From Alphaproteobacteria bacterium (GTDB lineage: Bacteria; Pseudomonadota; Alphaproteobacteria; Kiloniellales; DSM-21159), in contig JAUILQ010000019.1 of NCBI GenBank assembly GCA_030433005.1, positions 1 to 64,000 on the forward strand: a stretch of DNA of 64,000 bases, given 5' to 3'. How positions within the stretch are numbered: position 1 is the first letter of the stretch; every line of letters starts with the position of its first letter. A program made the position numbers and the translations under genes. Under the pieces are notes generated by a model. That model did not search any database. It was not told the DNA's origin and saw only the letters and a program-made list of their open reading frames with translations. This document shows positions 1 to 64,000 of this stretch, one piece after another.

Positions 1-1
1 C

Positions 2-871
2 CCGCACGCGCCGCGCGAGCTCTGGGCCGCGTTCTGCGGCCGGCTGCGCCGGCGGCTCGCCGAGGTCGGCAAGGAGCGGTTCCTCCTGCTCGGCGAGGTC
101 TTCGACGGGAGCCCCGACGCGCTCGCGAGCTACGCGCAGCTCGACCAGCTCGACTCCGCGTTCGCGTTCGACCTCAAGGGCGAGCTGATCGACGGGGTGA
201 TCCTCGAGGGCCGCGCGCCGGCCACCGCGCTCGGCCCCCTCGGCGGCTACCGCGACCGCTTCCCGTCCTCGCCGCAGCCGAACGGCGTCGGCCTCGACCC
301 GTGGCAGGCGCGCGTCGCGTTCGCCGACAACCACGACGTCTGGCGCGTGCGCGGCGAGCTCGACGACCCCCTCGCCGCCGAGCTCGCGCTCGCGGTGGTC
401 TTCACCGTCGACGCGATCCCGGCGGTCTACTACGGCACCGAGCAGGACCTCGACGGGACCGAGCACCACCTCTCGCGCGAGCCGCTCTGGATCGAGCGCC
501 CGATCTTCGACACCACCGGCCCGACCTTCGCGTTCATCGCGCGCCTCGCCGCGATCCGCCGGCGCTCGCCCGCGCTGCGCTTCGGGTCGGTCACCGTGCG
601 CTTCGCGTCGACGACCGGCGGCCGCGACGAGGAGCCGGCCGAGGACGCGGGGCTGCTCGCCTACGAGCGCGAGCACGAGGGCGAGCGCGTGCTGGTCGTG
701 CTGAACGCCTCGATCGACGAGTCGAGCGCGTCCTTCGGCACCGGCTTCGGCGACGTCGACCGCCTCGCCGACGCGCTCGGCCGCGCGACCGCCCCGTGGG
801 TCGTCGGCGCGCGCGGCGAGCTGTCGATCCGCCTGCCGGGGCGCGCGGTGGTCGTGCTCGAGCCCGAGTGA
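2..871 (+). CDS. alpha-amylase family glycosyl hydrolase, C-terminal part (5' truncated by window edge)
   Basis: Frame open from base 2; motifs LLLGEVFDG, FADNHDVWR, AVYYGTEQDLDG typical of GH13 barrels; ends LEPE*. Confidence 0.8.
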   Translation, partial: PHAPRELWAAFCGRLRRRLAEVGKERFLLLGEVFDGSPDALASYAQLDQLDSAFAFDLKGELIDGVILEGRAPATALGPLGGYRDRFPSSPQPNGVGLDPWQARVAFADNHDVWRVRGELDDPLAAELALAVVFTVDAIPAVYYGTEQDLDGTEHHLSREPLWIERPIFDTTGPTFAFIARLAAIRRRSPALRFGSVTVRFASTTGGRDEEPAEDAGLLAYEREHEGERVLVVLNASIDESSASFGTGFGDVDRLADALGRATAPWVVGARGELSIRLPGRAVVVLEPE

Positions 872-2378
872 GCGCCGACATCACCGCGAAGTAGAGCAGG
901 AAGAGGTGGCCGCCCATGACGTCGATGCCGAGGTTGGCCATCACCGGCGCGACCAGCACCGCGGCCAGGATGTAGGCGCTCGGCGTCGGCATGCCGAGGC
1001 CGAGCAGCAGGGTCAGCAGGGCGGCCAGGACCAGCGAGACGAACTCGTTGGCGCCGGAGATCAGGAACACCAGGTTGCTGAACTTCGAGGCGAGGCCGGT
1101 CATGGTGATGCCGCCGATGACCAGGCCGGCGGCGGCGCAGGCGCCGGCGACCGAGACCATGCGCAGGCTGGTTTCGGCGAGGATCTCGAAGGCGGCGCGC
1201 GGCGTCAGGCGGGTCGCGCGGCGCAGCATCGAGACGACGATCACCGTCGCCGTGCCGTAGATCGCGGCATAGGTCGGCGTGTAGCCCTCGATCAGCGCCC
1301 AGGTGATGACCGCGAGCGGCACCAGGAACAGGCCGCCTTCGCGCAGCGTCGTGCGCAGCTTGGGGATCAGCCCGGGGTCCATGCCCTCCAGGCCGACGCG
1401 CTCGGCGCGCAGGTGCACCTGCAGGTAGATCGGCAGGTAGTAGAGCAGCGCCGGGATCAGCGCCGCGAAGGCGATCTCGACGTAGGGGATGCCGGTGTAC
1501 TCGGCCATGATGAAGGCGGCCGCGCCCATCACCGGCGGCAGCAGGCTGCCGCCGGTCGAGGCCGCGACCTCGACCGCGCCGGCGAAGGAGGCCTTGTAGC
1601 CCAGGCGCTTCATCATCGGGATGGTGACCGCGCCGGTGGTCACGACGTCGGAGGTCGGGCTGCCCGAGATCGTGCCGTAGAGCGCCGAGGAGATCACCGC
1701 GATCTTGGCCGGCCCGCCGCGCGAGCGGCCGGTCAGCGCCGAGGCCAGGTTGAAGAAGAAGTCGGCGCCGCCGGTCTTGGCCAGGGTCGTGCCGAACAGC
1801 ACGAACAGGAAGGCGTAGGTCGCCGCGACCCGGAGCGGCACGCCGAACAGGCCGTCGGTCGTGAAGACCATGATGTCGAGGAAGTGGCTGACCGAGATCT
1901 CGCCGTGCTGCAGCGGGCCGCTCAGGCGGTCGCCGAACAGGTTGTAGAGGATGAACAGCAGGACGATGACGGTCAGGCCGAGGCCGACGGTGCGCCGCAT
2001 CGCCTCGAGCGACAGCAGGATCACCAGGCAGCCGAAGGTGACGTCCCAGGTGCTCAGCGGATCGAGCAGGGTGATCCGCTCGGCGATCGTGTCCGACTGC
2101 AGCGAGAAGTAGACGCCGGTCGCCGCCGAGAGCGCCGCCAGGCCGAAGTCGGGCAGGCCGATCAGGCGCGCGTCCGAGGTCGCCTTGGGGCCGATCATCA
2201 GGAAGCTGAGGACCAGCATCAGCGACAGGAAGGTGATGGTCAGCGACAGCGCGTCGGTGTGCGACCAGCCGGCCGCGTAGACCGTCCAGACCGCGGTGCC
2301 GGCGGCGAAGACCTTGATCCCGAGCCCGAGCTTGCCGTCCGGGCGACGGCGCACGCCGGTGTCGAAGGCGACAGACAT
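868..2378 (-). pseudogene. TRAP transporter, fused 4TM/12TM permease, 3' end lost at junction near 870
   Basis: MSVAFDTG...GSPTSDVVTTGAVTIPMMKR...GGSLLPPVMGAAAFIMAEYTGIPY...LLYFAVMSALT is TRAP DctM-like; homology stops at SALT and continues as Arg-rich antisense of the amylase gene. Confidence 0.8.
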
Positions 2379-2554
2379 GAACGACAAGGCGAGAGATCCC
2401 CGATCACCACCGCCGGCCGGGGCCTTGGCCCGCGGCACGGCAGGAAGTCGGCGGCGGCCGTCGCGTGCCGGGGCGCGCAGCGGCCGACGCCGGGCGAAGG
2501 CGCGTCACCCCGGACCGGCCGCGCCCGCTCGGCGCGGCCGGTCCGGGCAGCGTC

Positions 2555-3553
2555 CTACTGCAGGCCCTTGGCCTTGTAGACCTCGGCCGCGGCGGGGTGA
2601 TAGGGCACCGCCTTGGCGCTGGCCATCAGCTTGGTGTCTAGCGGCGACATCGCCTTGTGCACGCCCTGCATCTGGGCGATCTGCTCGACCAGGGCGGTCG
2701 TCACGTCCTCGACCATCTGCGGATCGGCGTCGTCGCGCACGAAGAGCTGCGCGGAGACCGTCACCGTCAGCACGTCCTTGTCGTTCCACTCGTAGGCCGA
2801 GGCCGGGATGACGTACTCGTTGATCGCCCACTCCTCGGCCACCGCGTCGGCGGTCGCCTGGGTGATCGGGATCAGCGTGACGTCGATCGCCTGGGCCAGC
2901 TGCTGGATCGAGCGGTGGTTGATGAACAGCGAGTTGAGCAGGGCGTCGGCGCGGCGGTCGCGCATCATCTCGCCCTGCTCCTTGGAGGCCGCGAAGGTCA
3001 CGGAGCCGCCCCAGGATTCGATGTCCTCGATGCTGGCGCCGGCGGCCTCGAGCATCGATTCGCCGATCTGGCTGACGACGTTGCCGCGGCGGTTGAGCAG
3101 GATGTTGATCGGGATTTGCTTCGCCGCGATGTCCTCCATGGTCTTGATGCCACGCTCCTCGGCGAAGTCGCGGTTCATGATGAACTGCTCGGGCGCCCAG
3201 GTGTAGAGCACCGCCACGGTGCGCAGGTTCCGGATCGGCCCGCTGAATGGCTCTTCGCCCTTCATCGCCGCGGTCGCCTCGGCGTCGTGGACGATCGCGA
3301 GGTCGCACTTGTCCTGCTGCAGCAGCGCCACGTTGGCGAAGCCGCCGCCGGAGGTCTGGTAGGTCACGGTCGAGCCGGGCTTGTGGGCCTTCAGCGCGCC
3401 GTCGACGCCGGCGCCGAGCAGCGACCAGAGGCCGCCGGGGCTGGCGCCGCAGAGCGTCAGGTTGTAGTCGGCCTTGGCGGAGCCGGGCAGCGCCAGGGCC
3501 GTGCCCGCGGCGAGCGCCAGGGCGGCGAACAGGGACCGTCTGGTAGTGAGCAT
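2555..3553 (-). CDS. TAXI family TRAP transporter solute-binding subunit
   Basis: Signal peptide MLTTRRSLFAALALAAGTALA; CGASPGGLWSLLGAGVDGALK; adjacent to fused TRAP permease. Confidence 0.88.
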   Translation of the reverse strand: MLTTRRSLFAALALAAGTALALPGSAKADYNLTLCGASPGGLWSLLGAGVDGALKAHKPGSTVTYQTSGGGFANVALLQQDKCDLAIVHDAEATAAMKGEEPFSGPIRNLRTVAVLYTWAPEQFIMNRDFAEERGIKTMEDIAAKQIPINILLNRRGNVVSQIGESMLEAAGASIEDIESWGGSVTFAASKEQGEMMRDRRADALLNSLFINHRSIQQLAQAIDVTLIPITQATADAVAEEWAINEYVIPASAYEWNDKDVLTVTVSAQLFVRDDADPQMVEDVTTALVEQIAQMQGVHKAMSPLDTKLMASAKAVPYHPAAAEVYKAKGLQ

Positions 3554-3646
3554 CGCGTGATTTCCTCCCGTTGGTTCCGTCGTCTCTTGGGGCCGCTTGG
3601 CGGCCGTTTTCTTGTCGACCCCGCTGCCTTCTTGCGAAGCATGATC

Positions 3647-3658
3647 TTAGAGGTCTAA
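3647..3658. promoter_or_regulatory. TTAGAGGTCTAA palindromic motif (copy 1), candidate MarR operator
   Basis: Near-palindrome between divergent TAXI and class II aldolase genes; matches two copies at 6507 and 6551. Confidence 0.6.
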
Positions 3659-3777
3659 TTTTGAATACTGTAGCGAGCCGGCTTGATCCAAGTCAACGAC
3701 AGCTTGGCCGGCGCCGGCGTCGAAGCCTAGGGTCGGCCGGCTGCCGACGGCGCAACCGACTGCAATGAGGAGCGGCC

Positions 3778-4578
3778 ATGTGCGGGGCTGAGAGGGAAGC
3801 GGCGAGCCGGGGCGGGGCCTCGGCGTCGGTCGAGGACCGGGGCACGCCGGCGCCGGCGGCCGACCCGGCGCTGCTCGACGACCTGGTCGCGGCCAACCGG
3901 ATCCTGGCCCACTACGGCGTGGTCGACGCCTTCGGCCACGTCTCGCTGCGCCACGACAAGGACCCCGGGCGCTTCCTGCTGTCGCGCAACATGGCGCCTG
4001 GGCTGGTGACCCGCGAGGACATCGTCGAGTTCGACCTGGAGGGCGCGCCGGTCGACGCGCGCGGCCGTCGCGTCTATCTGGAGCGCTTCCTGCACGGCCA
4101 GATCTTCAAGGCGCGTCCCGACGTCCGGGCGGTGGTGCACAGCCACGCGCCCGACCTGCTGCCCTTCGGCCTGGTCGAGGGCGTCGAGCTCCGGCCGGTC
4201 TGGCACATGGCCGGCTTCCTCGGCGCCTTCGGCCGGGACTCGGTCCCGCTGTTCGAGATTCGCGACAGCGCGGGGCCGGCCAGCGACCTGCTGATCCGCG
4301 ACAACGCGCTGGGCGCCGCGCTGGCGGGCTCGCTGGGCGCGGCACCGGTGGTGCTGATGCGCGGCCACGGCGCGACCCTGGTCGGCGAGTCGCTGCCGGT
4401 CGCGGTGTTCCGCTCGGTCTACACCAAGATGAACGCCGACGTGCTGCTGCGCGCGCTGCCGCTCGGGGCGGTCACCTACCTGACGCCCGGCGAGGCCGAG
4501 GCGACGACCGAGACCAACGGCAGCCAGATCCGGCGCGCCTGGGAGCTGTGGAAGCGCGAGGTCGGGTCGGCGCCATGA
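3778..4578 (+). CDS. class II aldolase/adducin family protein, possible dihydroxyphthalate- or pyridine-dicarboxylate-type decarboxylase
   Basis: HVSLRHDKDPGRFLLSRNMAPGLVT, VVHSHAPDLLPF, MRGHGATLVG class II aldolase signatures. Confidence 0.85.
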   Translation: MCGAEREAASRGGASASVEDRGTPAPAADPALLDDLVAANRILAHYGVVDAFGHVSLRHDKDPGRFLLSRNMAPGLVTREDIVEFDLEGAPVDARGRRVYLERFLHGQIFKARPDVRAVVHSHAPDLLPFGLVEGVELRPVWHMAGFLGAFGRDSVPLFEIRDSAGPASDLLIRDNALGAALAGSLGAAPVVLMRGHGATLVGESLPVAVFRSVYTKMNADVLLRALPLGAVTYLTPGEAEATTETNGSQIRRAWELWKREVGSAP

Positions 4579-5144
4579 CGGGCAAGCGCGGGCCGGCGAC
4601 GGAGCAGACCACCCAGGCGATCCTCGATCACTGGCGCGAAGCGGTGCCCGACGACCGCATGGCGCATCTGGTGCGCGACGCGGCGCGCGGCCTGACCCGG
4701 GCGCTGCAGCTGCGCCTCGCCGAGCACGGCGTATCCTTCGGCCACTGGTCGTTCCTGCGTATCCTCTGGGCCCGCGACGGCATCACCCAGCGCGATCTCT
4801 CGGTGCAGGCCGGCTTGATGGAGCCCACGACGCACTCGGCGGTGCTGCGCATGGAGGAGCTCGGCTACGTCACGCGCCGCCACCCCGAGGGCAACCGGCG
4901 CAAGCTGCACATCTACCTGACCGAGGAGGGGCGCCGCCTGGAGGGCGTGCTGGTGCCGCTCGCCGAGGAGGTCAACCGCCTGGCGCTCGAAGGCGTCCCG
5001 GCGAGCGACGTCGAGACGACGCGGCGGGTGCTGCTGACGATGATCCAGCAGCTCGCCGACGACGAGGCCGCGGCCCTGGGCCAGGGCCAGCGCATCCCCT
5101 CGACCCGGGCGCTCGGCCGGCGCCGCGCCGGCGACGGCAGCTAA
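4575..5144 (+). CDS. MarR family transcriptional regulator
   Basis: ATGA overlap with preceding gene; winged-helix SFGHWSFLRILWARDGITQRDLSVQAGLMEPTTHSAVLRMEELGYVTRR. Confidence 0.9.
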   Translation: MTGKRGPATEQTTQAILDHWREAVPDDRMAHLVRDAARGLTRALQLRLAEHGVSFGHWSFLRILWARDGITQRDLSVQAGLMEPTTHSAVLRMEELGYVTRRHPEGNRRKLHIYLTEEGRRLEGVLVPLAEEVNRLALEGVPASDVETTRRVLLTMIQQLADDEAAALGQGQRIPSTRALGRRRAGDGS

Positions 5145-6424
5145 CTCGCCTTGCGCTCGGCCTCGGCACCGCCGCCGAGCTCGCGCCAGTCGGTGGTCTT
5201 CGGCACGATGCCCTGGTAGCTGGCGATCTCGACCTGCGGCACGCGCGGCTCGGCCGTGCCGATCGCCGGCTTGCCGTCCTTGACCGCCTGCGCGGCCTCG
5301 ACCATCAGCCGCCGGAACTCGGTGATCGCGAGGTCGCTGGCGCCGAGCGTGTCCCGCGTGCGGTCGACGATCGGGCCCATCGAGACCCACATCGCGATGT
5401 CCTGGTTGGGGATGCCCTTGATGCCGGTGAAGTTGCCGGCGGCCATGGCCTGGCGGTCCTGGCCGAAGTCGTTCTCCAGGGTGCGCAGCGTGTTGTACTC
5501 GGCGTCGAGGTCGATGCCGACGCGGGTGTGGTTGAACTTCCGCCAGGTCTCCGTGTCCGGGCAGTCCTGGCCGCCCCAGGCGATGAAGTAGAAGGCCGTG
5601 GTGACGTCGTCGACCGGCACGATGACGCTGGCGACGTTGTAGGAGCTGTTCGGCGGGATCAGCGAGATGAAGGGTGCCACGTAGACCGTCATGCGGACGT
5701 AGTCGTGGGTCGAGGCGTTCTTGATCGGCCGGCGCAGCGCCGCGTAGCGGAAGCCGTAGGGCGTGCGCTCCGTCTGCAGCCGGGGCGACTTGTCCGTCGA
5801 GGGCCTGAGCCAGTTGCTCGAGGTCGCGCCGGCGCTCTCGACCCGCGCCGGCACCATGTCGGAGGAGTGCAGGCTCGAGGAATGCGCCGAATCGATCTGG
5901 CCCTCGGTGATCTGCGCCCAATTGGCCGGCACGCGGATCTTGAGGATCGAGACCTTGGTCTCCTCGTCGGGCGAGAAGGGCGGGCGCTCGAACTCCGGCA
6001 CGGCCTCGGGGTCGCCCATCCAGGCCCAGACGAAGCCGCCGGCCTCGCGGGTCGGATAGGCCTTGTGCTTGACCTTGTCCTTGAGCGGGCTCTCGGCCGG
6101 CTCGGACGACATCTCCAGCACGTTGCCCTCCACGTCCATTTTCCAGCCGTGGTAGAGGCAGCGCAGGCCGCACTCCTCGTTGCGCCCGTAGACCAGGGAG
6201 GCGCGGCGGTGCGGGCAGAGCTCGTCGAGCAGCCCGACCTTGCCCTCGCTGTCGCGGAAGGCGACGAGGTTCTCGCCGAACAGGCGCACGCGGACCGGCT
6301 TGCCGTCGGGCTCCGCGACCTCTTCGGAGAGCAGGGCGGGGACCCAGTGCTGGCGCATCAGCCTGCCCATCGGCGCGTCGCCCTCGACGCGGCAGAGCAG
6401 GTCGTTCTCTTCGGCTGTCAGCAT
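5141..6424 (-). CDS. Rieske 2Fe-2S aromatic ring-hydroxylating oxygenase, alpha/oxygenase subunit
   Basis: Rieske motif CPHRRASLVYGRNEECGLRCLYHGW; start at MLTAEEN. Confidence 0.92.
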   Translation of the reverse strand: MLTAEENDLLCRVEGDAPMGRLMRQHWVPALLSEEVAEPDGKPVRVRLFGENLVAFRDSEGKVGLLDELCPHRRASLVYGRNEECGLRCLYHGWKMDVEGNVLEMSSEPAESPLKDKVKHKAYPTREAGGFVWAWMGDPEAVPEFERPPFSPDEETKVSILKIRVPANWAQITEGQIDSAHSSSLHSSDMVPARVESAGATSSNWLRPSTDKSPRLQTERTPYGFRYAALRRPIKNASTHDYVRMTVYVAPFISLIPPNSSYNVASVIVPVDDVTTAFYFIAWGGQDCPDTETWRKFNHTRVGIDLDAEYNTLRTLENDFGQDRQAMAAGNFTGIKGIPNQDIAMWVSMGPIVDRTRDTLGASDLAITEFRRLMVEAAQAVKDGKPAIGTAEPRVPQVEIASYQGIVPKTTDWRELGGGAEAERKAS

Positions 6425-6506
6425 GCGGTCCTCCCAGGCGGTGGACGGGCGCGTCCGGCGCGTTCGTTGCGAAGGCTTGGCGCGCACTCGAGTTCTGTTC
6501 GTGATT

Positions 6507-6518
6507 TTAGATATCTAA
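6507..6518. promoter_or_regulatory. TTAGATATCTAA perfect palindrome (copy 2), candidate MarR operator
   Basis: Perfect 12-bp palindrome; extends to TGATTTTAGATATCTAAGATCA with one mismatched pair. Confidence 0.65.
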
Positions 6519-6550
6519 GATCATTCCGTCAATCAGCTTGACCTCGCATG

Positions 6551-6562
6551 TTAGAGATCTAA
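6551..6562. promoter_or_regulatory. TTAGAGATCTAA palindromic motif (copy 3), candidate MarR operator
   Basis: Same core as copies 1 and 2, 44 bp from copy 2, between divergent oxygenase and reductase genes. Confidence 0.62.
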
Positions 6563-6654
6563 GATGTTTACCCCATGGGTCCGTGCCGCGCCGGAGAAAT
6601 GCGCGCCGGGATCCTGCGCCCTTTGGACGTGACGAGTGACCGGGAGGCCGGCCG

Positions 6655-7623
6655 ATGGCCGAGGATCCGATCGACGACGCCCTGCGCCCCCTCGTGGTGC
6701 GCAGCAAGACGCAGCTGACCTCCGACATCTGGCAGTTCGAGCTGGTCGATCCCGAGGGCGGCGAGCTGCCGCCTTTCGAGCCCGGCGCCCACGTCACCGT
6801 CGAGACCCCCTCGGGCGCGCGGCGCACCTACTCGATCAGCAACGACCCCGAGGAGCGCGAGCACTACGTCCTCGGCGTCAAGCAGGAGCGCGAGGGCCGC
6901 GGCGGCTCGACCAGCCTGATCGAGCAGGTCGGCGAGGGCGACCGCGTGGCGGTCTCCGAGCCGATCAACCGCTTCCCGCTGGTCGAGGCCGACGAGTACC
7001 TCTTCGTCGCCGGCGGCATCGGCATCACGCCGATCCTCTCGATGCTGCGCCAGGTGCGCCGCGAGGGGCTGGCGAAGTTCAAGCTGGTCTACTGCACGCG
7101 CAGCCCCGAGCTGACGGCCTTTCTCGAGGAGCTGCAGGCGCCCGAGCTCAAGGGCAAGGTCGTGATCCACCACGACGAGGGCGATCCCGACCGGGCCTTC
7201 GACTTCTGGGAGCTCTTCGAGAAGCCGGGCAAGGCCCACGTCTACTGCTGCGGCCCGCGCCCGCTGATGGAGGAGGTCAGGGCGGTCACCGGCCACTGGC
7301 CGGAGAGCCGGATCCACTTCGAGGACTTCGCCAGCGACGTCCAGGCGGTCAAGCCCGACGACAAGGCCTTCACGGTGCGCAACGCCGGGACCGGCGAGAC
7401 GGTCGAGATCCCGGCCGACGCGACGATCCTGGAGACCCTGCGCGCCCGGGGCCATCGCCTGCCCTCGTCCTGCGAGAGCGGCACCTGCGGCTCCTGCAAG
7501 ACCAGGCTGGTCGAGGGCGAGCCGGACCACCGCGACATGGTGCTGACCGACCGGGAGCGCGCCGACCACATCATGATCTGCGTCTCGCGCGCCGCCTCGG
7601 ACGAGCTGGTCCTGGAGTGGTGA
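6655..7623 (+). CDS. PDR/VanB family oxidoreductase (phthalate dioxygenase reductase-like, FMN/NAD/2Fe-2S)
   Basis: RRTYSISNDPEEREHYVLGVKQE...GGIGITPILSM...CESGTCGSCKTRLVEGEPDHRDMVL. Confidence 0.92.
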   Translation: MAEDPIDDALRPLVVRSKTQLTSDIWQFELVDPEGGELPPFEPGAHVTVETPSGARRTYSISNDPEEREHYVLGVKQEREGRGGSTSLIEQVGEGDRVAVSEPINRFPLVEADEYLFVAGGIGITPILSMLRQVRREGLAKFKLVYCTRSPELTAFLEELQAPELKGKVVIHHDEGDPDRAFDFWELFEKPGKAHVYCCGPRPLMEEVRAVTGHWPESRIHFEDFASDVQAVKPDDKAFTVRNAGTGETVEIPADATILETLRARGHRLPSSCESGTCGSCKTRLVEGEPDHRDMVLTDRERADHIMICVSRAASDELVLEW

Positions 7624-8831
7624 GCGGCGACGGCAACGCGGGCGAAGCGCGCCGGGTCGGCCTGGGCGTCTGCGGCCTCGGCCGCGCCTTCATGCTGATG
7701 CTGCCGACCTTCCGGCGCGACCAGCGCTTCCGGCTGGTCGCCGCGGCGACGCCGAGCGCCGAGGGCCGGGCGCGCTTCGAGGCCGAGTTCGGCGGGCGCA
7801 GCCACGAGACCCTGGCGGCGCTCTGCGCCGATCCGGACGTCGAGGCGATCTACGTCGCCAGCCCGCACCAGTTCCACGCCGCGCAGGTCGCCGAGGCGGC
7901 GGCCGCCGGCAAGCACCTGCTGGTCGAGAAGCCGCTCGCGGTCAGCCTGGAGGACGGCAAGGCGATGGTCGCCGCGGCGCGCGCTGCCGGCGTCCACCTG
8001 ATCGTCGGGCCGAGCCATTCCTTCGACCGGCCGGTGCTCGAGGCGCGCGCGCTGATCGCCGGCGGCGCGCTCGGCCGGCCGCGCATGATCCAGGCCTTCA
8101 ACTACACCGACTTCCTCTATCGCCCGCGCCGCCCCGAGGAGCTGGTCACCGCCGAGGGCGGCGGCGTCGTGTTCAGCCAGGCTGTGCACCAGATCGACGT
8201 CGTGCGCCTGCTCGCCGGCGGCCGGGCGCGTTCGGTGCGGGCCTATACCGGCGACTGGGACCCGCAACGTCCGACCGAGGGCGCCTATTCCCTGCTGATG
8301 GACTTTGAGGACGGCGCCTTCGCCTCGCTCACCTACTCCGGCTACGGCCGCTTCGACAGCGACGCGTTCTGTGGCTGGGTCGGGGAGCTCGGCCACCGCA
8401 AGTCGCCCGAGGGCTACGGCAAGGCGCGCCGCATGCTGGCGGACGTCGAGGGCGCCGAGGCCGAGGCGGCGCTGAAGCGCACCCGCACCTACGGCGGCGC
8501 GGGCGCCGGGGGCGCCGAGCTGCCCTTGCCGGAGACCCACGAGCACTTCGGGCCGGTCATCGTCTCCTGCGAGCAGGCCGACCTGCGGCTGCTGCCCGAC
8601 CGGCTGGTGATCTACGGCGACGAGGCCGTCGAGGAGCGCCCGCTCCCGGCGCCGGAGATCCCGCGCCGAGAGGTCATGGACGAGCTCTGGGCGGCCGTCG
8701 TCGAGAACCGCCCGCCGGCGCACAGCGGCGCCTGGGGCCTGGCCTCGCTGGAGGTCTGCCACGCCATCCTGCGCTCGGCCGCCGAGCGCCGCGAGATCGC
8801 GCTCAGCCTGCAGGTGCCCTATGAGGGGTGA
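7620..8831 (+). CDS. Gfo/Idh/MocA family oxidoreductase, possible cis-dihydrodiol dehydrogenase
   Basis: GTG start overlapping previous stop; GVCGLGRAF; EKPLAVSLEDGKAMV; Pht4-like context. Confidence 0.87.
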   Translation: MSGDGNAGEARRVGLGVCGLGRAFMLMLPTFRRDQRFRLVAAATPSAEGRARFEAEFGGRSHETLAALCADPDVEAIYVASPHQFHAAQVAEAAAAGKHLLVEKPLAVSLEDGKAMVAAARAAGVHLIVGPSHSFDRPVLEARALIAGGALGRPRMIQAFNYTDFLYRPRRPEELVTAEGGGVVFSQAVHQIDVVRLLAGGRARSVRAYTGDWDPQRPTEGAYSLLMDFEDGAFASLTYSGYGRFDSDAFCGWVGELGHRKSPEGYGKARRMLADVEGAEAEAALKRTRTYGGAGAGGAELPLPETHEHFGPVIVSCEQADLRLLPDRLVIYGDEAVEERPLPAPEIPRREVMDELWAAVVENRPPAHSGAWGLASLEVCHAILRSAAERREIALSLQVPYEG

Positions 8832-8896
8832 GCGCGTCGGATAGCCGGCCCCGTCCGCGCCTCGAAACCAGACGAAGAACCGCCAGGGAGGAACCC

Positions 8897-9889
8897 TTGT
8901 CCAAGCTCCGGCTCTCGGTCGCCATCGGCGACTACGACCGCAACCGCCCGCTGATCGACGGCCGCGTGCAGATCGACGGCGTCGACCCGGTGTTCATGAC
9001 GCTGTCGCCGGAGGAGATCTTCTTCCGCGCCTTCCGGCACCGGGAGTTCGACATCTGCGAGCTGTCGTTCAGCTCCTACCTGGTGACGGTCGACAAGGGC
9101 GATCCGGCCTACGTCGCGATCCCGGCCTTCCTCAGCCGGGCCTTCCGCCACACCTCGATCTACGTGCGCGACGACAAGGGCATCGAGGATCCCGCCGACC
9201 TCAAGGGCAAGCGCATCGGCCTCGCCGAGTACCAGCTGACCGCCAACGTCTGGGCGCGCGCCCTGCTGGAGGACGACCACGGCGTCAGGCCCTCGGACGT
9301 CACCTGGGTGCGCGGCGGCATGGAGACCCCTGGCCGGCCCGAGAAGATCCCGCTCCAGCTGCCGCCGGAGATCCGCCTGGAGCAGGCGCCGGAGGGCAAG
9401 TCGCTGAACGCGCTGCTTGCGGCCGGCGAGATCGACGGCTTCATGGGCCCGCGCACGCTGTCCTGCTTCGACGAGGGCCACCCGAAGGTGCGTCGCCTGT
9501 TCCGCGACCCGACCGCCGCGGCCTCCGACTACTACCGGCGCACCGGCGTCTTCCCGGTCATGCACCTGCTCGGCGTCCGGCGCGAGATCGCCGAGGCCCA
9601 GCCCTGGCTGCCGGCGGCGCTGCTCAAGGCCTTCGGCCAGTCGAAGACGGCGGCGCTGAAGCTGCTCGCCGACACCTCGGCGACCAAGGTCACGCTGCCC
9701 TTCGTCGAGGAGCAGCTGGCCGGCGCCCGGGCGCTGCTCGGCGAGGACTTCTGGTCCTACGGCGTCGGCGCCAACCGCACGACGCTGGAGACCTTCCTCG
9801 ACCACCACCACCGCCAGGGCCTGTCGAGCCGCCGCCTGAGCCTGGAGGAGGTCTTCCACCCGGCGACCCTGGAGGCGCACTCGATCTGA
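8897..9889 (+). CDS. 4,5-dihydroxyphthalate decarboxylase (Pht5)-like protein of the PBP2 fold
   Basis: LRLSVAIGDYDRNRPLIDGRVQIDGVDPVFMTLSPEEIFFRAFRH, family-typical; TTG start preceded by GGGAGG. Confidence 0.85.
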   Translation: MSKLRLSVAIGDYDRNRPLIDGRVQIDGVDPVFMTLSPEEIFFRAFRHREFDICELSFSSYLVTVDKGDPAYVAIPAFLSRAFRHTSIYVRDDKGIEDPADLKGKRIGLAEYQLTANVWARALLEDDHGVRPSDVTWVRGGMETPGRPEKIPLQLPPEIRLEQAPEGKSLNALLAAGEIDGFMGPRTLSCFDEGHPKVRRLFRDPTAAASDYYRRTGVFPVMHLLGVRREIAEAQPWLPAALLKAFGQSKTAALKLLADTSATKVTLPFVEEQLAGARALLGEDFWSYGVGANRTTLETFLDHHHRQGLSSRRLSLEEVFHPATLEAHSI

Positions 9890-9945
9890 GGGGCGTGAAG
9901 GCGCTCCCGGCGCGGCCCCTGTCCCTCGTCAGTCCCGCTCCCTCT

Positions 9946-9980
9946 CGTCATGCCCGCGCAGGCGGGCATCCATCGGGACT
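9946..9980 (+). repeat. dispersed palindromic repeat (CGTCATGCCCGCGCAGGCGGGCATCCATCGGGACT)
   Basis: Hairpin unit matching an inverted copy at 10637-10666; of the common CGTCATNCCCGCGnAGGCGGGnATCCA type. Confidence 0.7.
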
Positions 9981-10079
9981 CGCCGGTGCTCCGAAGGCGC
10001 TCGTTGCCACACGGCCGGCACCTTACAGTACGAGAAGGACCATCTTGGCAGGAAATCATGCGGGTCTTGCCGGGCGCAT

Positions 10080-10554
10080 GTCCCGCGTGGCGTTGGATCT
10101 TCGAATGACTTGGACGGTGCCCTACGTCAGCGTCTGGGGGATGTTCTTCTACCTGTTCGGGTTAGCGCTCCTGCTGCGGAGGCCCGGGTGGTCCGCTAGG
10201 AAGCGCGGTCTGCCTCTTGTCGGCTTCATCGGCATCGGCTGGGTCCTGCTCAACCTCGGCGCGTTCGCTTATTGGGACCACATGGCGGACACAGCCTTCT
10301 CCACTCCCGGCGTCACCGAGGAAGAGCTGAGGGCGGCGACAGCGGATGGCGCCAACCTGACTTTCACCTTGTTGCTCGGCTGGGCTGCAGCCGCCGCTTT
10401 CGCCGGAGTCATGGAGGCGATTTGGCAAGGCGGGTGTCGTTGGCTGTGGCGGCGAGCGCCGCCACGTGACGGGGCGACACTGTTCGGGCGCCTGCTCGTC
10501 GGTTGGAGCGTACTCTCCGGTCTCCTGCTTGCTGCGAGCTACTTTCTTGGGTAG
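10080..10554 (+). CDS. small hypothetical membrane protein
   Basis: Several hydrophobic stretches (VWGMFFYLFGLALLL; LPLVGFIGIGWVLLNLGAFAYW; LLGWAAAAAFAGVMEAIW); start uncertain. Confidence 0.5.
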
Positions 10555-10636
10555 CGCGGCTTGGTGCCGCTCCCTCCCTTGCCAGTCCCGCGCGAGCGGA
10601 GTTCTATCCGGACACGCCGGGGCTCTTGGAAAGTCA

Positions 10637-10666
10637 CGATGGATCCCCGCCTGCGCGGGGATGACG
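10637..10666 (-). repeat. inverted copy of the 9946 palindromic repeat (GATGGATCCCCGCCTGCGCGGGGATGACG)
   Basis: Reverse complement matches the 9946 unit; a degenerate copy lies at about 10581-10620. Confidence 0.7.
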
Positions 10667-10692
10667 CTGGGCGGGCAGACAGGTGAGCGTCG

Positions 10693-11670
10693 CTACGCCA
10701 CCGCCAGGACGTGGACGCTGAACAGGCTCTCGGCGTCGGTCAGGGCCAGGGCCGGGCGGAAGCCGCCGCGCTTGGCCAGGGCCTGGAAGCCGTCGAGCTC
10801 GTACTTGTAGGAGTTCTCGGTGTGGATCGTCTCGCCGCGGGCGAAGGCGAAGGTTTCGCCGGCGATCCGCACGCGCTGCTCGCGCAGGCTCTCGAGGTGC
10901 ATCTCGATGCGGCCCTCGTCGCGGTCGTAGAGCGCCTTGTGCGCGAAGCCGTCGAGCTCGAAGCCGCCGCCCAGCTCGCGGTTGATCCGGCGCAGCAGGT
11001 TGAGGTTGAAGGCGGCCGTGACGCCGGCGGCGTCGTCGTAGGCGGCCTCCAGCCGGGCCGGGTCCTTGCGCAGGTCGACGCCGACCACCAGGAAGCCGCC
11101 CTCGCCGAGCGTGCGCGCCGCGCTCTTCAGGAAGCCGACGGCCTCGTCCGGCGTCAGGTTGCCGATCGTCGAGCCGGGAAAGAAGCCGACGCGCGGCCCC
11201 TCGGGCACCACCGGGTCGAGATCGACCGCCAGCGTGAAGTCGGCGCAGACCGCGGCGGTCGGCAGCTCCGGATGGTCGCGCGCGAAGCCCTCGGCGCTGT
11301 GCAGCAGGAACTGGCGGGAGATGTCGATCGGCACGTAGCAGCGCGGCGTCACGAGCGCCTCGACCAGCAGGCGGATCTTCTGGGCCGCGCCCGCGCCGAA
11401 CTCGATGACCGAGGCCTCGGCCGGCAGCAGCGCGCGCAGGCGCTCGCGCTCGTTTTCCAGGATCTCCAGCTCGGCGCGGGTCGGGTAGTATTCCGGCTGT
11501 TCGCAGATCCGGTCGAACAGGCGCGAGCCGCGGTCGTCGTAGAAGAACTTGGCGGGGATGCGCTTCTGCCGCTCGGCCAGGCCCTGGAGGACGGCCTCGC
11601 GGAAGTCTTCGGTCGGCGGCTCGAAGTCCAGAAAGCCGGCGAGCGCCGTGCCGTCACCGCCGCCACTCAC
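10693..11670 (-). CDS. egtD: L-histidine N(alpha)-methyltransferase (EgtD family)
   Basis: RIPAKFFYDDRGSRLFDRICEQPEYYPTRAE...FFPGSTIGNL...GVDLRKDPARLEAAYDDAAGVTAAFNLNLL; likely GTG start at 11670. Confidence 0.9.
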   Translation of the reverse strand: MSGGGDGTALAGFLDFEPPTEDFREAVLQGLAERQKRIPAKFFYDDRGSRLFDRICEQPEYYPTRAELEILENERERLRALLPAEASVIEFGAGAAQKIRLLVEALVTPRCYVPIDISRQFLLHSAEGFARDHPELPTAAVCADFTLAVDLDPVVPEGPRVGFFPGSTIGNLTPDEAVGFLKSAARTLGEGGFLVVGVDLRKDPARLEAAYDDAAGVTAAFNLNLLRRINRELGGGFELDGFAHKALYDRDEGRIEMHLESLREQRVRIAGETFAFARGETIHTENSYKYELDGFQALAKRGGFRPALALTDAESLFSVHVLAVA

Positions 11671-11837
11671 CGGATGCGTCCCATGGGCAGCCGGCCGCAC
11701 TGCATTTCTGTCGTCATGCTGTCGATCCCTTTCGCGCCGGCCGCCCGGACGGGCCGCCTGTTTCCCCACCTAGAGGCGGCGGTTGAAAGGACAATGGAGG
11801 CAGCAGGCGGGTGGTTCCGCCCGAGGCTGGCTTCGCC

Positions 11838-12503
11838 CTAGCTCTCCCACTCGACGTCGAAGGTGCTGACGAGGTCGCCGATCTGGGCCGGGGTCAGCAG
11901 CAGCGGCTGGGCGCCGCGCAGCAGCAGCGCGAGCTTGGCCGTTTCCTCCAGCTCCTCGACCGCGTAGATCGCGCTCTTCAGGTCCTTGCCCGCGACCACG
12001 GGGCCGTGGTTGGCCAGCAGCACGGCGCTGCGCCGGCCGCCGAGCTCCCGGACCGCGTCGCCCATCGCCGGGTCGCCGGGCCGGAAGTAGGGCAGCAGCC
12101 TGACCTTGCCGAGCCGCATGATCGAGTAGGCGGTGAGTGGCGGCAGGGCGTTGTCGGCGTCGGTCTCGGGCAGCATCGAGACGGCGACCGAGTAGGTCGA
12201 GTGCAGGTGCACGACGGCGCCGGTCGCCTGCGGCCGGGTCTCGTAGAAGGCGCCGTGCAGCGCCATCTCCTTGGTCGGCTTGTCGCCGTCGACGAGCTGC
12301 CCCGCGGCGTCGAAGCGGCTGAGCCGCGCCGGGTCGAGGTCGCGGAAGGAGGCGCCGGTCGGCGTCACCAGCAGTCCGCCGTCCTCGAGCCGCGCCGAGA
12401 TGTTGCCCGAGGCGCCGGAGGTCAGGCCGCGCTCGAAGAAGGAGCGGGCCGCCTCGCAGATCGCCTCGCGCAGCGCCGCCTCGCCGCCGGATCCGCCGCT
12501 CAT
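11838..12503 (-). CDS. otnC: class II aldolase, OtnC-like 3-oxo-tetronate 4-phosphate decarboxylase
   Basis: TSGASGNISARLEDGGLLVTPTGASF; VVHLHSTYSVAVSML; adjacent to otnK. Confidence 0.85.
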   Translation of the reverse strand: MSGGSGGEAALREAICEAARSFFERGLTSGASGNISARLEDGGLLVTPTGASFRDLDPARLSRFDAAGQLVDGDKPTKEMALHGAFYETRPQATGAVVHLHSTYSVAVSMLPETDADNALPPLTAYSIMRLGKVRLLPYFRPGDPAMGDAVRELGGRRSAVLLANHGPVVAGKDLKSAIYAVEELEETAKLALLLRGAQPLLLTPAQIGDLVSTFDVEWES

Positions 12504-12513
12504 TGCCCCGTCC

Positions 12514-13788
12514 TCACCGGCCGCCGAGCCGGGCCACGGCCTCGGCGAAGAAGTCGGGCCCGCCGAAGTTGCCGGACTTGAGAGCCAGCGCGATGCCGGC
12601 GTCGGGGTCGAGCAGGGCCGGCACGCCGGGGGCGATCTCCGGGCCGATGCGGAGCGCCTCGGACTTCAGGGCCGCGGTGACCGCACCCGAGGTCTCGCCG
12701 CCGGCCACGACGAAGCGCCGGACGCCCTCGCCGGCGAGCCGCGCGGCGAGCGCCGCGAAGAAGCCCTCGACCGCCTCGGCCACGGTCTCGCGGCCGTGCT
12801 GCTTCTGCAGGGCGCCGACCGCTTCGGGGTCGGCGGTCGAGTAGACCAGCGGCGCCTCCCCGGAGTCGTCCGCCAGCTTGTCGGCGACCCAGGCCGCCGC
12901 CTTGTCGGCGCTCAGCTTGCCGGACAGCAGGTCGCTCGGATCGATCGCCAGGGCGGCCCGCGCGCCGGCGTAGCGCTCGACCTGGCCGCGGGTCGCCGTC
13001 GAGCAGGAGCCGGAGAGCACGACCGCGGGGCCCTCGACGGGGTGCCAGCCGCCGGCCTCGGCAGAGGCCGCGCCGGCGCGCTGGAAGTTCTCCGGCAGGC
13101 CGAGCGCGATGCCGGAGCCGCCGGTGACCAGCGGCACGTCCGCGGCGGCGCGGCCGATGGTGCGCAGGTCGGCGTCGGCGACGGCGTCGACGACCACGAC
13201 CGGGCGGCCGGCCGCGACCTCGGCGTCGAGCGCCTTGCGGATCGCCTCCGGCCCTTCCTGCACGGTCTGCAGCGGCACGTGGCCGACGCCCAGGCGGGTC
13301 TGCAGCGCCAGCCAGCGCCGGATGTCCGGGTCGGTCATCGGCGTCAGGGGGTGCTTCTCCATGCCCGACTCGCTGAGCAGGCGGTCGGCGACGAAGAGAT
13401 GCCCCTGGAAGACGCGGCGGCCGTTGGTCGGGAAGGCCGGGCAGACGATCGCCCGGTCGGCGCCGAGCGCCTCCATCAGCGCCTCGATGACCGGGCCGAT
13501 GTTGCCCTCGGGCCGCGAATCGAAGGTCGAGCAGTACTTGAAGAAGAACTGGCGGCAGCCCTGGCGCTTCAGCCAGTCGAGCGCGGCCAGGCTGTCGCGC
13601 ACCGCCTCCTCCGGCGGGCAGGTGCGCGACTTCAGCGCGACGATGCCGGCCTCGACGTCGGGCGCGGCGTCGCGCGTCGGCAGCCCGCAGTACTGCACGG
13701 TGTTGAGGCCCTCCTGCGCCAGGGTCGAGCCGAGGTCGCTGGAGCCGGTGAAGTCGTCGCCGATGCAGCCGAGCAGCATGTCAGGCAC
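12514..13788 (-). CDS. otnK: four-carbon acid sugar kinase, OtnK-like 3-oxo-tetronate kinase
   Basis: LGCIGDDFTGSSDLGSTL N-terminus; VVAGGETSGAV C-terminal motif. Confidence 0.9.
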   Translation of the reverse strand: MPDMLLGCIGDDFTGSSDLGSTLAQEGLNTVQYCGLPTRDAAPDVEAGIVALKSRTCPPEEAVRDSLAALDWLKRQGCRQFFFKYCSTFDSRPEGNIGPVIEALMEALGADRAIVCPAFPTNGRRVFQGHLFVADRLLSESGMEKHPLTPMTDPDIRRWLALQTRLGVGHVPLQTVQEGPEAIRKALDAEVAAGRPVVVVDAVADADLRTIGRAAADVPLVTGGSGIALGLPENFQRAGAASAEAGGWHPVEGPAVVLSGSCSTATRGQVERYAGARAALAIDPSDLLSGKLSADKAAAWVADKLADDSGEAPLVYSTADPEAVGALQKQHGRETVAEAVEGFFAALAARLAGEGVRRFVVAGGETSGAVTAALKSEALRIGPEIAPGVPALLDPDAGIALALKSGNFGGPDFFAEAVARLGGR

Positions 13789-14083
13789 CGGCCCGGCCGG
13801 TGGCGGCCATGAGGTCGGCGGGGGCGAGCGGGCCGCGAGGGCCCTGGTCCAGTCTGCGCACGAAGTCCATTTCCTTCTCCGGAGCCTCGAAGTGGCGCCA
13901 GACTAGCGGATCGAGCCCGGGACTCGCCAGGGAGGCCGGGCCGGTTCGCTTCGCCGGTCCCGAGCCAGCCGGTCCCGACTCACCCGGCCTCGAGTCAGCG
14001 AGCCTCGCCGGGCGGCGTAAGGCCTCGACCCGCTCGGCGCGGTTGTCGGAGGTCACGGTGACGGCGTAGCGGGGCTCGGTCAT
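13781..14083 (-). CDS. small hypothetical protein (100 aa), overlaps otnK start
   Basis: MTEPRYAVTVTSDNRAERVEALRR...WRHFEAPEKEMDFVRRLDQGPRGPLAPADLMAA; low-complexity centre. Confidence 0.45.
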   Translation of the reverse strand: MTEPRYAVTVTSDNRAERVEALRRPARLADSRPGESGPAGSGPAKRTGPASLASPGLDPLVWRHFEAPEKEMDFVRRLDQGPRGPLAPADLMAATGRAGA

Positions 14084-14127
14084 CGGGTCTGAGGTTTCCT
14101 GCTTTCGGTTTCGGATGGCGCGCGGAT

Positions 14128-15321
14128 CTAGACCACGTTGCGCTCGACGATCGGGTCGCCCCGCCGGATCCGCTCGTAGCCGAAGCGCGAGAGGTCGAGG
14201 CTGCGCCAGCCGCCGTGCACGATCCACTCCATCAGCCCGCGGCCGACCGCCGGGCTCTGCTGCAGGCCGTGGCCCGAGAAGCCGTTGGCGAAGAGGAAGT
14301 TCGGCAGCTCCGGGTGCGGCCCCAGGATCGCGTTGTGGTCCAGCGTCGAGACGCTGTAGTGGCCGGCCCAAGCGCCGGTCGGCTTGATCGCCTCGAAGGC
14401 CGGCACCCGGTGCGCCAGGCGCGGCCAGATGACCTCCTCGAACGGCGTCCAGTCGACCTCCAGGTCGAGCGTGTCGGGATCCGGCTCGCCCTCCCTCGGC
14501 GCGATGCCGCAGATGAAGCCGCTGCCCTCGGGCCGGACGTAGAGCCCCGAGGGGTCGATGACCAGCGGCATGCCCGGCAGTTCGGCCCGGCAGTCGAAGA
14601 CGAAGACCTGGCGCTTGCGCGGGAAGACCGGCAGCTCGAGGCCGGCCAGGGCGGCGACCTCGCGGGCGCGCGGGCCGGCGGCGTCGACCACCCAGTCGGC
14701 GCTCAGCCGGTCGCCCGAGGCCAGCGTCAGGCCGCTCGCCCGGCCACCTTCGACCGCGATGCCGGTGACCCGGTCCTCGCGGTACTCGGCGCCCAGGCTG
14801 CGCGCCTTGCGCCGGAAGGCCTGGAGCAGCGCGAAGGGGTCGAACCAGCCCTCCATCGACAGGCCCAGGCAGCCGCCGGCCAGGTCGTCGACGTTGAGCC
14901 AGGGCAGGCGTCGCTTCAGCTCGGCCGCCTCGAGCAGGGCGTTGTCCGCGCCAAGCGATTCCTGCAGGGCGCGGTTGTCCTGCAGCACCGGCCAGCCGGC
15001 CTCCCCGGCCAGGAACAGGTAGCCTTTCTCCCGGAAGCCGACGTCCGGGACCTCGCCGTCGACCGCCAGCCAGTCGCCGAGGTTCTTCAGGAAGCGCGCG
15101 CCGAACAGCGAGATCTCGATGTTCTCCCGGGTCGAGAACTGCTGGCGGATCGAGCCGGCCGAGCGGCCGGTCGAGCCCTCCCGGTAGCTGAAGTCGCGCT
15201 CGATGACGACGACGCGACGGCCGGCGAAGGCCGGTTCTGCGGCCAGCCAGTAGGCGATCGAGGAGCCGATCACGCCGCCGCCGACGATCGCCACGTCGCA
15301 ATGCTTGTCGCTGCTGCTCAT
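14128..15321 (-). CDS. FAD-dependent oxidoreductase, DAO family
   Basis: DVAIVGGGVIGSSIAYWLA; EGSTGRSAGSIRQQFSTREN; NGFSGHGLQQSPAVGRGLMEWI. Confidence 0.92.
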   Translation of the reverse strand: MSSSDKHCDVAIVGGGVIGSSIAYWLAAEPAFAGRRVVVIERDFSYREGSTGRSAGSIRQQFSTRENIEISLFGARFLKNLGDWLAVDGEVPDVGFREKGYLFLAGEAGWPVLQDNRALQESLGADNALLEAAELKRRLPWLNVDDLAGGCLGLSMEGWFDPFALLQAFRRKARSLGAEYREDRVTGIAVEGGRASGLTLASGDRLSADWVVDAAGPRAREVAALAGLELPVFPRKRQVFVFDCRAELPGMPLVIDPSGLYVRPEGSGFICGIAPREGEPDPDTLDLEVDWTPFEEVIWPRLAHRVPAFEAIKPTGAWAGHYSVSTLDHNAILGPHPELPNFLFANGFSGHGLQQSPAVGRGLMEWIVHGGWRSLDLSRFGYERIRRGDPIVERNVV

Positions 15322-15519
15322 GGGTCCGCTTGATAGCCGTCCGGCCGGGCCCGACGCCAGCCCTTCGCGCGAAGGACCGGCGCCGTCGCCCGCGCGGAGT
15401 CGCCGGGGATTGCCAGGGCGGGGGCGAACGCGAAACAATGCCGCCATAACAGCGCCCGGTCTGGCCGGGCGGCAGGCAGCCGGCGGGCCATCCGGGCGTC
15501 AACGAAGGACGCAGGGAGG

Positions 15520-17589
15520 ATGGTCATGGCTTCCGGACAGGCTGCTGGCGGACAAGGCGAAGGAGGCCTGGGGGCGGCGCGCTGCGCCGTCCTGGTCGGG
15601 CCCTACACCGCGGGCAAGACCTCGCTGCTCGAGGCGCTGCTGCACCACGCCGGCGCCACGCCGCGCAAGGGCAAGGTGACCGACGGCAACACGGTCGGCG
15701 ACGCCTCGCCGGAGGCGCGGGCGCGACAGATGACCGTCGAGACCAACGTCGCCTCCTGCGACTACCTCGGCGACCGCTGGACCTTCCTCGACTGCCCCGG
15801 CTCGGTCGAGCTCGGCCAGGAGGCGATGTCGACCCTGATGGCGGCCGACGTCGCGATCGTGGTCGCCGAGCCGGAGCCCGAGAAGGCCGTCGCCCTGACG
15901 CCGATCCTGAAGTTCCTCGACGACTGGCAGATCCCGCACCTGGTGTTCGTCAACAAGATGGAGCGGGCGAACGCCCGGGTGCGCGAGATGCTGGCGGCCT
16001 TCCAGGCCGTGTCCAACCGGCCGCTGGTGCTGCGCCAGGTGCCGATCCGCGAGGGCGAGGAGGTCACCGGCTTCGTCGACCTGGTCAGCGAGCGGGCCTG
16101 GCACTACGAGCCCAACAAGCCCTCCTCGCTGGTCGAGATGCCCGAGGCGGTGAAGGAACGCGAGAGCGAGGCGCGGCGCGAGCTGCTGGAGGCGCTCGCC
16201 GACTTCGACGACGCGCTGCTGGAGCAGCTGCTGGAGGACAAGGAGCCGCCGGCCGAGGAGGTCTACGCCCAGCTGACCAAGGACCTGCGCGACGACCTGA
16301 TCGTGCCGCTGCTGTTCGGTTCGGCCGAGCAGGACCACGGCATCCGTCGGCTGTTCAAGGCGCTGCGCCACGAGACGCCCAGCGCCGGGCAGACCGCCGA
16401 GCGGCTCGGCATCCCCCCCGACGAGACCCTGGCGGCGACGGTGGTCAAGACCTTCCATCTGGCGCACACCGGCCGCGTCTCCCTGCTGCGCGTCTGGCAC
16501 GGCACGCTCAAGGAGGGCACGACGATCGGCGGCGTGCGGCCGTCGGGGCTGTTCCGCCTGCAGGGCGGCCAGAGCGAGAAGGCGACGGCCGCCGGGCCGG
16601 GCGAGCTGATCGGCCTGGGCCGCATGGAGGAGCTCCGGACCGGCGACCTGGTGACCTCGGCCGGGCGCGTCGCCGAGCACGGCCTGCCCTGGCCGGCGCC
16701 GCTGTCGCCGGTCTATGCCGTCGCTCTCGAGCCGGCCAAGCGCGAGGACGAGGTCAAGCTGACCGCCTCGATCGCCAAGCTGATCGAGGAGGACCCCTCG
16801 CTGTCGATGGAGCACGACCCCGATGCCAACGAGCTCCGGCTCTGGGGCCAGGGCGAGATCCACCTGCAGATCGCCGCCGAGCGGCTGAAGAGCAAGTACA
16901 ACGTCGAGGTCGCGACGCGCGCGCCGACGCCGGCCTATCGCGAGACCATCCGCAAGGGCACCGAGCACCACGCCCGCCACAAGCGCCAGACCGGCGGCCA
17001 CGGCCAGTTCGCCGACGTCAAGGTGCGCATCGCCCCGACCGCCCGCGGCGAGGGCTTCCGCTTCCACAACGCCGTGGTCGGCGGCGCCATCCCCAAGCAG
17101 TTCATCCCGGCGGTCGAGCACGGCATCCAGGACTACGCAAAGCGGGGCCCGCTCGGCTTCCCGCTCGTCGATTTCGAGGTGACGCTGTTCGACGGCCAGT
17201 TCCACGCGGTCGACTCCTCCGACATGGCCTTCCGCACGGCCGGCCGGCTGGCCATGAGCGAAGCCCTGCCGGACTGCGACCCAGTGCTGCTGGAGCCGAT
17301 CTGCGAGGTCGAGGTCTACGTGCCGAGCGACTTCACCAACCGGGTGCACGGCCTGATCAGCGGGCGGCGCGGCCAAATCCTCGGCTTCGACGCGCGCGAG
17401 GGCTGGCCCGGCTGGGACGAGGTCAAGGCGCACCTGCCGCAGGCCGAGCTGCTCGACCTGATCGTCGAGCTGCGCTCGCTGACCCAGGGCGTCGGCAGCT
17501 TCGCCTGGCGCCACGACCACCTGCAGGAGCTGCACGGCAAGCTGGCCGACAAGGTGGTCGAGCAGCACCGCGCCGAGGCCGCCCAGTAG
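15520..17589 (+). CDS. elongation factor G-like GTPase (EF-G paralogue)
   Basis: GPYTAGKTSL P-loop, DCPGS, NKMER, RQTGGHGQFADVKV; full EF-G architecture with divergent G1 loop. Confidence 0.9.
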   Translation: MVMASGQAAGGQGEGGLGAARCAVLVGPYTAGKTSLLEALLHHAGATPRKGKVTDGNTVGDASPEARARQMTVETNVASCDYLGDRWTFLDCPGSVELGQEAMSTLMAADVAIVVAEPEPEKAVALTPILKFLDDWQIPHLVFVNKMERANARVREMLAAFQAVSNRPLVLRQVPIREGEEVTGFVDLVSERAWHYEPNKPSSLVEMPEAVKERESEARRELLEALADFDDALLEQLLEDKEPPAEEVYAQLTKDLRDDLIVPLLFGSAEQDHGIRRLFKALRHETPSAGQTAERLGIPPDETLAATVVKTFHLAHTGRVSLLRVWHGTLKEGTTIGGVRPSGLFRLQGGQSEKATAAGPGELIGLGRMEELRTGDLVTSAGRVAEHGLPWPAPLSPVYAVALEPAKREDEVKLTASIAKLIEEDPSLSMEHDPDANELRLWGQGEIHLQIAAERLKSKYNVEVATRAPTPAYRETIRKGTEHHARHKRQTGGHGQFADVKVRIAPTARGEGFRFHNAVVGGAIPKQFIPAVEHGIQDYAKRGPLGFPLVDFEVTLFDGQFHAVDSSDMAFRTAGRLAMSEALPDCDPVLLEPICEVEVYVPSDFTNRVHGLISGRRGQILGFDAREGWPGWDEVKAHLPQAELLDLIVELRSLTQGVGSFAWRHDHLQELHGKLADKVVEQHRAEAAQ

Positions 17590-17638
17590 GCGGCCGGCGC
17601 CCCCGTCGACGGGCGGGCGAGGCGGCTTCGGACAAAGA

Positions 17639-17653
17639 TTGGAATTTTTCCAA
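17639..17653. promoter_or_regulatory. TTGGAA-TTT-TTCCAA inverted repeat upstream of dps
   Basis: Perfect 6-bp inverted repeat with 3-nt spacer in the dps upstream region. Confidence 0.45.
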
Positions 17654-17737
17654 AGAACCTTGTAAGCGCATCTTTTAAGGCCATCTCTCCTTCATGAGAC
17701 GCGTCGAGCGTCGGACGAGATGAAAGGAGACGAGGTC

Positions 17738-18205
17738 ATGTCGCTGAACACAGGTATCGCGGCCGAGGACCGCAAGGTCATCGCGGAGGGGCTGTCCAAG
17801 GTTCTGGCCGACAGCTATACGCTGTACCTCAAGACCCACAACTTCCACTGGAACGTCACCGGCCCGGGCTTCCCGCAGCTGCACCAGCTGTTCGAGGACC
17901 AGTACACCGGCCTCGCCGCGGCGGTCGACGAGGTCGCCGAGCGGATCCGGATCCTGGGGCACCGCGCGCCCGGCAGCTACAAGGAGTTCGCCAGGCTGGC
18001 GAGCATCGAGGAAGCCGAGGGCGAGCCCAGCGCCAAGGAGATGGTCGAGCAGCTCGCAGCCGACAACGAGGCGGTCGCGCGGACCGCGCGCTCCGTGTTC
18101 CCGGCCGCCGAGAGCGCCCAGGACGAGGCCACGGTCGACCTGCTGACCCAGCGCATGGCGGCGCACGAGAAGGCCGCCTGGATGCTGCGCGCCACGGCCG
18201 GCTGA
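17738..18205 (+). CDS. dps: Dps/ferritin-like DNA-binding starvation protein
   Basis: YTLYLKTHNFHWNVTGPGFPQLHQLFEDQY; typical Dps. Confidence 0.95.
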   Translation: MSLNTGIAAEDRKVIAEGLSKVLADSYTLYLKTHNFHWNVTGPGFPQLHQLFEDQYTGLAAAVDEVAERIRILGHRAPGSYKEFARLASIEEAEGEPSAKEMVEQLAADNEAVARTARSVFPAAESAQDEATVDLLTQRMAAHEKAAWMLRATAG

Positions 18206-18331
18206 TCTAGACTCCGCGTCGCGGGAAGGCCGTCGCGCCTTTCCGCAGGGACGGACGGCCTGCGGCGGCCGGGCGAGGCCCGAGCCGCCGCCGTGCCGTC
18301 GGCTGTGCGCCGCTAGAGGGGGAGTTGGGCC

Positions 18332-19159
18332 TTGGAGGTTTCGGAGATCGTCCTGCGCGGCGGGTTGGGCAGCCTGCTCGCCGGCATGGGAACCGGCCTG
18401 GGCGCGCTGCCGATCTTCTTCCTGCGCCGGATGAGTCCGGCGGTGGAGACGACCCTGCTGTCCCTCGCCGCCGGCATCATGCTGGCCGCCGCCGCCTTCT
18501 CGCTGCTCATTCCCGGTCTCGAGGCGGCCGAGATGCGCGGCTACGGCAGCCGTGTCGCCACCCTGATCATCGCCGCCGCCGTGCTCGCCGGCGGCGGCTT
18601 CTTCTGGCTCGCCCACCATTTCCTGCCGCACGAGCACTTCGTGAAAGGCCGCGAGGGCCCGGAAAGCGGAAGCGCGCCGCCCGCGCCGGCGGCCGGACTC
18701 GCCGGACCCGACGCGACGACGATCCGCCGGCTCTGGCTGTTCATCGTCGCGATCTGCCTGCACAACTTCCCCGAGGGGCTGGCGGTCGGCGCCGGCTTCG
18801 GCCAGGACGACCTGGGTGCCTCGATCGCCCTGGCGCTCGGCATCGCGATCCAGAACATGCCCGAGGGCTTCATCGTGGCGGCCGCCCTGGTCGCGCTCGG
18901 CTACGGCGTGCGCCTGTCGTTCTGGCTAGCCCTGCTGACCGGCCTGATCGAGCCGGTCGGCGGTCTGGTCGGCGCCGCGGCCGTGGCCCTGGTACAGCCG
19001 GCGCTGCCCTGGGCCCTGGGCCTGGCGGCGGGTGCGATGATCTTCGTCGTCGCCGGCGAGATGATTCCCGAGACCCACCGCAAGGGCTTCGAGAGCCGGG
19101 CGACCATCGGCCTGCTCTGCGGCTTCGCCCTGATGCTCATGCTCGACGGGCTGATCTGA
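18332..19159 (+). CDS. ZIP family metal transporter
   Basis: HNFPEGLAVGAGFG; NMPEGFIVAAAL; TTG start after GGGGGAG. Confidence 0.92.
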   Translation: MEVSEIVLRGGLGSLLAGMGTGLGALPIFFLRRMSPAVETTLLSLAAGIMLAAAAFSLLIPGLEAAEMRGYGSRVATLIIAAAVLAGGGFFWLAHHFLPHEHFVKGREGPESGSAPPAPAAGLAGPDATTIRRLWLFIVAICLHNFPEGLAVGAGFGQDDLGASIALALGIAIQNMPEGFIVAAALVALGYGVRLSFWLALLTGLIEPVGGLVGAAAVALVQPALPWALGLAAGAMIFVVAGEMIPETHRKGFESRATIGLLCGFALMLMLDGLI

Positions 19160-19284
19160 GCGCGTCCCGGCCGAGAAGGTCGGCTCCGGGGGCTTGTCAC
19201 CTCCGTCGGCTTCGCTACCTTGGCGTCGGCGCCCGTCAGAAGGCGCCCGGAACCAATGCCTGTCGAGAAAGGGAAGACCCAAGC

Positions 19285-19581
19285 ATGTCCAGCGAAGGCC
19301 TGCACGCCCCGCGCGAGCGACTGTCCAAGAAGACCCTGACGATGCACCACGCCATCGTCTCCCTGATGGAGGAGATGGAAGCGGTCGACTGGTACCAGCA
19401 GCGTGCCGACGACTGCGAGGACGAGGCGCTCAAGGACATCCTGCTCCACAACATGCGCGAGGAGATGGAGCACGCGGTGATGGTCCTGGAGTGGATGCGC
19501 CGCAACAACGAGGACTTCGCGGGCATGCTCAAGGAGTACCTCTACACAGAGGGCGATATCGCCCACCACGACCACGACTAG
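19285..19581 (+). CDS. EncFtn-like (encapsulated-ferritin family) ferritin-like protein, 98 aa, no cargo-loading tail
   Basis: HHAIVSLMEEMEAVDWYQQRADDCEDEALKDILLHNMREEMEHAVMVLEWMRRNNEDFAGMLKEYLYTEG resembles R. rubrum EncFtn; ends GDIAHHDHD*. Confidence 0.85.
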   Translation: MSSEGLHAPRERLSKKTLTMHHAIVSLMEEMEAVDWYQQRADDCEDEALKDILLHNMREEMEHAVMVLEWMRRNNEDFAGMLKEYLYTEGDIAHHDHD

Positions 19582-19605
19582 GCGGCCGCGCCGCTCCCCT
19601 CTCTC

Positions 19606-20955
19606 ATGACCGGACGAGACGAGAAGCCGGCGGGCGCGCTCGCCGAGCGCGCTCATGCCGTGCTCACGGGCCAGGATTCGCTGGACCGCGCCTGCCGCGA
19701 GATTCCCGACAACGACTGCACGGCGCTGCCGCGCAACTTCCTGCTGAATGCCGCGAACGGCGCCTGTACCAAGCTGGCCGAGCAGCTGGCCAGCCCGGGG
19801 CTGGTGCTCGCCTGGCTGCTCGCCGGGGTCGGCGCGCCGGCGCTGCTGGTCGGCCTGCTGATGCCGGTGCGCCAGGCCGGCGCGCTGCTGCCTCAGCTCG
19901 CCCTGGCCGCGCGGATCCGCGCCCTGGCCCGGCGCAAGTGGGTGTGGGCCGGCGCCGGCCTGGTCCAGGCGCTGGCGCTGGCCGCGATGATCCCCTGCGT
20001 GCTGCTGCTCGACGGCGGCGCCGCCGGCCTGGCGGTGCTCGCGCTGCTCGCCGTCTTCTCGGTCGCCAGCGGCCTCGGATCGGTCGCCTTCCAGGACGTC
20101 ACCGGCAAGACCGTGCCGAAGGGCCAGCGCGGCCGGCTGCTGGCCGTGCGCGCCTCGATCGGCGGCGGGCTGACGCTGCTCGCCGCGGTCCTGCTGCGCC
20201 TCCAGCTCGGTCCCGACGCGGGCCTGGCGCCGCTGCTCTGGCTGCTCGTCGCGGCGGCGCTGCTGTGGGCCCTGGCCAGCCTGCTGTTCGCCGCGGTCGC
20301 CGAGCGGCGCGGCGCGACCGAGGGCGGCCGCTCGACCTGGCAGGAAGCGCGCGCCGCCGTCGGCCTCGCCGGCCGGGTGCCGGCGTACCAGCGCTACCTG
20401 GCGGTCCGCGCCCTGCTGCTCTCGGTCGAGGTCGCGATGCCGTTCTTCGTCCTGCACGCCCAGGCGAGCTTCAGCGACGCCGCGGGCCTGCTGCTCGTCT
20501 TCGTCGTCGCGGTCGGCCTCGCCAACGTGCTGTCGAGCCCGCTCTGGGGCAAGCTGTCCGACGAGCGCGCGAGCCGGGTGCTGGCCGCGGGCGGCGCCGT
20601 CGGGGCACTGGCCGCGCTGGCGGCGCTGGCCATCGCGGCCGCCGGGCTGCCGGCCTGGAGCTACGCGGCCGCCTTCTTCCTGCTCGGGCTCGCCGAAGCC
20701 GGCGTGCGCCTCGGCCGCAAGACCTACCTGGTCGACGCCGCGCCCGAGGACGAGCGTCCCGCCTACGTCGCCTTCTCCAACACGGCTGTCGGCCTGCTCG
20801 CCCTGGCCGCCGGCGCGCTCGGCCTGATCGCCGACCTGGCCAGCCCGGCCTGGCTGCTCGCGACCACCGCGGGCCTGGCGGCGCTCGGCGCCCTGGCCGC
20901 CCTCGGCCTGCCTGGCCCGGAGCGCTTCCTCGAACAGGCCCGGCGCGCCGGCTGA
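19606..20955 (+). CDS. MFS transporter
   Basis: About 12 hydrophobic helices; SPLWGKLSDERASRVL. Confidence 0.85.
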   Translation: MTGRDEKPAGALAERAHAVLTGQDSLDRACREIPDNDCTALPRNFLLNAANGACTKLAEQLASPGLVLAWLLAGVGAPALLVGLLMPVRQAGALLPQLALAARIRALARRKWVWAGAGLVQALALAAMIPCVLLLDGGAAGLAVLALLAVFSVASGLGSVAFQDVTGKTVPKGQRGRLLAVRASIGGGLTLLAAVLLRLQLGPDAGLAPLLWLLVAAALLWALASLLFAAVAERRGATEGGRSTWQEARAAVGLAGRVPAYQRYLAVRALLLSVEVAMPFFVLHAQASFSDAAGLLLVFVVAVGLANVLSSPLWGKLSDERASRVLAAGGAVGALAALAALAIAAAGLPAWSYAAAFFLLGLAEAGVRLGRKTYLVDAAPEDERPAYVAFSNTAVGLLALAAGALGLIADLASPAWLLATTAGLAALGALAALGLPGPERFLEQARRAG

Positions 20956-21062
20956 GGGACCCTGGCATCCGCTCACGCCGTACCCACGCGGCGCTCGCGC
21001 GCTCTTGATTTCGTCGTGCCCGGCCCGAGCGTTAGGTAGGAGGAAAGCCAAAGGAGCAAGCG

Positions 21063-22043
21063 ATGCTGATCAAGCGCAAACGCGGCTGGGAGCTGCCCGA
21101 GAGCCAGGCGACGCCGGAGTCGGTCTACCTGCAGCGCCGCCGCCTGATGCAGGGCCTGGCGGCCGGACCGCTGCTGCTCGGCGCGGCCGCGCTGGCGGGG
21201 CGCGGCAATCCGCTGGCGGCGGCGACCGGCGACGCGGACCCCTCCGCCGAGCTCTATCCGGTCAAGCAGAACATGCGCTATCGCCTGGACCGCGAGATCA
21301 CCGACGAGTCGCTGGCGACGACCTACAACAATTTCTACGAGTTCGGCTCCTCGAAGAACATCTGGCGCGAGGCGCAGGACCTGCCGATCCGGCCCTGGAG
21401 CGTGGCGATCGGCGGCCTCGTCGAGAAGCCCTTCGAGATCGGCATCGACGAGCTGCTGGCGAAGATGCCGCTCGAGGAGCGGCTCTATCGCCACCGCTGC
21501 GTCGAGGCCTGGTCGATGGCGGTGCCCTGGTCGGGCTTCGCGCTCGGCGAGCTGGTCAAGCTGGCCAAGCCGCTGTCCTCGGCGAAGTACGTGAAGATGG
21601 TCACGCTGGAGGACCGCGACGTGATGTCGGGCCAGCGCGCCGGCTGGTACCCCTGGCCCTACGTCGAGGGCCTGACGATGGCGGAGGCGACCAACGAGCT
21701 GGCGTTCATCGCCACCGGGCTCTACGGCAAGCCGATGCCCAAGCAGAACGGCGCGCCGCTGCGCCTCGCGGTGCCCTGGAAGTACGGCTTCAAGTCGATC
21801 AAGTCGATCGTCGCCTTCGAGTTCACCGAGGAGCGGCCGGTGTCCTTCTGGGAGGAGATCCAGGCCCGCGAGTACGGCTTCTGGGCCAACGTCAACCCGG
21901 AGGTCCCGCACCCGCGCTGGAGCCAGGCGACCGAGCGGGTGCTCGGCACCGACGAGAAGGTGCCGACGCTGCTCTACAACGGCTACGGCGACTACGTCGC
22001 CGGGCTCTACGCCGGCATGGAGGGCGAGAAGCTCTTCATGTAG
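21063..22043 (+). CDS. msrP: protein-methionine-sulfoxide reductase, molybdopterin catalytic subunit
   Basis: Tat-type RRRLMQGLAAGPLLLG; YRHRCVEAWSMAVPWSGF; VPWKYGFKSIKSI. Confidence 0.95.
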   Translation: MLIKRKRGWELPESQATPESVYLQRRRLMQGLAAGPLLLGAAALAGRGNPLAAATGDADPSAELYPVKQNMRYRLDREITDESLATTYNNFYEFGSSKNIWREAQDLPIRPWSVAIGGLVEKPFEIGIDELLAKMPLEERLYRHRCVEAWSMAVPWSGFALGELVKLAKPLSSAKYVKMVTLEDRDVMSGQRAGWYPWPYVEGLTMAEATNELAFIATGLYGKPMPKQNGAPLRLAVPWKYGFKSIKSIVAFEFTEERPVSFWEEIQAREYGFWANVNPEVPHPRWSQATERVLGTDEKVPTLLYNGYGDYVAGLYAGMEGEKLFM

Positions 22044-22051
22044 GCGCGAAT

Positions 22052-22081
22052 CGGCCTCTGCCGCGCGGGCGGCAGAGGCCG
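22052..22081 (+). terminator. GC-rich hairpin after msrP (12-bp perfect stem)
   Basis: CGGCCTCTGCCG-CGCGGG-CGGCAGAGGCCG; no T-tract. Confidence 0.5.
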
Positions 22082-22401
22082 GAACCGCCTCCTGCTTACC
22101 CGAGCCCCGGCAGGCCGGCAAAGCCAATCTTGCCGGGAGCCGCTTCCGGGTCCTGCAACGTGGCGTAGAGGTACCTCTGTACCGTCGATGCCGGGGCTGC
22201 CGGACCGCCGTGGGACCGCCGCCCCTCCAAAGCGAGGGGCGACTCGCCTGGGCAAGAGTAGATCAAGAGTTCCCTTTCGGCGCAAAAATATACCGCTTTG
22301 ACTTCCGGCGCTCAGTTCTAAATCGGCTTGGCATGGGCGCGAGACGCCCTGGGGCTTTGGGGGAACGAACCATCTTCGATGCACCGAAAGGAGCACCCAC
22401 G

Positions 22402-23100
22402 ATGCGTAAGTTCCTTCTCTATACTTCCGCTGCCGCCGGCATGCTCGCCGTCACCGGCGCCGCGCAGGCGCAGCTCTACGTCAACGGCGATCAGCCGGTC
22501 CTGATCGCGGAGACGCCGGCCGAGGCGACCACCATGGCGCCGAGCGGCCCGGAGGTCGACGTCTACGACACGACGACCGCCGATCCGCGCGTCTCCGAGG
22601 CGATGGTCGAGCCGTACCTGCCGCAGGTGCACGGCGGCCAGCCGCAGTGGCCGACCGAGGACGTGGTCGGCGACACCGCGCCGCACCCGCTGTTCATCGA
22701 GATCGCGGAGCGTCCGGAGCCGGCGCCGCAGGTCGCCGCCACGCCGGAGCCGGCCCCCGAGCCGGAGGCGCTGCGCAGCAAGATCTACTTCGAGTTCGAC
22801 GAGGCGACGCTGACCCCCGAGGGCCGCGCCAAGGTCGACGAGCTGGTCGCGGTCATGCGCAACTGGGACCTCGACGACGTCGAGATCGCCGGCCACGCCG
22901 ACCGCTCGGGGCCGCGGGCCTACAACGAGGACCTGTCCCGCGCCCGCGCACAGACGGTCGCAGACGCCTTCACCGCCCAGGGCATGAACCCGGTGATCCT
23001 GGAGACCGAGTGGTACGGCGAGCGGCGTCCGGCGGTGCCGACCGCCGACGGCGTGCGCCTGCAGGAGAACCGTCGCGTCGAGGTCGAGGCCGTCGAGTAA
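22402..23100 (+). CDS. OmpA family outer membrane protein
   Basis: Signal peptide; IYFEFDEATLTPEGRAKVDELV...IAGHADRSGPRAYNEDLSRARAQTV. Confidence 0.93.
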   Translation: MRKFLLYTSAAAGMLAVTGAAQAQLYVNGDQPVLIAETPAEATTMAPSGPEVDVYDTTTADPRVSEAMVEPYLPQVHGGQPQWPTEDVVGDTAPHPLFIEIAERPEPAPQVAATPEPAPEPEALRSKIYFEFDEATLTPEGRAKVDELVAVMRNWDLDDVEIAGHADRSGPRAYNEDLSRARAQTVADAFTAQGMNPVILETEWYGERRPAVPTADGVRLQENRRVEVEAVE

Positions 23101-23126
23101 CGGTCCTCGCCCGACCAAGGCGACAC

Positions 23127-23158
23127 AAGGGGCCGTCCTTCGGGGCGGCCCCTTTTTC
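23127..23158 (+). terminator. intrinsic terminator of the OmpA gene
   Basis: AGGGGCCGTCC-TTCG-GGGCGGCCCCT followed by TTTT. Confidence 0.85.
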
Positions 23159-23222
23159 TTGCGCGTCGGCAGGGCGGCACGTCGGCGCGGGACGACGCTT
23201 CGCTCGACGGCCCATCGCGGCC

Positions 23223-23253
23223 AAAAAAAAATGCCGGGCCACGAGGGCCCGGC
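23223..23253 (-). terminator. strong intrinsic terminator on the minus strand
   Basis: Plus strand AAAAAAAAATGCCGGGCCACGAGGGCCCGGCA, i.e. minus-strand hairpin followed by T-tract. Confidence 0.85.
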
Positions 23254-23360
23254 AAGTTGAACAGGGAGGCTTCACGTCTGGGAGACGTCGGGGCCGCCGT
23301 AGCGGTCCCGTCGGGGCGCAGATCGCGATCGGGGGGAGAGAGATCGCGCCCCTCGGAGAT
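23223..23360 (-). ncRNA. candidate trans-acting sRNA, AbcR/CU-rich-loop type (5' end not determined)
   Basis: Minus strand: GGGGCGC-GATC-TCTCTCCCCCC-GATC stem-loop, ACGTCT-CCC-AGACGT hairpin, single-stranded GAAGCCTCCCTGTTCAACT, then TGCCGGGCC-CTCG-TGGCCCGGCA plus T9 terminator; downstream of a VtlR/LsrB-like gene. Confidence 0.55.
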
Positions 23361-23674
23361 GCGCCGCGTGTTGCGACGCAACATCCTCTGAACGGAAAAT
23401 GGCGCCGGAAGGTTCCCCTGTCGAGTTGCAAGAGGGCAGTGGTGGCATGCCGTTGTTGCATGGCTACACCGCCGTAGCAATTTTGCAACAGGCCTTGGGC
23501 CGGCCGGCCCCCGTCTCGCGGGAAGCCGAGCCCCTGTCCGCCGTTGCGGCTCGGAATCCTATCCTATGCTGTGGCGCCGAGGGCGCAGTGCCGTGCGCCC
23601 GGTTGGTCGCTCCGCGTGCGCGACGGCAACCCTGGCGGGCAATTCGCCCGTGCCGCCCGCCACGGCGGCGGCGC

Positions 23675-24571
23675 TCAGAACTTCGTCTGGGCGACCTCGC
23701 GCAGCAGGAAGTCGCGGAACACCTCGACCCGCTGCGTGCCGCGCAGCTCCTCGGGGTAGACGAAGTAGGCGTCGATGCGCGGGCCCTCGAGCTCGGGCAG
23801 CACCTCGACCAGCTCGCCGCCCGGCTGCACCATGAACTCGGGCAGCGCGCCGATCCCGGCGCCGGCGGCGACCGACTGCATGATGGCGTAGACGTTGTTG
23901 ACCGTCATGACCGCGCGGCGCGGCGACTGCTCGCGCTCGCCGACCTTGAGCAGCCAGTTGACCTCGGGCACCGGCGGGCGCTTGTCCTCGCCGTAGACGA
24001 TGAGCCGGTGGTTGTCGAGCTCGGCCGGCTCCTTGGGCATGCCGTAGCGCTTGATGTAGCCGGTCGAGGCGTAGGCGTGCATGTGGCTGGTCAGGATGTG
24101 GCGCTGGATCAGGTCGCCCTGGCGGGGCGGCGACATGCGGATCGCGATGTCGGCCTCGCGCATCGACAGGTCCAGCTCCCGGTCGTCCAGGATCAGGTGC
24201 AGCTCGATCTCAGGGTAGACCTCCATGAACTCGCGCACGCGCGGCGCCAGCCAGGTCGAGCCGAAGGCGACCGTCGTGGTCACCTTGAGCAGGCCCTGCG
24301 GCCGGTCCTTGCTCTCGCCGAGCAGCGCCTCGGTCATCGCCAGCTTGCCGAAGACCTCGTGGGCGGTGCGGTAGAGCAGCTCGCCCTGCTCGGTCAGGAT
24401 CAGGCCGCGCGCGTGGCGATGGAACAGCGGCACCCGCAGGCTCTCCTCCAGCGCGCTGATCTGGCGGCTGACCGCCGACTGGCTGAGGTTCAGCTGCTCG
24501 CCGGCATGGGTGAAGCTGCCGGCCTCCGCAACGGCATGGAAGATCCTCAGCTTGTCCCAGTCCATCGCCAT
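23675..24571 (-). CDS. LysR family regulator (VtlR/LsrB-like)
   Basis: MAMDWDKLRIFHAVAEAGSFTHAGEQLNLSQSAVSRQISALEE; downstream of trxB on the same strand. Confidence 0.9.
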   Translation of the reverse strand: MAMDWDKLRIFHAVAEAGSFTHAGEQLNLSQSAVSRQISALEESLRVPLFHRHARGLILTEQGELLYRTAHEVFGKLAMTEALLGESKDRPQGLLKVTTTVAFGSTWLAPRVREFMEVYPEIELHLILDDRELDLSMREADIAIRMSPPRQGDLIQRHILTSHMHAYASTGYIKRYGMPKEPAELDNHRLIVYGEDKRPPVPEVNWLLKVGEREQSPRRAVMTVNNVYAIMQSVAAGAGIGALPEFMVQPGGELVEVLPELEGPRIDAYFVYPEELRGTQRVEVFRDFLLREVAQTKF

Positions 24572-24714
24572 GAAATTAACCCCTGGATAGCCAGAGCGGG
24601 CCCGGAGCTTGTCCGCGCCCGCCGTCCGGCGACTCGATTCGAGCAGAACAGGATACCGAAAGCCGGCGCCGCTGTCTGCTCGGCGCCGGCCCGGAGCGGG
24701 GTCTGCGGTCCGCG

Positions 24715-25683
24715 CTACTCGGCCGCCTCGGCGGCCGTGTCCTCCTGTTCGGCCAGGAAACGCTCGGCCTCCAGCGCGGCCATGCAGCCCATGCCGGCGG
24801 CCGTGATCGCCTGGCGGAAGATCTTGTCCTTCACGTCACCGGCGGCATAGACGCCGGGAATCTGCGTCGCGGTCGAATCGGGGGCGGTCAGGATGTAGCC
24901 CTCCGAGTCCATCTCGAGCTGGCCGCGGAACAGGCCGGTCGCCGGATCGTGGCCGATCGCCACGAAGAACCCGTCGACGGCGATCTCGCGGGTCGAGCCG
25001 TCGATCACGCTCTTCAGCCTGAGGCCGGTAACGCCCGGCGGGTTGTCATCGCCCAGCACCTCCTCGACGACGCTGTTCCAGACGACCTCGATCTTCGGGT
25101 GGCGCAGCAGCCGGTCCTGCATGATCTGCTCGGCGCGCAGGCTGTCGCGCCGGTGGATCAGGGTCACCTTCTCGGCGAAGTTGGTCAGGAACAGCGCCTC
25201 CTCGACGGCGGTGTTGCCGCCGCCGACCACCGCGACCTGCTTGCCGCGATAGAAGAAGCCGTCACAGGTCGCGCAGGCCGAGACGCCGGCGCCCTGGAAC
25301 TTCTGCTCGCTCGGCAGGCCGAGCCAGCGCGCCTGGGCCCCGGTGCAGATAACCAGGGTTTCGCCCTCGTAGACGTCGCCGGAATCCCCGATGCAGCGGA
25401 ACGGCCGGCGCGACAGGTCGACCTCGACGATGGTGTCGAACTTGAGGTCGGTGCCGACGTTCTTCGCCTGCTCGCCCATCTGCTCCATCAGCCAGGGCCC
25501 CTGGATGGCCTCGGCGAAGCCCGGGTAGTTCTCGACGTCGGTGGTGATCGACAGCTGGCCGCCGGGCTGCAGGCCCTGGACCAGCAGCGGCTTCAGGTTG
25601 GCGCGCGCGGCGTAGATCGCGGCCGTGTAGCCGGCCGGCCCGGATCCGAGGATCAGGACCTTGGTGCGGTGGGTCTGGGACAT
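24715..25683 (-). CDS. trxB: thioredoxin-disulfide reductase
   Basis: LILGSGPAGYTAAIYAARANLKPLL; CATCDGFFYRGK; GVYAAGDVKDKIFRQAITAAG. Confidence 0.96.
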   Translation of the reverse strand: MSQTHRTKVLILGSGPAGYTAAIYAARANLKPLLVQGLQPGGQLSITTDVENYPGFAEAIQGPWLMEQMGEQAKNVGTDLKFDTIVEVDLSRRPFRCIGDSGDVYEGETLVICTGAQARWLGLPSEQKFQGAGVSACATCDGFFYRGKQVAVVGGGNTAVEEALFLTNFAEKVTLIHRRDSLRAEQIMQDRLLRHPKIEVVWNSVVEEVLGDDNPPGVTGLRLKSVIDGSTREIAVDGFFVAIGHDPATGLFRGQLEMDSEGYILTAPDSTATQIPGVYAAGDVKDKIFRQAITAAGMGCMAALEAERFLAEQEDTAAEAAE

Positions 25684-25818
25684 CTGCGTTCCGGAAGCGC
25701 TTGGGGTGAGCAATCCATCCGAGGATAGGTAGCCGCTGCCGCCGGCGCAAGGCGAGCCGGCCCGGCCGGCCGAAAGGCTGCCGGCCCTGCGGGCCGCCCG
25801 GGCTCGACCCGGCCGGGC

Positions 25819-26178
25819 TCAGTCCTTCTTGGTGAAGGCCTTCACAAGGCGGATCACCTGCTCCTTGATCTCGCCTTCCGGGATCGCGTTGATCGCGCGC
25901 GCCAGCTCCAGGCTCTGGCGGCTCAGCGGCGGCTCGTTGCGCGCGCTCTGCTCCTCGCCCTGCTCGAGGCCTTCGAAGAAGTAGCCGACCGGCACGTCGA
26001 GCGCCTTGCTGAGCTCCCACAGGCGGCTGCCGCCGACCCGGTTGGCGCCGCTCTCGTACTTCTGCACCTGCTGGAAGGTGATGCCGAGGGTGTCGGCGAG
26101 CGTCGCCTGGCTCAGACCTCTGGCGATCCGACGCTCCCGGATCTTGCGTCCGATGTGAACGTCTGTCTTGTGGTACAT
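25819..26178 (-). CDS. XRE/Cro-type helix-turn-helix regulator
   Basis: IGRKIRERRIARGLSQATLADTLGITFQQVQKYESGANRVGGSRLWELSKALDVPVGYFFEG. Confidence 0.9.
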   Translation of the reverse strand: MYHKTDVHIGRKIRERRIARGLSQATLADTLGITFQQVQKYESGANRVGGSRLWELSKALDVPVGYFFEGLEQGEEQSARNEPPLSRQSLELARAINAIPEGEIKEQVIRLVKAFTKKD

Positions 26179-26499
26179 CCCGGCTCTTCTCCCCGCCTGC
26201 GCGCCGACTTCGTCCGATCCGGTCCTGACGGTCGCGGCGCGAGACGGTTTTCGCGCTGATTCAACCGACACGACAGACGCCGACTCTGCAGTCATCAAGT
26301 AGTCGGTCTGCTTTGACGAGAGGCAGCAAAGACATAGCCGCAATGCCGGGCGCTGGCAACACAAGCAAAAGAGGTAAAAGTGCTTTAAATCTTCGCGTCA
26401 CTATCCGGCCGGCAAGTACAGGGTCTCCGGGCGCCGGGCACGCAGCCGCCTCCCGCCGCCCCGACCGTCGGCGGCGGCGCGGGGCCGGCCGCGGCCAGC

Positions 26500-28410
26500 T
26501 CAGAAGCCGAACATGTGGTCCAGGGAGAAGGCCGCCTCGCCGCTGACCAGGCCGTGGTAGCCGAACAGCCGGCAGGTGCGGTCGCGGATCAGCACGTAGC
26601 CGCCCGCCGCCGCCTGCCGCTCGGCCGCGGAGAAGAGTTCGGAGACGCGGAACAGGAACGAGCCGCCGCAGGCGATCGCGACCTCCCGGCTGGCGATCTC
26701 CCCGGCGTCGGCGCCGGTCAGCACCAGCTGCGTGCGGCTCTCGGGGTGCCAGGGCGTCGAGGCCGGGTAGATCAGCTGGCACAGCGTGTCGTAGGGCTCC
26801 GGACCGAGGCGCAGGAACAGCCGGGTCGACAGGCCCGGCGGCCGGCCGGCGTAGGACTGCGGCTCGTTCCTGTAGACCAGGGCGGAGTTGAAGACGTGCG
26901 AGCCGAAGGACGTCTCGGCGGCGTGGCCGGAGACGCGGTCCTCGTAGCGGAAGATGGCGTGCAGCCAGCCGTCCGCGCCTCCGCCCTCGGCGAAGTCGTA
27001 GAGCAGCTCGACGTGGCCGTGCTCGGCGCCGAGCGACACGCCCTGCTCCTCGAGCAGGGCGGTGACGTCGACCTCCCGCTCGTGGTCGCGCGGCAGGCGG
27101 CCGAGGGTCAGGGCGGCCAGCTCGCGGCCGCGGGCGTCGTACAGCAGGAGGCCGAGCGGCAGATCCTGCTGGCTGCGCGCCATCGGCGTCGGCAGCACCA
27201 GCGTGCGGAAGCGCTCGGGCGGCAGGATCGGCGCGGGCAGCAGGAAGCCCTTGCCCAGCAGGTTGGCGAGCTCGGGGATCTTCGGGTCGGGGGCCAGGTC
27301 GCTGCGCTCGACGTTCATGTGCGCGATGCGCCGGCGGCCGGCGGCGGTGTCGATCTCGTAGCGCGGCCGCACGAAGTGCTTGCCGGCCATCACCTCGATC
27401 TGCTGCGGCCAGCGCAGCGCCGGCAGGTGCTCGGCGACGTCCAGGCGACAGGTTCCGAAGGGCGGAATCTCCCGGTCGAGCCAGACGGTCTCCTCGCGGC
27501 CCATCGGGTTGAGGCCGACGCCGCCGGCCGGGATCGGGCAGGGGTGGCTGTTCTGGATCCACAGCACCACCCGCTCGCCGTCGTTCGGCGCCGGCAGGCC
27601 GGCGTACCACTGCGAGGGCCAGGCGTTGGCGTCGTGGGTGCAGCTCAGCACCTCGGGACCGTCGCCGTAGGTATCCAGGGCGTACTTGACGACGTCGTGG
27701 CCGCGGATGCCGGTGACGTGGAGGAACAGCGAGCCGGCGAAGGCCGGCAGCTCGAAGCGCCGGCGCACCTCGGCGCTGTCGATGACGATCACCGCGTTGG
27801 GACCGGGCAGGTCCTGGTCCCACTCGGCGAGCACCGCGCCGGCCTCGTCGAACAGGCAGCACCAGAGACGCGGCGCCTCGGCGCCGTAGCCGCCCCAGTA
27901 GTTGGCCGAGACGATGCGCGTGTGCTGGCCGTCGTCGCTGTCCCGGAACAACGCGAAGTTGGTCGCGAAGTTGAGGCCGCTGAGGTAGTTGCGGCGGTCG
28001 GTCAGCAGGGCTTGGGGCACGCGCAGCCGGTCGAGCGTGACGACCTCGGCGCCCTCGGGCAGCAGATGCCGGACCTGGTCGACCAGACGGTCGGCGTCGA
28101 AGGCGGTCACGAAGATCGTGCGCGCCGCGCAGCCCGGCAGGTCGGTGACCGGCTGCGCGGGCTGGCCCCGGAAGCTGCCGTCGAGGGCCTCGACGTCCTG
28201 GACGAAGAAGCCGGCCAGCGACAGCCAGGAGAGGTCGTAGAGCTCGGCGAGGCCGTCGGCGTAGCCGAGCGGGTCGTAGAGCGCGACCGGGCCGTCGCCG
28301 AGCGCGGCGCGCAGCTCGGGCAGGCGGCGCGCGGCGAGCGGATGGCCGATCGCCTTGAAGAAGGCATTGCCGCCGCGGTCGTTACGGAAGGTCTCGATGT
28401 TCAGGGCCAT
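26500..28410 (-). CDS. uncharacterized 636-aa protein, N-terminal Rossmann-like segment and probable beta-rich C-terminal part
   Basis: Long ORF with coherent non-shadow composition, ATG start, directly downstream of a 2OG oxygenase; no family recognised. Confidence 0.8.
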   Translation of the reverse strand: MALNIETFRNDRGGNAFFKAIGHPLAARRLPELRAALGDGPVALYDPLGYADGLAELYDLSWLSLAGFFVQDVEALDGSFRGQPAQPVTDLPGCAARTIFVTAFDADRLVDQVRHLLPEGAEVVTLDRLRVPQALLTDRRNYLSGLNFATNFALFRDSDDGQHTRIVSANYWGGYGAEAPRLWCCLFDEAGAVLAEWDQDLPGPNAVIVIDSAEVRRRFELPAFAGSLFLHVTGIRGHDVVKYALDTYGDGPEVLSCTHDANAWPSQWYAGLPAPNDGERVVLWIQNSHPCPIPAGGVGLNPMGREETVWLDREIPPFGTCRLDVAEHLPALRWPQQIEVMAGKHFVRPRYEIDTAAGRRRIAHMNVERSDLAPDPKIPELANLLGKGFLLPAPILPPERFRTLVLPTPMARSQQDLPLGLLLYDARGRELAALTLGRLPRDHEREVDVTALLEEQGVSLGAEHGHVELLYDFAEGGGADGWLHAIFRYEDRVSGHAAETSFGSHVFNSALVYRNEPQSYAGRPPGLSTRLFLRLGPEPYDTLCQLIYPASTPWHPESRTQLVLTGADAGEIASREVAIACGGSFLFRVSELFSAAERQAAAGGYVLIRDRTCRLFGYHGLVSGEAAFSLDHMFGF

Positions 28411-28464
28411 GGGGCAGGCGGCGATCCTGGTCTGTGCGAAGGAAGGGGCTGAAGGGCCCCGGGC

Positions 28465-29121
28465 TCAGCCGCGGCTGCGGAACAGGCTCTTGCCGAGCGC
28501 CGAGAGGCGGTGGCGGGCCTGCTCCTTCCAGGCCACCGAGCTGCGGTGCATCCAGTTGACCTGGATCGAGCGGCGGCGGCCGACGAAGGGCTTGTGGCCG
28601 TGCCAGGCGTTGTCGGCGCAGCGGAAGGCGAGCAGCGTGCCCTGGTGCGGCGGCACCTCGGCGACGAAGTCGTCCAGGTCGTCGGGCCGGCGCAGCAGGC
28701 GCAGCCGGCCGCCCGTCGAATCCCAGGCATCGTTCATGTAGAGCAGCACGGTGAGCAGCTTGCTCTTGGAGTCGGTGTGGATCCGACCGTCCTTCTCGCG
28801 CGACTGCCCGCGCACCGTGATCATCACCGGCTTGTCGGTCAGCTCCAGCCCGAACTTCTCGCCGAGCGCCTCGGCGGTCTCGCGCGCGCGGAAGGTCTCG
28901 ACCAGCCGGTCGAAGGCCGGACCGCCCTTGAGGCTGGACAGCGGAAAGCTGCCGCCCTCCTCGATCGGCGGAAAATCGGCGGCGACCGACGGCAGCGCCT
29001 CGGCGCGCAGGAAGGCCGGCACGATCAGGTGGTCGAAGGGCTCACGCACCAGGGGCGTGGCGGCCAGCCGCTCGAAATCCAGCAGGCCGGCCGGCTCCTC
29101 GATGGCTCTGGCTTGTCCCAC
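28465..29121 (-). CDS. 2OG-Fe(II) oxygenase (prolyl hydroxylase-like)
   Basis: GRIHTDSKSKLLTVLLYMNDAWDSTGGRLRLLR...GTLLAFRCADNAWHGHKPFVGRRRSIQVNWM (HxD...H, distal Arg). Confidence 0.88.
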   Translation of the reverse strand: MGQARAIEEPAGLLDFERLAATPLVREPFDHLIVPAFLRAEALPSVAADFPPIEEGGSFPLSSLKGGPAFDRLVETFRARETAEALGEKFGLELTDKPVMITVRGQSREKDGRIHTDSKSKLLTVLLYMNDAWDSTGGRLRLLRRPDDLDDFVAEVPPHQGTLLAFRCADNAWHGHKPFVGRRRSIQVNWMHRSSVAWKEQARHRLSALGKSLFRSRG

Positions 29122-29193
29122 GATGCTCCTCTTGTTCCTTGTCCCGACCTGTTTATCGCCTCGGCCGAAGCCGTGCAATTGACGGCGTCGGGC

Positions 29194-30186
29194 TCAGGAC
29201 AGCTCCAGTCGCTCGCGGATCGCCGCGGCGACGCGCGCGGTCTCGTCGAGGCGCGCATAGCTCCAGCGTTCGATCCGCCCCTCGAAGCGGCGCAGGTAGC
29301 CGCGCTCCAGCATGGCCCGGTGGAAACGGCGGAACTTCGGCGAGCCGCCGGGCAGCTCGGCCAGGTAGACGGGCTGGCCGGTCGAGGCGGCCTCGGAGAT
29401 CATGTTGACCGAGTCGGCGGTGACGACAAGGGCGTCGGCGAGACCGAGGAAGCCGAAGTAGGGGTTCTCGCCGCTGCCGTCCCAGATCTCCGCGGGCGTC
29501 TGCCCGATGCCCGCGCGCAGGGCGGCCAGGGCCGCCGGCGAGGTGCGGCGCGAGGGCGTGACCAGCAGGCTGCCGCCGAGCGCGCCGGCGGCGGCGGCGA
29601 GCTGTTCGCCGAGCTCGCGGGCGCGCGTCTCGGGCAGCCGGTAGACCTTGTTGGCGCCGCCGACCAGGGCCGTCACGTAGGGTCGGGGCAGTTCCGCCAG
29701 CCGCGGTGCGTGGGCCGCGGCCGCCGCGGCCAGGCGGTCCGGCGTGATGCGGTTCATGGCGCCCAGCGTCGAGATGACGTTGGGGCCGCTCAGGCGGTCG
29801 TGCTCCGGCGCCACCACCAGGTCGAAGCGGGCCGGATCGACCGTCGGGTTCTGGATCTGCACGACGAAGCTGGCGGCAGCGGCCGGGTCCGAGACGCGCC
29901 GGCTGGCCCGGCGGATCGCCAGGGCCGGCGCCACGGCCTGGCGGCCCGTCGCGATCAGCAGGTCGGGCCAGGGCGGGTCGAGGCCGTCGCCGCGCTGCCG
30001 GTCGATCGCGCGCAGCGGATCGCGCCACAGCGGCGGCGGCAGCCAGCGCCAGGGCCGGCGGGTGACGATGCGCTTGACCTGCGGCGCCAGGCCCAGCGCC
30101 TCGGCGAGGCCCAGGCACTGGATCTCCATGCCGGCCTTGCCATCGCTGACCACCCAGCAGGTCTCGAGACTCCGGGGAAGGGACAT
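29194..30186 (-). CDS. ELM1/GtrOC1-like family protein (mitochondrial fission ELM1 family)
   Basis: CWVVSDGKAGMEIQCLGLAEALG...DLLIATGRQAV...VTADSVNMISEAASTGQPVYL. Confidence 0.85.
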   Translation of the reverse strand: MSLPRSLETCWVVSDGKAGMEIQCLGLAEALGLAPQVKRIVTRRPWRWLPPPLWRDPLRAIDRQRGDGLDPPWPDLLIATGRQAVAPALAIRRASRRVSDPAAAASFVVQIQNPTVDPARFDLVVAPEHDRLSGPNVISTLGAMNRITPDRLAAAAAAHAPRLAELPRPYVTALVGGANKVYRLPETRARELGEQLAAAAGALGGSLLVTPSRRTSPAALAALRAGIGQTPAEIWDGSGENPYFGFLGLADALVVTADSVNMISEAASTGQPVYLAELPGGSPKFRRFHRAMLERGYLRRFEGRIERWSYARLDETARVAAAIRERLELS

Positions 30187-30422
30187 GACGGCGCCCGGAT
30201 ACGCGCTCGCCGGGGGCTTGGCAAGCCGCCCGGCCCGCGCGCGCCGTGGCAGGAGCGGGGCCATGCCCGGGGGCGGGTTGAAGGCGGTCCGGAAACGGGC
30301 AATATAGTTGCGCAAGCGCCAGCGCAGGCGATAGAAAGCTTGCGTTGCAGGGCCGCGTCGGAGGCTCCCGGATTTCCGGAAGCCGGACTGCCGAACACAC
30401 CTGCGGAAGACAGGGGAGCAGC

Positions 30423-30983
30423 ATGCGGCGGGTAAAGCTCGACCGGATCGATCTGAAGATTCTGCGCGACCTCCAGGCCGAGGGGCGCATGACCAACGTC
30501 GAGCTGGCCAAGCGGGCCGGCATCTCCGCGCCGCCCTGCCTGCGCCGGGTGCGGGCGCTCGAGGAGGCCGGCTTCATCCGCGGCTACCACGCCGAGCTGG
30601 AGGCCGAGGCGCTGGGCTTCGAGGTGCAGTTCTTCGCGCTCGTCGGTCTGGATAGCCAGAGCGACGCGGTGCTGACTGCCTTCGAGCAGGCCATGGAGGT
30701 CTGGCCCGAGGTGCGCGAGTGCCACATGGCCCGCGGGCCGCACGACTTCGTGCTCAAGCTGGTCGCCCGCAACACCAGCCACGAGAACGAGCTGACCCAG
30801 CGGCTGACCGCGGCGCCGCACGTGTCGCGCGTGCTGACCGTGCAGGTGATCCGGACCTCGAAGGACCAGTCGGGCGTTCCGGTCGAGCTGGTCAAGGAAC
30901 CGGTCGAGGAGCCCCACGACGAGGCGGGCGAGAAACCCGGCGGCCCCGCGGCCGACGGGGACCATGGCAAAGAGGAGTCCTGA
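30423..30983 (+). CDS. Lrp/AsnC family transcriptional regulator
   Basis: LDRIDLKILRDLQAEGRMTNVELAKRAGISAPPCLRRVRALEEAGFIRGY. Confidence 0.94.
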   Translation: MRRVKLDRIDLKILRDLQAEGRMTNVELAKRAGISAPPCLRRVRALEEAGFIRGYHAELEAEALGFEVQFFALVGLDSQSDAVLTAFEQAMEVWPEVRECHMARGPHDFVLKLVARNTSHENELTQRLTAAPHVSRVLTVQVIRTSKDQSGVPVELVKEPVEEPHDEAGEKPGGPAADGDHGKEES

Positions 30984-30987
30984 CGCG

Positions 30988-31374
30988 ATGGCCGATCCCG
31001 AGCAGTTCCCGGCGCGCAACGTTCTGGGCGAGCCGCTCGAGACCTGCGGGCTCGACCCCGTCACTGGATTCTTCCGGGACGGCTGCTGCAACACCGGGCC
31101 CGAGGACCGCGGCTCCCACACGGTCTGCGCCGAGATGACCGAGAGCTTCCTGGCGTTCTCCAAGGCACGCGGCAACGACCTCTCGACGCCGCGTCCGGAG
31201 TTCGGCTTCGACGGCTTGAAGCCCGGTGATCGCTGGTGTCTCTGCGCCCTGCGCTGGCGCGAGGCCTACGCGGCCGGGCGCGCGCCCCGGGTCGTGCTGG
31301 CGGCGACGCACGAGCGCGCCCTCGAGGTCGTCGATCTGTTCGACCTCAAGCGCTACGCCCACGACCTGAACTGA
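30988..31374 (+). CDS. DUF2237 family protein
   Basis: ARNVLGEPLETCGLDPVTGFFRDGCCNTGPEDRGSHTVCAEMTESFL. Confidence 0.88.
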   Translation: MADPEQFPARNVLGEPLETCGLDPVTGFFRDGCCNTGPEDRGSHTVCAEMTESFLAFSKARGNDLSTPRPEFGFDGLKPGDRWCLCALRWREAYAAGRAPRVVLAATHERALEVVDLFDLKRYAHDLN

Positions 31375-31408
31375 AGGGCCGCGTCACCCGACGACGCGGC
31401 TGGAACGC

Positions 31409-31885
31409 TCAGCCGTACTTGACCTCGAGAATCTCGTAGGCCTTCTGGCCCTTCGGCGTGGCGACCTCGACGGAATCGCCCAGCGCCTTGCCGATCAGGG
31501 CGCGCGCCAGCGGCGAGGTGACGGCGATCTTGCCCTGCTTCACGTCGGCCTCGATCTCGCCGACGATCTGGTAGGTCGTCTCTTCCTCGGAATCCTCGTC
31601 GACGACCTTGACCTTGGCGCCGAACTTGACGGTGTCGCCGGACAGGGTGGAGGGGTCGATGACCTCGGCGCGGCTGATCTTGTCCTCGAGCTCGCCGACG
31701 CGGCCCTCGATGAACGACTGGCGCTCGCGCGCGGCATGGTACTCGGCGTTCTCCGAGAGGTCGCCGTGCTCGCGCGCCTCGGCGATCGCCTTGATGACCT
31801 CCGGGCGCGCGACCGACTTGAGGTGCCGCAGCTCCTCTTCCATGCGGGCATAGCCTTCGGCCGTCATGGGTACCTTGTCGCTCAT
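31409..31885 (-). CDS. greA: transcription elongation factor GreA
   Basis: [53 protein letters not shown]. Confidence 0.97.
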
Positions 31886-31981
31886 GGTCTCATACCTGCC
31901 CGCTCGCTGGCCTTGTGTCGAAGAAGATTGTGATGGGGGCACCAAGGGCGGCGCAAGAGGGCTGTCGGCCAGCCCTCCGGC

Positions 31982-35242
<3,261 letters not shown>

Positions 35243-35398
35243 GGGCGCGCTCGTGCGGAACACGGCGCCGGGCGAGCGGCTCGGCGGTGCCGTGTCGGAG
35301 TGTCGGGGGTCGGCTTTGCTGGGGGCAGTCCTATGCCACGGGCCGGCGGCGAAGGGAAGAGACCTCGGCGGGCGCCGGGCGGCGGTTCGCGGCCGCGC

Positions 35399-36619
<1,221 letters not shown>

Positions 36620-37001
36620 AAGAGCCGTCCCTCGTCAGAGCCTGGGCGCGGGCAGCGGCCCGAGGCCGCTTCCGCCGTGTGTGGCGGCAGCGCGTCGAGC
36701 CACCAGTTGCGCCGGGGGGTCGGGATCCTATATAGGCCGTTCCGGCAGCGCCGAAAGGGCGCCCGAAGGCCGAAGACCCGAAGGCCAGGGAGAGGCTTGA
36801 GCCCGAGCCCCCGCGCGGTTTCGCGGCGGCATGACTACGCGGGGCGTTGACGCCGGTCAAGACAGAGCGTTTCTGAGACAGTCGCCGTTGCCGGCAGGCC
36901 GGGTCCGGGCGCGAGGCTGCGCCCGCCGGCGTGTCGCCGCCGCCGTGGCCGGCCCGACTCGGGCGGCTGCCGCGTCCGACCAACTGGAGGTTCGAGGATC
37001 G

Positions 37002-37457
37002 ATGCTTCGCCAGCAACTCAACGATGCGCTGAAGGAGGCCATGCGGGCCAAGGACCAGCGCGCGCTCGCGACGGTCCGGCTGATTCTGGCGGCCCTCAAG
37101 GACCGGGACATCCAGGCCCGCACCGAGGGGCGCGGCGACGGCGTCGGCGACCAGGAGGTCCTCGAGATGCTCCAGAAGATGGTGCGCCAGCGCCGCGACG
37201 CCATCGAGCTCTACGCCAAGGGCCAGCGCCAGGACCTGGTCGAGCGCGAGGAGCAGGAGATCGCGGTGATCGAGCGCTTCCTGCCCAAGCCCCTGGACGA
37301 GGCCGAGAGCGACGAGGCGGTCAACGCGGCGATCAGCGAGCTCGAGGCGGGATCGATCAAGGACATGGGACGGGTCATGGCGCTGCTGAAGGAGCGCTAT
37401 CCCGGGCGCATGGACTTCGCGCGCGCCAGCCAGCAGGTCAAGGCGCGCCTTGGCTGA
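37002..37457 (+). CDS. GatB/YqeY domain-containing protein
   Basis: MLRQQLNDALKEAMRAKDQRALATVRLILAALKDRDIQAR; IERFLPKPLDEAE. Confidence 0.94.
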   Translation: MLRQQLNDALKEAMRAKDQRALATVRLILAALKDRDIQARTEGRGDGVGDQEVLEMLQKMVRQRRDAIELYAKGQRQDLVEREEQEIAVIERFLPKPLDEAESDEAVNAAISELEAGSIKDMGRVMALLKERYPGRMDFARASQQVKARLG

Positions 37458-37684
37458 GACCCGGCCCGGGCTGCGGCCCGGCGGGTTTTCCACAGCGCCG
37501 GCCACAGGCTTATCGCCAGGATCGTCCCCTGAAATCTTCCGTGCCGGGGCATTCCATGCGATCGACGCAGGCGCCATTTCGGTAGTGTTACGATGCGGCG
37601 CGAGCCACGCGGCGGGCCGGCGCGACGGCAGAGACGGTCAGCGCCCCAGGATTCCTTGAAGGACCGTCAGGTCCGGGACGGCGG

Positions 37685-39604
37685 ATGTCCTTCGACCCCA
37701 ACTTTCTCGACCGGCTGCGCGACCAGGTCTCGATCGCCGAGGTGGTGGGACGGCGCGTGCGCCTGACCCGCAAGGGCCGGGAGCACAGCGGACTCTGCCC
37801 GTTCCACAACGAGAAGACGCCGTCCTTCACGGTCAGCGAGGACAAGGGCTTCTACCACTGCTTCGGTTGCGGCGAGCACGGCGACGTCATCGGCTTCGTC
37901 ATGAAGACCGAGGGCCTGAGCTTCCCCGAGGCGGTCGAGAAGCTGGCCGGCGAGGCCAACCTGCCGCTGCCGCGGCGCGACCCGCGCGAGCTGGAGACGC
38001 GCAAGCGCCGCGCCGACCTGCACGAGGCGCTCGAGGAGGCCTGCCGCTGGTTCCAGGAGCAGCTGGAGACGCCGGCCGGCCGCGAGGCGCGCGACTACCT
38101 GGCTGGCCGCGGCCTGTCGCCCGAAACCCTGCGCGCGTTCCGGCTGGGCTTCGCGCCCGACCAGCGCGGGGCGCTGAGGAAGGCGCTGAACGCGCGCGGC
38201 ATCGACGACGCGCTGCTGCTCGAGGCCGGGCTGCTCAAGCAGCCGGAGGGCGGGGCGCCCTTGCGCGACTACTTCTTCAACCGCGTGATCTTTCCGATCC
38301 CCGACCGGCGCGGCCGGGTCATCGCCTTCGGCGGCCGCACCCTGTCGCCCGACGCCAAGCCGAAGTACGTCAACTCCCCGGACTCGCCGCTCTTCCACAA
38401 GGGCCGGGTGCTCTACAACATGGCTCGCGCCCGCCAGGCGGCGCACGACGGCAACGCGCTGATCGTCGCCGAGGGCTACATGGACGTCATCGCGCTCACC
38501 CAGGCCGGCTTTCCCGGCGCCGTCGCGCCGCTCGGCACGGCGGTCACCGAGGAGCAGATCGCCGAGCTCTGGCGCATGGCGCCCGAGCCGGTGCTCTGCC
38601 TGGACGGCGACGCCGCCGGCCAGCGCGCCGCCCAGCGCGCCATCGAGCGCGCGCTGCCGACGCTGCGCCCGGGCTGCTCGCTGAGCTTCGCCACGCTGCC
38701 GGCCGGCGAGGACCCGGACAGCCTGGTCAAGGCGCAGGGGTCGGCGGCCATGTCGCGCGTGCTGGCGGCGGCGCGGCCGCTGTCGGAGATGCTCTGGACC
38801 GGCCGGCTCGCCGCCGGCCGCAGCGACACGCCCGAGCGCCGCGCGGCGCTGCGCCGGGACCTGATGGAGGCGGTCGAGCGCATCCAGGATCCCGGCGTGC
38901 GCCAGGAGTACCGGCAGGAGATGCTGCGCCGCTTCGACGAGGCCTTCGGCTTCCGCCGGCAGCGGCCCGGGAAGGGCGCCTGGGGCGGCGGCCGCGAGGC
39001 CGGGCGGGGCGGGCGCGACCGGCGCTGGGAGCAGCCCGAGCCGCGCCCGGCGCCGCCGCGCCAGTCGCCGGCCCTGCTGCGGCGCCGGCCCGAGCAGGTG
39101 CTGCTGGCACTGGCCATCGCGCATCCGGAGGCGGCCCTCGACCGCGTCGAGGAACTGGCCGCCGCGCCGCTGCAGTCGCCGGACCTCCGGCGGCTGCGCG
39201 AGGCCCTGCTCGACTGGCTCGCCGAGGTCGACCTGGGTGCCGCGGATCTTGACTCCTCCTCGCTCCGGTGCCACCTACGCGGCCAGGGTTTCGCAGGCCT
39301 GCTCGATGGGCTTTTCGCCCCGCAGATCTATCTCCATGAATCGCTTGCCCGCCCCGAGGCGCCGCCACGAGACGTCCGCAAGCGGATCGGCTATTGGATA
39401 CTGCGGGTTCGCGAGGGCGGCGCGGGGGCCCGCGAAGAGAGCGCCGGGACCGGATCCCAGGCCGGAAGCGACGGTCTTTCCGGCGAGGCCGAGGCCGGGA
39501 CGGACCAGCCGTCACGGGCGCAACGGGAGCGGGCGATGGCCGAGGAGAGCACGGCACAGCAGCGCGTCATCGAGCGGTTCGACAGTTCCGAAGTGGCCGA
39601 CTAG
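37685..39604 (+). CDS. dnaG: DNA primase
   Basis: CPFHNEKTPSFTVSEDKGFYHCFGCGEHGDVI; VAEGYMDVIAL. Confidence 0.97.
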   Translation: MSFDPNFLDRLRDQVSIAEVVGRRVRLTRKGREHSGLCPFHNEKTPSFTVSEDKGFYHCFGCGEHGDVIGFVMKTEGLSFPEAVEKLAGEANLPLPRRDPRELETRKRRADLHEALEEACRWFQEQLETPAGREARDYLAGRGLSPETLRAFRLGFAPDQRGALRKALNARGIDDALLLEAGLLKQPEGGAPLRDYFFNRVIFPIPDRRGRVIAFGGRTLSPDAKPKYVNSPDSPLFHKGRVLYNMARARQAAHDGNALIVAEGYMDVIALTQAGFPGAVAPLGTAVTEEQIAELWRMAPEPVLCLDGDAAGQRAAQRAIERALPTLRPGCSLSFATLPAGEDPDSLVKAQGSAAMSRVLAAARPLSEMLWTGRLAAGRSDTPERRAALRRDLMEAVERIQDPGVRQEYRQEMLRRFDEAFGFRRQRPGKGAWGGGREAGRGGRDRRWEQPEPRPAPPRQSPALLRRRPEQVLLALAIAHPEAALDRVEELAAAPLQSPDLRRLREALLDWLAEVDLGAADLDSSSLRCHLRGQGFAGLLDGLFAPQIYLHESLARPEAPPRDVRKRIGYWILRVREGGAGAREESAGTGSQAGSDGLSGEAEAGTDQPSRAQRERAMAEESTAQQRVIERFDSSEVAD

Positions 39605-39676
39605 CGGGGCCCGGCCCGGCCCCATGGTCGGTTTTTTGCGTCGCGGACCGGCGGCGGGGGTGAGCAGGGCCAGCGA

Positions 39677-41665
<1,989 letters not shown>

Positions 41666-41710
41666 AAGGCTCTCGAGTCCGGATGAAGATCCGGGACGGG
41701 AAAGGCACCT

Positions 41711-41752
41711 GAAAGGGGGCCGCGGGGTTCAGCCTCCGCGGCCCTTTCTCGT
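41711..41752 (+). terminator. intrinsic terminator after rpoD
   Basis: GGGCCGCGG-GGTTCAGCCT-CCGCGGCCC followed by TTT. Confidence 0.75.
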
Positions 41753-41801
41753 TGGTGCGGTGGCCGGCGAGGGCGGCCGGCGCGCGCTCCCTCCCGGGCC
41801 T

Positions 41802-43103
41802 TCAGGCTTCCGGAGCGCGCGCCCGGTTCAGGATCTGGTAAAGCAGGATGGCGCCGAAGGTCGCGGTGCCGATGCCGCCCAGGGTGAAGCCGAAGATGTC
41901 GACGGCGAGGTCGCCGGCGCCGGCGACCAGCGCGACGCCGACGACGATCAGGTTGATCGGCTTCGAGAAGTCGACCCCGGCCTCGACCCAGATCCGGCCC
42001 GCCGTCGCCGTGATCAGGCCGAAGACGACGAAGGAGAGGCCGCCGACCACCGGGCCGGGGATCGCCAGGATCAGCTGGCCGAACTTCGGCGAGAAGCCGA
42101 GCAGGATGGCGACCAGGGCGGCGGCGACGAAGACCAGGCTGGAGTAGATCCGGGTCACCGCCATGACGCCGATGTTCTCGGCGTAGGTCGTGACGCCGGT
42201 GCCGCCGCCGCTCGCCGAGACCATGGTGGCGACGGCGTCGCCGACGAAGGCGCGGCCGAGCCAGCGGTCGAGGCTGCGCCCGGTCATCGCGCCGATCGCC
42301 TTGACGTGCCCCAGGTTCTCGGCGACCAGGATCACCGCCACGGGCGCGATCAGCGCCATGGCCTCGGCCTCGAAGCGCGGCGCGGTGAAGGCCGGCCAGC
42401 CGATCCAGTCGGCGCCGGCGACGCCCGAGAGGTCGAGCGGCGCGCCCAGGCCGAAGGCCTCGGTCAGCACGACGAAGAGCAGGGTGCCGGCAACGGCGCC
42501 GAGGATGATCGAGAGCCGGCGCGCCAAGCCGCGCCCGTAGACCGCGATGGCGGCGACCGCGAGCACGGTGAACAGCCCGACCGCGGTGTCGAAGCCGCTG
42601 GCGGAGATGCCCTGCACGGCGATCGGCGCCAGGTTGAGCCCGATCGCCGCGATCACCGCGCCGGTCACGACCGGCGGCATCAGCGCCTCGAGCCAGCGGT
42701 GCCCGGCCGCCATCACGGCGAGGCCGATCACCAGGTAGAGCGCGCCGGCCGCGACGATGCCGCCGAGCGCGACGGCGATGTTCGGATTGGGCCCGCTGCC
42801 GGCATAGGCGGTCGCGGCGATGACCACGGCGATGAGGGAGAAGCTGGAACCGAGGTAGCTCGGCACCCGGCCGCCGACGGCCAGGAAGAAGATCAGCGTG
42901 CCGACGCCGGAGAACAGGATCGCGACGTTCGGGTCGAAGCCCATCAGCAGCGGCGCCAGCACGGTCGCGCCGAACATCGCGACCACGTGCTGCACCCCCA
43001 TGACCAGGGTCTGGCCCCAGCCCAGCCGCTCCTCCGGCATGACCGTGCCGCCGTCGCTGCGCCGCCAGCGCGGCAGCCGGCCGCCGTCTTCCTTGCCCGT
43101 CAT
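41802..43103 (-). CDS. nucleobase:cation symporter (uracil-xanthine permease family)
   Basis: [69 protein letters not shown]. Confidence 0.94.
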
Positions 43104-43249
43104 GCGACAGCTCCCCCTGCTCGCCCGCGCTTCGCCCCCGCGCCGCTCCAGGTAGCGCGCCCGGCCGGCGGAGTCCAACGTGCCGGCCCGCCGCCGCGCC
43201 TCTGCAGCCTTGATCGCCGCGCGGAAGCCTTCAGAATGCGCCCCGCTGG

Positions 43250-43325
43250 GGGCCCGTAGCTCAACGGTCAGAGCGGACCGCTCATAACGGTTTGGTTGCA
43301 GGTTCGAGTCCTGCCGGGCCCACCA
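43250..43325 (+). tRNA. tRNA with CAT anticodon, probably tRNA-Ile2 (lysidine type)
   Basis: Cloverleaf GGGCCCG...CTCATAA anticodon loop...GGTTCGAGTCC...CGGGCCC-A-CCA; similar to E. coli ileX. Confidence 0.92.
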
Positions 43326-43406
43326 CCAGCGAACCCGCGCATTCCGACTGTAGCTGCCTCCATAAGGTGCCCCTTGGGCGCATAACTTGCCTCGATCCGA
43401 TCTTAC

Positions 43407-44265
43407 GCGCCGAATCGAGTGACAGAGCGCCACAGCAGCCGCGAGGCGACTGAAGCTCGGACGGGGACGTTCGAGTCCGCATTTGCCGGGCAAGGGCGTG
43501 AGATCGCATTTGATGTCCCGACCGAAAGGGGATCCAGTGCCGGAAGTCGAGTCCCGCTCGACGCTTCAGGCACTCCAGTCGGTGCAGGCGTCCGGCTAAG
43601 CCGTTTCGCAGCGGGGGTGCCAATCAATGACACGGCGACCTATACTTCTGACGACGACGATACGTGGCGTCGTTCCGGCCTTTGGATGGGGAAGAAATGA
43701 AGGATATTGTTGAGCTAATAGCGATAGTGTCCATGGTTACAACAGCGTATTTCTATTTGAAGTGTGTGCTTTTTGGTAATACGCGAGAGCCGACTCTTGC
43801 TGATTATATTCTTTCCCCTGTCAGCTTTGTTTTTTTGCCCGTTCAGGGGAGGGCTGCGATTAAGTGGAGGAGGCTATTCTGGATTTTTGGAACACTTACC
43901 TTTTTCCTTATCATTATCAGCTTCATTCTATAAGGGCTAGTTTAAGATACTACATATTTGTTCCGATGTTCATTGTATTGTGGTCTTCTCGCAGATATAA
44001 TTGCAAATTATCTCTCACTGTATTTGATTTCCGGTGACCAATTTTTCGTTACATTTATATCCGGAAAGTTTGGGTTTTCCCTTTCTAAAGACATCCAGGG
44101 TATTGCCTCTCCTGGAAGGAGATGGTGTATTCTCGGAGCGATGGCAAAATCTCTGGACGCGATAACAGTAGAGGCTGTGGTGTTCGCAGTTGGTTTCCCG
44201 ATACTACGACATGATCTTGTACATCCGCGAGATCAATATAGGGGCGCCTGATGCGCCGAATCGAG
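43407..44265. mobile_element. AT-rich islet between tRNA-Ile and an M23 peptidase gene, flanked by 13-bp direct repeats GCGCCGAATCGAG
   Basis: Visible fall in GC from about 43690 to 44380; exact 13-mers at 43407-43419 and 44253-44265; no integrase seen. Confidence 0.35.
43697..43933 (+). CDS. small two-helix membrane protein (78 aa), no recognised family
   Basis: MKDIVELIAIVSMVTTAYFYLKCVLFG...LFWIFGTLTFFLIIISFIL; preceded by GGGGAAGA. Confidence 0.5.
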   Translation: MKDIVELIAIVSMVTTAYFYLKCVLFGNTREPTLADYILSPVSFVFLPVQGRAAIKWRRLFWIFGTLTFFLIIISFIL

Positions 44266-44386
44266 GTCGTAGGGGCAATCTATAGGGTTCATCGGTGGCA
44301 AGGTGTGCGTCTATTTTTGCCTTGTAGTTCATTGACATCGATATATACGTAGGATTTCGTTCTGGAATAGATAATACTGGGCGTTC

Positions 44387-45181
44387 TCAATACTGCGGCG
44401 GGCAGGCCAGCGGATAGGTGAGGCCCTTGAAGCCACGGTAGTCTGTCCCTGGCCAGAAGGGGACGACCTGGACCCGTCCTGCCAAGACCTCCTCCTGATG
44501 CAGGGCCATCATCGCCAGGGGATCGACGAGCCGCGCCGAGGGCAGCAGCCAGTAGCGGAAACCCAGGTCCGTCCGCCAGCTCAGCTCGTCCTGGCGCGCG
44601 GCCGGCACCTCATAGACCTCGACATGCAGCTCGGCACGGAACCGCGGATCGTTGCCGGGGTGGCGGACCCGGCCGATCCGGTCGCCCCGGCGGAGTCGGC
44701 TTCCGGCCTCGAGCCGGCCGAGGTCCCGGCGCTGCAGATGATCGAACTCGGTGAAGTAGACGAGCCCGGAATCGGGCAGGCTGAGGTCGCCCGGACTGTG
44801 CACGAGCAGCAGGTTCCAGTCGTCGCCCCAGTCGTGCTCGACGCGCCAGACCGCCCGGACGAGGCCGTCCGCCGGCGCGATCACGAGGTCGCCGAAATCG
44901 CCGAGATCGATGCCCTCGTGCGGCTCCGGCCTGGGCGATCCGTCGAGGTCTGTCGGATCGCCGAAGAGCGAGGAGATCCGGCCGCACCCGAGGTCCGCTG
45001 GATAGGCCGGCGTCAGCGCGTCCCGCGCCGGCTGCTCCCACGCCAGCCTCACAGCCGTTTCTGCGGGGGCGGCCGGGCCGGTCGGCCAGACGGTACAGAG
45101 GGTCGCGGCCAGGAGCCCGGCTGCCAGGCCCAGCCGGCCTTTCCGGCCCCGCTGCCGGCTCCGGTTCAGCCGCTTCCTCAT
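44387..45181 (-). CDS. M23-like (LytM) peptidase domain protein, exported
   Basis: HEGIDLGDFGDLVIAPADGLVRAVWRVEHDWGDDWNLLLVHS...ELHVEVYEV. Confidence 0.72.
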   Translation of the reverse strand: MRKRLNRSRQRGRKGRLGLAAGLLAATLCTVWPTGPAAPAETAVRLAWEQPARDALTPAYPADLGCGRISSLFGDPTDLDGSPRPEPHEGIDLGDFGDLVIAPADGLVRAVWRVEHDWGDDWNLLLVHSPGDLSLPDSGLVYFTEFDHLQRRDLGRLEAGSRLRRGDRIGRVRHPGNDPRFRAELHVEVYEVPAARQDELSWRTDLGFRYWLLPSARLVDPLAMMALHQEEVLAGRVQVVPFWPGTDYRGFKGLTYPLACPPQY

Positions 45182-45191
45182 TGAGGGCGGC

Positions 45192-46466
45192 TCACCCGGC
45201 CCAGGCTTCGGCCGGGCAGGACCCTCCGGTCAACTCCAGGCCCGACTGCTCGGCTCCGGCCTGGGCCAGTTCGCCGGCCTGCCGGTCGCGGCCGTAGACG
45301 TCGTCGCGGAAGTTGACGATGCCGTTCTCCTCGACCCAGGCGGTGTCGTAGACGATGTGCAGCGGCAGCGGTCGCGAAAGCCGGACGCGCTCGGTGCGGC
45401 CGCTGGCCACGACGGCCTCGATGCGCTCGGCCGGCCAGTCCGGGTCGCCGCGCAGCAGCCGGCGCGCCAGGTCGAGCGCGTCGGCGACGCGTACGCAGCC
45501 GTGGCTGAGGAAGCGCTCGGCGCGCTCGAACAGCCGGGGGCTGCTGGTGTCGTGCAGGTAGACGCTGTAGGGATTGTCGAACAGGAACTTGACTCGGCCG
45601 AGCGGGTTGTTCGGACCCGGCGCCTGGCGCAGCAGGCCGTCGACCCATTCCATGTCGTGCCTGGCCAGGTAGTCGGGGTCCCGCTCGATCTTGGGCAGCA
45701 GCTCGAGGCGCAGGATGCGCGGCGGCACGGTCCAGGTCGGGTTGAACTCCAGGCGGTCGATCAGCCCCTCGAGGCTCGGCGTCTCCCAGTCCGGCCGGCC
45801 GACGATCGCCGGGCGCTCGACCGTCGGTCGCCCGGGCTCGACCAGGCGGTAGCGCGCCGCGGCGACGTTGACGACGAGGTAGCGCTCGCCCCAATCGCGC
45901 GCCTCGCGCTCGAGGCGGCGCAGGTTCAGCTCGAGCGTGGCGATGCGCGCCCCGACCGGCCGGTTGAGCGCCGCCAGCGTCCGGCGCCCGACGATGCCGT
46001 CGACCGCCAGCCCGTGGCGCGCCTGGAAGCGGCGCACCGACGAGTCCAGGGCCGCGTCGAACGGCGCCGTCGCGGCGGCCGTCTCGTCGAGGTCGCCGGT
46101 CGCCTGCAGGCGTCGCCGCAGCAGCGCGACCCGCGCGCCCTCGGCGCCGGCCTCCAGGTTGGGGCCGTCGGGCACGGTCGGCCAGCCGCCGGCGGCCTCG
46201 ATCGCCCGGTAGCGGGCCAGAGCCGCCCGCAGGCGGACCGGCGCGGACGCCGCCTCGACGCTCCCGGGCGACTCCTGGCCCAGTGTCACCGGGGCGGCGT
46301 TGTCGGCGCCACCCGAGGCGACCGCCGGTCCGGGCCGCGGCGCCGCATCGTCGGCGAGGCTGGAGCCCTGGCAGGCGGCGAGAAAGATCGCCAGCAGCAG
46401 GGCGGCACCCCAACCCTGGCGCTGCCGGGGAACCTGGGCAGATCTCGATGGGGCGTTGCACGGCAT
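45192..46466 (-). CDS. L,D-transpeptidase family protein (YcbB-like)
   Basis: PG-binding domain RFQARHGLAVDGIVGRRTLAALN; YLHDTSSPRLFERAERFLSHGCVRV catalytic motif. Confidence 0.93.
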   Translation of the reverse strand: MPCNAPSRSAQVPRQRQGWGAALLLAIFLAACQGSSLADDAAPRPGPAVASGGADNAAPVTLGQESPGSVEAASAPVRLRAALARYRAIEAAGGWPTVPDGPNLEAGAEGARVALLRRRLQATGDLDETAAATAPFDAALDSSVRRFQARHGLAVDGIVGRRTLAALNRPVGARIATLELNLRRLEREARDWGERYLVVNVAAARYRLVEPGRPTVERPAIVGRPDWETPSLEGLIDRLEFNPTWTVPPRILRLELLPKIERDPDYLARHDMEWVDGLLRQAPGPNNPLGRVKFLFDNPYSVYLHDTSSPRLFERAERFLSHGCVRVADALDLARRLLRGDPDWPAERIEAVVASGRTERVRLSRPLPLHIVYDTAWVEENGIVNFRDDVYGRDRQAGELAQAGAEQSGLELTGGSCPAEAWAG

Positions 46467-46717
46467 CGATCGCGAGTCTCCGGTTCGTCTCGGGCCAGTC
46501 GACGGGATCGGAAGGCGCCCGGCGCTGATCTCGATCAGTCGGGACGCGAAAACCGCACGGCCTCCCTCACCCTACGGGACCGCCGCCGGCGCGTCGCCGC
46601 TTGCGAGTCCAGGCGAATTTGCGACCCCTTTCCTTTACGCTCTGGTGTATAGCTTTCGCCGTTTCACCCGGCCGTCGCCCGTCTCGTGCCGGCCATCGCC
46701 CATCGAAGGACCACCCG

Positions 46718-47191
46718 ATGTCGCGTTCCGCGATCCTGGCTGCGACCGCAGCCTGCCTGCTCCTGCTCGCCGGCCCTGCGGCCGGCTCCGCCCAGGCCGC
46801 CTCTTCCCGCAGCACCACCCCCGCGGCGGCCTCGCCCGGCGCACTCGGGCCGCTGCGCGTCGAGCCCCTGGACCGCACGGTCGACGGCTGCTGGAGCAAG
46901 CCCGACCAGGTCGTCGGATACGCCGCCGAGCGCCTCGCCCGCAAGGGCTTCGCACTTCTGCCCGAGGCCGAGGCCGAGGCGGTCGAGGGCGAATCGGTGC
47001 TCTACATCGGCGTCATCGCCGACCGCGTGAACGGCACCTGCTCGGGCAGCCTCTACATCTTCGTGGCCCGCGACAGCTGGCGCGCCGGCGACGCGCACCT
47101 GGTCGGGCCCGACGCCTCGCGCATCTCGGCGCCGAAGACCGCCGACCTGCACGTGCTCGGCCGGGTGCGCAGCTTCATCGAGCGCATGTAG
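46718..47191 (+). CDS. exported hypothetical protein
   Basis: Signal peptide MSRSAILAATAACLLLLAGPAAGSAQA; 157 aa. Confidence 0.65.
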   Translation: MSRSAILAATAACLLLLAGPAAGSAQAASSRSTTPAAASPGALGPLRVEPLDRTVDGCWSKPDQVVGYAAERLARKGFALLPEAEAEAVEGESVLYIGVIADRVNGTCSGSLYIFVARDSWRAGDAHLVGPDASRISAPKTADLHVLGRVRSFIERM

Positions 47192-47221
47192 CGGCGGGGG
47201 AGCGCCGCTCCGCGGGGCCTC

Positions 47222-47915
<694 letters not shown>

Positions 47916-47923
<8 letters not shown>

Positions 47924-48662
47924 CGCCGTCCCAGGTCCCCAGGTAGATCTCCCTGACCAGGGCGCTGTCCCGCGCCTCGCGCGGCGGCCCGTCGAACACG
48001 ACCTCGCCGTAGTTCAGCACGGTGACCCGGTCGGCGACCTCGAAGGCGAGGTCCATGTCGTGCTCGACGATCACGATGGTCAGCTCCGCCGGCAGGCCGC
48101 GCAGCAGCGCGTGGAAGGCGTGGATGCCGCCCGGCCCGATGCCCGAGGTCGGCTCGTCCATCAGCAGCACCCGCGGCCGCGCGGCCAGGGCCAGGCCGAC
48201 CTCCAGGCGCCGGCGCGCGCCGTAGGGCACGGTGTCGACCGGCACCTCCAGCAGCTCGGTCAGGCCGACGCGCTGGGCGACCTCGTCGACCGCCTCGGCG
48301 ACGCCGCGGTCGCTGAGGCTGTCGGCCCAGGGCGTGCGCGCGCGGCCCTGGGCGCAGGCGGCGGCCAGCGACAGGTTTTCGCGCACGGTCAGGCCGCCGA
48401 ACAGGTTGTTCTTCTGGTAGCTGCGCGCCAGGCCCAGGCGGGCGCGGGCGTCGACGCTGAGGCCGGTGACGTCGCGGCCGTCGATCAGGATCTGCCCGCC
48501 GTCGGCCCTGAGCTCGCCGACCAGCAGGTTGAACAGCGTCGTCTTGCCGGCGCCGTTGGGACCGAGCAGCACGCGCCGCTCGCCGCGCGCGACCTCCAGC
48601 GACACCCGGTTGGTGACGGTCAGCGCGCCGAAGGATTTGCGCAGGTCGCGCGCCTCAAGCAT
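47916..48662 (-). CDS. ABC transporter ATP-binding protein (LivG-like)
   Basis: LGPNGAGKTTLFNLLVGEL; MDEPTSGIGPG. Confidence 0.93.
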
Positions 48663-49659
48663 GGCCGGTCGTCTCCTCGTCCGGCGCGGGCGTCTCGGGC
48701 GGCGCGCGCCGGGCGGCCCGCCGGCGCTCCCAGAGATGCTCGAGCTGGCCGTAGAGGCCGCGGCCGCCGGCCAGCACCGCGGCGATCAGCACCAGGCCGA
48801 CGACCAGGTGCCAGTGGTCGGTGAAGCGCGAGACCTCGTGCTTCAGGAAGACCAGGACGCCGGCGCCGAGCGCCGCGCCGACCAGCGTGCCGAGGCCGCC
48901 GAGGATGACCATGATCAGCAGCTCGCCGGAGACCGTCCAGTGCAGCAGGCCCGGCGAGATGTACATCGTGTGCTGGGCGGCGAGCGCGCCGGCGAGGCCG
49001 GCGAGCGCGCCCGAGACGCCGAAGGCCGCCGCCTTGTGGCGCCAGACCGGCAGGCCGAGCACGCGCATGCGCGCCTCGTTGGCGCGGATGCCGACCAGGG
49101 TGCGCCCGAAGCCGGAGCGCAGCAGCGCCGCCGAGACCGCGTAGGCGAGCAGTGCCAGGGCCAGGCAGGTCAGCGCGAAGGTCAGGGAGTCGTTGAGGTC
49201 GAGGCCGAGCGCCGAGGCGTCGAGCCGCGGCACGCCGGGCAGGCCGTCGTTGCCGCCGAACACCGGGCTTTCGAAGAGGTAGGCGTAGGCCATCTGCCCG
49301 AAGGCCAGGGTCGCCATGATGAAGAAGATGCCGTGGGTGCGCGCGGTCACCGCGCCGATCGCCCAGGCGAAGAGCGCGCCGCCGCCGACCGCCATCGCGA
49401 GGCCGGCCGGCGCGCCCCAGCCGAGCAGCACGGTCGCCGAGCCGAAGGCGTAGGCGCCGACGCCGTAGAGCGCGCCGTGGCACAGCGAGATCATGCCGCC
49501 GTAGCCGGCGACCAGGTCGAGGGCGATCGCCAGGATCGCCAGGATCGCGACCTCGGTCAGCAGTTCCAGCCCGAAGAAGCCGGTCGACAGGCCGTAGGCC
49601 ACGGCGAGCCCGGCGAGCAGCAGCACCGTGGCGGTCTTGAGCGGCGTCTGGTGGAACAT
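48655..49659 (-). CDS. ABC transporter permease (LivM-like)
   Basis: AIDLVAGYGGMISLCHGALYGVGAYAFG; GGLGTLVGAALGAGVLV. Confidence 0.92.
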   Translation of the reverse strand: MFHQTPLKTATVLLLAGLAVAYGLSTGFFGLELLTEVAILAILAIALDLVAGYGGMISLCHGALYGVGAYAFGSATVLLGWGAPAGLAMAVGGGALFAWAIGAVTARTHGIFFIMATLAFGQMAYAYLFESPVFGGNDGLPGVPRLDASALGLDLNDSLTFALTCLALALLAYAVSAALLRSGFGRTLVGIRANEARMRVLGLPVWRHKAAAFGVSGALAGLAGALAAQHTMYISPGLLHWTVSGELLIMVILGGLGTLVGAALGAGVLVFLKHEVSRFTDHWHLVVGLVLIAAVLAGGRGLYGQLEHLWERRRAARRAPPETPAPDEETTGHA

Positions 49660-49692
49660 CGCGGGGGGGCCTGGGGGTCCGGGTGCCTGTGC

Positions 49693-50565
49693 TCAGCCGC
49701 GCGCCGGGAACAGGCCGGCGGGCTTCAGGATCAGCACGCCGGCGAGCAGGGCGTAGATCAGGATGGCGGCGAGCTGCGGCGCCAGGACGCTGCCGAAGGT
49801 CTGCACGAAGCCGATCAGCAGCGAGCCGGCGATCGCGCCCTTGAGGCTGCCGAGGCCGCCGATCACCACGACGATCAGGGTCGGGATCAGGATCGCCGTG
49901 CCCATGTCGGTGGTCACCGAGAGCACCGGCGCCGCGACCGCCCCGGCCAGGCCGGCGAGCGCGCAGCCGACGCAGAAGACCAGGAAGAAGACCCGCTCGA
50001 CGTTGATGCCCATGCAGGCGGCCATGGCGTCGTTGTCGACGCCGGCGCGGATGATCGCGCCGATCTGGGTGCGGGTCAGCACCAGCGAGAGCGCGGCCAG
50101 CACCGCCAGGCCGAGTCCGATGATGAACAGCCGGTAGGTCGGGTAGACGACGCCGAGCAGCTCGCTGCGTCCGGAGAAGAGCTCGGGCTCGGCGAAACCC
50201 AGCGCGATGTCGCCCCAGCCGATGCGGAAGACGTCCAGGAACACGAAGATCAGGCCGAAGGTGACCAGCACCTGGTTCATCGGGCCGGCGCTGCGCATGC
50301 GCCGGATCAGCGCCCAGTAGAGCAGCACGCCGACCAGGGCGACGACGATCGGCGCCGCGGCGAAGGCCGCCCAGTAGCTGCCGGCCAGGGTCGCGGCGGT
50401 GAAGCCGACGAAGGCGCCGAGCGCGTAGAGCGCGCCGTGGGCGAGATTGACGAAGTGCAGCAGGCCGAAGATGACCGTCAGGCCGACGGACAGCAGGAAG
50501 AACAGCATCGAGAGCTGCAGCGCATTGAGCGCCTGCACGATCCAGAACGAGACGTCAGCGGTCAT
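49693..50565 (-). CDS. ABC transporter permease (LivH-like)
   Basis: LLSVGLTVIFGLLHFVNLAHGALYALGAFVGF; GGLGSLKGAIAGSLLIG. Confidence 0.92.
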   Translation of the reverse strand: MTADVSFWIVQALNALQLSMLFFLLSVGLTVIFGLLHFVNLAHGALYALGAFVGFTAATLAGSYWAAFAAAPIVVALVGVLLYWALIRRMRSAGPMNQVLVTFGLIFVFLDVFRIGWGDIALGFAEPELFSGRSELLGVVYPTYRLFIIGLGLAVLAALSLVLTRTQIGAIIRAGVDNDAMAACMGINVERVFFLVFCVGCALAGLAGAVAAPVLSVTTDMGTAILIPTLIVVVIGGLGSLKGAIAGSLLIGFVQTFGSVLAPQLAAILIYALLAGVLILKPAGLFPARG

Positions 50566-50714
50566 CGGTCGGCCCTGAGCGCAGGAAACGGCGGGAAGGA
50601 AGGCGGTCGCTCGGACCGAGGACGCCTCCGGGGCTGGTCGCACCCCGGAGGCGCCGGTCGCTGGTCACGGATGGGCTGCCCCCGGTCCCCATGGTACCGG
50701 GAGCAGTATAGCAG

Positions 50715-51884
50715 CTACATCGCGCAGCCGTTGACGGGATCGCGCACCGCCTCGACCGTGCCCAGAAGCTTCTGGGTCAGGCCGTCGCTGCCGGCGACCG
50801 TCTCGAAGACGTAGATGTTCTGCACGATGTTGTTGGTCGCCGGGTCGATCTCGACCGGCCCGCGCGGGCTGGTGAAGCTGACCTTGGACAAGGCGGCGGC
50901 CAGCGCCTCCTTGTCGGTGGCGCCCGACTTGATCGCCTCGACCAGCGCCTGGCCGGCGTCGTAGCCCTGCACGGCGTACTCCGACGGCGCCTTGCCGTGG
51001 TCGCGGGTGTAGGCCTCGACGAAGGCCTTGTTCTCCGGCGTGTCGAGCGTCGGGATGTAGTGCAGGCCGGCGATCACGCCCTCGGCGGCCGGCCCCTCGG
51101 CGTTGACGTAGAGCGGCGAGGTCAGGAAGCCCGAGCCGTAGAGCGGCACCTCCTCCGACAGGCCGAAGCTGGCGTACTGCTTGACGAAGGAGATCGCCTC
51201 GCCGCCGGCGTAGAACACGAAGATGGCGTCGGGACCGGCGGCCTTGGCCTTGGTCAGGTAGGGGCCGAAGTCCTTGGTCGTCTGGAAGGGCGTGAACTCC
51301 TGGCCGACGACCTTGCCGCCGGCCTCCTCGAAGGCCGCCTTGAAGTTGTCGATCATCTGGTGGCCCGCGGCGTAGTCCGGCGCCAGGGTGTAGACCGTCT
51401 TGATGCCGTTCTCGAACATCCAGGGGCCCATCGGCCGGTTGACCTGGCCGTTCGAGAAGGACTGGCGCGTGATGTAGGCGCTGCAGCGCGCGCCGGTCGC
51501 GTCGTCGTTGCCGGCGTTGGCGACGATCAGCGGCGTGCCCGACTGGTGCACGAAGTCGCGGATCGCGCCGAGCACGCCGGACGAGACGATGCCGACCATG
51601 ACGTCGATCTCGTCCTGCAGGATCAGCTTGCGCGCCTTGGACAGGCCGACCGGCGGCTTCACCTCGGTGTCTTCGCGCACGACCTCGATCTGGGCGTCGG
51701 CGATCTCGCCGCCGCGCTCCTTGAGCGCCAGCATGAAGCCGTCGTCGATCTCCTGGCCGAGCGCCGCGTAGACGCCGGAATAGGGCAGCAGCAGGCCGAC
51801 CTTGTAGTCCTCGGCCTGGCCGACCGACGGTGCCGCCAGCAGCATCGCGGCGCCGGCCAGCAGGAATCTGTTCAAGCGCGTCAT
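50715..51884 (-). CDS. ABC transporter substrate-binding protein (LivK-like), likely aromatic acid
   Basis: Signal peptide; KVGLLLPYSGVYAALGQEIDDGFMLAL; next to box cluster. Confidence 0.9.
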   Translation of the reverse strand: MTRLNRFLLAGAAMLLAAPSVGQAEDYKVGLLLPYSGVYAALGQEIDDGFMLALKERGGEIADAQIEVVREDTEVKPPVGLSKARKLILQDEIDVMVGIVSSGVLGAIRDFVHQSGTPLIVANAGNDDATGARCSAYITRQSFSNGQVNRPMGPWMFENGIKTVYTLAPDYAAGHQMIDNFKAAFEEAGGKVVGQEFTPFQTTKDFGPYLTKAKAAGPDAIFVFYAGGEAISFVKQYASFGLSEEVPLYGSGFLTSPLYVNAEGPAAEGVIAGLHYIPTLDTPENKAFVEAYTRDHGKAPSEYAVQGYDAGQALVEAIKSGATDKEALAAALSKVSFTSPRGPVEIDPATNNIVQNIYVFETVAGSDGLTQKLLGTVEAVRDPVNGCAM

Positions 51885-51969
51885 TCCCGTCCTCCCTCGT
51901 TCGCCCGGCCGATGCGGCCCCGGCTTGTTCTTCTCGCCGGGACGGTACCCGAGCCGGCGGGGTTGGACA

Positions 51970-51983
51970 AGCAATATAATACC
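51970..51983. promoter_or_regulatory. AGCAATATAATACC, candidate BoxR-type operator 1
   Basis: Matches TGCAATATAATGCA at 57224 in 11 of 14 positions; upstream of the liv operon. Confidence 0.5.
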
Positions 51984-52101
51984 TATTTCGTCCCCGCGGC
52001 CGCGCTGCGCCGTGGCGTCGGGGTCGCAACCCGTTCTGCGGGTATTCGGCAGAATTCTGCCGTTTCTTGCCCGACTGCCAGTGGCCATTCGGCAAGTGAC
52101 A

Positions 52102-52115
52102 TGCAAGATAATTCC
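52102..52115. promoter_or_regulatory. TGCAAGATAATTCC, candidate BoxR-type operator 2
   Basis: Related to the 57224 motif; 5' of the DUF4863 gene. Confidence 0.42.
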
Positions 52116-52168
52116 TGTTAGCGTCTCCTCGCCCTGGCAAAGGAAGAAACGGCGGAGGGAGCGGCCCC

Positions 52169-52642
52169 ATGTCCCGGCAGGACTTCGAGGCGATCGTGCA
52201 GGAACTCGTGGCCGAGGTCGGCGACCGGCCGCTCGACACCGCCCTGGCCGAGCGGCTGAACGCGCGCGTCCCGCCCGGCGGCGAGCGCTTCCGGCGCCTG
52301 CAGGCACTCTGCGCCGAGGGCGAGGCCGAGGGCTGGCTGCTGCCGCGCGAGGCCGGCGGCATCCGCTTCGGCCGGCCGGTCAAGCCGGGGGGCGCGGCCG
52401 GGCGCTTCAGCGTCGACGTCGTCCACATGGCCGAGGTCGTCGGCCCCCACCACGTCCACACGACCGGCGAGATCGGTGCGATCATGCCGACCGAGGGCGC
52501 GGCGCGCTTCGACGGCATGCCGGCCGGCTGGTACGTCTATCCGCCGGGCTCCGACCACCACCCGACCGTCAGCGGGGGCGCCGCCTACGTGCTCTACCTG
52601 CTGCCCGACGGCGCCATCGAGTTCACCGGCCGCCGGCCCTGA
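52169..52642 (+). CDS. DUF4863 family protein (PnbB/4-hydroxylaminobenzoate lyase-like)
   Basis: VVGPHHVHTTGEIGAIMPTEGAARFDGMPAGWYVYPPGSDHHPTV; first gene of box operon. Confidence 0.75.
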   Translation: MSRQDFEAIVQELVAEVGDRPLDTALAERLNARVPPGGERFRRLQALCAEGEAEGWLLPREAGGIRFGRPVKPGGAAGRFSVDVVHMAEVVGPHHVHTTGEIGAIMPTEGAARFDGMPAGWYVYPPGSDHHPTVSGGAAYVLYLLPDGAIEFTGRRP

Positions 52643-52721
52643 GGGCGGGGCCGCAGCGTCAAAGAGACGAGCTGCAGACAAGACGCCGCGAAGGCGCCGC
52701 GCTCCTGGGAGGAAGAAGACC

Positions 52722-54253
<1,532 letters not shown>

Positions 54254-54257
<4 letters not shown>

Positions 54258-55135
54258 CGGGCGCCGGCATGGACTGGCTGGCGGGCGCGCCTGGGCGCCT
54301 GCGCGCCGGCGGTGCCGAACTGGAGGCGCTGTGCCTCGGCCCGGCGCCGGCCGAGGCGCCGACCCTGGTGCTGCTGCACGAGGGACTGGGCTGCGTGCGG
54401 CTGTGGCGCGACTTCCCCGCACGCCTCGCCGAGGCGACCGGCTGCGGCGTCTTCGTCTACTCGCGCCAGGGCTACGGGCAGTCCGAGCCCTGCGCGCTGC
54501 CGCGGCCGCTCGACTACATGACCGACGAGGCCGTGCGCGTGCTGCCGGAGGTGCTCGACGCCATCGGCTTGGAGCGCGGGCTGCTGGTCGGCCACAGCGA
54601 CGGCGCCTCGATCGCCGCGCTGCACGGCGGCCTGGTGCGCGACCCCCGGATCCGGGGGCTGGTGCTGATGGCGCCGCACTTCTTCACCGAGCCGATGGGC
54701 CTCGCCTCGATCGCCGAGGCCCGCGAGGCCTACCGAGAGGGCGACCTGCGCCAGCGCCTGGCGAAGTACCACGCCCATGTCGACGCCGCCTTCCTCGGCT
54801 GGAACGGCGCCTGGCTGGATCCCGGCTTCGAGCGCTGGGACATCCGCGCGCCCCTCGATGCCGTGACCGTGCCGGTGCTGGCGCTCCAGGGCGAGGCCGA
54901 CCAGTACGGCACCCGCGCCCAGGTCGAGGTCGTCGCCGAGCGGGTGCCGGCGCCGGTCGCCGTCGAGCTGCTGCCGGACTGCCGCCACTCGCCCTTCCTC
55001 GACCAGCCGGCGCGCACGCTGGAGCTGGTCACCGCCTTTGCCGCGCGGACGCTCGGGCGCGGCGCCCCGACCAACGGCGCCCCGACCAACGGCGCCCCGA
55101 CCAACGGCGCCCCGACCACGGAGACCCAAGCGTGA
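54254..55135 (+). CDS. alpha/beta hydrolase of the box cluster
   Basis: LLHEGLGCVRLWRDFP; VGHSDGASIAALHGG; C-terminal GAPTN repeats. Confidence 0.9.
55061..55120 (+). repeat. 15-bp tandem repeat GGCGCCCCGACCAAC, four units (last diverged by 2 nt)
   Basis: Read directly; encodes GAPTN GAPTN GAPTN GAPTT at the hydrolase C-terminus. Confidence 0.97.
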
Positions 55136-56697
55136 AGCTCGAGAGCTACCTGAACGGTCGCTGGCAGGCCGGCAGCGGCGAGGGCCGCGCCTTCGTCGAC
55201 CCGGTCACCGACGAGGAACTGGGCCGCGTCGACGCCGGCGGCCTCGACGCCGCGTCCGCCATGACCTACGCCCGCGAGGTCGGCGGCCCGGCGCTGCGCG
55301 CGCTGACCTTCGCCGAGCGCGGCGGCGTGCTCAAGGCGATCGCCGCGGTGCTCGGCGAACACCGCGAAGCCTACGGCGAGATCGCCCGGCGCAACAGCGG
55401 CAACACCGCCGCCGACGCGGCGGTCGACATCGACGGCGCGATCGCGACGCTCAAGGTCTATGCCCGGCTCGGCGCCTCGCTCGGCGACGCGCGGGCGGTG
55501 ATCGAGCCGGGTCGCGACCAGCTGGCGCGCGAGCCCGTCTTCTTCGCCCGGCACCTCTGGACGAGCCGCCCCGGCGTCAGCCTGCAGATCAACGCCTTCA
55601 ACTTCCCGGCCTGGGGCCTGTGGGAGAAGGTCGCCGTCTCGCTGCTCGCCGGCGTGCCCAGCGTGACCAAGCCGGCGAGCGCCACGGCCTGGCTGTCGGC
55701 GCAGATGCTGCGCGACGTCGTGGCCGCCGGCGTCGTGCCGGAGGGGGTGCTCAGCCTGCTGTGCGGCGACGGCGCCGGGCTGGTCGAGGCGCTCGGACCG
55801 ATGGATTCCCTGGCCTTCACCGGCTCGGCCGAGACCGGGGCGGCGCTGCGCGGGCACCCGAGGGTGCTCGCCGAGGCGCCGCGCGTCTCGATCGAGGCCG
55901 ATTCGATCAACGCGACGATCCTCGGGCCCGACGCGACGCCGGGCAGCGCGGTCTTCGACCTGGCGGTGCGCGAGGTCGTGAAGGCGCTGACCCTCAAGGC
56001 CGGCCAGCTCTGCACCAACATCCGGCGGGTGATCGCGCCCGAGGCGATCGCCGACGCGCTGCGCGACGCCGTCGCCGAGCGGCTGGCGGCGACGCCGGTC
56101 GGCGACCCGGCGGACGAGCGCGTGCGCGTCGGGCCGCTGGTCAACGTCGCCCAGCGCGACGCCGCGCTCGCCGGCATCGAGATGCTCTCGGCCGAGGCGC
56201 AGGTGGTCTGCGGCGGCCGCCGCCCGGACGAGCTGGTCGGCGCCGACCCGGAGCGCGGCTGCTTCGTCGCGCCGACGCTGCTGCGCTGCCGCGACCCGCA
56301 GGGCGCACGGCGGGTCCACGAGACCGAGGTCTTCGGGCCCTGCGCCACGGTCATGGCCTGCGCGCCCGGCGAGGCCGCGGCCCTGGCGGCGCGCGGCGGC
56401 GGCTCGCTGGCGGTCAGCCTGTTCAGCGACGACGCCGGCTACGCCGCCGAGACGGCGCTGGCGCTGGCGCCCTGGCACGGCCGCCTGCTGGTCGTCGACG
56501 AGGCGGTCGGGCGCAACCACTCGGGCCATGCCATCGTCATGCCGCAGTGCGTGCACGGCGGGCCGGGGCGGGCCGGCGGCGGCGAGGAGCTGGGCGGCGC
56601 GCGCGGCCTGCGCCTGCACCTGCAGCGCAGCGCGGTGCAGGGCGGCGAGGCCCTGCTCGGGCGGCTCGCCGAGGGCGCCGTCGAGGCGGCCCTGTGA
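55132..56697 (+). CDS. boxD: 3,4-dehydroadipyl-CoA semialdehyde dehydrogenase
   Basis: Aldehyde dehydrogenase with QINAFNFPAWGLWEKVA, KAGQLCTNIRRV; in box operon. Confidence 0.92.
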   Translation: MKLESYLNGRWQAGSGEGRAFVDPVTDEELGRVDAGGLDAASAMTYAREVGGPALRALTFAERGGVLKAIAAVLGEHREAYGEIARRNSGNTAADAAVDIDGAIATLKVYARLGASLGDARAVIEPGRDQLAREPVFFARHLWTSRPGVSLQINAFNFPAWGLWEKVAVSLLAGVPSVTKPASATAWLSAQMLRDVVAAGVVPEGVLSLLCGDGAGLVEALGPMDSLAFTGSAETGAALRGHPRVLAEAPRVSIEADSINATILGPDATPGSAVFDLAVREVVKALTLKAGQLCTNIRRVIAPEAIADALRDAVAERLAATPVGDPADERVRVGPLVNVAQRDAALAGIEMLSAEAQVVCGGRRPDELVGADPERGCFVAPTLLRCRDPQGARRVHETEVFGPCATVMACAPGEAAALAARGGGSLAVSLFSDDAGYAAETALALAPWHGRLLVVDEAVGRNHSGHAIVMPQCVHGGPGRAGGGEELGGARGLRLHLQRSAVQGGEALLGRLAEGAVEAAL

Positions 56698-56710
56698 TCC
56701 CGCGCCGGCG

Positions 56711-57241
56711 ATGACCGCCGCAGGGCCGTCGCCCGCGCCCTCGCAGCGCAGCTACCCGCTGCCGGCGGAGCGGCACCTGCCCGGCCTGACGCCCCGGCCG
56801 CAGGGCGGGCCGGTGGCGGCCGCCGCCGCGGCGGTGCGCGCCGGGTTCGAGCCCGCGGACTGGCCGGCCAGCCCGGCCTTCCTCTACGGCTTCGACCTGC
56901 TGGCCGCCGGCTGCTTCTGGGAGGCCCACGAGGTCTGGGAGCCGGGCTGGCTGCGCTGCCCGCCGAACGGGCGCGAGCGCCACGCGCTGCAGGGGCTGAT
57001 CCAGGCGGCCAATGCCGGGCTGAAGGCCGCCATGGGGCGGCCGGCGGCGACGCGGCGGCTGCTCGGCCTCGCCGCCGGCTGCTTCGCGGAGGCCGGCGGC
57101 GAGGCCCCGGTTCTGGGCCTCGACCCCGGTCGCGCGGCGGCGGCGCTGGCGGCGCTGCAGGGCCTCGAAGGTGTGGCGCCGCTCGAGTCGGGCATCGCCG
57201 GCTGCGCGGCCCTGCGGCCGATGTGCAATATAATGCAATAG
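56711..57241 (+). CDS. DUF309 domain-containing protein
   Basis: LYGFDLLAAGCFWEAHEVWEPGWLRCPPNGRERHALQGLIQAANAGLK. Confidence 0.85.
   Translation: MTAAGPSPAPSQRSYPLPAERHLPGLTPRPQGGPVAAAAAAVRAGFEPADWPASPAFLYGFDLLAAGCFWEAHEVWEPGWLRCPPNGRERHALQGLIQAANAGLKAAMGRPAATRRLLGLAAGCFAEAGGEAPVLGLDPGRAAAALAALQGLEGVAPLESGIAGCAALRPMCNIMQ
57224..57237. promoter_or_regulatory. TGCAATATAATGCA, candidate BoxR-type operator 3, overlapping the DUF309 stop codon
   Basis: TGCA-N6-TGCA architecture; related motifs at 51970, 52102 and (inverted) 57360. Confidence 0.62.
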
Positions 57242-57359
57242 AACGGGATGCGAAGCCGATCGCCCTGTCACCCTTGCCCGCATGGGGTTTCTCAGAGCCT
57301 CAGGGGAGATCGTGCGAAATCGTCCGGCGCTCGCTTTGGGCTGGATCGCTGCAGGTCTA

Positions 57360-57373
57360 TGCATTATATTGCC
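57360..57373. promoter_or_regulatory. TGCATTATATTGCC, inverted candidate BoxR-type operator 4 upstream of boxC
   Basis: Reverse complement GGCAATATAATGCA matches operator 3 in 13 of 14 positions. Confidence 0.6.
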
Positions 57374-57411
57374 ACGCACCGCTGGACACGAAGCGAAGGG
57401 AGTGACGCCCG

Positions 57412-59070
<1,659 letters not shown>

Positions 59071-59117
59071 GCCGGCGCCCGTTACCCGCGCCCCAAAGAG
59101 TCCCCCGGGAGGAAACG

Positions 59118-60569
<1,452 letters not shown>

Positions 60570-60646
60570 TCGCGAACCGCCGGGGGCCCCGAGCCCCCGG
60601 CCCGCTTCGCCGCTGACGTCCCGCGATTGACCGAGTACCTGGTTCG

Positions 60647-61849
60647 ATGACAGACGCGACCACCGTCCCGATCAAGCAGCACCTGATCGACCCGGAGATC
60701 TGCATCCGCTGCCACTCCTGCGAGGAGGCCTGCCCGATCGACGCGATCACCCACGACGAGAACAACGTCGTGGTCGACGCCGAGATCTGCAACTTCTGCA
60801 TGAACTGCATCGCGCCCTGTCCGACCGGCTCGATCGACAACTGGCGCGTCGTCACCACGCCCTACAGCCTGGAGGAGCAGCTTTCCTGGATGGAACTGCC
60901 CGAGCAGGAGGACCTGGCGGTCGGCGCCTCCAACGGCTCGATCGAGGCGCTGGAGGACGAGGTCGAGCGGCTGCTCGCCGAGGCCCACAAGGGGGCCGGC
61001 GGCCACGCCCGCGCGCCGGAGACGGCGGCCAAGCCGACGGTCAATCTCTACAGCCGCGAGACGCCGGCGATCGCCACGGTCCAGGGCAGCTACCGCCTGA
61101 CCGCCGAGGACGCCGACAGCGAGGTGCGCCACATCATCCTCGACCTCGGGCGCACCGTCTTCCCGGTGCTCGAGGGCCAGAGCGTCGGGGTGCTGCTGCC
61201 CGGCTCCACCGAGGCCGGCCAGCCGCACCTGCCGCGGCTCTACTCGATCTCCAGCCCGCGCGACGGCGAGCGGCCGAACACCAACAACCTGTCGCTGACC
61301 GTCAAGCGCGAGCCGGGTGGGCTCTGCTCGAACTATCTCTGCGACCTGCAGAAGGGCGACCAGGTGGCGCTGACCGGCCCCTTCGGCTCGACCTTCCTGA
61401 TGCCCAACGACCCGGCGGCGCGCATCGTCATGATCTGCACCGGCACCGGCTCGGCGCCGTTCCGCGCCTTCACCATGCGCCGCCAGCGCACACTGGGCGA
61501 GCAGGGCGGGCCGCTGACCCTGTTCTTCGGCGCGCGCTCGCCCGAGGCGCTGCCCTACTTCGGCCCGCTCAAGAAGGTGCCGGAGACGATGCTCGCCAAG
61601 CACCTGGTGTTCTCGCGGGTCGAGGGCCAGCCCAAGCGCTACGTCCAGGACTGCATGCTGGAGCAGGCCGAGAGCCTGGCCGAGACCCTGCGCGACCCGC
61701 ACACGCACATCTACGTCTGCGGCCTCAAGGCCATGGAGCAGGGCGTCGAGCAGGCCTTCGAGCGGATCGCCGCCGGCGCCGGGCTCGACTGGCCCGACCT
61801 CAAGGCGCGGCTGCGCGACGGCGGCCGCTACCACGTCGAGACCTACTGA
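60647..61849 (+). CDS. boxA: benzoyl-CoA 2,3-epoxidase reductase subunit BoxA
   Basis: Two 4Fe-4S motifs CIRCHSCEEACP and CNFCMNCIAPCP fused to FAD/NAD reductase. Confidence 0.96.
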   Translation: MTDATTVPIKQHLIDPEICIRCHSCEEACPIDAITHDENNVVVDAEICNFCMNCIAPCPTGSIDNWRVVTTPYSLEEQLSWMELPEQEDLAVGASNGSIEALEDEVERLLAEAHKGAGGHARAPETAAKPTVNLYSRETPAIATVQGSYRLTAEDADSEVRHIILDLGRTVFPVLEGQSVGVLLPGSTEAGQPHLPRLYSISSPRDGERPNTNNLSLTVKREPGGLCSNYLCDLQKGDQVALTGPFGSTFLMPNDPAARIVMICTGTGSAPFRAFTMRRQRTLGEQGGPLTLFFGARSPEALPYFGPLKKVPETMLAKHLVFSRVEGQPKRYVQDCMLEQAESLAETLRDPHTHIYVCGLKAMEQGVEQAFERIAAGAGLDWPDLKARLRDGGRYHVETY

Positions 61850-61866
61850 GCGGAGGCCGGACGGCG

Positions 61867-62367
61867 GTGGAAGAGCAGACGCCCGAGACGCGACCCGGGG
61901 GCCGGCAGCCCTTCGCCGGCCTGCGGGCGATCGAGCCGCCGGCCGACGCGCCGCCGCCGCCCTTCGTGCACCGCTGCCGGGTCACCTGGGCCGACTGCGA
62001 CGTCGCGCAGATCGCCTACACCGGCCGCCTGCCGAACTTCGCGCTCGACGCCATCGACGCCTTCTGGGACGCGACCGTCGGGGTCGACTGGTACCGCATG
62101 AACCTGGACTACGGCATCGGCACGCCCTTCGTGCGCCTGGCCATGGACCTGCACAGCCCGGTGACCCCGCGCGCACCGCTCGACTGCGCCGTCGCCGTCG
62201 CCCGCCTGGGCCGCTCGTCGATCGGCTTCCAGGTGCTCGGCCGGCAGCGCGAGCGGCACTGCTTCACCGGCGACTTCGTCTGCGTCTTCGTCGACGCGAC
62301 GAGCTTCGAGAAGCTGGAGATTCCGCCGGCCATCCGGTCGGCGGCAAAGGCGCATCTCGCCGGCTGA
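61867..62367 (+). CDS. hotdog-fold acyl-CoA thioesterase (4-hydroxybenzoyl-CoA thioesterase-like)
   Basis: VTWADCDVAQIAYTGRLPNFALDAIDAFWD; box operon context. Confidence 0.85.
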   Translation: MEEQTPETRPGGRQPFAGLRAIEPPADAPPPPFVHRCRVTWADCDVAQIAYTGRLPNFALDAIDAFWDATVGVDWYRMNLDYGIGTPFVRLAMDLHSPVTPRAPLDCAVAVARLGRSSIGFQVLGRQRERHCFTGDFVCVFVDATSFEKLEIPPAIRSAAKAHLAG

Positions 62368-62453
62368 CCGCGCGGCGGTCGAAGCGGGCGGCGCCATAGC
62401 GCGGAATCGGCCCCTTGACCTATAGTGCGCCCCCTCGACGGTCGACGCGGCGG

Positions 62454-63377
62454 ATGATGGACGAGCTCGCAGTTTTTCGTGGACAGGCGCTTTCGCTCTC
62501 GGAGGACTCCGACACGGCCGAAGCCTTCCTGCGCCGCGTCGGCGAGCGCGTGCGCGACGCGCGCGGCCGCAAATCGCTGTCGCGCAAGGTCGTCTCGGAA
62601 CGCTCCGGCGTCTCGCAGCGCTACCTCGCCCAGCTCGAGGGCGGCGAGGGCAACATCTCGATCGTGCTGCTGCGCCGCGTCGCCCAGGCGCTCGAGGTGC
62701 CCTTCGAGTGGCTGGTCTGCGAGGAGGACCCCTGGTCGTCCGACATCATCCCGGTGATCGGCCTCTACCAGCGCGCCACCGCCGAGCAGCGCAGCCGGGT
62801 CCTGCAGATCCTCGACCCCGAGCCGGCCGACCTCAGGCGCGCCGGGCGGATCACGCTGATCGGCCTGCGCGGCGCCGGCAAGTCGACGCTCGGCCGGCTC
62901 GCCGCCGACGCGCTCGGCATGCCGTTCCTGGAGCTCAACGAGGAGATCGAGCAGGCCAGCGGCATGCCGGTCGGCGAGCTGATGGCGCTCTACGGCAACG
63001 AGGGCTACCGGCGCCTCGAGCAGCAGGCGGTCGAGCGGGTCGCGGCGACCTACGACCAGGTGATCCTGGCGGTCGCCGGCGGCATCGTCTCGGAGCCGGC
63101 GACCTACGACTTCCTGCTGCGCCACTTCCACGCGGTCTGGCTGCGCGCCCGGCCGGAGGAGCACATGGCCCGGGTGCGCGGCCAGGGCGACGAGCGGCCG
63201 ATGGCCGGCAACCCCTCGGCGATGGAGGAGCTCAAGGGCATCCTGACCAGCCGGGAGGCGCTCTACGCCCGTGCCGAGGCGCAGGTCAACACCTCGGGGC
63301 GCACCCTCGAGGAGAGCCTGGAGGAGCTGCTGCGCACGATCGCCGAGCACCACTGGGTCGCGGCCTCGGCCGACTGA
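62454..63377 (+). CDS. boxR: BoxR-type regulator (HTH plus shikimate kinase-like domain)
   Basis: N-terminal HTH SLSRKVVSERSGVSQRYLAQLEGGEGNISIVLLRRVAQAL fused to ITLIGLRGAGKSTLGRLAADALGMPFLELNEEIEQASGM. Confidence 0.95.
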   Translation: MMDELAVFRGQALSLSEDSDTAEAFLRRVGERVRDARGRKSLSRKVVSERSGVSQRYLAQLEGGEGNISIVLLRRVAQALEVPFEWLVCEEDPWSSDIIPVIGLYQRATAEQRSRVLQILDPEPADLRRAGRITLIGLRGAGKSTLGRLAADALGMPFLELNEEIEQASGMPVGELMALYGNEGYRRLEQQAVERVAATYDQVILAVAGGIVSEPATYDFLLRHFHAVWLRARPEEHMARVRGQGDERPMAGNPSAMEELKGILTSREALYARAEAQVNTSGRTLEESLEELLRTIAEHHWVAASAD

Positions 63378-63399
63378 GACCGGAGCCCTCCGGCGGCGC

Positions 63400-64000
63400 T
63401 CAGCGGCCCTCGAAGAGCGGCGGCCGCTTCTCCAGGAAGGCGAGCACGCCCTCGCGGTAGTCGGCGGTGCGGCCGGCCGCACCCTGCAGCTCGGCCTCGG
63501 CCTCCAGGTAGGCGTCGAAGTCGAGCGCCTCTGCCGCGGCGACCGTGCGCCGGATCAGGCCGTAGGCGACGCCCGGCCCCTCGGCGAGGCGCGCGGCCAG
63601 GGCCTCGGCTTCCGGCAGCAGGGCCGTGTCGTCGAGCGCCCGCCAGATCAGCCCCCAGTCGGCGGCCTGCCCGGCCGGGATGCTCTCGCCGAGCATCAGC
63701 AGGGCGCGGGCCCGCGCCGGGCCGAGGGCCCGCACCAGGCGATGGCCGACCCCGGCGTCGGCCGACAGCCCGACCTTGGCGAAGGAAAGGGCGAACTGCG
63801 CCGAGCGCCCCGCCAGCACGATGTCGCAGGCCAGCGCCAGGCCGGCGCCGGCCCCGGCGGCGACGCCGTTGACCGCGGCGACCACCGGCTTGTCGAGCCC
63901 GGCGAGCAGACGCACGACCGGATGGAACAGCGCGCGCTGGGTCTCGGCCAGGTCCGGCATCGCGCCGCCCTTGCGCGGGTCGCGGTCGGCCAGGTCCTGG
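63400..64000 (-). CDS. paaG: enoyl-CoA hydratase/isomerase, PaaG-like (truncated by window end)
   Basis: QDLADRDPRKGGAMPDL...VNGVAAGAGAGLALACDIVLAGRSAQF; frame open to the window edge. Confidence 0.8.
   Translation of the reverse strand, partial: QDLADRDPRKGGAMPDLAETQRALFHPVVRLLAGLDKPVVAAVNGVAAGAGAGLALACDIVLAGRSAQFALSFAKVGLSADAGVGHRLVRALGPARARALLMLGESIPAGQAADWGLIWRALDDTALLPEAEALAARLAEGPGVAYGLIRRTVAAAEALDFDAYLEAEAELQGAAGRTADYREGVLAFLEKRPPLFEGR

What the first reader, a model, noticed from the sequence alone, without database searches (positions are those of the whole stretch)
19285..19581. Stand-alone EncFtn-like ferritin lacking an encapsulin partner and cargo tail
The ORF keeps the residues of the EncFtn ferroxidase interface (MEEMEAVDWY, EEMEH) and the EncFtn length. 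It ends right after the EncFtn fold in GDIAHHDHD, with no encapsulin-targeting peptide, and the next gene is an MFS transporter, not an encapsulin shell. It is clustered with Dps and a ZIP metal transporter. It may be a free-standing ferroxidase handing iron to Dps, or one with a His/Asp-rich metal-binding tail, distinct from the described encapsulated nanocompartment.
Basis: partly seen in the sequence, partly recalled or inferred. Interest (0 to 1): 0.7.

Follow-up and report, generated by a model that had tools for sequence, protein, structure and literature searches.

The report
Shell-less encapsulated-ferritin-type ferroxidase gene
A small iron-oxidising protein, normally known as the cargo of a protein nanocompartment, is made here without the compartment; the same is true of most of its alphaproteobacterial relatives, so it is an ordinary member of a recognised but functionally untested group rather than a broken or unique gene.

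Summary
The ORF at 19285-19581 (98 aa) is a genuine EncFtn-type ferritin-like protein (PF22277, E 2e-37), 53-55% identical to the solved R. rubrum, H. ochraceum and N. europaea proteins, with every known ferroxidase residue kept. It has no cargo peptide, and no family 1 encapsulin was found in its genome (94% complete). It is not a truncation: its 20 closest relatives (77-90% identical) all lack the cargo peptide too. Among 389 near-complete alphaproteobacterial genomes, 64 carry EncFtn; 46 have no detectable encapsulin, and in the other 18 an EncFtn gene lies beside the encapsulin. Among 141 loci, cargo peptide and neighbouring encapsulin coincide: 26 of 26 with, 0 of 115 without. The class is already named ('Non-EncFtn' 2016; 's-FLP' 2024), but the 2024 review left its encapsulation open; this survey says it is generally not encapsulated. 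The dps-zip-EncFtn cluster is confined to one family, so it hardly supports iron hand-over to Dps. His-ended tails are common in the class (87 of 128) but absent in the sister Tistlia protein. Best reading: a free cytosolic ferroxidase or iron buffer, with storage left to Bfr/Dps. New member of a known kind.

The parts
19285..19581 (+). Shell-less EncFtn-type ferritin-like protein, 98 aa (s-FLP / Non-EncFtn class)
   Evidence: PF22277 127 bits, E 2.1e-37; TIGR04535 101.6 bits, below its cut-off of 125; PDB 5n5f, 5da5, 3k6c
19369..19395 (+). Codons for E29-Y37 (EEMEAVDWY): ferroxidase ligand E30 (R. rubrum E32), entry-site E29/E32 (E31/E34), W36/Y37 (W38/Y39)
   Evidence: alignment with 5da5; E29, E30 and Y37 invariant in 161 aligned proteins, E32 and W36 nearly so
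19447..19473 (+). Codons for H55-H63 (HNMREEMEH): ferroxidase ligands E60/H63 (E62/H65) and outer-ring metal site H55/E59/E62 (H57/E61/E64)
   Evidence: site definitions from PMC5012862
19564..19578 (+). C-terminal HHDHD tail, in place of an encapsulin cargo peptide
   Evidence: class statistics
19193..19221 (+). Promoter-like block CTTGTCACCTCCGTCGGCTTCGCTACCTT conserved upstream of EncFtn in Tistlia consotensis, where a different gene (dps) lies upstream; suggests EncFtn has its own promoter
   Evidence: a strict sigma-70 consensus scan found nothing
15520..17589 (+). Elongation factor G paralogue, widely shared upstream neighbour
   Evidence: in 11 other short-form loci and 1 cargo-type locus
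17738..18205 (+). Dps
   Evidence: PF00210
18332..19159 (+). ZIP-family metal transporter
   Evidence: PF02535
19606..20955 (+). MFS transporter
   Evidence: PF07690
21063..22043 (+). MsrP, protein-methionine-sulfoxide reductase catalytic subunit; shared neighbour
   Evidence: NF003767, 427 bits; in 11 other short-form loci

Best explanation
The gene encodes a soluble EncFtn-type ferroxidase that works without an encapsulin shell. By homology the subunits form an open decameric ring, with a di-iron centre made by E30, E60 and H63 of two subunits. Fe(II) enters past E29/E32, is oxidised, and leaves near the outer-ring site H55/E59/E62, where the short, often His/Asp-bearing C-terminus also emerges. 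Without a shell it should not mineralise iron, so it acts as a ferroxidase or small iron buffer (about 10-15 Fe per decamer in the R. rubrum homologue) that lowers free Fe(II) or peroxide, and storage falls to the cell's bacterioferritin or Dps. Shown here: family, conserved active site, lack of cargo peptide, lack of a detectable family 1 shell. Inferred: decamer, catalysis, iron exit route, role of the tail, storage partner.
For: Family and fold. Catalytic residues E32, E62, H65, with Y39, invariant in all 161 aligned proteins, shell-less ones included. No PF04454 in the own genome, and none in 46 of 64 EncFtn-bearing alphaproteobacterial genomes, all at least 95% complete apart from the window's own assembly (94.29%) and including the single-contig, 100% complete same-family genome G004. 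Cargo peptide and neighbouring encapsulin coincide: 26 of 26 cargo-type loci, 0 of 115 short loci. Recombinant R. rubrum EncFtn without shell is a ferroxidase, binds 10-15 Fe per decamer and does not mineralise; its C-terminus leaves from the outer circumference (PMC5012862). The short-form N. europaea protein crystallised as a decamer (PMC11202242). The own genome carries bacterioferritin (TIGR00754, 239 bits) and Dps as possible stores.
Against: No short-form protein is reported, in the papers found, as assayed for ferroxidase activity. The assembly is 94% complete in 116 contigs, so absence of encapsulin in this one genome is not absolute. Family 2 encapsulins could not be tested properly: the model used rang in no control genome. 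Of four genomes with a divergent rhizobial short form, two do hold an unlinked encapsulin.
Confidence: 0.7

Rival explanations
1. It is an encapsulin cargo after all: the short tail (IAHHDHD, like LFT..KPIAHE of N. europaea) is an unrecognised targeting peptide for a shell encoded elsewhere.
For: A 2024 review lists LFTD(E/N)KPIAHE as a putative, uncharacterised s-FLP targeting peptide and says encapsulation is sterically possible. Two rhizobial genomes with a divergent short form also hold an unlinked encapsulin.
Against: 46 of 64 EncFtn-bearing alphaproteobacterial genomes have no detectable family 1 encapsulin, and no intact short locus has one next door. In G386, which has both a shell and a short form, the shell sits beside a separate cargo-type copy. 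The tail varies widely, even between the window and its sister species.
Confidence: 0.07
2. A free ferroxidase that hands iron specifically to Dps, encoded next door.
For: dps lies upstream in the window, in T. consotensis (directly adjacent), in G004 and in one other alphaproteobacterium, L085.
Against: 4 of 141 loci, mostly one family, and none of 17 further Pseudomonadota loci. EncFtn appears to have its own promoter-like block. The genome also has bacterioferritin, and Dps carries its own ferroxidase site (general knowledge).
Confidence: 0.1
3. The di-iron centre mainly reduces peroxide or oxygen (detoxification), with iron oxidation as means rather than end.
For: Shared neighbours MsrP and, further on, thioredoxin reductase are redox-repair genes; rubrerythrin-like and Dps di-iron proteins use peroxide (general knowledge).
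Against: The MsrP and EF-G neighbourhood is found in only about a tenth of loci and may be inherited gene order; no direct evidence on oxidant preference.
Confidence: 0.2
4. A degraded cargo gene that lost its peptide and shell and is drifting.
For: L090/G302, in the cargo-type branch, seems to have lost both tail and neighbouring shell, so secondary loss may happen.
Against: Active-site residues are essentially invariant across about 130 short forms, and the 20 closest relatives of the window are all short.
Confidence: 0.02

Closest known systems
Nitrosomonas europaea NE0167 (PDB 3k6c), type member of 's-FLP' / 'Non-EncFtn'
   Same: 95 aa, no cargo peptide, short tail ending in His-containing IAHE, EncFtn fold, about 53% identity to the model
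   Different: Belongs to the other deep EncFtn clade; has Leu where the window has Trp36; tail KPIAHE rather than GDIAHHDHD
Encapsulated ferritin EncFtn of Rhodospirillum rubrum (Rru_A0973, 5da5) and Haliangium ochraceum (5n5f, 7oe2)
   Same: Fold (TM about 0.73), ferroxidase, entry and outer-site residues, about 55% identity
   Different: They carry a disordered linker and the SLGIGSLK cargo peptide and are housed in an encapsulin; Thr instead of an acidic residue at window position 84
Rhodospira/Roseospira cargo-type EncFtn (L095, L097, L108)
   Same: Same deep clade as the window, MSSEGLHAPRERL start, about 70% identity
   Different: Tail ends in FTIGAI and encapsulin follows directly
Dps and bacterioferritin
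   Same: Ferritin superfamily ferroxidases present in the same genome
   Different: Closed cages that store iron; a full four-helix bundle per subunit

Membership tests
EncFtn-like (PF22277) | Match above the curated cut-off | tested here: met
   127.2 bits against cut-off 27
EncFtn-like (PF22277) | Ferroxidase ligands E32, E62, H65 and Y39 (R. rubrum numbering) | tested here: met
   E30, E60, H63, Y37
EncFtn-like (PF22277) | Two long antiparallel helices plus a short third helix | tested here: met
   Model helices 15-43, 47-73, 78-89, mean pLDDT 82.7; Foldseek 5n5f, 5da5, 3k6c
EncFtn-like (PF22277) | Metal-dependent decameric ring | not testable with these tools
   Only single chains can be modelled here
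Encapsulated ferritin (FLP-TP; TIGR04535) | C-terminal cargo-loading peptide | tested here: not met
   Ends GDIAHHDHD; TIGR04535 101.6 bits, below cut-off 125
Encapsulated ferritin (FLP-TP; TIGR04535) | Encapsulin gene adjacent or in the genome | tested here: not met
   No PF04454 in the assembly, control genomes rang; family 2 shells in effect untested
s-FLP / Non-EncFtn | Short EncFtn without linker or cargo peptide | tested here: met
s-FLP / Non-EncFtn | Ferroxidase activity and native oligomeric state in solution | not testable with these tools
   Needs purified protein

The most novel reading that the evidence does not exclude
Shell-less EncFtn is a separate, widespread iron-handling system, the commoner form in Alphaproteobacteria, in which an open ferroxidase ring with an outward, often His/Asp-bearing tail and an acidic residue at position 84 passes iron to soluble partners instead of a shell; shell, cargo peptide and residue 84 switch together in evolution.
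Probability: 0.4. Interest if true: 0.6.

Novelty: new member of a known kind. Interest (0 to 1): 0.35.

Why it matters
The 2024 review left open whether short EncFtns are encapsulated and offered their tail as a putative targeting peptide. The genome survey here argues that they usually are not, because most genomes that carry them have no detectable family 1 shell. It also gives a clean comparative set (cargo-type against shell-less, in two clades) and a candidate residue, position 84, for testing what an open ferroxidase ring does without a storage compartment. For the window itself the gene is an ordinary family member.

Tried and rejected
Truncated cargo gene: rejected, since the 20 closest relatives share the short end. 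Conserved dps-zip-EncFtn operon: rejected outside the window's family. ICE/Irr-like palindrome as regulator of EncFtn: 6 sites in 1.6 Mb of neighbourhood, one upstream of an EncFtn. Rfam elements in 15000-23500: none. Strict sigma-70 promoter scan: none. Family 2 encapsulin: inconclusive, the model rang in no control. Phage-borne copies: none; plasmid-borne copies: 7 distant ones. Test of residue 84 against shell state on independent branches: underpowered, one starred pair, so only the two-clade pattern is reported. Limits: counts are of sampled genomes and related sequences, not independent events. The 141-locus set mixes identity-selected and class-sampled loci, and two of its 's' entries are imperfect: L039 is a frameshifted cargo-type copy beside an encapsulin fragment and L083 is cut at its start; both were left out of the tree. 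Length (118 aa or more) was the sorting rule for cargo type; all 26 so sorted were then seen to carry the motif. Some loci end at contig ends, so 'no encapsulin next door' is weaker for those. Position 84 and the His-tail statistic were found by looking through the data, not predicted beforehand.

Full report
What is there. The ORF 19285-19581 (+, ATG, 98 aa) matches Pfam PF22277 EncFtn-like with 127.2 bits, E 2.1e-37, and NCBIfam TIGR04535 'encapsulin-associated ferritin-like protein' with 101.6 bits, below that model's cut-off of 125. Solved relatives are H. ochraceum 5n5f/7oe2, R. rubrum 5da5 and N. europaea NE0167, 3k6c. An AlphaFold2 monomer (pLDDT 82.7) matches 5n5f, 5da5 and 3k6c in the PDB at TM about 0.7, 53-55% identity.

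Active site. With an offset of +2 the R. rubrum ferroxidase ligands E32, E62 and H65 are E30, E60 and H63; entry-site E31/E34 are E29/E32; the outer-ring site H57/E61/E64 is H55/E59/E62 (site definitions from PMC5012862). In 161 aligned proteins the three ligands and Y39 are invariant; the outer site is kept everywhere except in a divergent rhizobial group and for one E-to-Q change.

No shell. The assembly (5.3 Mb, 94.29% complete, 116 contigs) has no PF04454 encapsulin, while the same search rang in three of 14 control genomes, and one EncFtn gene. In the order, 17 of 63 genomes have EncFtn over the cut-off; of these only G018 has encapsulin matches, one of them a piece next to its second, broken EncFtn copy. 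In 389 alphaproteobacterial genomes drawn evenly from the class, at least 95% complete apart from the window's own assembly (94.29%), which the sample includes, 64 have EncFtn over the cut-off; 18 of these have PF04454, in each case with an EncFtn gene directly beside it, and 46 have none. One genome, G386, holds both a cargo-type copy beside its shell and a separate short copy. A sample of 398 Pseudomonadota, likewise including the window's assembly, gave 24 EncFtn genomes, 19 of them not in the class sample; among these G622 has an adjacent encapsulin and G483 and G501 have an unlinked one.

Tail and shell go together. Among 141 distinct loci, 26 proteins of 122-143 aa end in a recognisable cargo peptide (LGIGSL, FTIG and similar) and 115 are short. 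An encapsulin lies next door in 26 of 26 and 0 of 115. Two of the 115 are imperfect: L039, a frameshifted cargo-type copy beside an encapsulin fragment too short for the test, and L083, cut at its start. The 20 closest relatives found in the species-genome collection (77-90% identical over the matched part) are all short; the first cargo-type one, L063, ranks 21st. The tree falls into two deep clades, each with both forms, and needs 5 to 7 changes between forms; it is poorly resolved and cannot tell gain from loss. The window lies in the clade typed by LHAPRERL, nearest to T. consotensis (87%).

The tail itself. Of 128 short proteins outside the rhizobial group, 87 have His among the last three residues and 44 have at least two His in the tail; of 27 cargo-type proteins none has a His among the last three. 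In R. [quoted passage not shown] this is inference. Against over-reading it, T. consotensis ends GPIATAED and a large group ends in EEEATG-like tails. Position 84 is Thr in 28 of 29 cargo-type proteins and in 6 of 132 short ones, in both clades; phylogenetic independence could not be shown.

Neighbourhood. Window order: EF-G paralogue, dps, zip, EncFtn, MFS, msrP. T. consotensis has EF-G, dps, EncFtn, msrP, without zip or MFS; G004 of the same family appears to have the full set; G012 has EF-G, zip, EncFtn, msrP. EF-G and MsrP neighbours recur in 11 other short loci each, including a second family, f36; Dps recurs in 3 other loci and in none of 17 more. No neighbour is shared by more than about a tenth of short loci, so the gene mostly stands alone. 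A 29-base promoter-like block is conserved upstream between the two Tistlia genomes although the upstream gene differs.

Mechanism. R. rubrum EncFtn without its shell oxidises Fe(II), binds 10-15 Fe per decamer and does not mineralise (PMC5012862). By homology the window protein should do the same, and the genome's bacterioferritin, which has a short neighbouring ORF resembling Bfd, and Dps are the candidate stores. Activity, decamer and partner are not shown here.

Known or new. The class was noted as 'Non-EncFtn' in 2016 and 's-FLP' in 2024; the 2024 review groups it with encapsulated proteins, calls its encapsulation unclear and lists its tail as a putative targeting peptide. NE0167 appeared in only that paper in the library searched, and most subscription papers are not in that library. 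The window gene is a new member of that kind. The added value is the survey, which indicates that short EncFtns generally have no family 1 shell to enter.

Noticed in passing
window 17639-17653: Perfect palindrome TTGGAATTTTTCCAA upstream of dps, resembling an Irr/ICE-type operator; chance expectation 0.01 in the window, but not found in T. consotensis.
   Followed up: partly
L253-L256: Divergent rhizobial EncFtn group (104 aa, 78-80 bits with the session's own profile, no cargo peptide; outer-site H57 to Asn and E64 to Lys); two of four genomes also have an unlinked encapsulin.
   Followed up: partly
L213, L214, L216: A ZIP transporter about 40-43% identical to the window's lies directly upstream of a cargo-type EncFtn plus encapsulin pair, so the ZIP-EncFtn association also occurs in a shelled system.
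   Followed up: no
L090 / G302:C98: EncFtn inside the cargo-type branch that lacks both the cargo tail and a neighbouring encapsulin.
   Followed up: partly
L230 / G397:C29: Encapsulin gene interrupted by a stop codon beside a cargo-type EncFtn.
   Followed up: no
L234 / G000:C16: Bacterioferritin gene of the same genome, with a short neighbouring ORF resembling bacterioferritin-associated ferredoxin; that ORF matched no NCBIfam model.
   Followed up: partly
L046, L075, L081, L084, L086, L100, L121: Close relatives (74-82% over the matched part) in records labelled Planctomycetota, Bacteroidota, Chloroflexota and Myxococcota; horizontal transfer or binning error.
   Followed up: no

Follow-up and report, generated by a model that had tools for sequence, protein, structure and literature searches.

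The minus strand of the window (the whole 64,000-nucleotide stretch of the alphaproteobacterial contig that was analysed) encodes, between 23223 and ~23390, a real small RNA (sRNA) gene, recognized computationally by its conservation, synteny, promoter box, structure and seed. It apparently represents an undescribed, class-wide family of AbcR-like sRNAs. We infer that the gene is expressed and, with a probability of about 0.73, that its product is a trans-acting, probably Hfq-assisted sRNA, the non-rhizobial counterpart of AbcR1, which is activated by LsrB and blocks the translation of transporter mRNAs. Under this reading, LsrB, a LysR regulator with a link to redox whose gene follows trxB and lies just upstream of the sRNA, would bind a GCAT box at about -60 and activate transcription, which would start at ~23390 and stop at the 23223 terminator; CUCCCA, enclosed in a tight hairpin, and the unpaired CCUCCCUGUUC would then serve as the two anti-Shine-Dalgarno elements of the RNA, both of which would pair with GGGAGG-type ribosome-binding sites and so block translation, the main targets being the mRNAs for substrate-binding proteins of ABC and TRAP transporters.

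Organization and conservation of the small RNA gene

The ompA-like gene and the LysR gene are convergent, and the gap between them contains the strong minus-strand terminator that the original prediction had placed there (Table 1). The region has two terminators, the second being that of ompA on the plus strand, compared with 0.6 expected in shuffles. Along the minus strand, the 3′ core consists of the invariant hairpin ACGU-CUCCCA-GACGU, the likewise invariant open stretch GAAGCCUCCCUGUUNNACUUGCC and the terminator with its covarying stem, so that the predicted hairpin (ACGUCU-CCC-AGACGU) and the predicted unpaired stretch before the terminator were both recovered, as were the several CUCCC anti-Shine-Dalgarno motifs, namely, the exact M1 motif CUCCCA in the hairpin and a second CUCCC stretch. 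In the fold of the 78-nt core (z -3.5; beaten by one of 200 shuffles), CUCCCUGUU of the seed is unpaired, and the 178-nt stretch has a folding z of -5.3 versus shuffles. The full-length fold of the window RNA, in which the 5′ end pairs with the seed, counts against the preferred reading. The span originally given, 23223 to 23510, holds at its 3′ end, whereas beyond the core and the predicted transcript it covers promoter sequence.

Table 1. Features of the sRNA locus and its surroundings, in window coordinates
Feature	Position	Strand	Basis or comment
msrP, methionine sulfoxide reductase	21063-22043	+	
ompA-like gene	ends 23100	+	own terminator 23127-23154
Conserved sRNA core: hairpin, open seed, terminator	23223..23296	-	41-sequence alignment, covariance model
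Predicted full transcript, ~168 nt	23223..~23390	-	from -10 position and LsrB-type box ~60 nt upstream
Intrinsic terminator with U tail	23223..23254	-	stem 23232-23254, then 9 T
Single-stranded anti-Shine-Dalgarno seed GAAGCCUCCCUGUUCAACUU	23254..23273	-	near-invariant in alignment
Hairpin ACGU-CUCCCA-GACGU with AbcR M1 motif CUCCCA	23274..23288	-	invariant in 41/41 copies
Variable middle hairpin with CUCUCUCCCCCC (GGGGCGC...GCGCCCC, C-rich loop)	23313..23352	-	sequence present
5′ hairpin GATGTTGC...GCATC	23358..23385	-	equivalent hairpin in relatives; window copy with insertion
sRNA promoter region	23396-23450	-	
Promoter-like hexamers	23396..23424	-	-35 TCGACA (23419-23424), 17 nt, -10 CATTTT (23396-23401)
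LsrB/VtlR-like box GCATGCCACCACTG	23437..23450	-	GCAT and T at position 13 match; inner TG does not
LsrB/VtlR-like LysR regulator	23675..24571	-	321 bits over 293 aa to PDB 9HH1
trxB, thioredoxin-disulfide reductase	24715..25713	-	TIGR01292 above cut-off; upstream of LysR gene
Predicted target: liv-type substrate-binding protein	50715..51884	-	Peripla_BP_6 2e-84
Leader of liv-type substrate-binding protein: GAACGAGGGAGGACGGGAATG	51882-51902	-	

The 5′ part of the RNA is more variable. The GGGGCGC...GCGCCCC hairpin with a C-rich loop, also predicted from the window, does exist but is kept only in the sister genome and not beyond the genus, the other relatives having different hairpins at this place, and is not a conserved functional element. 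The 5′ hairpin of the relatives reads GATGYTGC-NNN-GCARCATC in most copies, ~64 nt past the start of the GCAT box, and occurs in 49 distinct forms with 94% pairing and both compensatory and G-U changes; given that these copies were picked by a pattern fixing part of the stem, the counts lean towards a hairpin. A DNA operator was considered for this palindrome and rejected, because the G-U pairs at several positions, along with the compensatory changes, favor an RNA hairpin.

A DNA search matched the sRNA in 56 of 60 genomes from the same order, and the longer of these matches define a conserved part of 74 nt. When 41 copies are aligned, 36 columns are invariant, among them the entire hairpin and almost the whole seed; these findings bear out the proposal that the locus is an sRNA gene. 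The terminator stem varies freely in the alignment, with 98% of the cells paired and compensatory double changes in five of the eight pairs. A conserved loop and seed combined with a covarying terminator is the pattern expected from selection on a trans-pairing RNA.

Beyond the order, a covariance model (R1) matched the sRNA in 154 of 289 genomes sampled across the class, and in a sample of the phylum every strong match belongs to this class, other classes contributing just two weak matches (25-28 bits). The named carriers are Azospirillum, Thalassospira, Kiloniella, Magnetovibrio, Pelagibius, Nisaea, Reyranella, Roseomonas and related lines of acetic-acid bacteria, Minwuia, Inquilinus and Caedibacter. 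Because Rhizobiaceae are apparently missing from the class sample, where the best LsrB identity is 54%, named records of S. meliloti and R. leguminosarum were used for this family.

In distant members of the class, the RNAs downstream of lsrB have several hairpins with CUCCC loops, and as many as three copies stand in tandem; this suggests that one conserved circuit houses a rapidly changing family. Three such loci (L523, L524 of genome G225 and L525) have as many as three sRNA copies in tandem downstream of lsrB, and before each copy stand further hairpins with CUCCC loops that form an anti-Shine-Dalgarno comb. At four other loci (L231, L232, L241 and L541), lsrB is followed by no recognizable sRNA or CUCCC cluster; these lineages thus seem to have lost or relocated the circuit.

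The genome that contains the window also carries a paralog (G000:C52:48018-48095, equivalent to L031:1519-1596, plus strand) with the same seed (GACGCCUCCCUGUUCAACUUGCC) and a different 5′ hairpin. It lies downstream of a cbiB/cobD gene and is present in several relatives. BjrC1505 matches it weakly over the full length (30 bits), and RFMSmelC671 may be its counterpart. In two genomes (L032:1383 and L033:1394, both plus strand), a seed-like GAAGCCTTACCCTGTCAACTTGCCG is found on the opposite strand, ~150 nt from the cbiB-linked paralog.

The LsrB-type regulator and the promoter

The LysR gene that follows trxB was correctly assigned to the LsrB/VtlR type: PDB 9HH1, its match, is the full-length structure of A. 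tumefaciens LsrB, the next PDB match scores 123 bits, and the identity with the Agrobacterium LsrB is ~50%. The positions of both loci could be compared in 104 class genomes. In 85 of these, the sRNA follows an lsrB/vtlR-like gene of the same strand at a distance of up to 1 kb, and in eight the two are 1-5 kb apart, the median distance being 229 nt; among named-locus copies with enough upstream sequence, an LsrB-like gene ends within 1.5 kb of the sRNA in 75 of 92. The next gene on the other strand is often msrP, convergent and downstream of lsrB in 32 related loci, so that trxB-lsrB-(sRNA)-msrP is a recurrent redox cluster.

A conserved GCATRNC...TG box is located ~60 nt before the predicted sRNA start. 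GCATRNC is present in 140 of the 183 upstream regions, against a shuffle mean of 14; the box consensus is GCATr.C.g...TG, followed by a -35-like T.G (27-29) and a -10-like element whose end is at ~54, and at the family level the G at 9, the T at 13 and the T of the -10 element at 54 are found in 54%, 79% and 72%, respectively. The LsrB/VtlR box of S. meliloti abcR1, GCAT-N3-TG-N3-T at -61 to -49, has been established by deletion and gel shift (PMC8844928, PMC7486931), and in the S. meliloti record it reads GCATGGCTGTCATG, ~61 nt before the ar15 gene. The family box agrees with the published one in sequence and position, the window copy being a partial match. The spacing and position of the window hexamers match the conserved -10 of the relatives; the hexamers themselves are weak, as a general promoter scan gives none there. 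The missing inner TG and the weak -10 of the window copy weigh against the preferred reading. The box also persists at loci whose lsrB is non-adjacent or 2 kb off (L020, L026-L028, L061, L063, L160), which indicates that the sRNA has its own promoter. A match to the promoter of the general-stress sigma factor EcfG (GGAAC-N17-CGTTC, 23390-23416, minus strand) overlaps the predicted start; it is not conserved in relatives and was therefore taken as chance.

Predicted targets and function

The seed string CUCCCUGUU is complementary to the Shine-Dalgarno-like string AACAGGGAG, and Hfq is encoded in the genome. Shortly before ATG, AACAGGGAGG occurs 178 times in the 60 genomes, compared with 104 occurrences of the permuted ACAAGGGAGG and 132 of AACAAGGAGG, the second control, which was added because ACAAGGGAGG retains a 7-nt complement of the seed. 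Substrate-binding proteins, labeled by eye from the N-termini with Pfam tallies as a check, make up 46 of the 78 downstream ORFs for AACAGGGAGG, 33 of 67 for ACAAGGGAGG and 23 of 61 for AACAAGGAGG; the control with the retained seed complement is equally rich in these proteins. Clustering at 50% identity lowers the enrichment to p = 0.06, with 33 of 62 versus 19 of 54 in the mismatch control. Substrate-binding protein genes carry strong Shine-Dalgarno sites regardless, which counts against target specificity, and specificity beyond Shine-Dalgarno strength is, on these counts, only suggestive. Repression of transporter mRNAs is the best-supported candidate function, although one not cleanly separable from strong ribosome-binding sites.

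In the genome of the window, CAGGGAGG sites are located ahead of the genes for six substrate-binding proteins and a TRAP permease, and ahead of a phbB-like gene. The liv-type transporter of the window had been proposed as a potential target, and the ribosome-binding site of its substrate-binding protein could indeed pair with the sRNA: GAACGAGGGAGG precedes the start, and the predicted duplex of the leader with the seed has an energy of -19.6 kcal/mol, the seventh among the window ORFs, which makes this mRNA a putative target. Acetoacetyl-CoA reductase (phbB-like) genes in four genomes (L512, L275, L282, L358) have AGGGAGG ribosome-binding sites that are pairable with the seed; phbB-like mRNAs, with their tie to PHB synthesis, may be a recurrent target outside the transporters.

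Alternative readings and relation to known small RNA families

At the gathering score, Rfam models detect only a tRNA in the whole window; the sRNA is absent from Rfam, with SorX and mmgR scoring below gathering and ar15 giving nothing. The original prediction had pointed to AbcR/alpha-r15, and in this respect it was not borne out: the ar15 model (RF02345) matches nothing in the genome at E <= 10, nor is it among the matches of the region up to E 10, and nothing above the cut-off was found across the 289 class genomes. Conversely, real ar15 copies, which score 106-127 bits with their own model as a positive control, reach at most 5.8 bits with R1; accordingly, membership in AbcR/ar15 was rejected. 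Membership in SorX (RF02784; 39.5 bits, E 7.6e-8, gathering 46.6, relatives up to 42) and in mmgR (RF00519 suhB; 31.0 bits, gathering 41) was likewise rejected.

Both of these sub-threshold matches are full-length and the layouts are similar, with CUCCCU and a terminator, so that inclusion of the sRNA in one of the two families has to be weighed; it is improbable because both scores are below gathering, the same genome has a separate, genuine mmgR elsewhere (L102:1495-1575, plus strand; G000:C105 near 65252, 56 bits) and the published SorX is a product of the ompR-1 3′UTR. An origin of the same kind, with RNase E cutting the sRNA from the lysR (or trxB-lysR) mRNA, would account for its location downstream of lysR on the same strand, for the 3′ 74 nt being the most conserved and for the nearest Rfam model being a 3′-processed sRNA, but it, too, is unlikely, given the conserved box and -10 between lysR and the sRNA, the persistence of the box at loci with lsrB elsewhere or at 2 kb, and the conserved 5′ hairpin directly past the predicted start. 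That the locus is only a terminator with conserved flanks, without an sRNA, would fit the convergence of the plus-strand ompA from the opposite side; it is extremely improbable because the invariant loop and seed lie outside the stem, the stem varies with compensation and the distribution is class-wide.

A further reading is that the sRNA, beyond being a functional counterpart in the same place, is a highly diverged ortholog of AbcR/ar15 by descent. The same neighbors, promoter box, spacing and CUCCCA motif, the repeated tandem duplication (Thalassospira, Kiloniella) and the divergent lsrB-downstream RNAs with several CUCCC-loop hairpins that bridge both forms speak for common descent, whereas the lack of significant similarity in either direction (ar15 model on the 289 genomes, R1 on ar15 copies) and the fact that only one of the two seeds is common to both speak against it; we give this scenario somewhat less than even odds. 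It is somewhat likelier to be true than false that the LsrB-to-sRNA circuit, with its sRNA family missing from Rfam and sharing ~30 invariant nt, is ancestral in this class-wide form and that the rhizobial AbcR is a derived or substituted version. The preferred reading, an LsrB-activated counterpart of AbcR1, holds that the sRNA probably acts like AbcR, in the same place and under the same control, yet fails the ar15 sequence test, and that, like the rhizobial AbcR RNAs, it probably silences nutrient-transporter mRNAs by masking their ribosome-binding sites.

If so, LsrB-controlled anti-Shine-Dalgarno sRNAs would be much older and wider than Rhizobiaceae and Brucellaceae, extending to Azospirillum, Thalassospira, Kiloniella, Roseomonas, Reyranella and many uncultured lines, and, should the circuit be ancestral, redox sensing near trxB and msrP would be tied to the repression of nutrient uptake across Alphaproteobacteria. 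The near-invariant seed is testable in tractable species, the role of LsrB outside host-associated bacteria becomes directly askable, and a gap in Rfam would be filled, about half of the sampled class genomes being without annotation at this locus. A literature search found no description outside Rhizobiales, which, with subscription journals mostly uncovered, is no proof of novelty; the motif letters retrieved only unrelated primers from papers.

Several known sRNAs resemble this one in part. SorX is processed from the ompR-1 3′UTR in Rhodobacter, in contrast to the lsrB-linked gene described here, and shares with it a hairpin, then ACCUCCCUGUU, then a GC-rich terminator, being the best sub-threshold Rfam match. 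With mmgR, whose clan CL00108 also includes ar15, the sRNA shares the CUCCCU seed, ACUU and the terminator. RFMSmelC671, a highly variable sRNA of Rhizobiales only, has a single-stranded CUCCCUGU (PMC3927594), which, as described there, lies like the present seed between variable hairpins and the terminator.

The closest parallel is AbcR, a family described from Rhizobiaceae and Brucellaceae (PMC3712013, PMC8844928). As with AbcR1/AbcR2 of Sinorhizobium, Agrobacterium and Brucella, the sRNA lies downstream of trxB-lsrB/vtlR on the same strand, an order also seen in S. meliloti; it has the GCAT box at about -60 (at the family level, partially in the window copy), a 3′ terminator with a U tail, tandem copies in some genomes, a predicted anti-Shine-Dalgarno logic towards substrate-binding proteins and a hairpin with CUCCCA, the M1 motif of Brucella AbcR (PMC5461406), here the last hairpin before the seed rather than the 5′-most one. 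Unlike AbcR, it is found mainly outside Rhizobiaceae and Brucellaceae, has a different hairpin layout and no significant sequence or covariance-model similarity, and carries CCUCCCUGUUC as its second seed in place of GUUCCC/UUCCCCUC: where AbcR has M2 GUUCCC (aSD2 UUCCCCUC) between hairpins, the sRNA stretch is GCCUCCCUGUUC. The trxB-lsrB context, the promoter logic and the CUCCCA motif are, nevertheless, those of AbcR.
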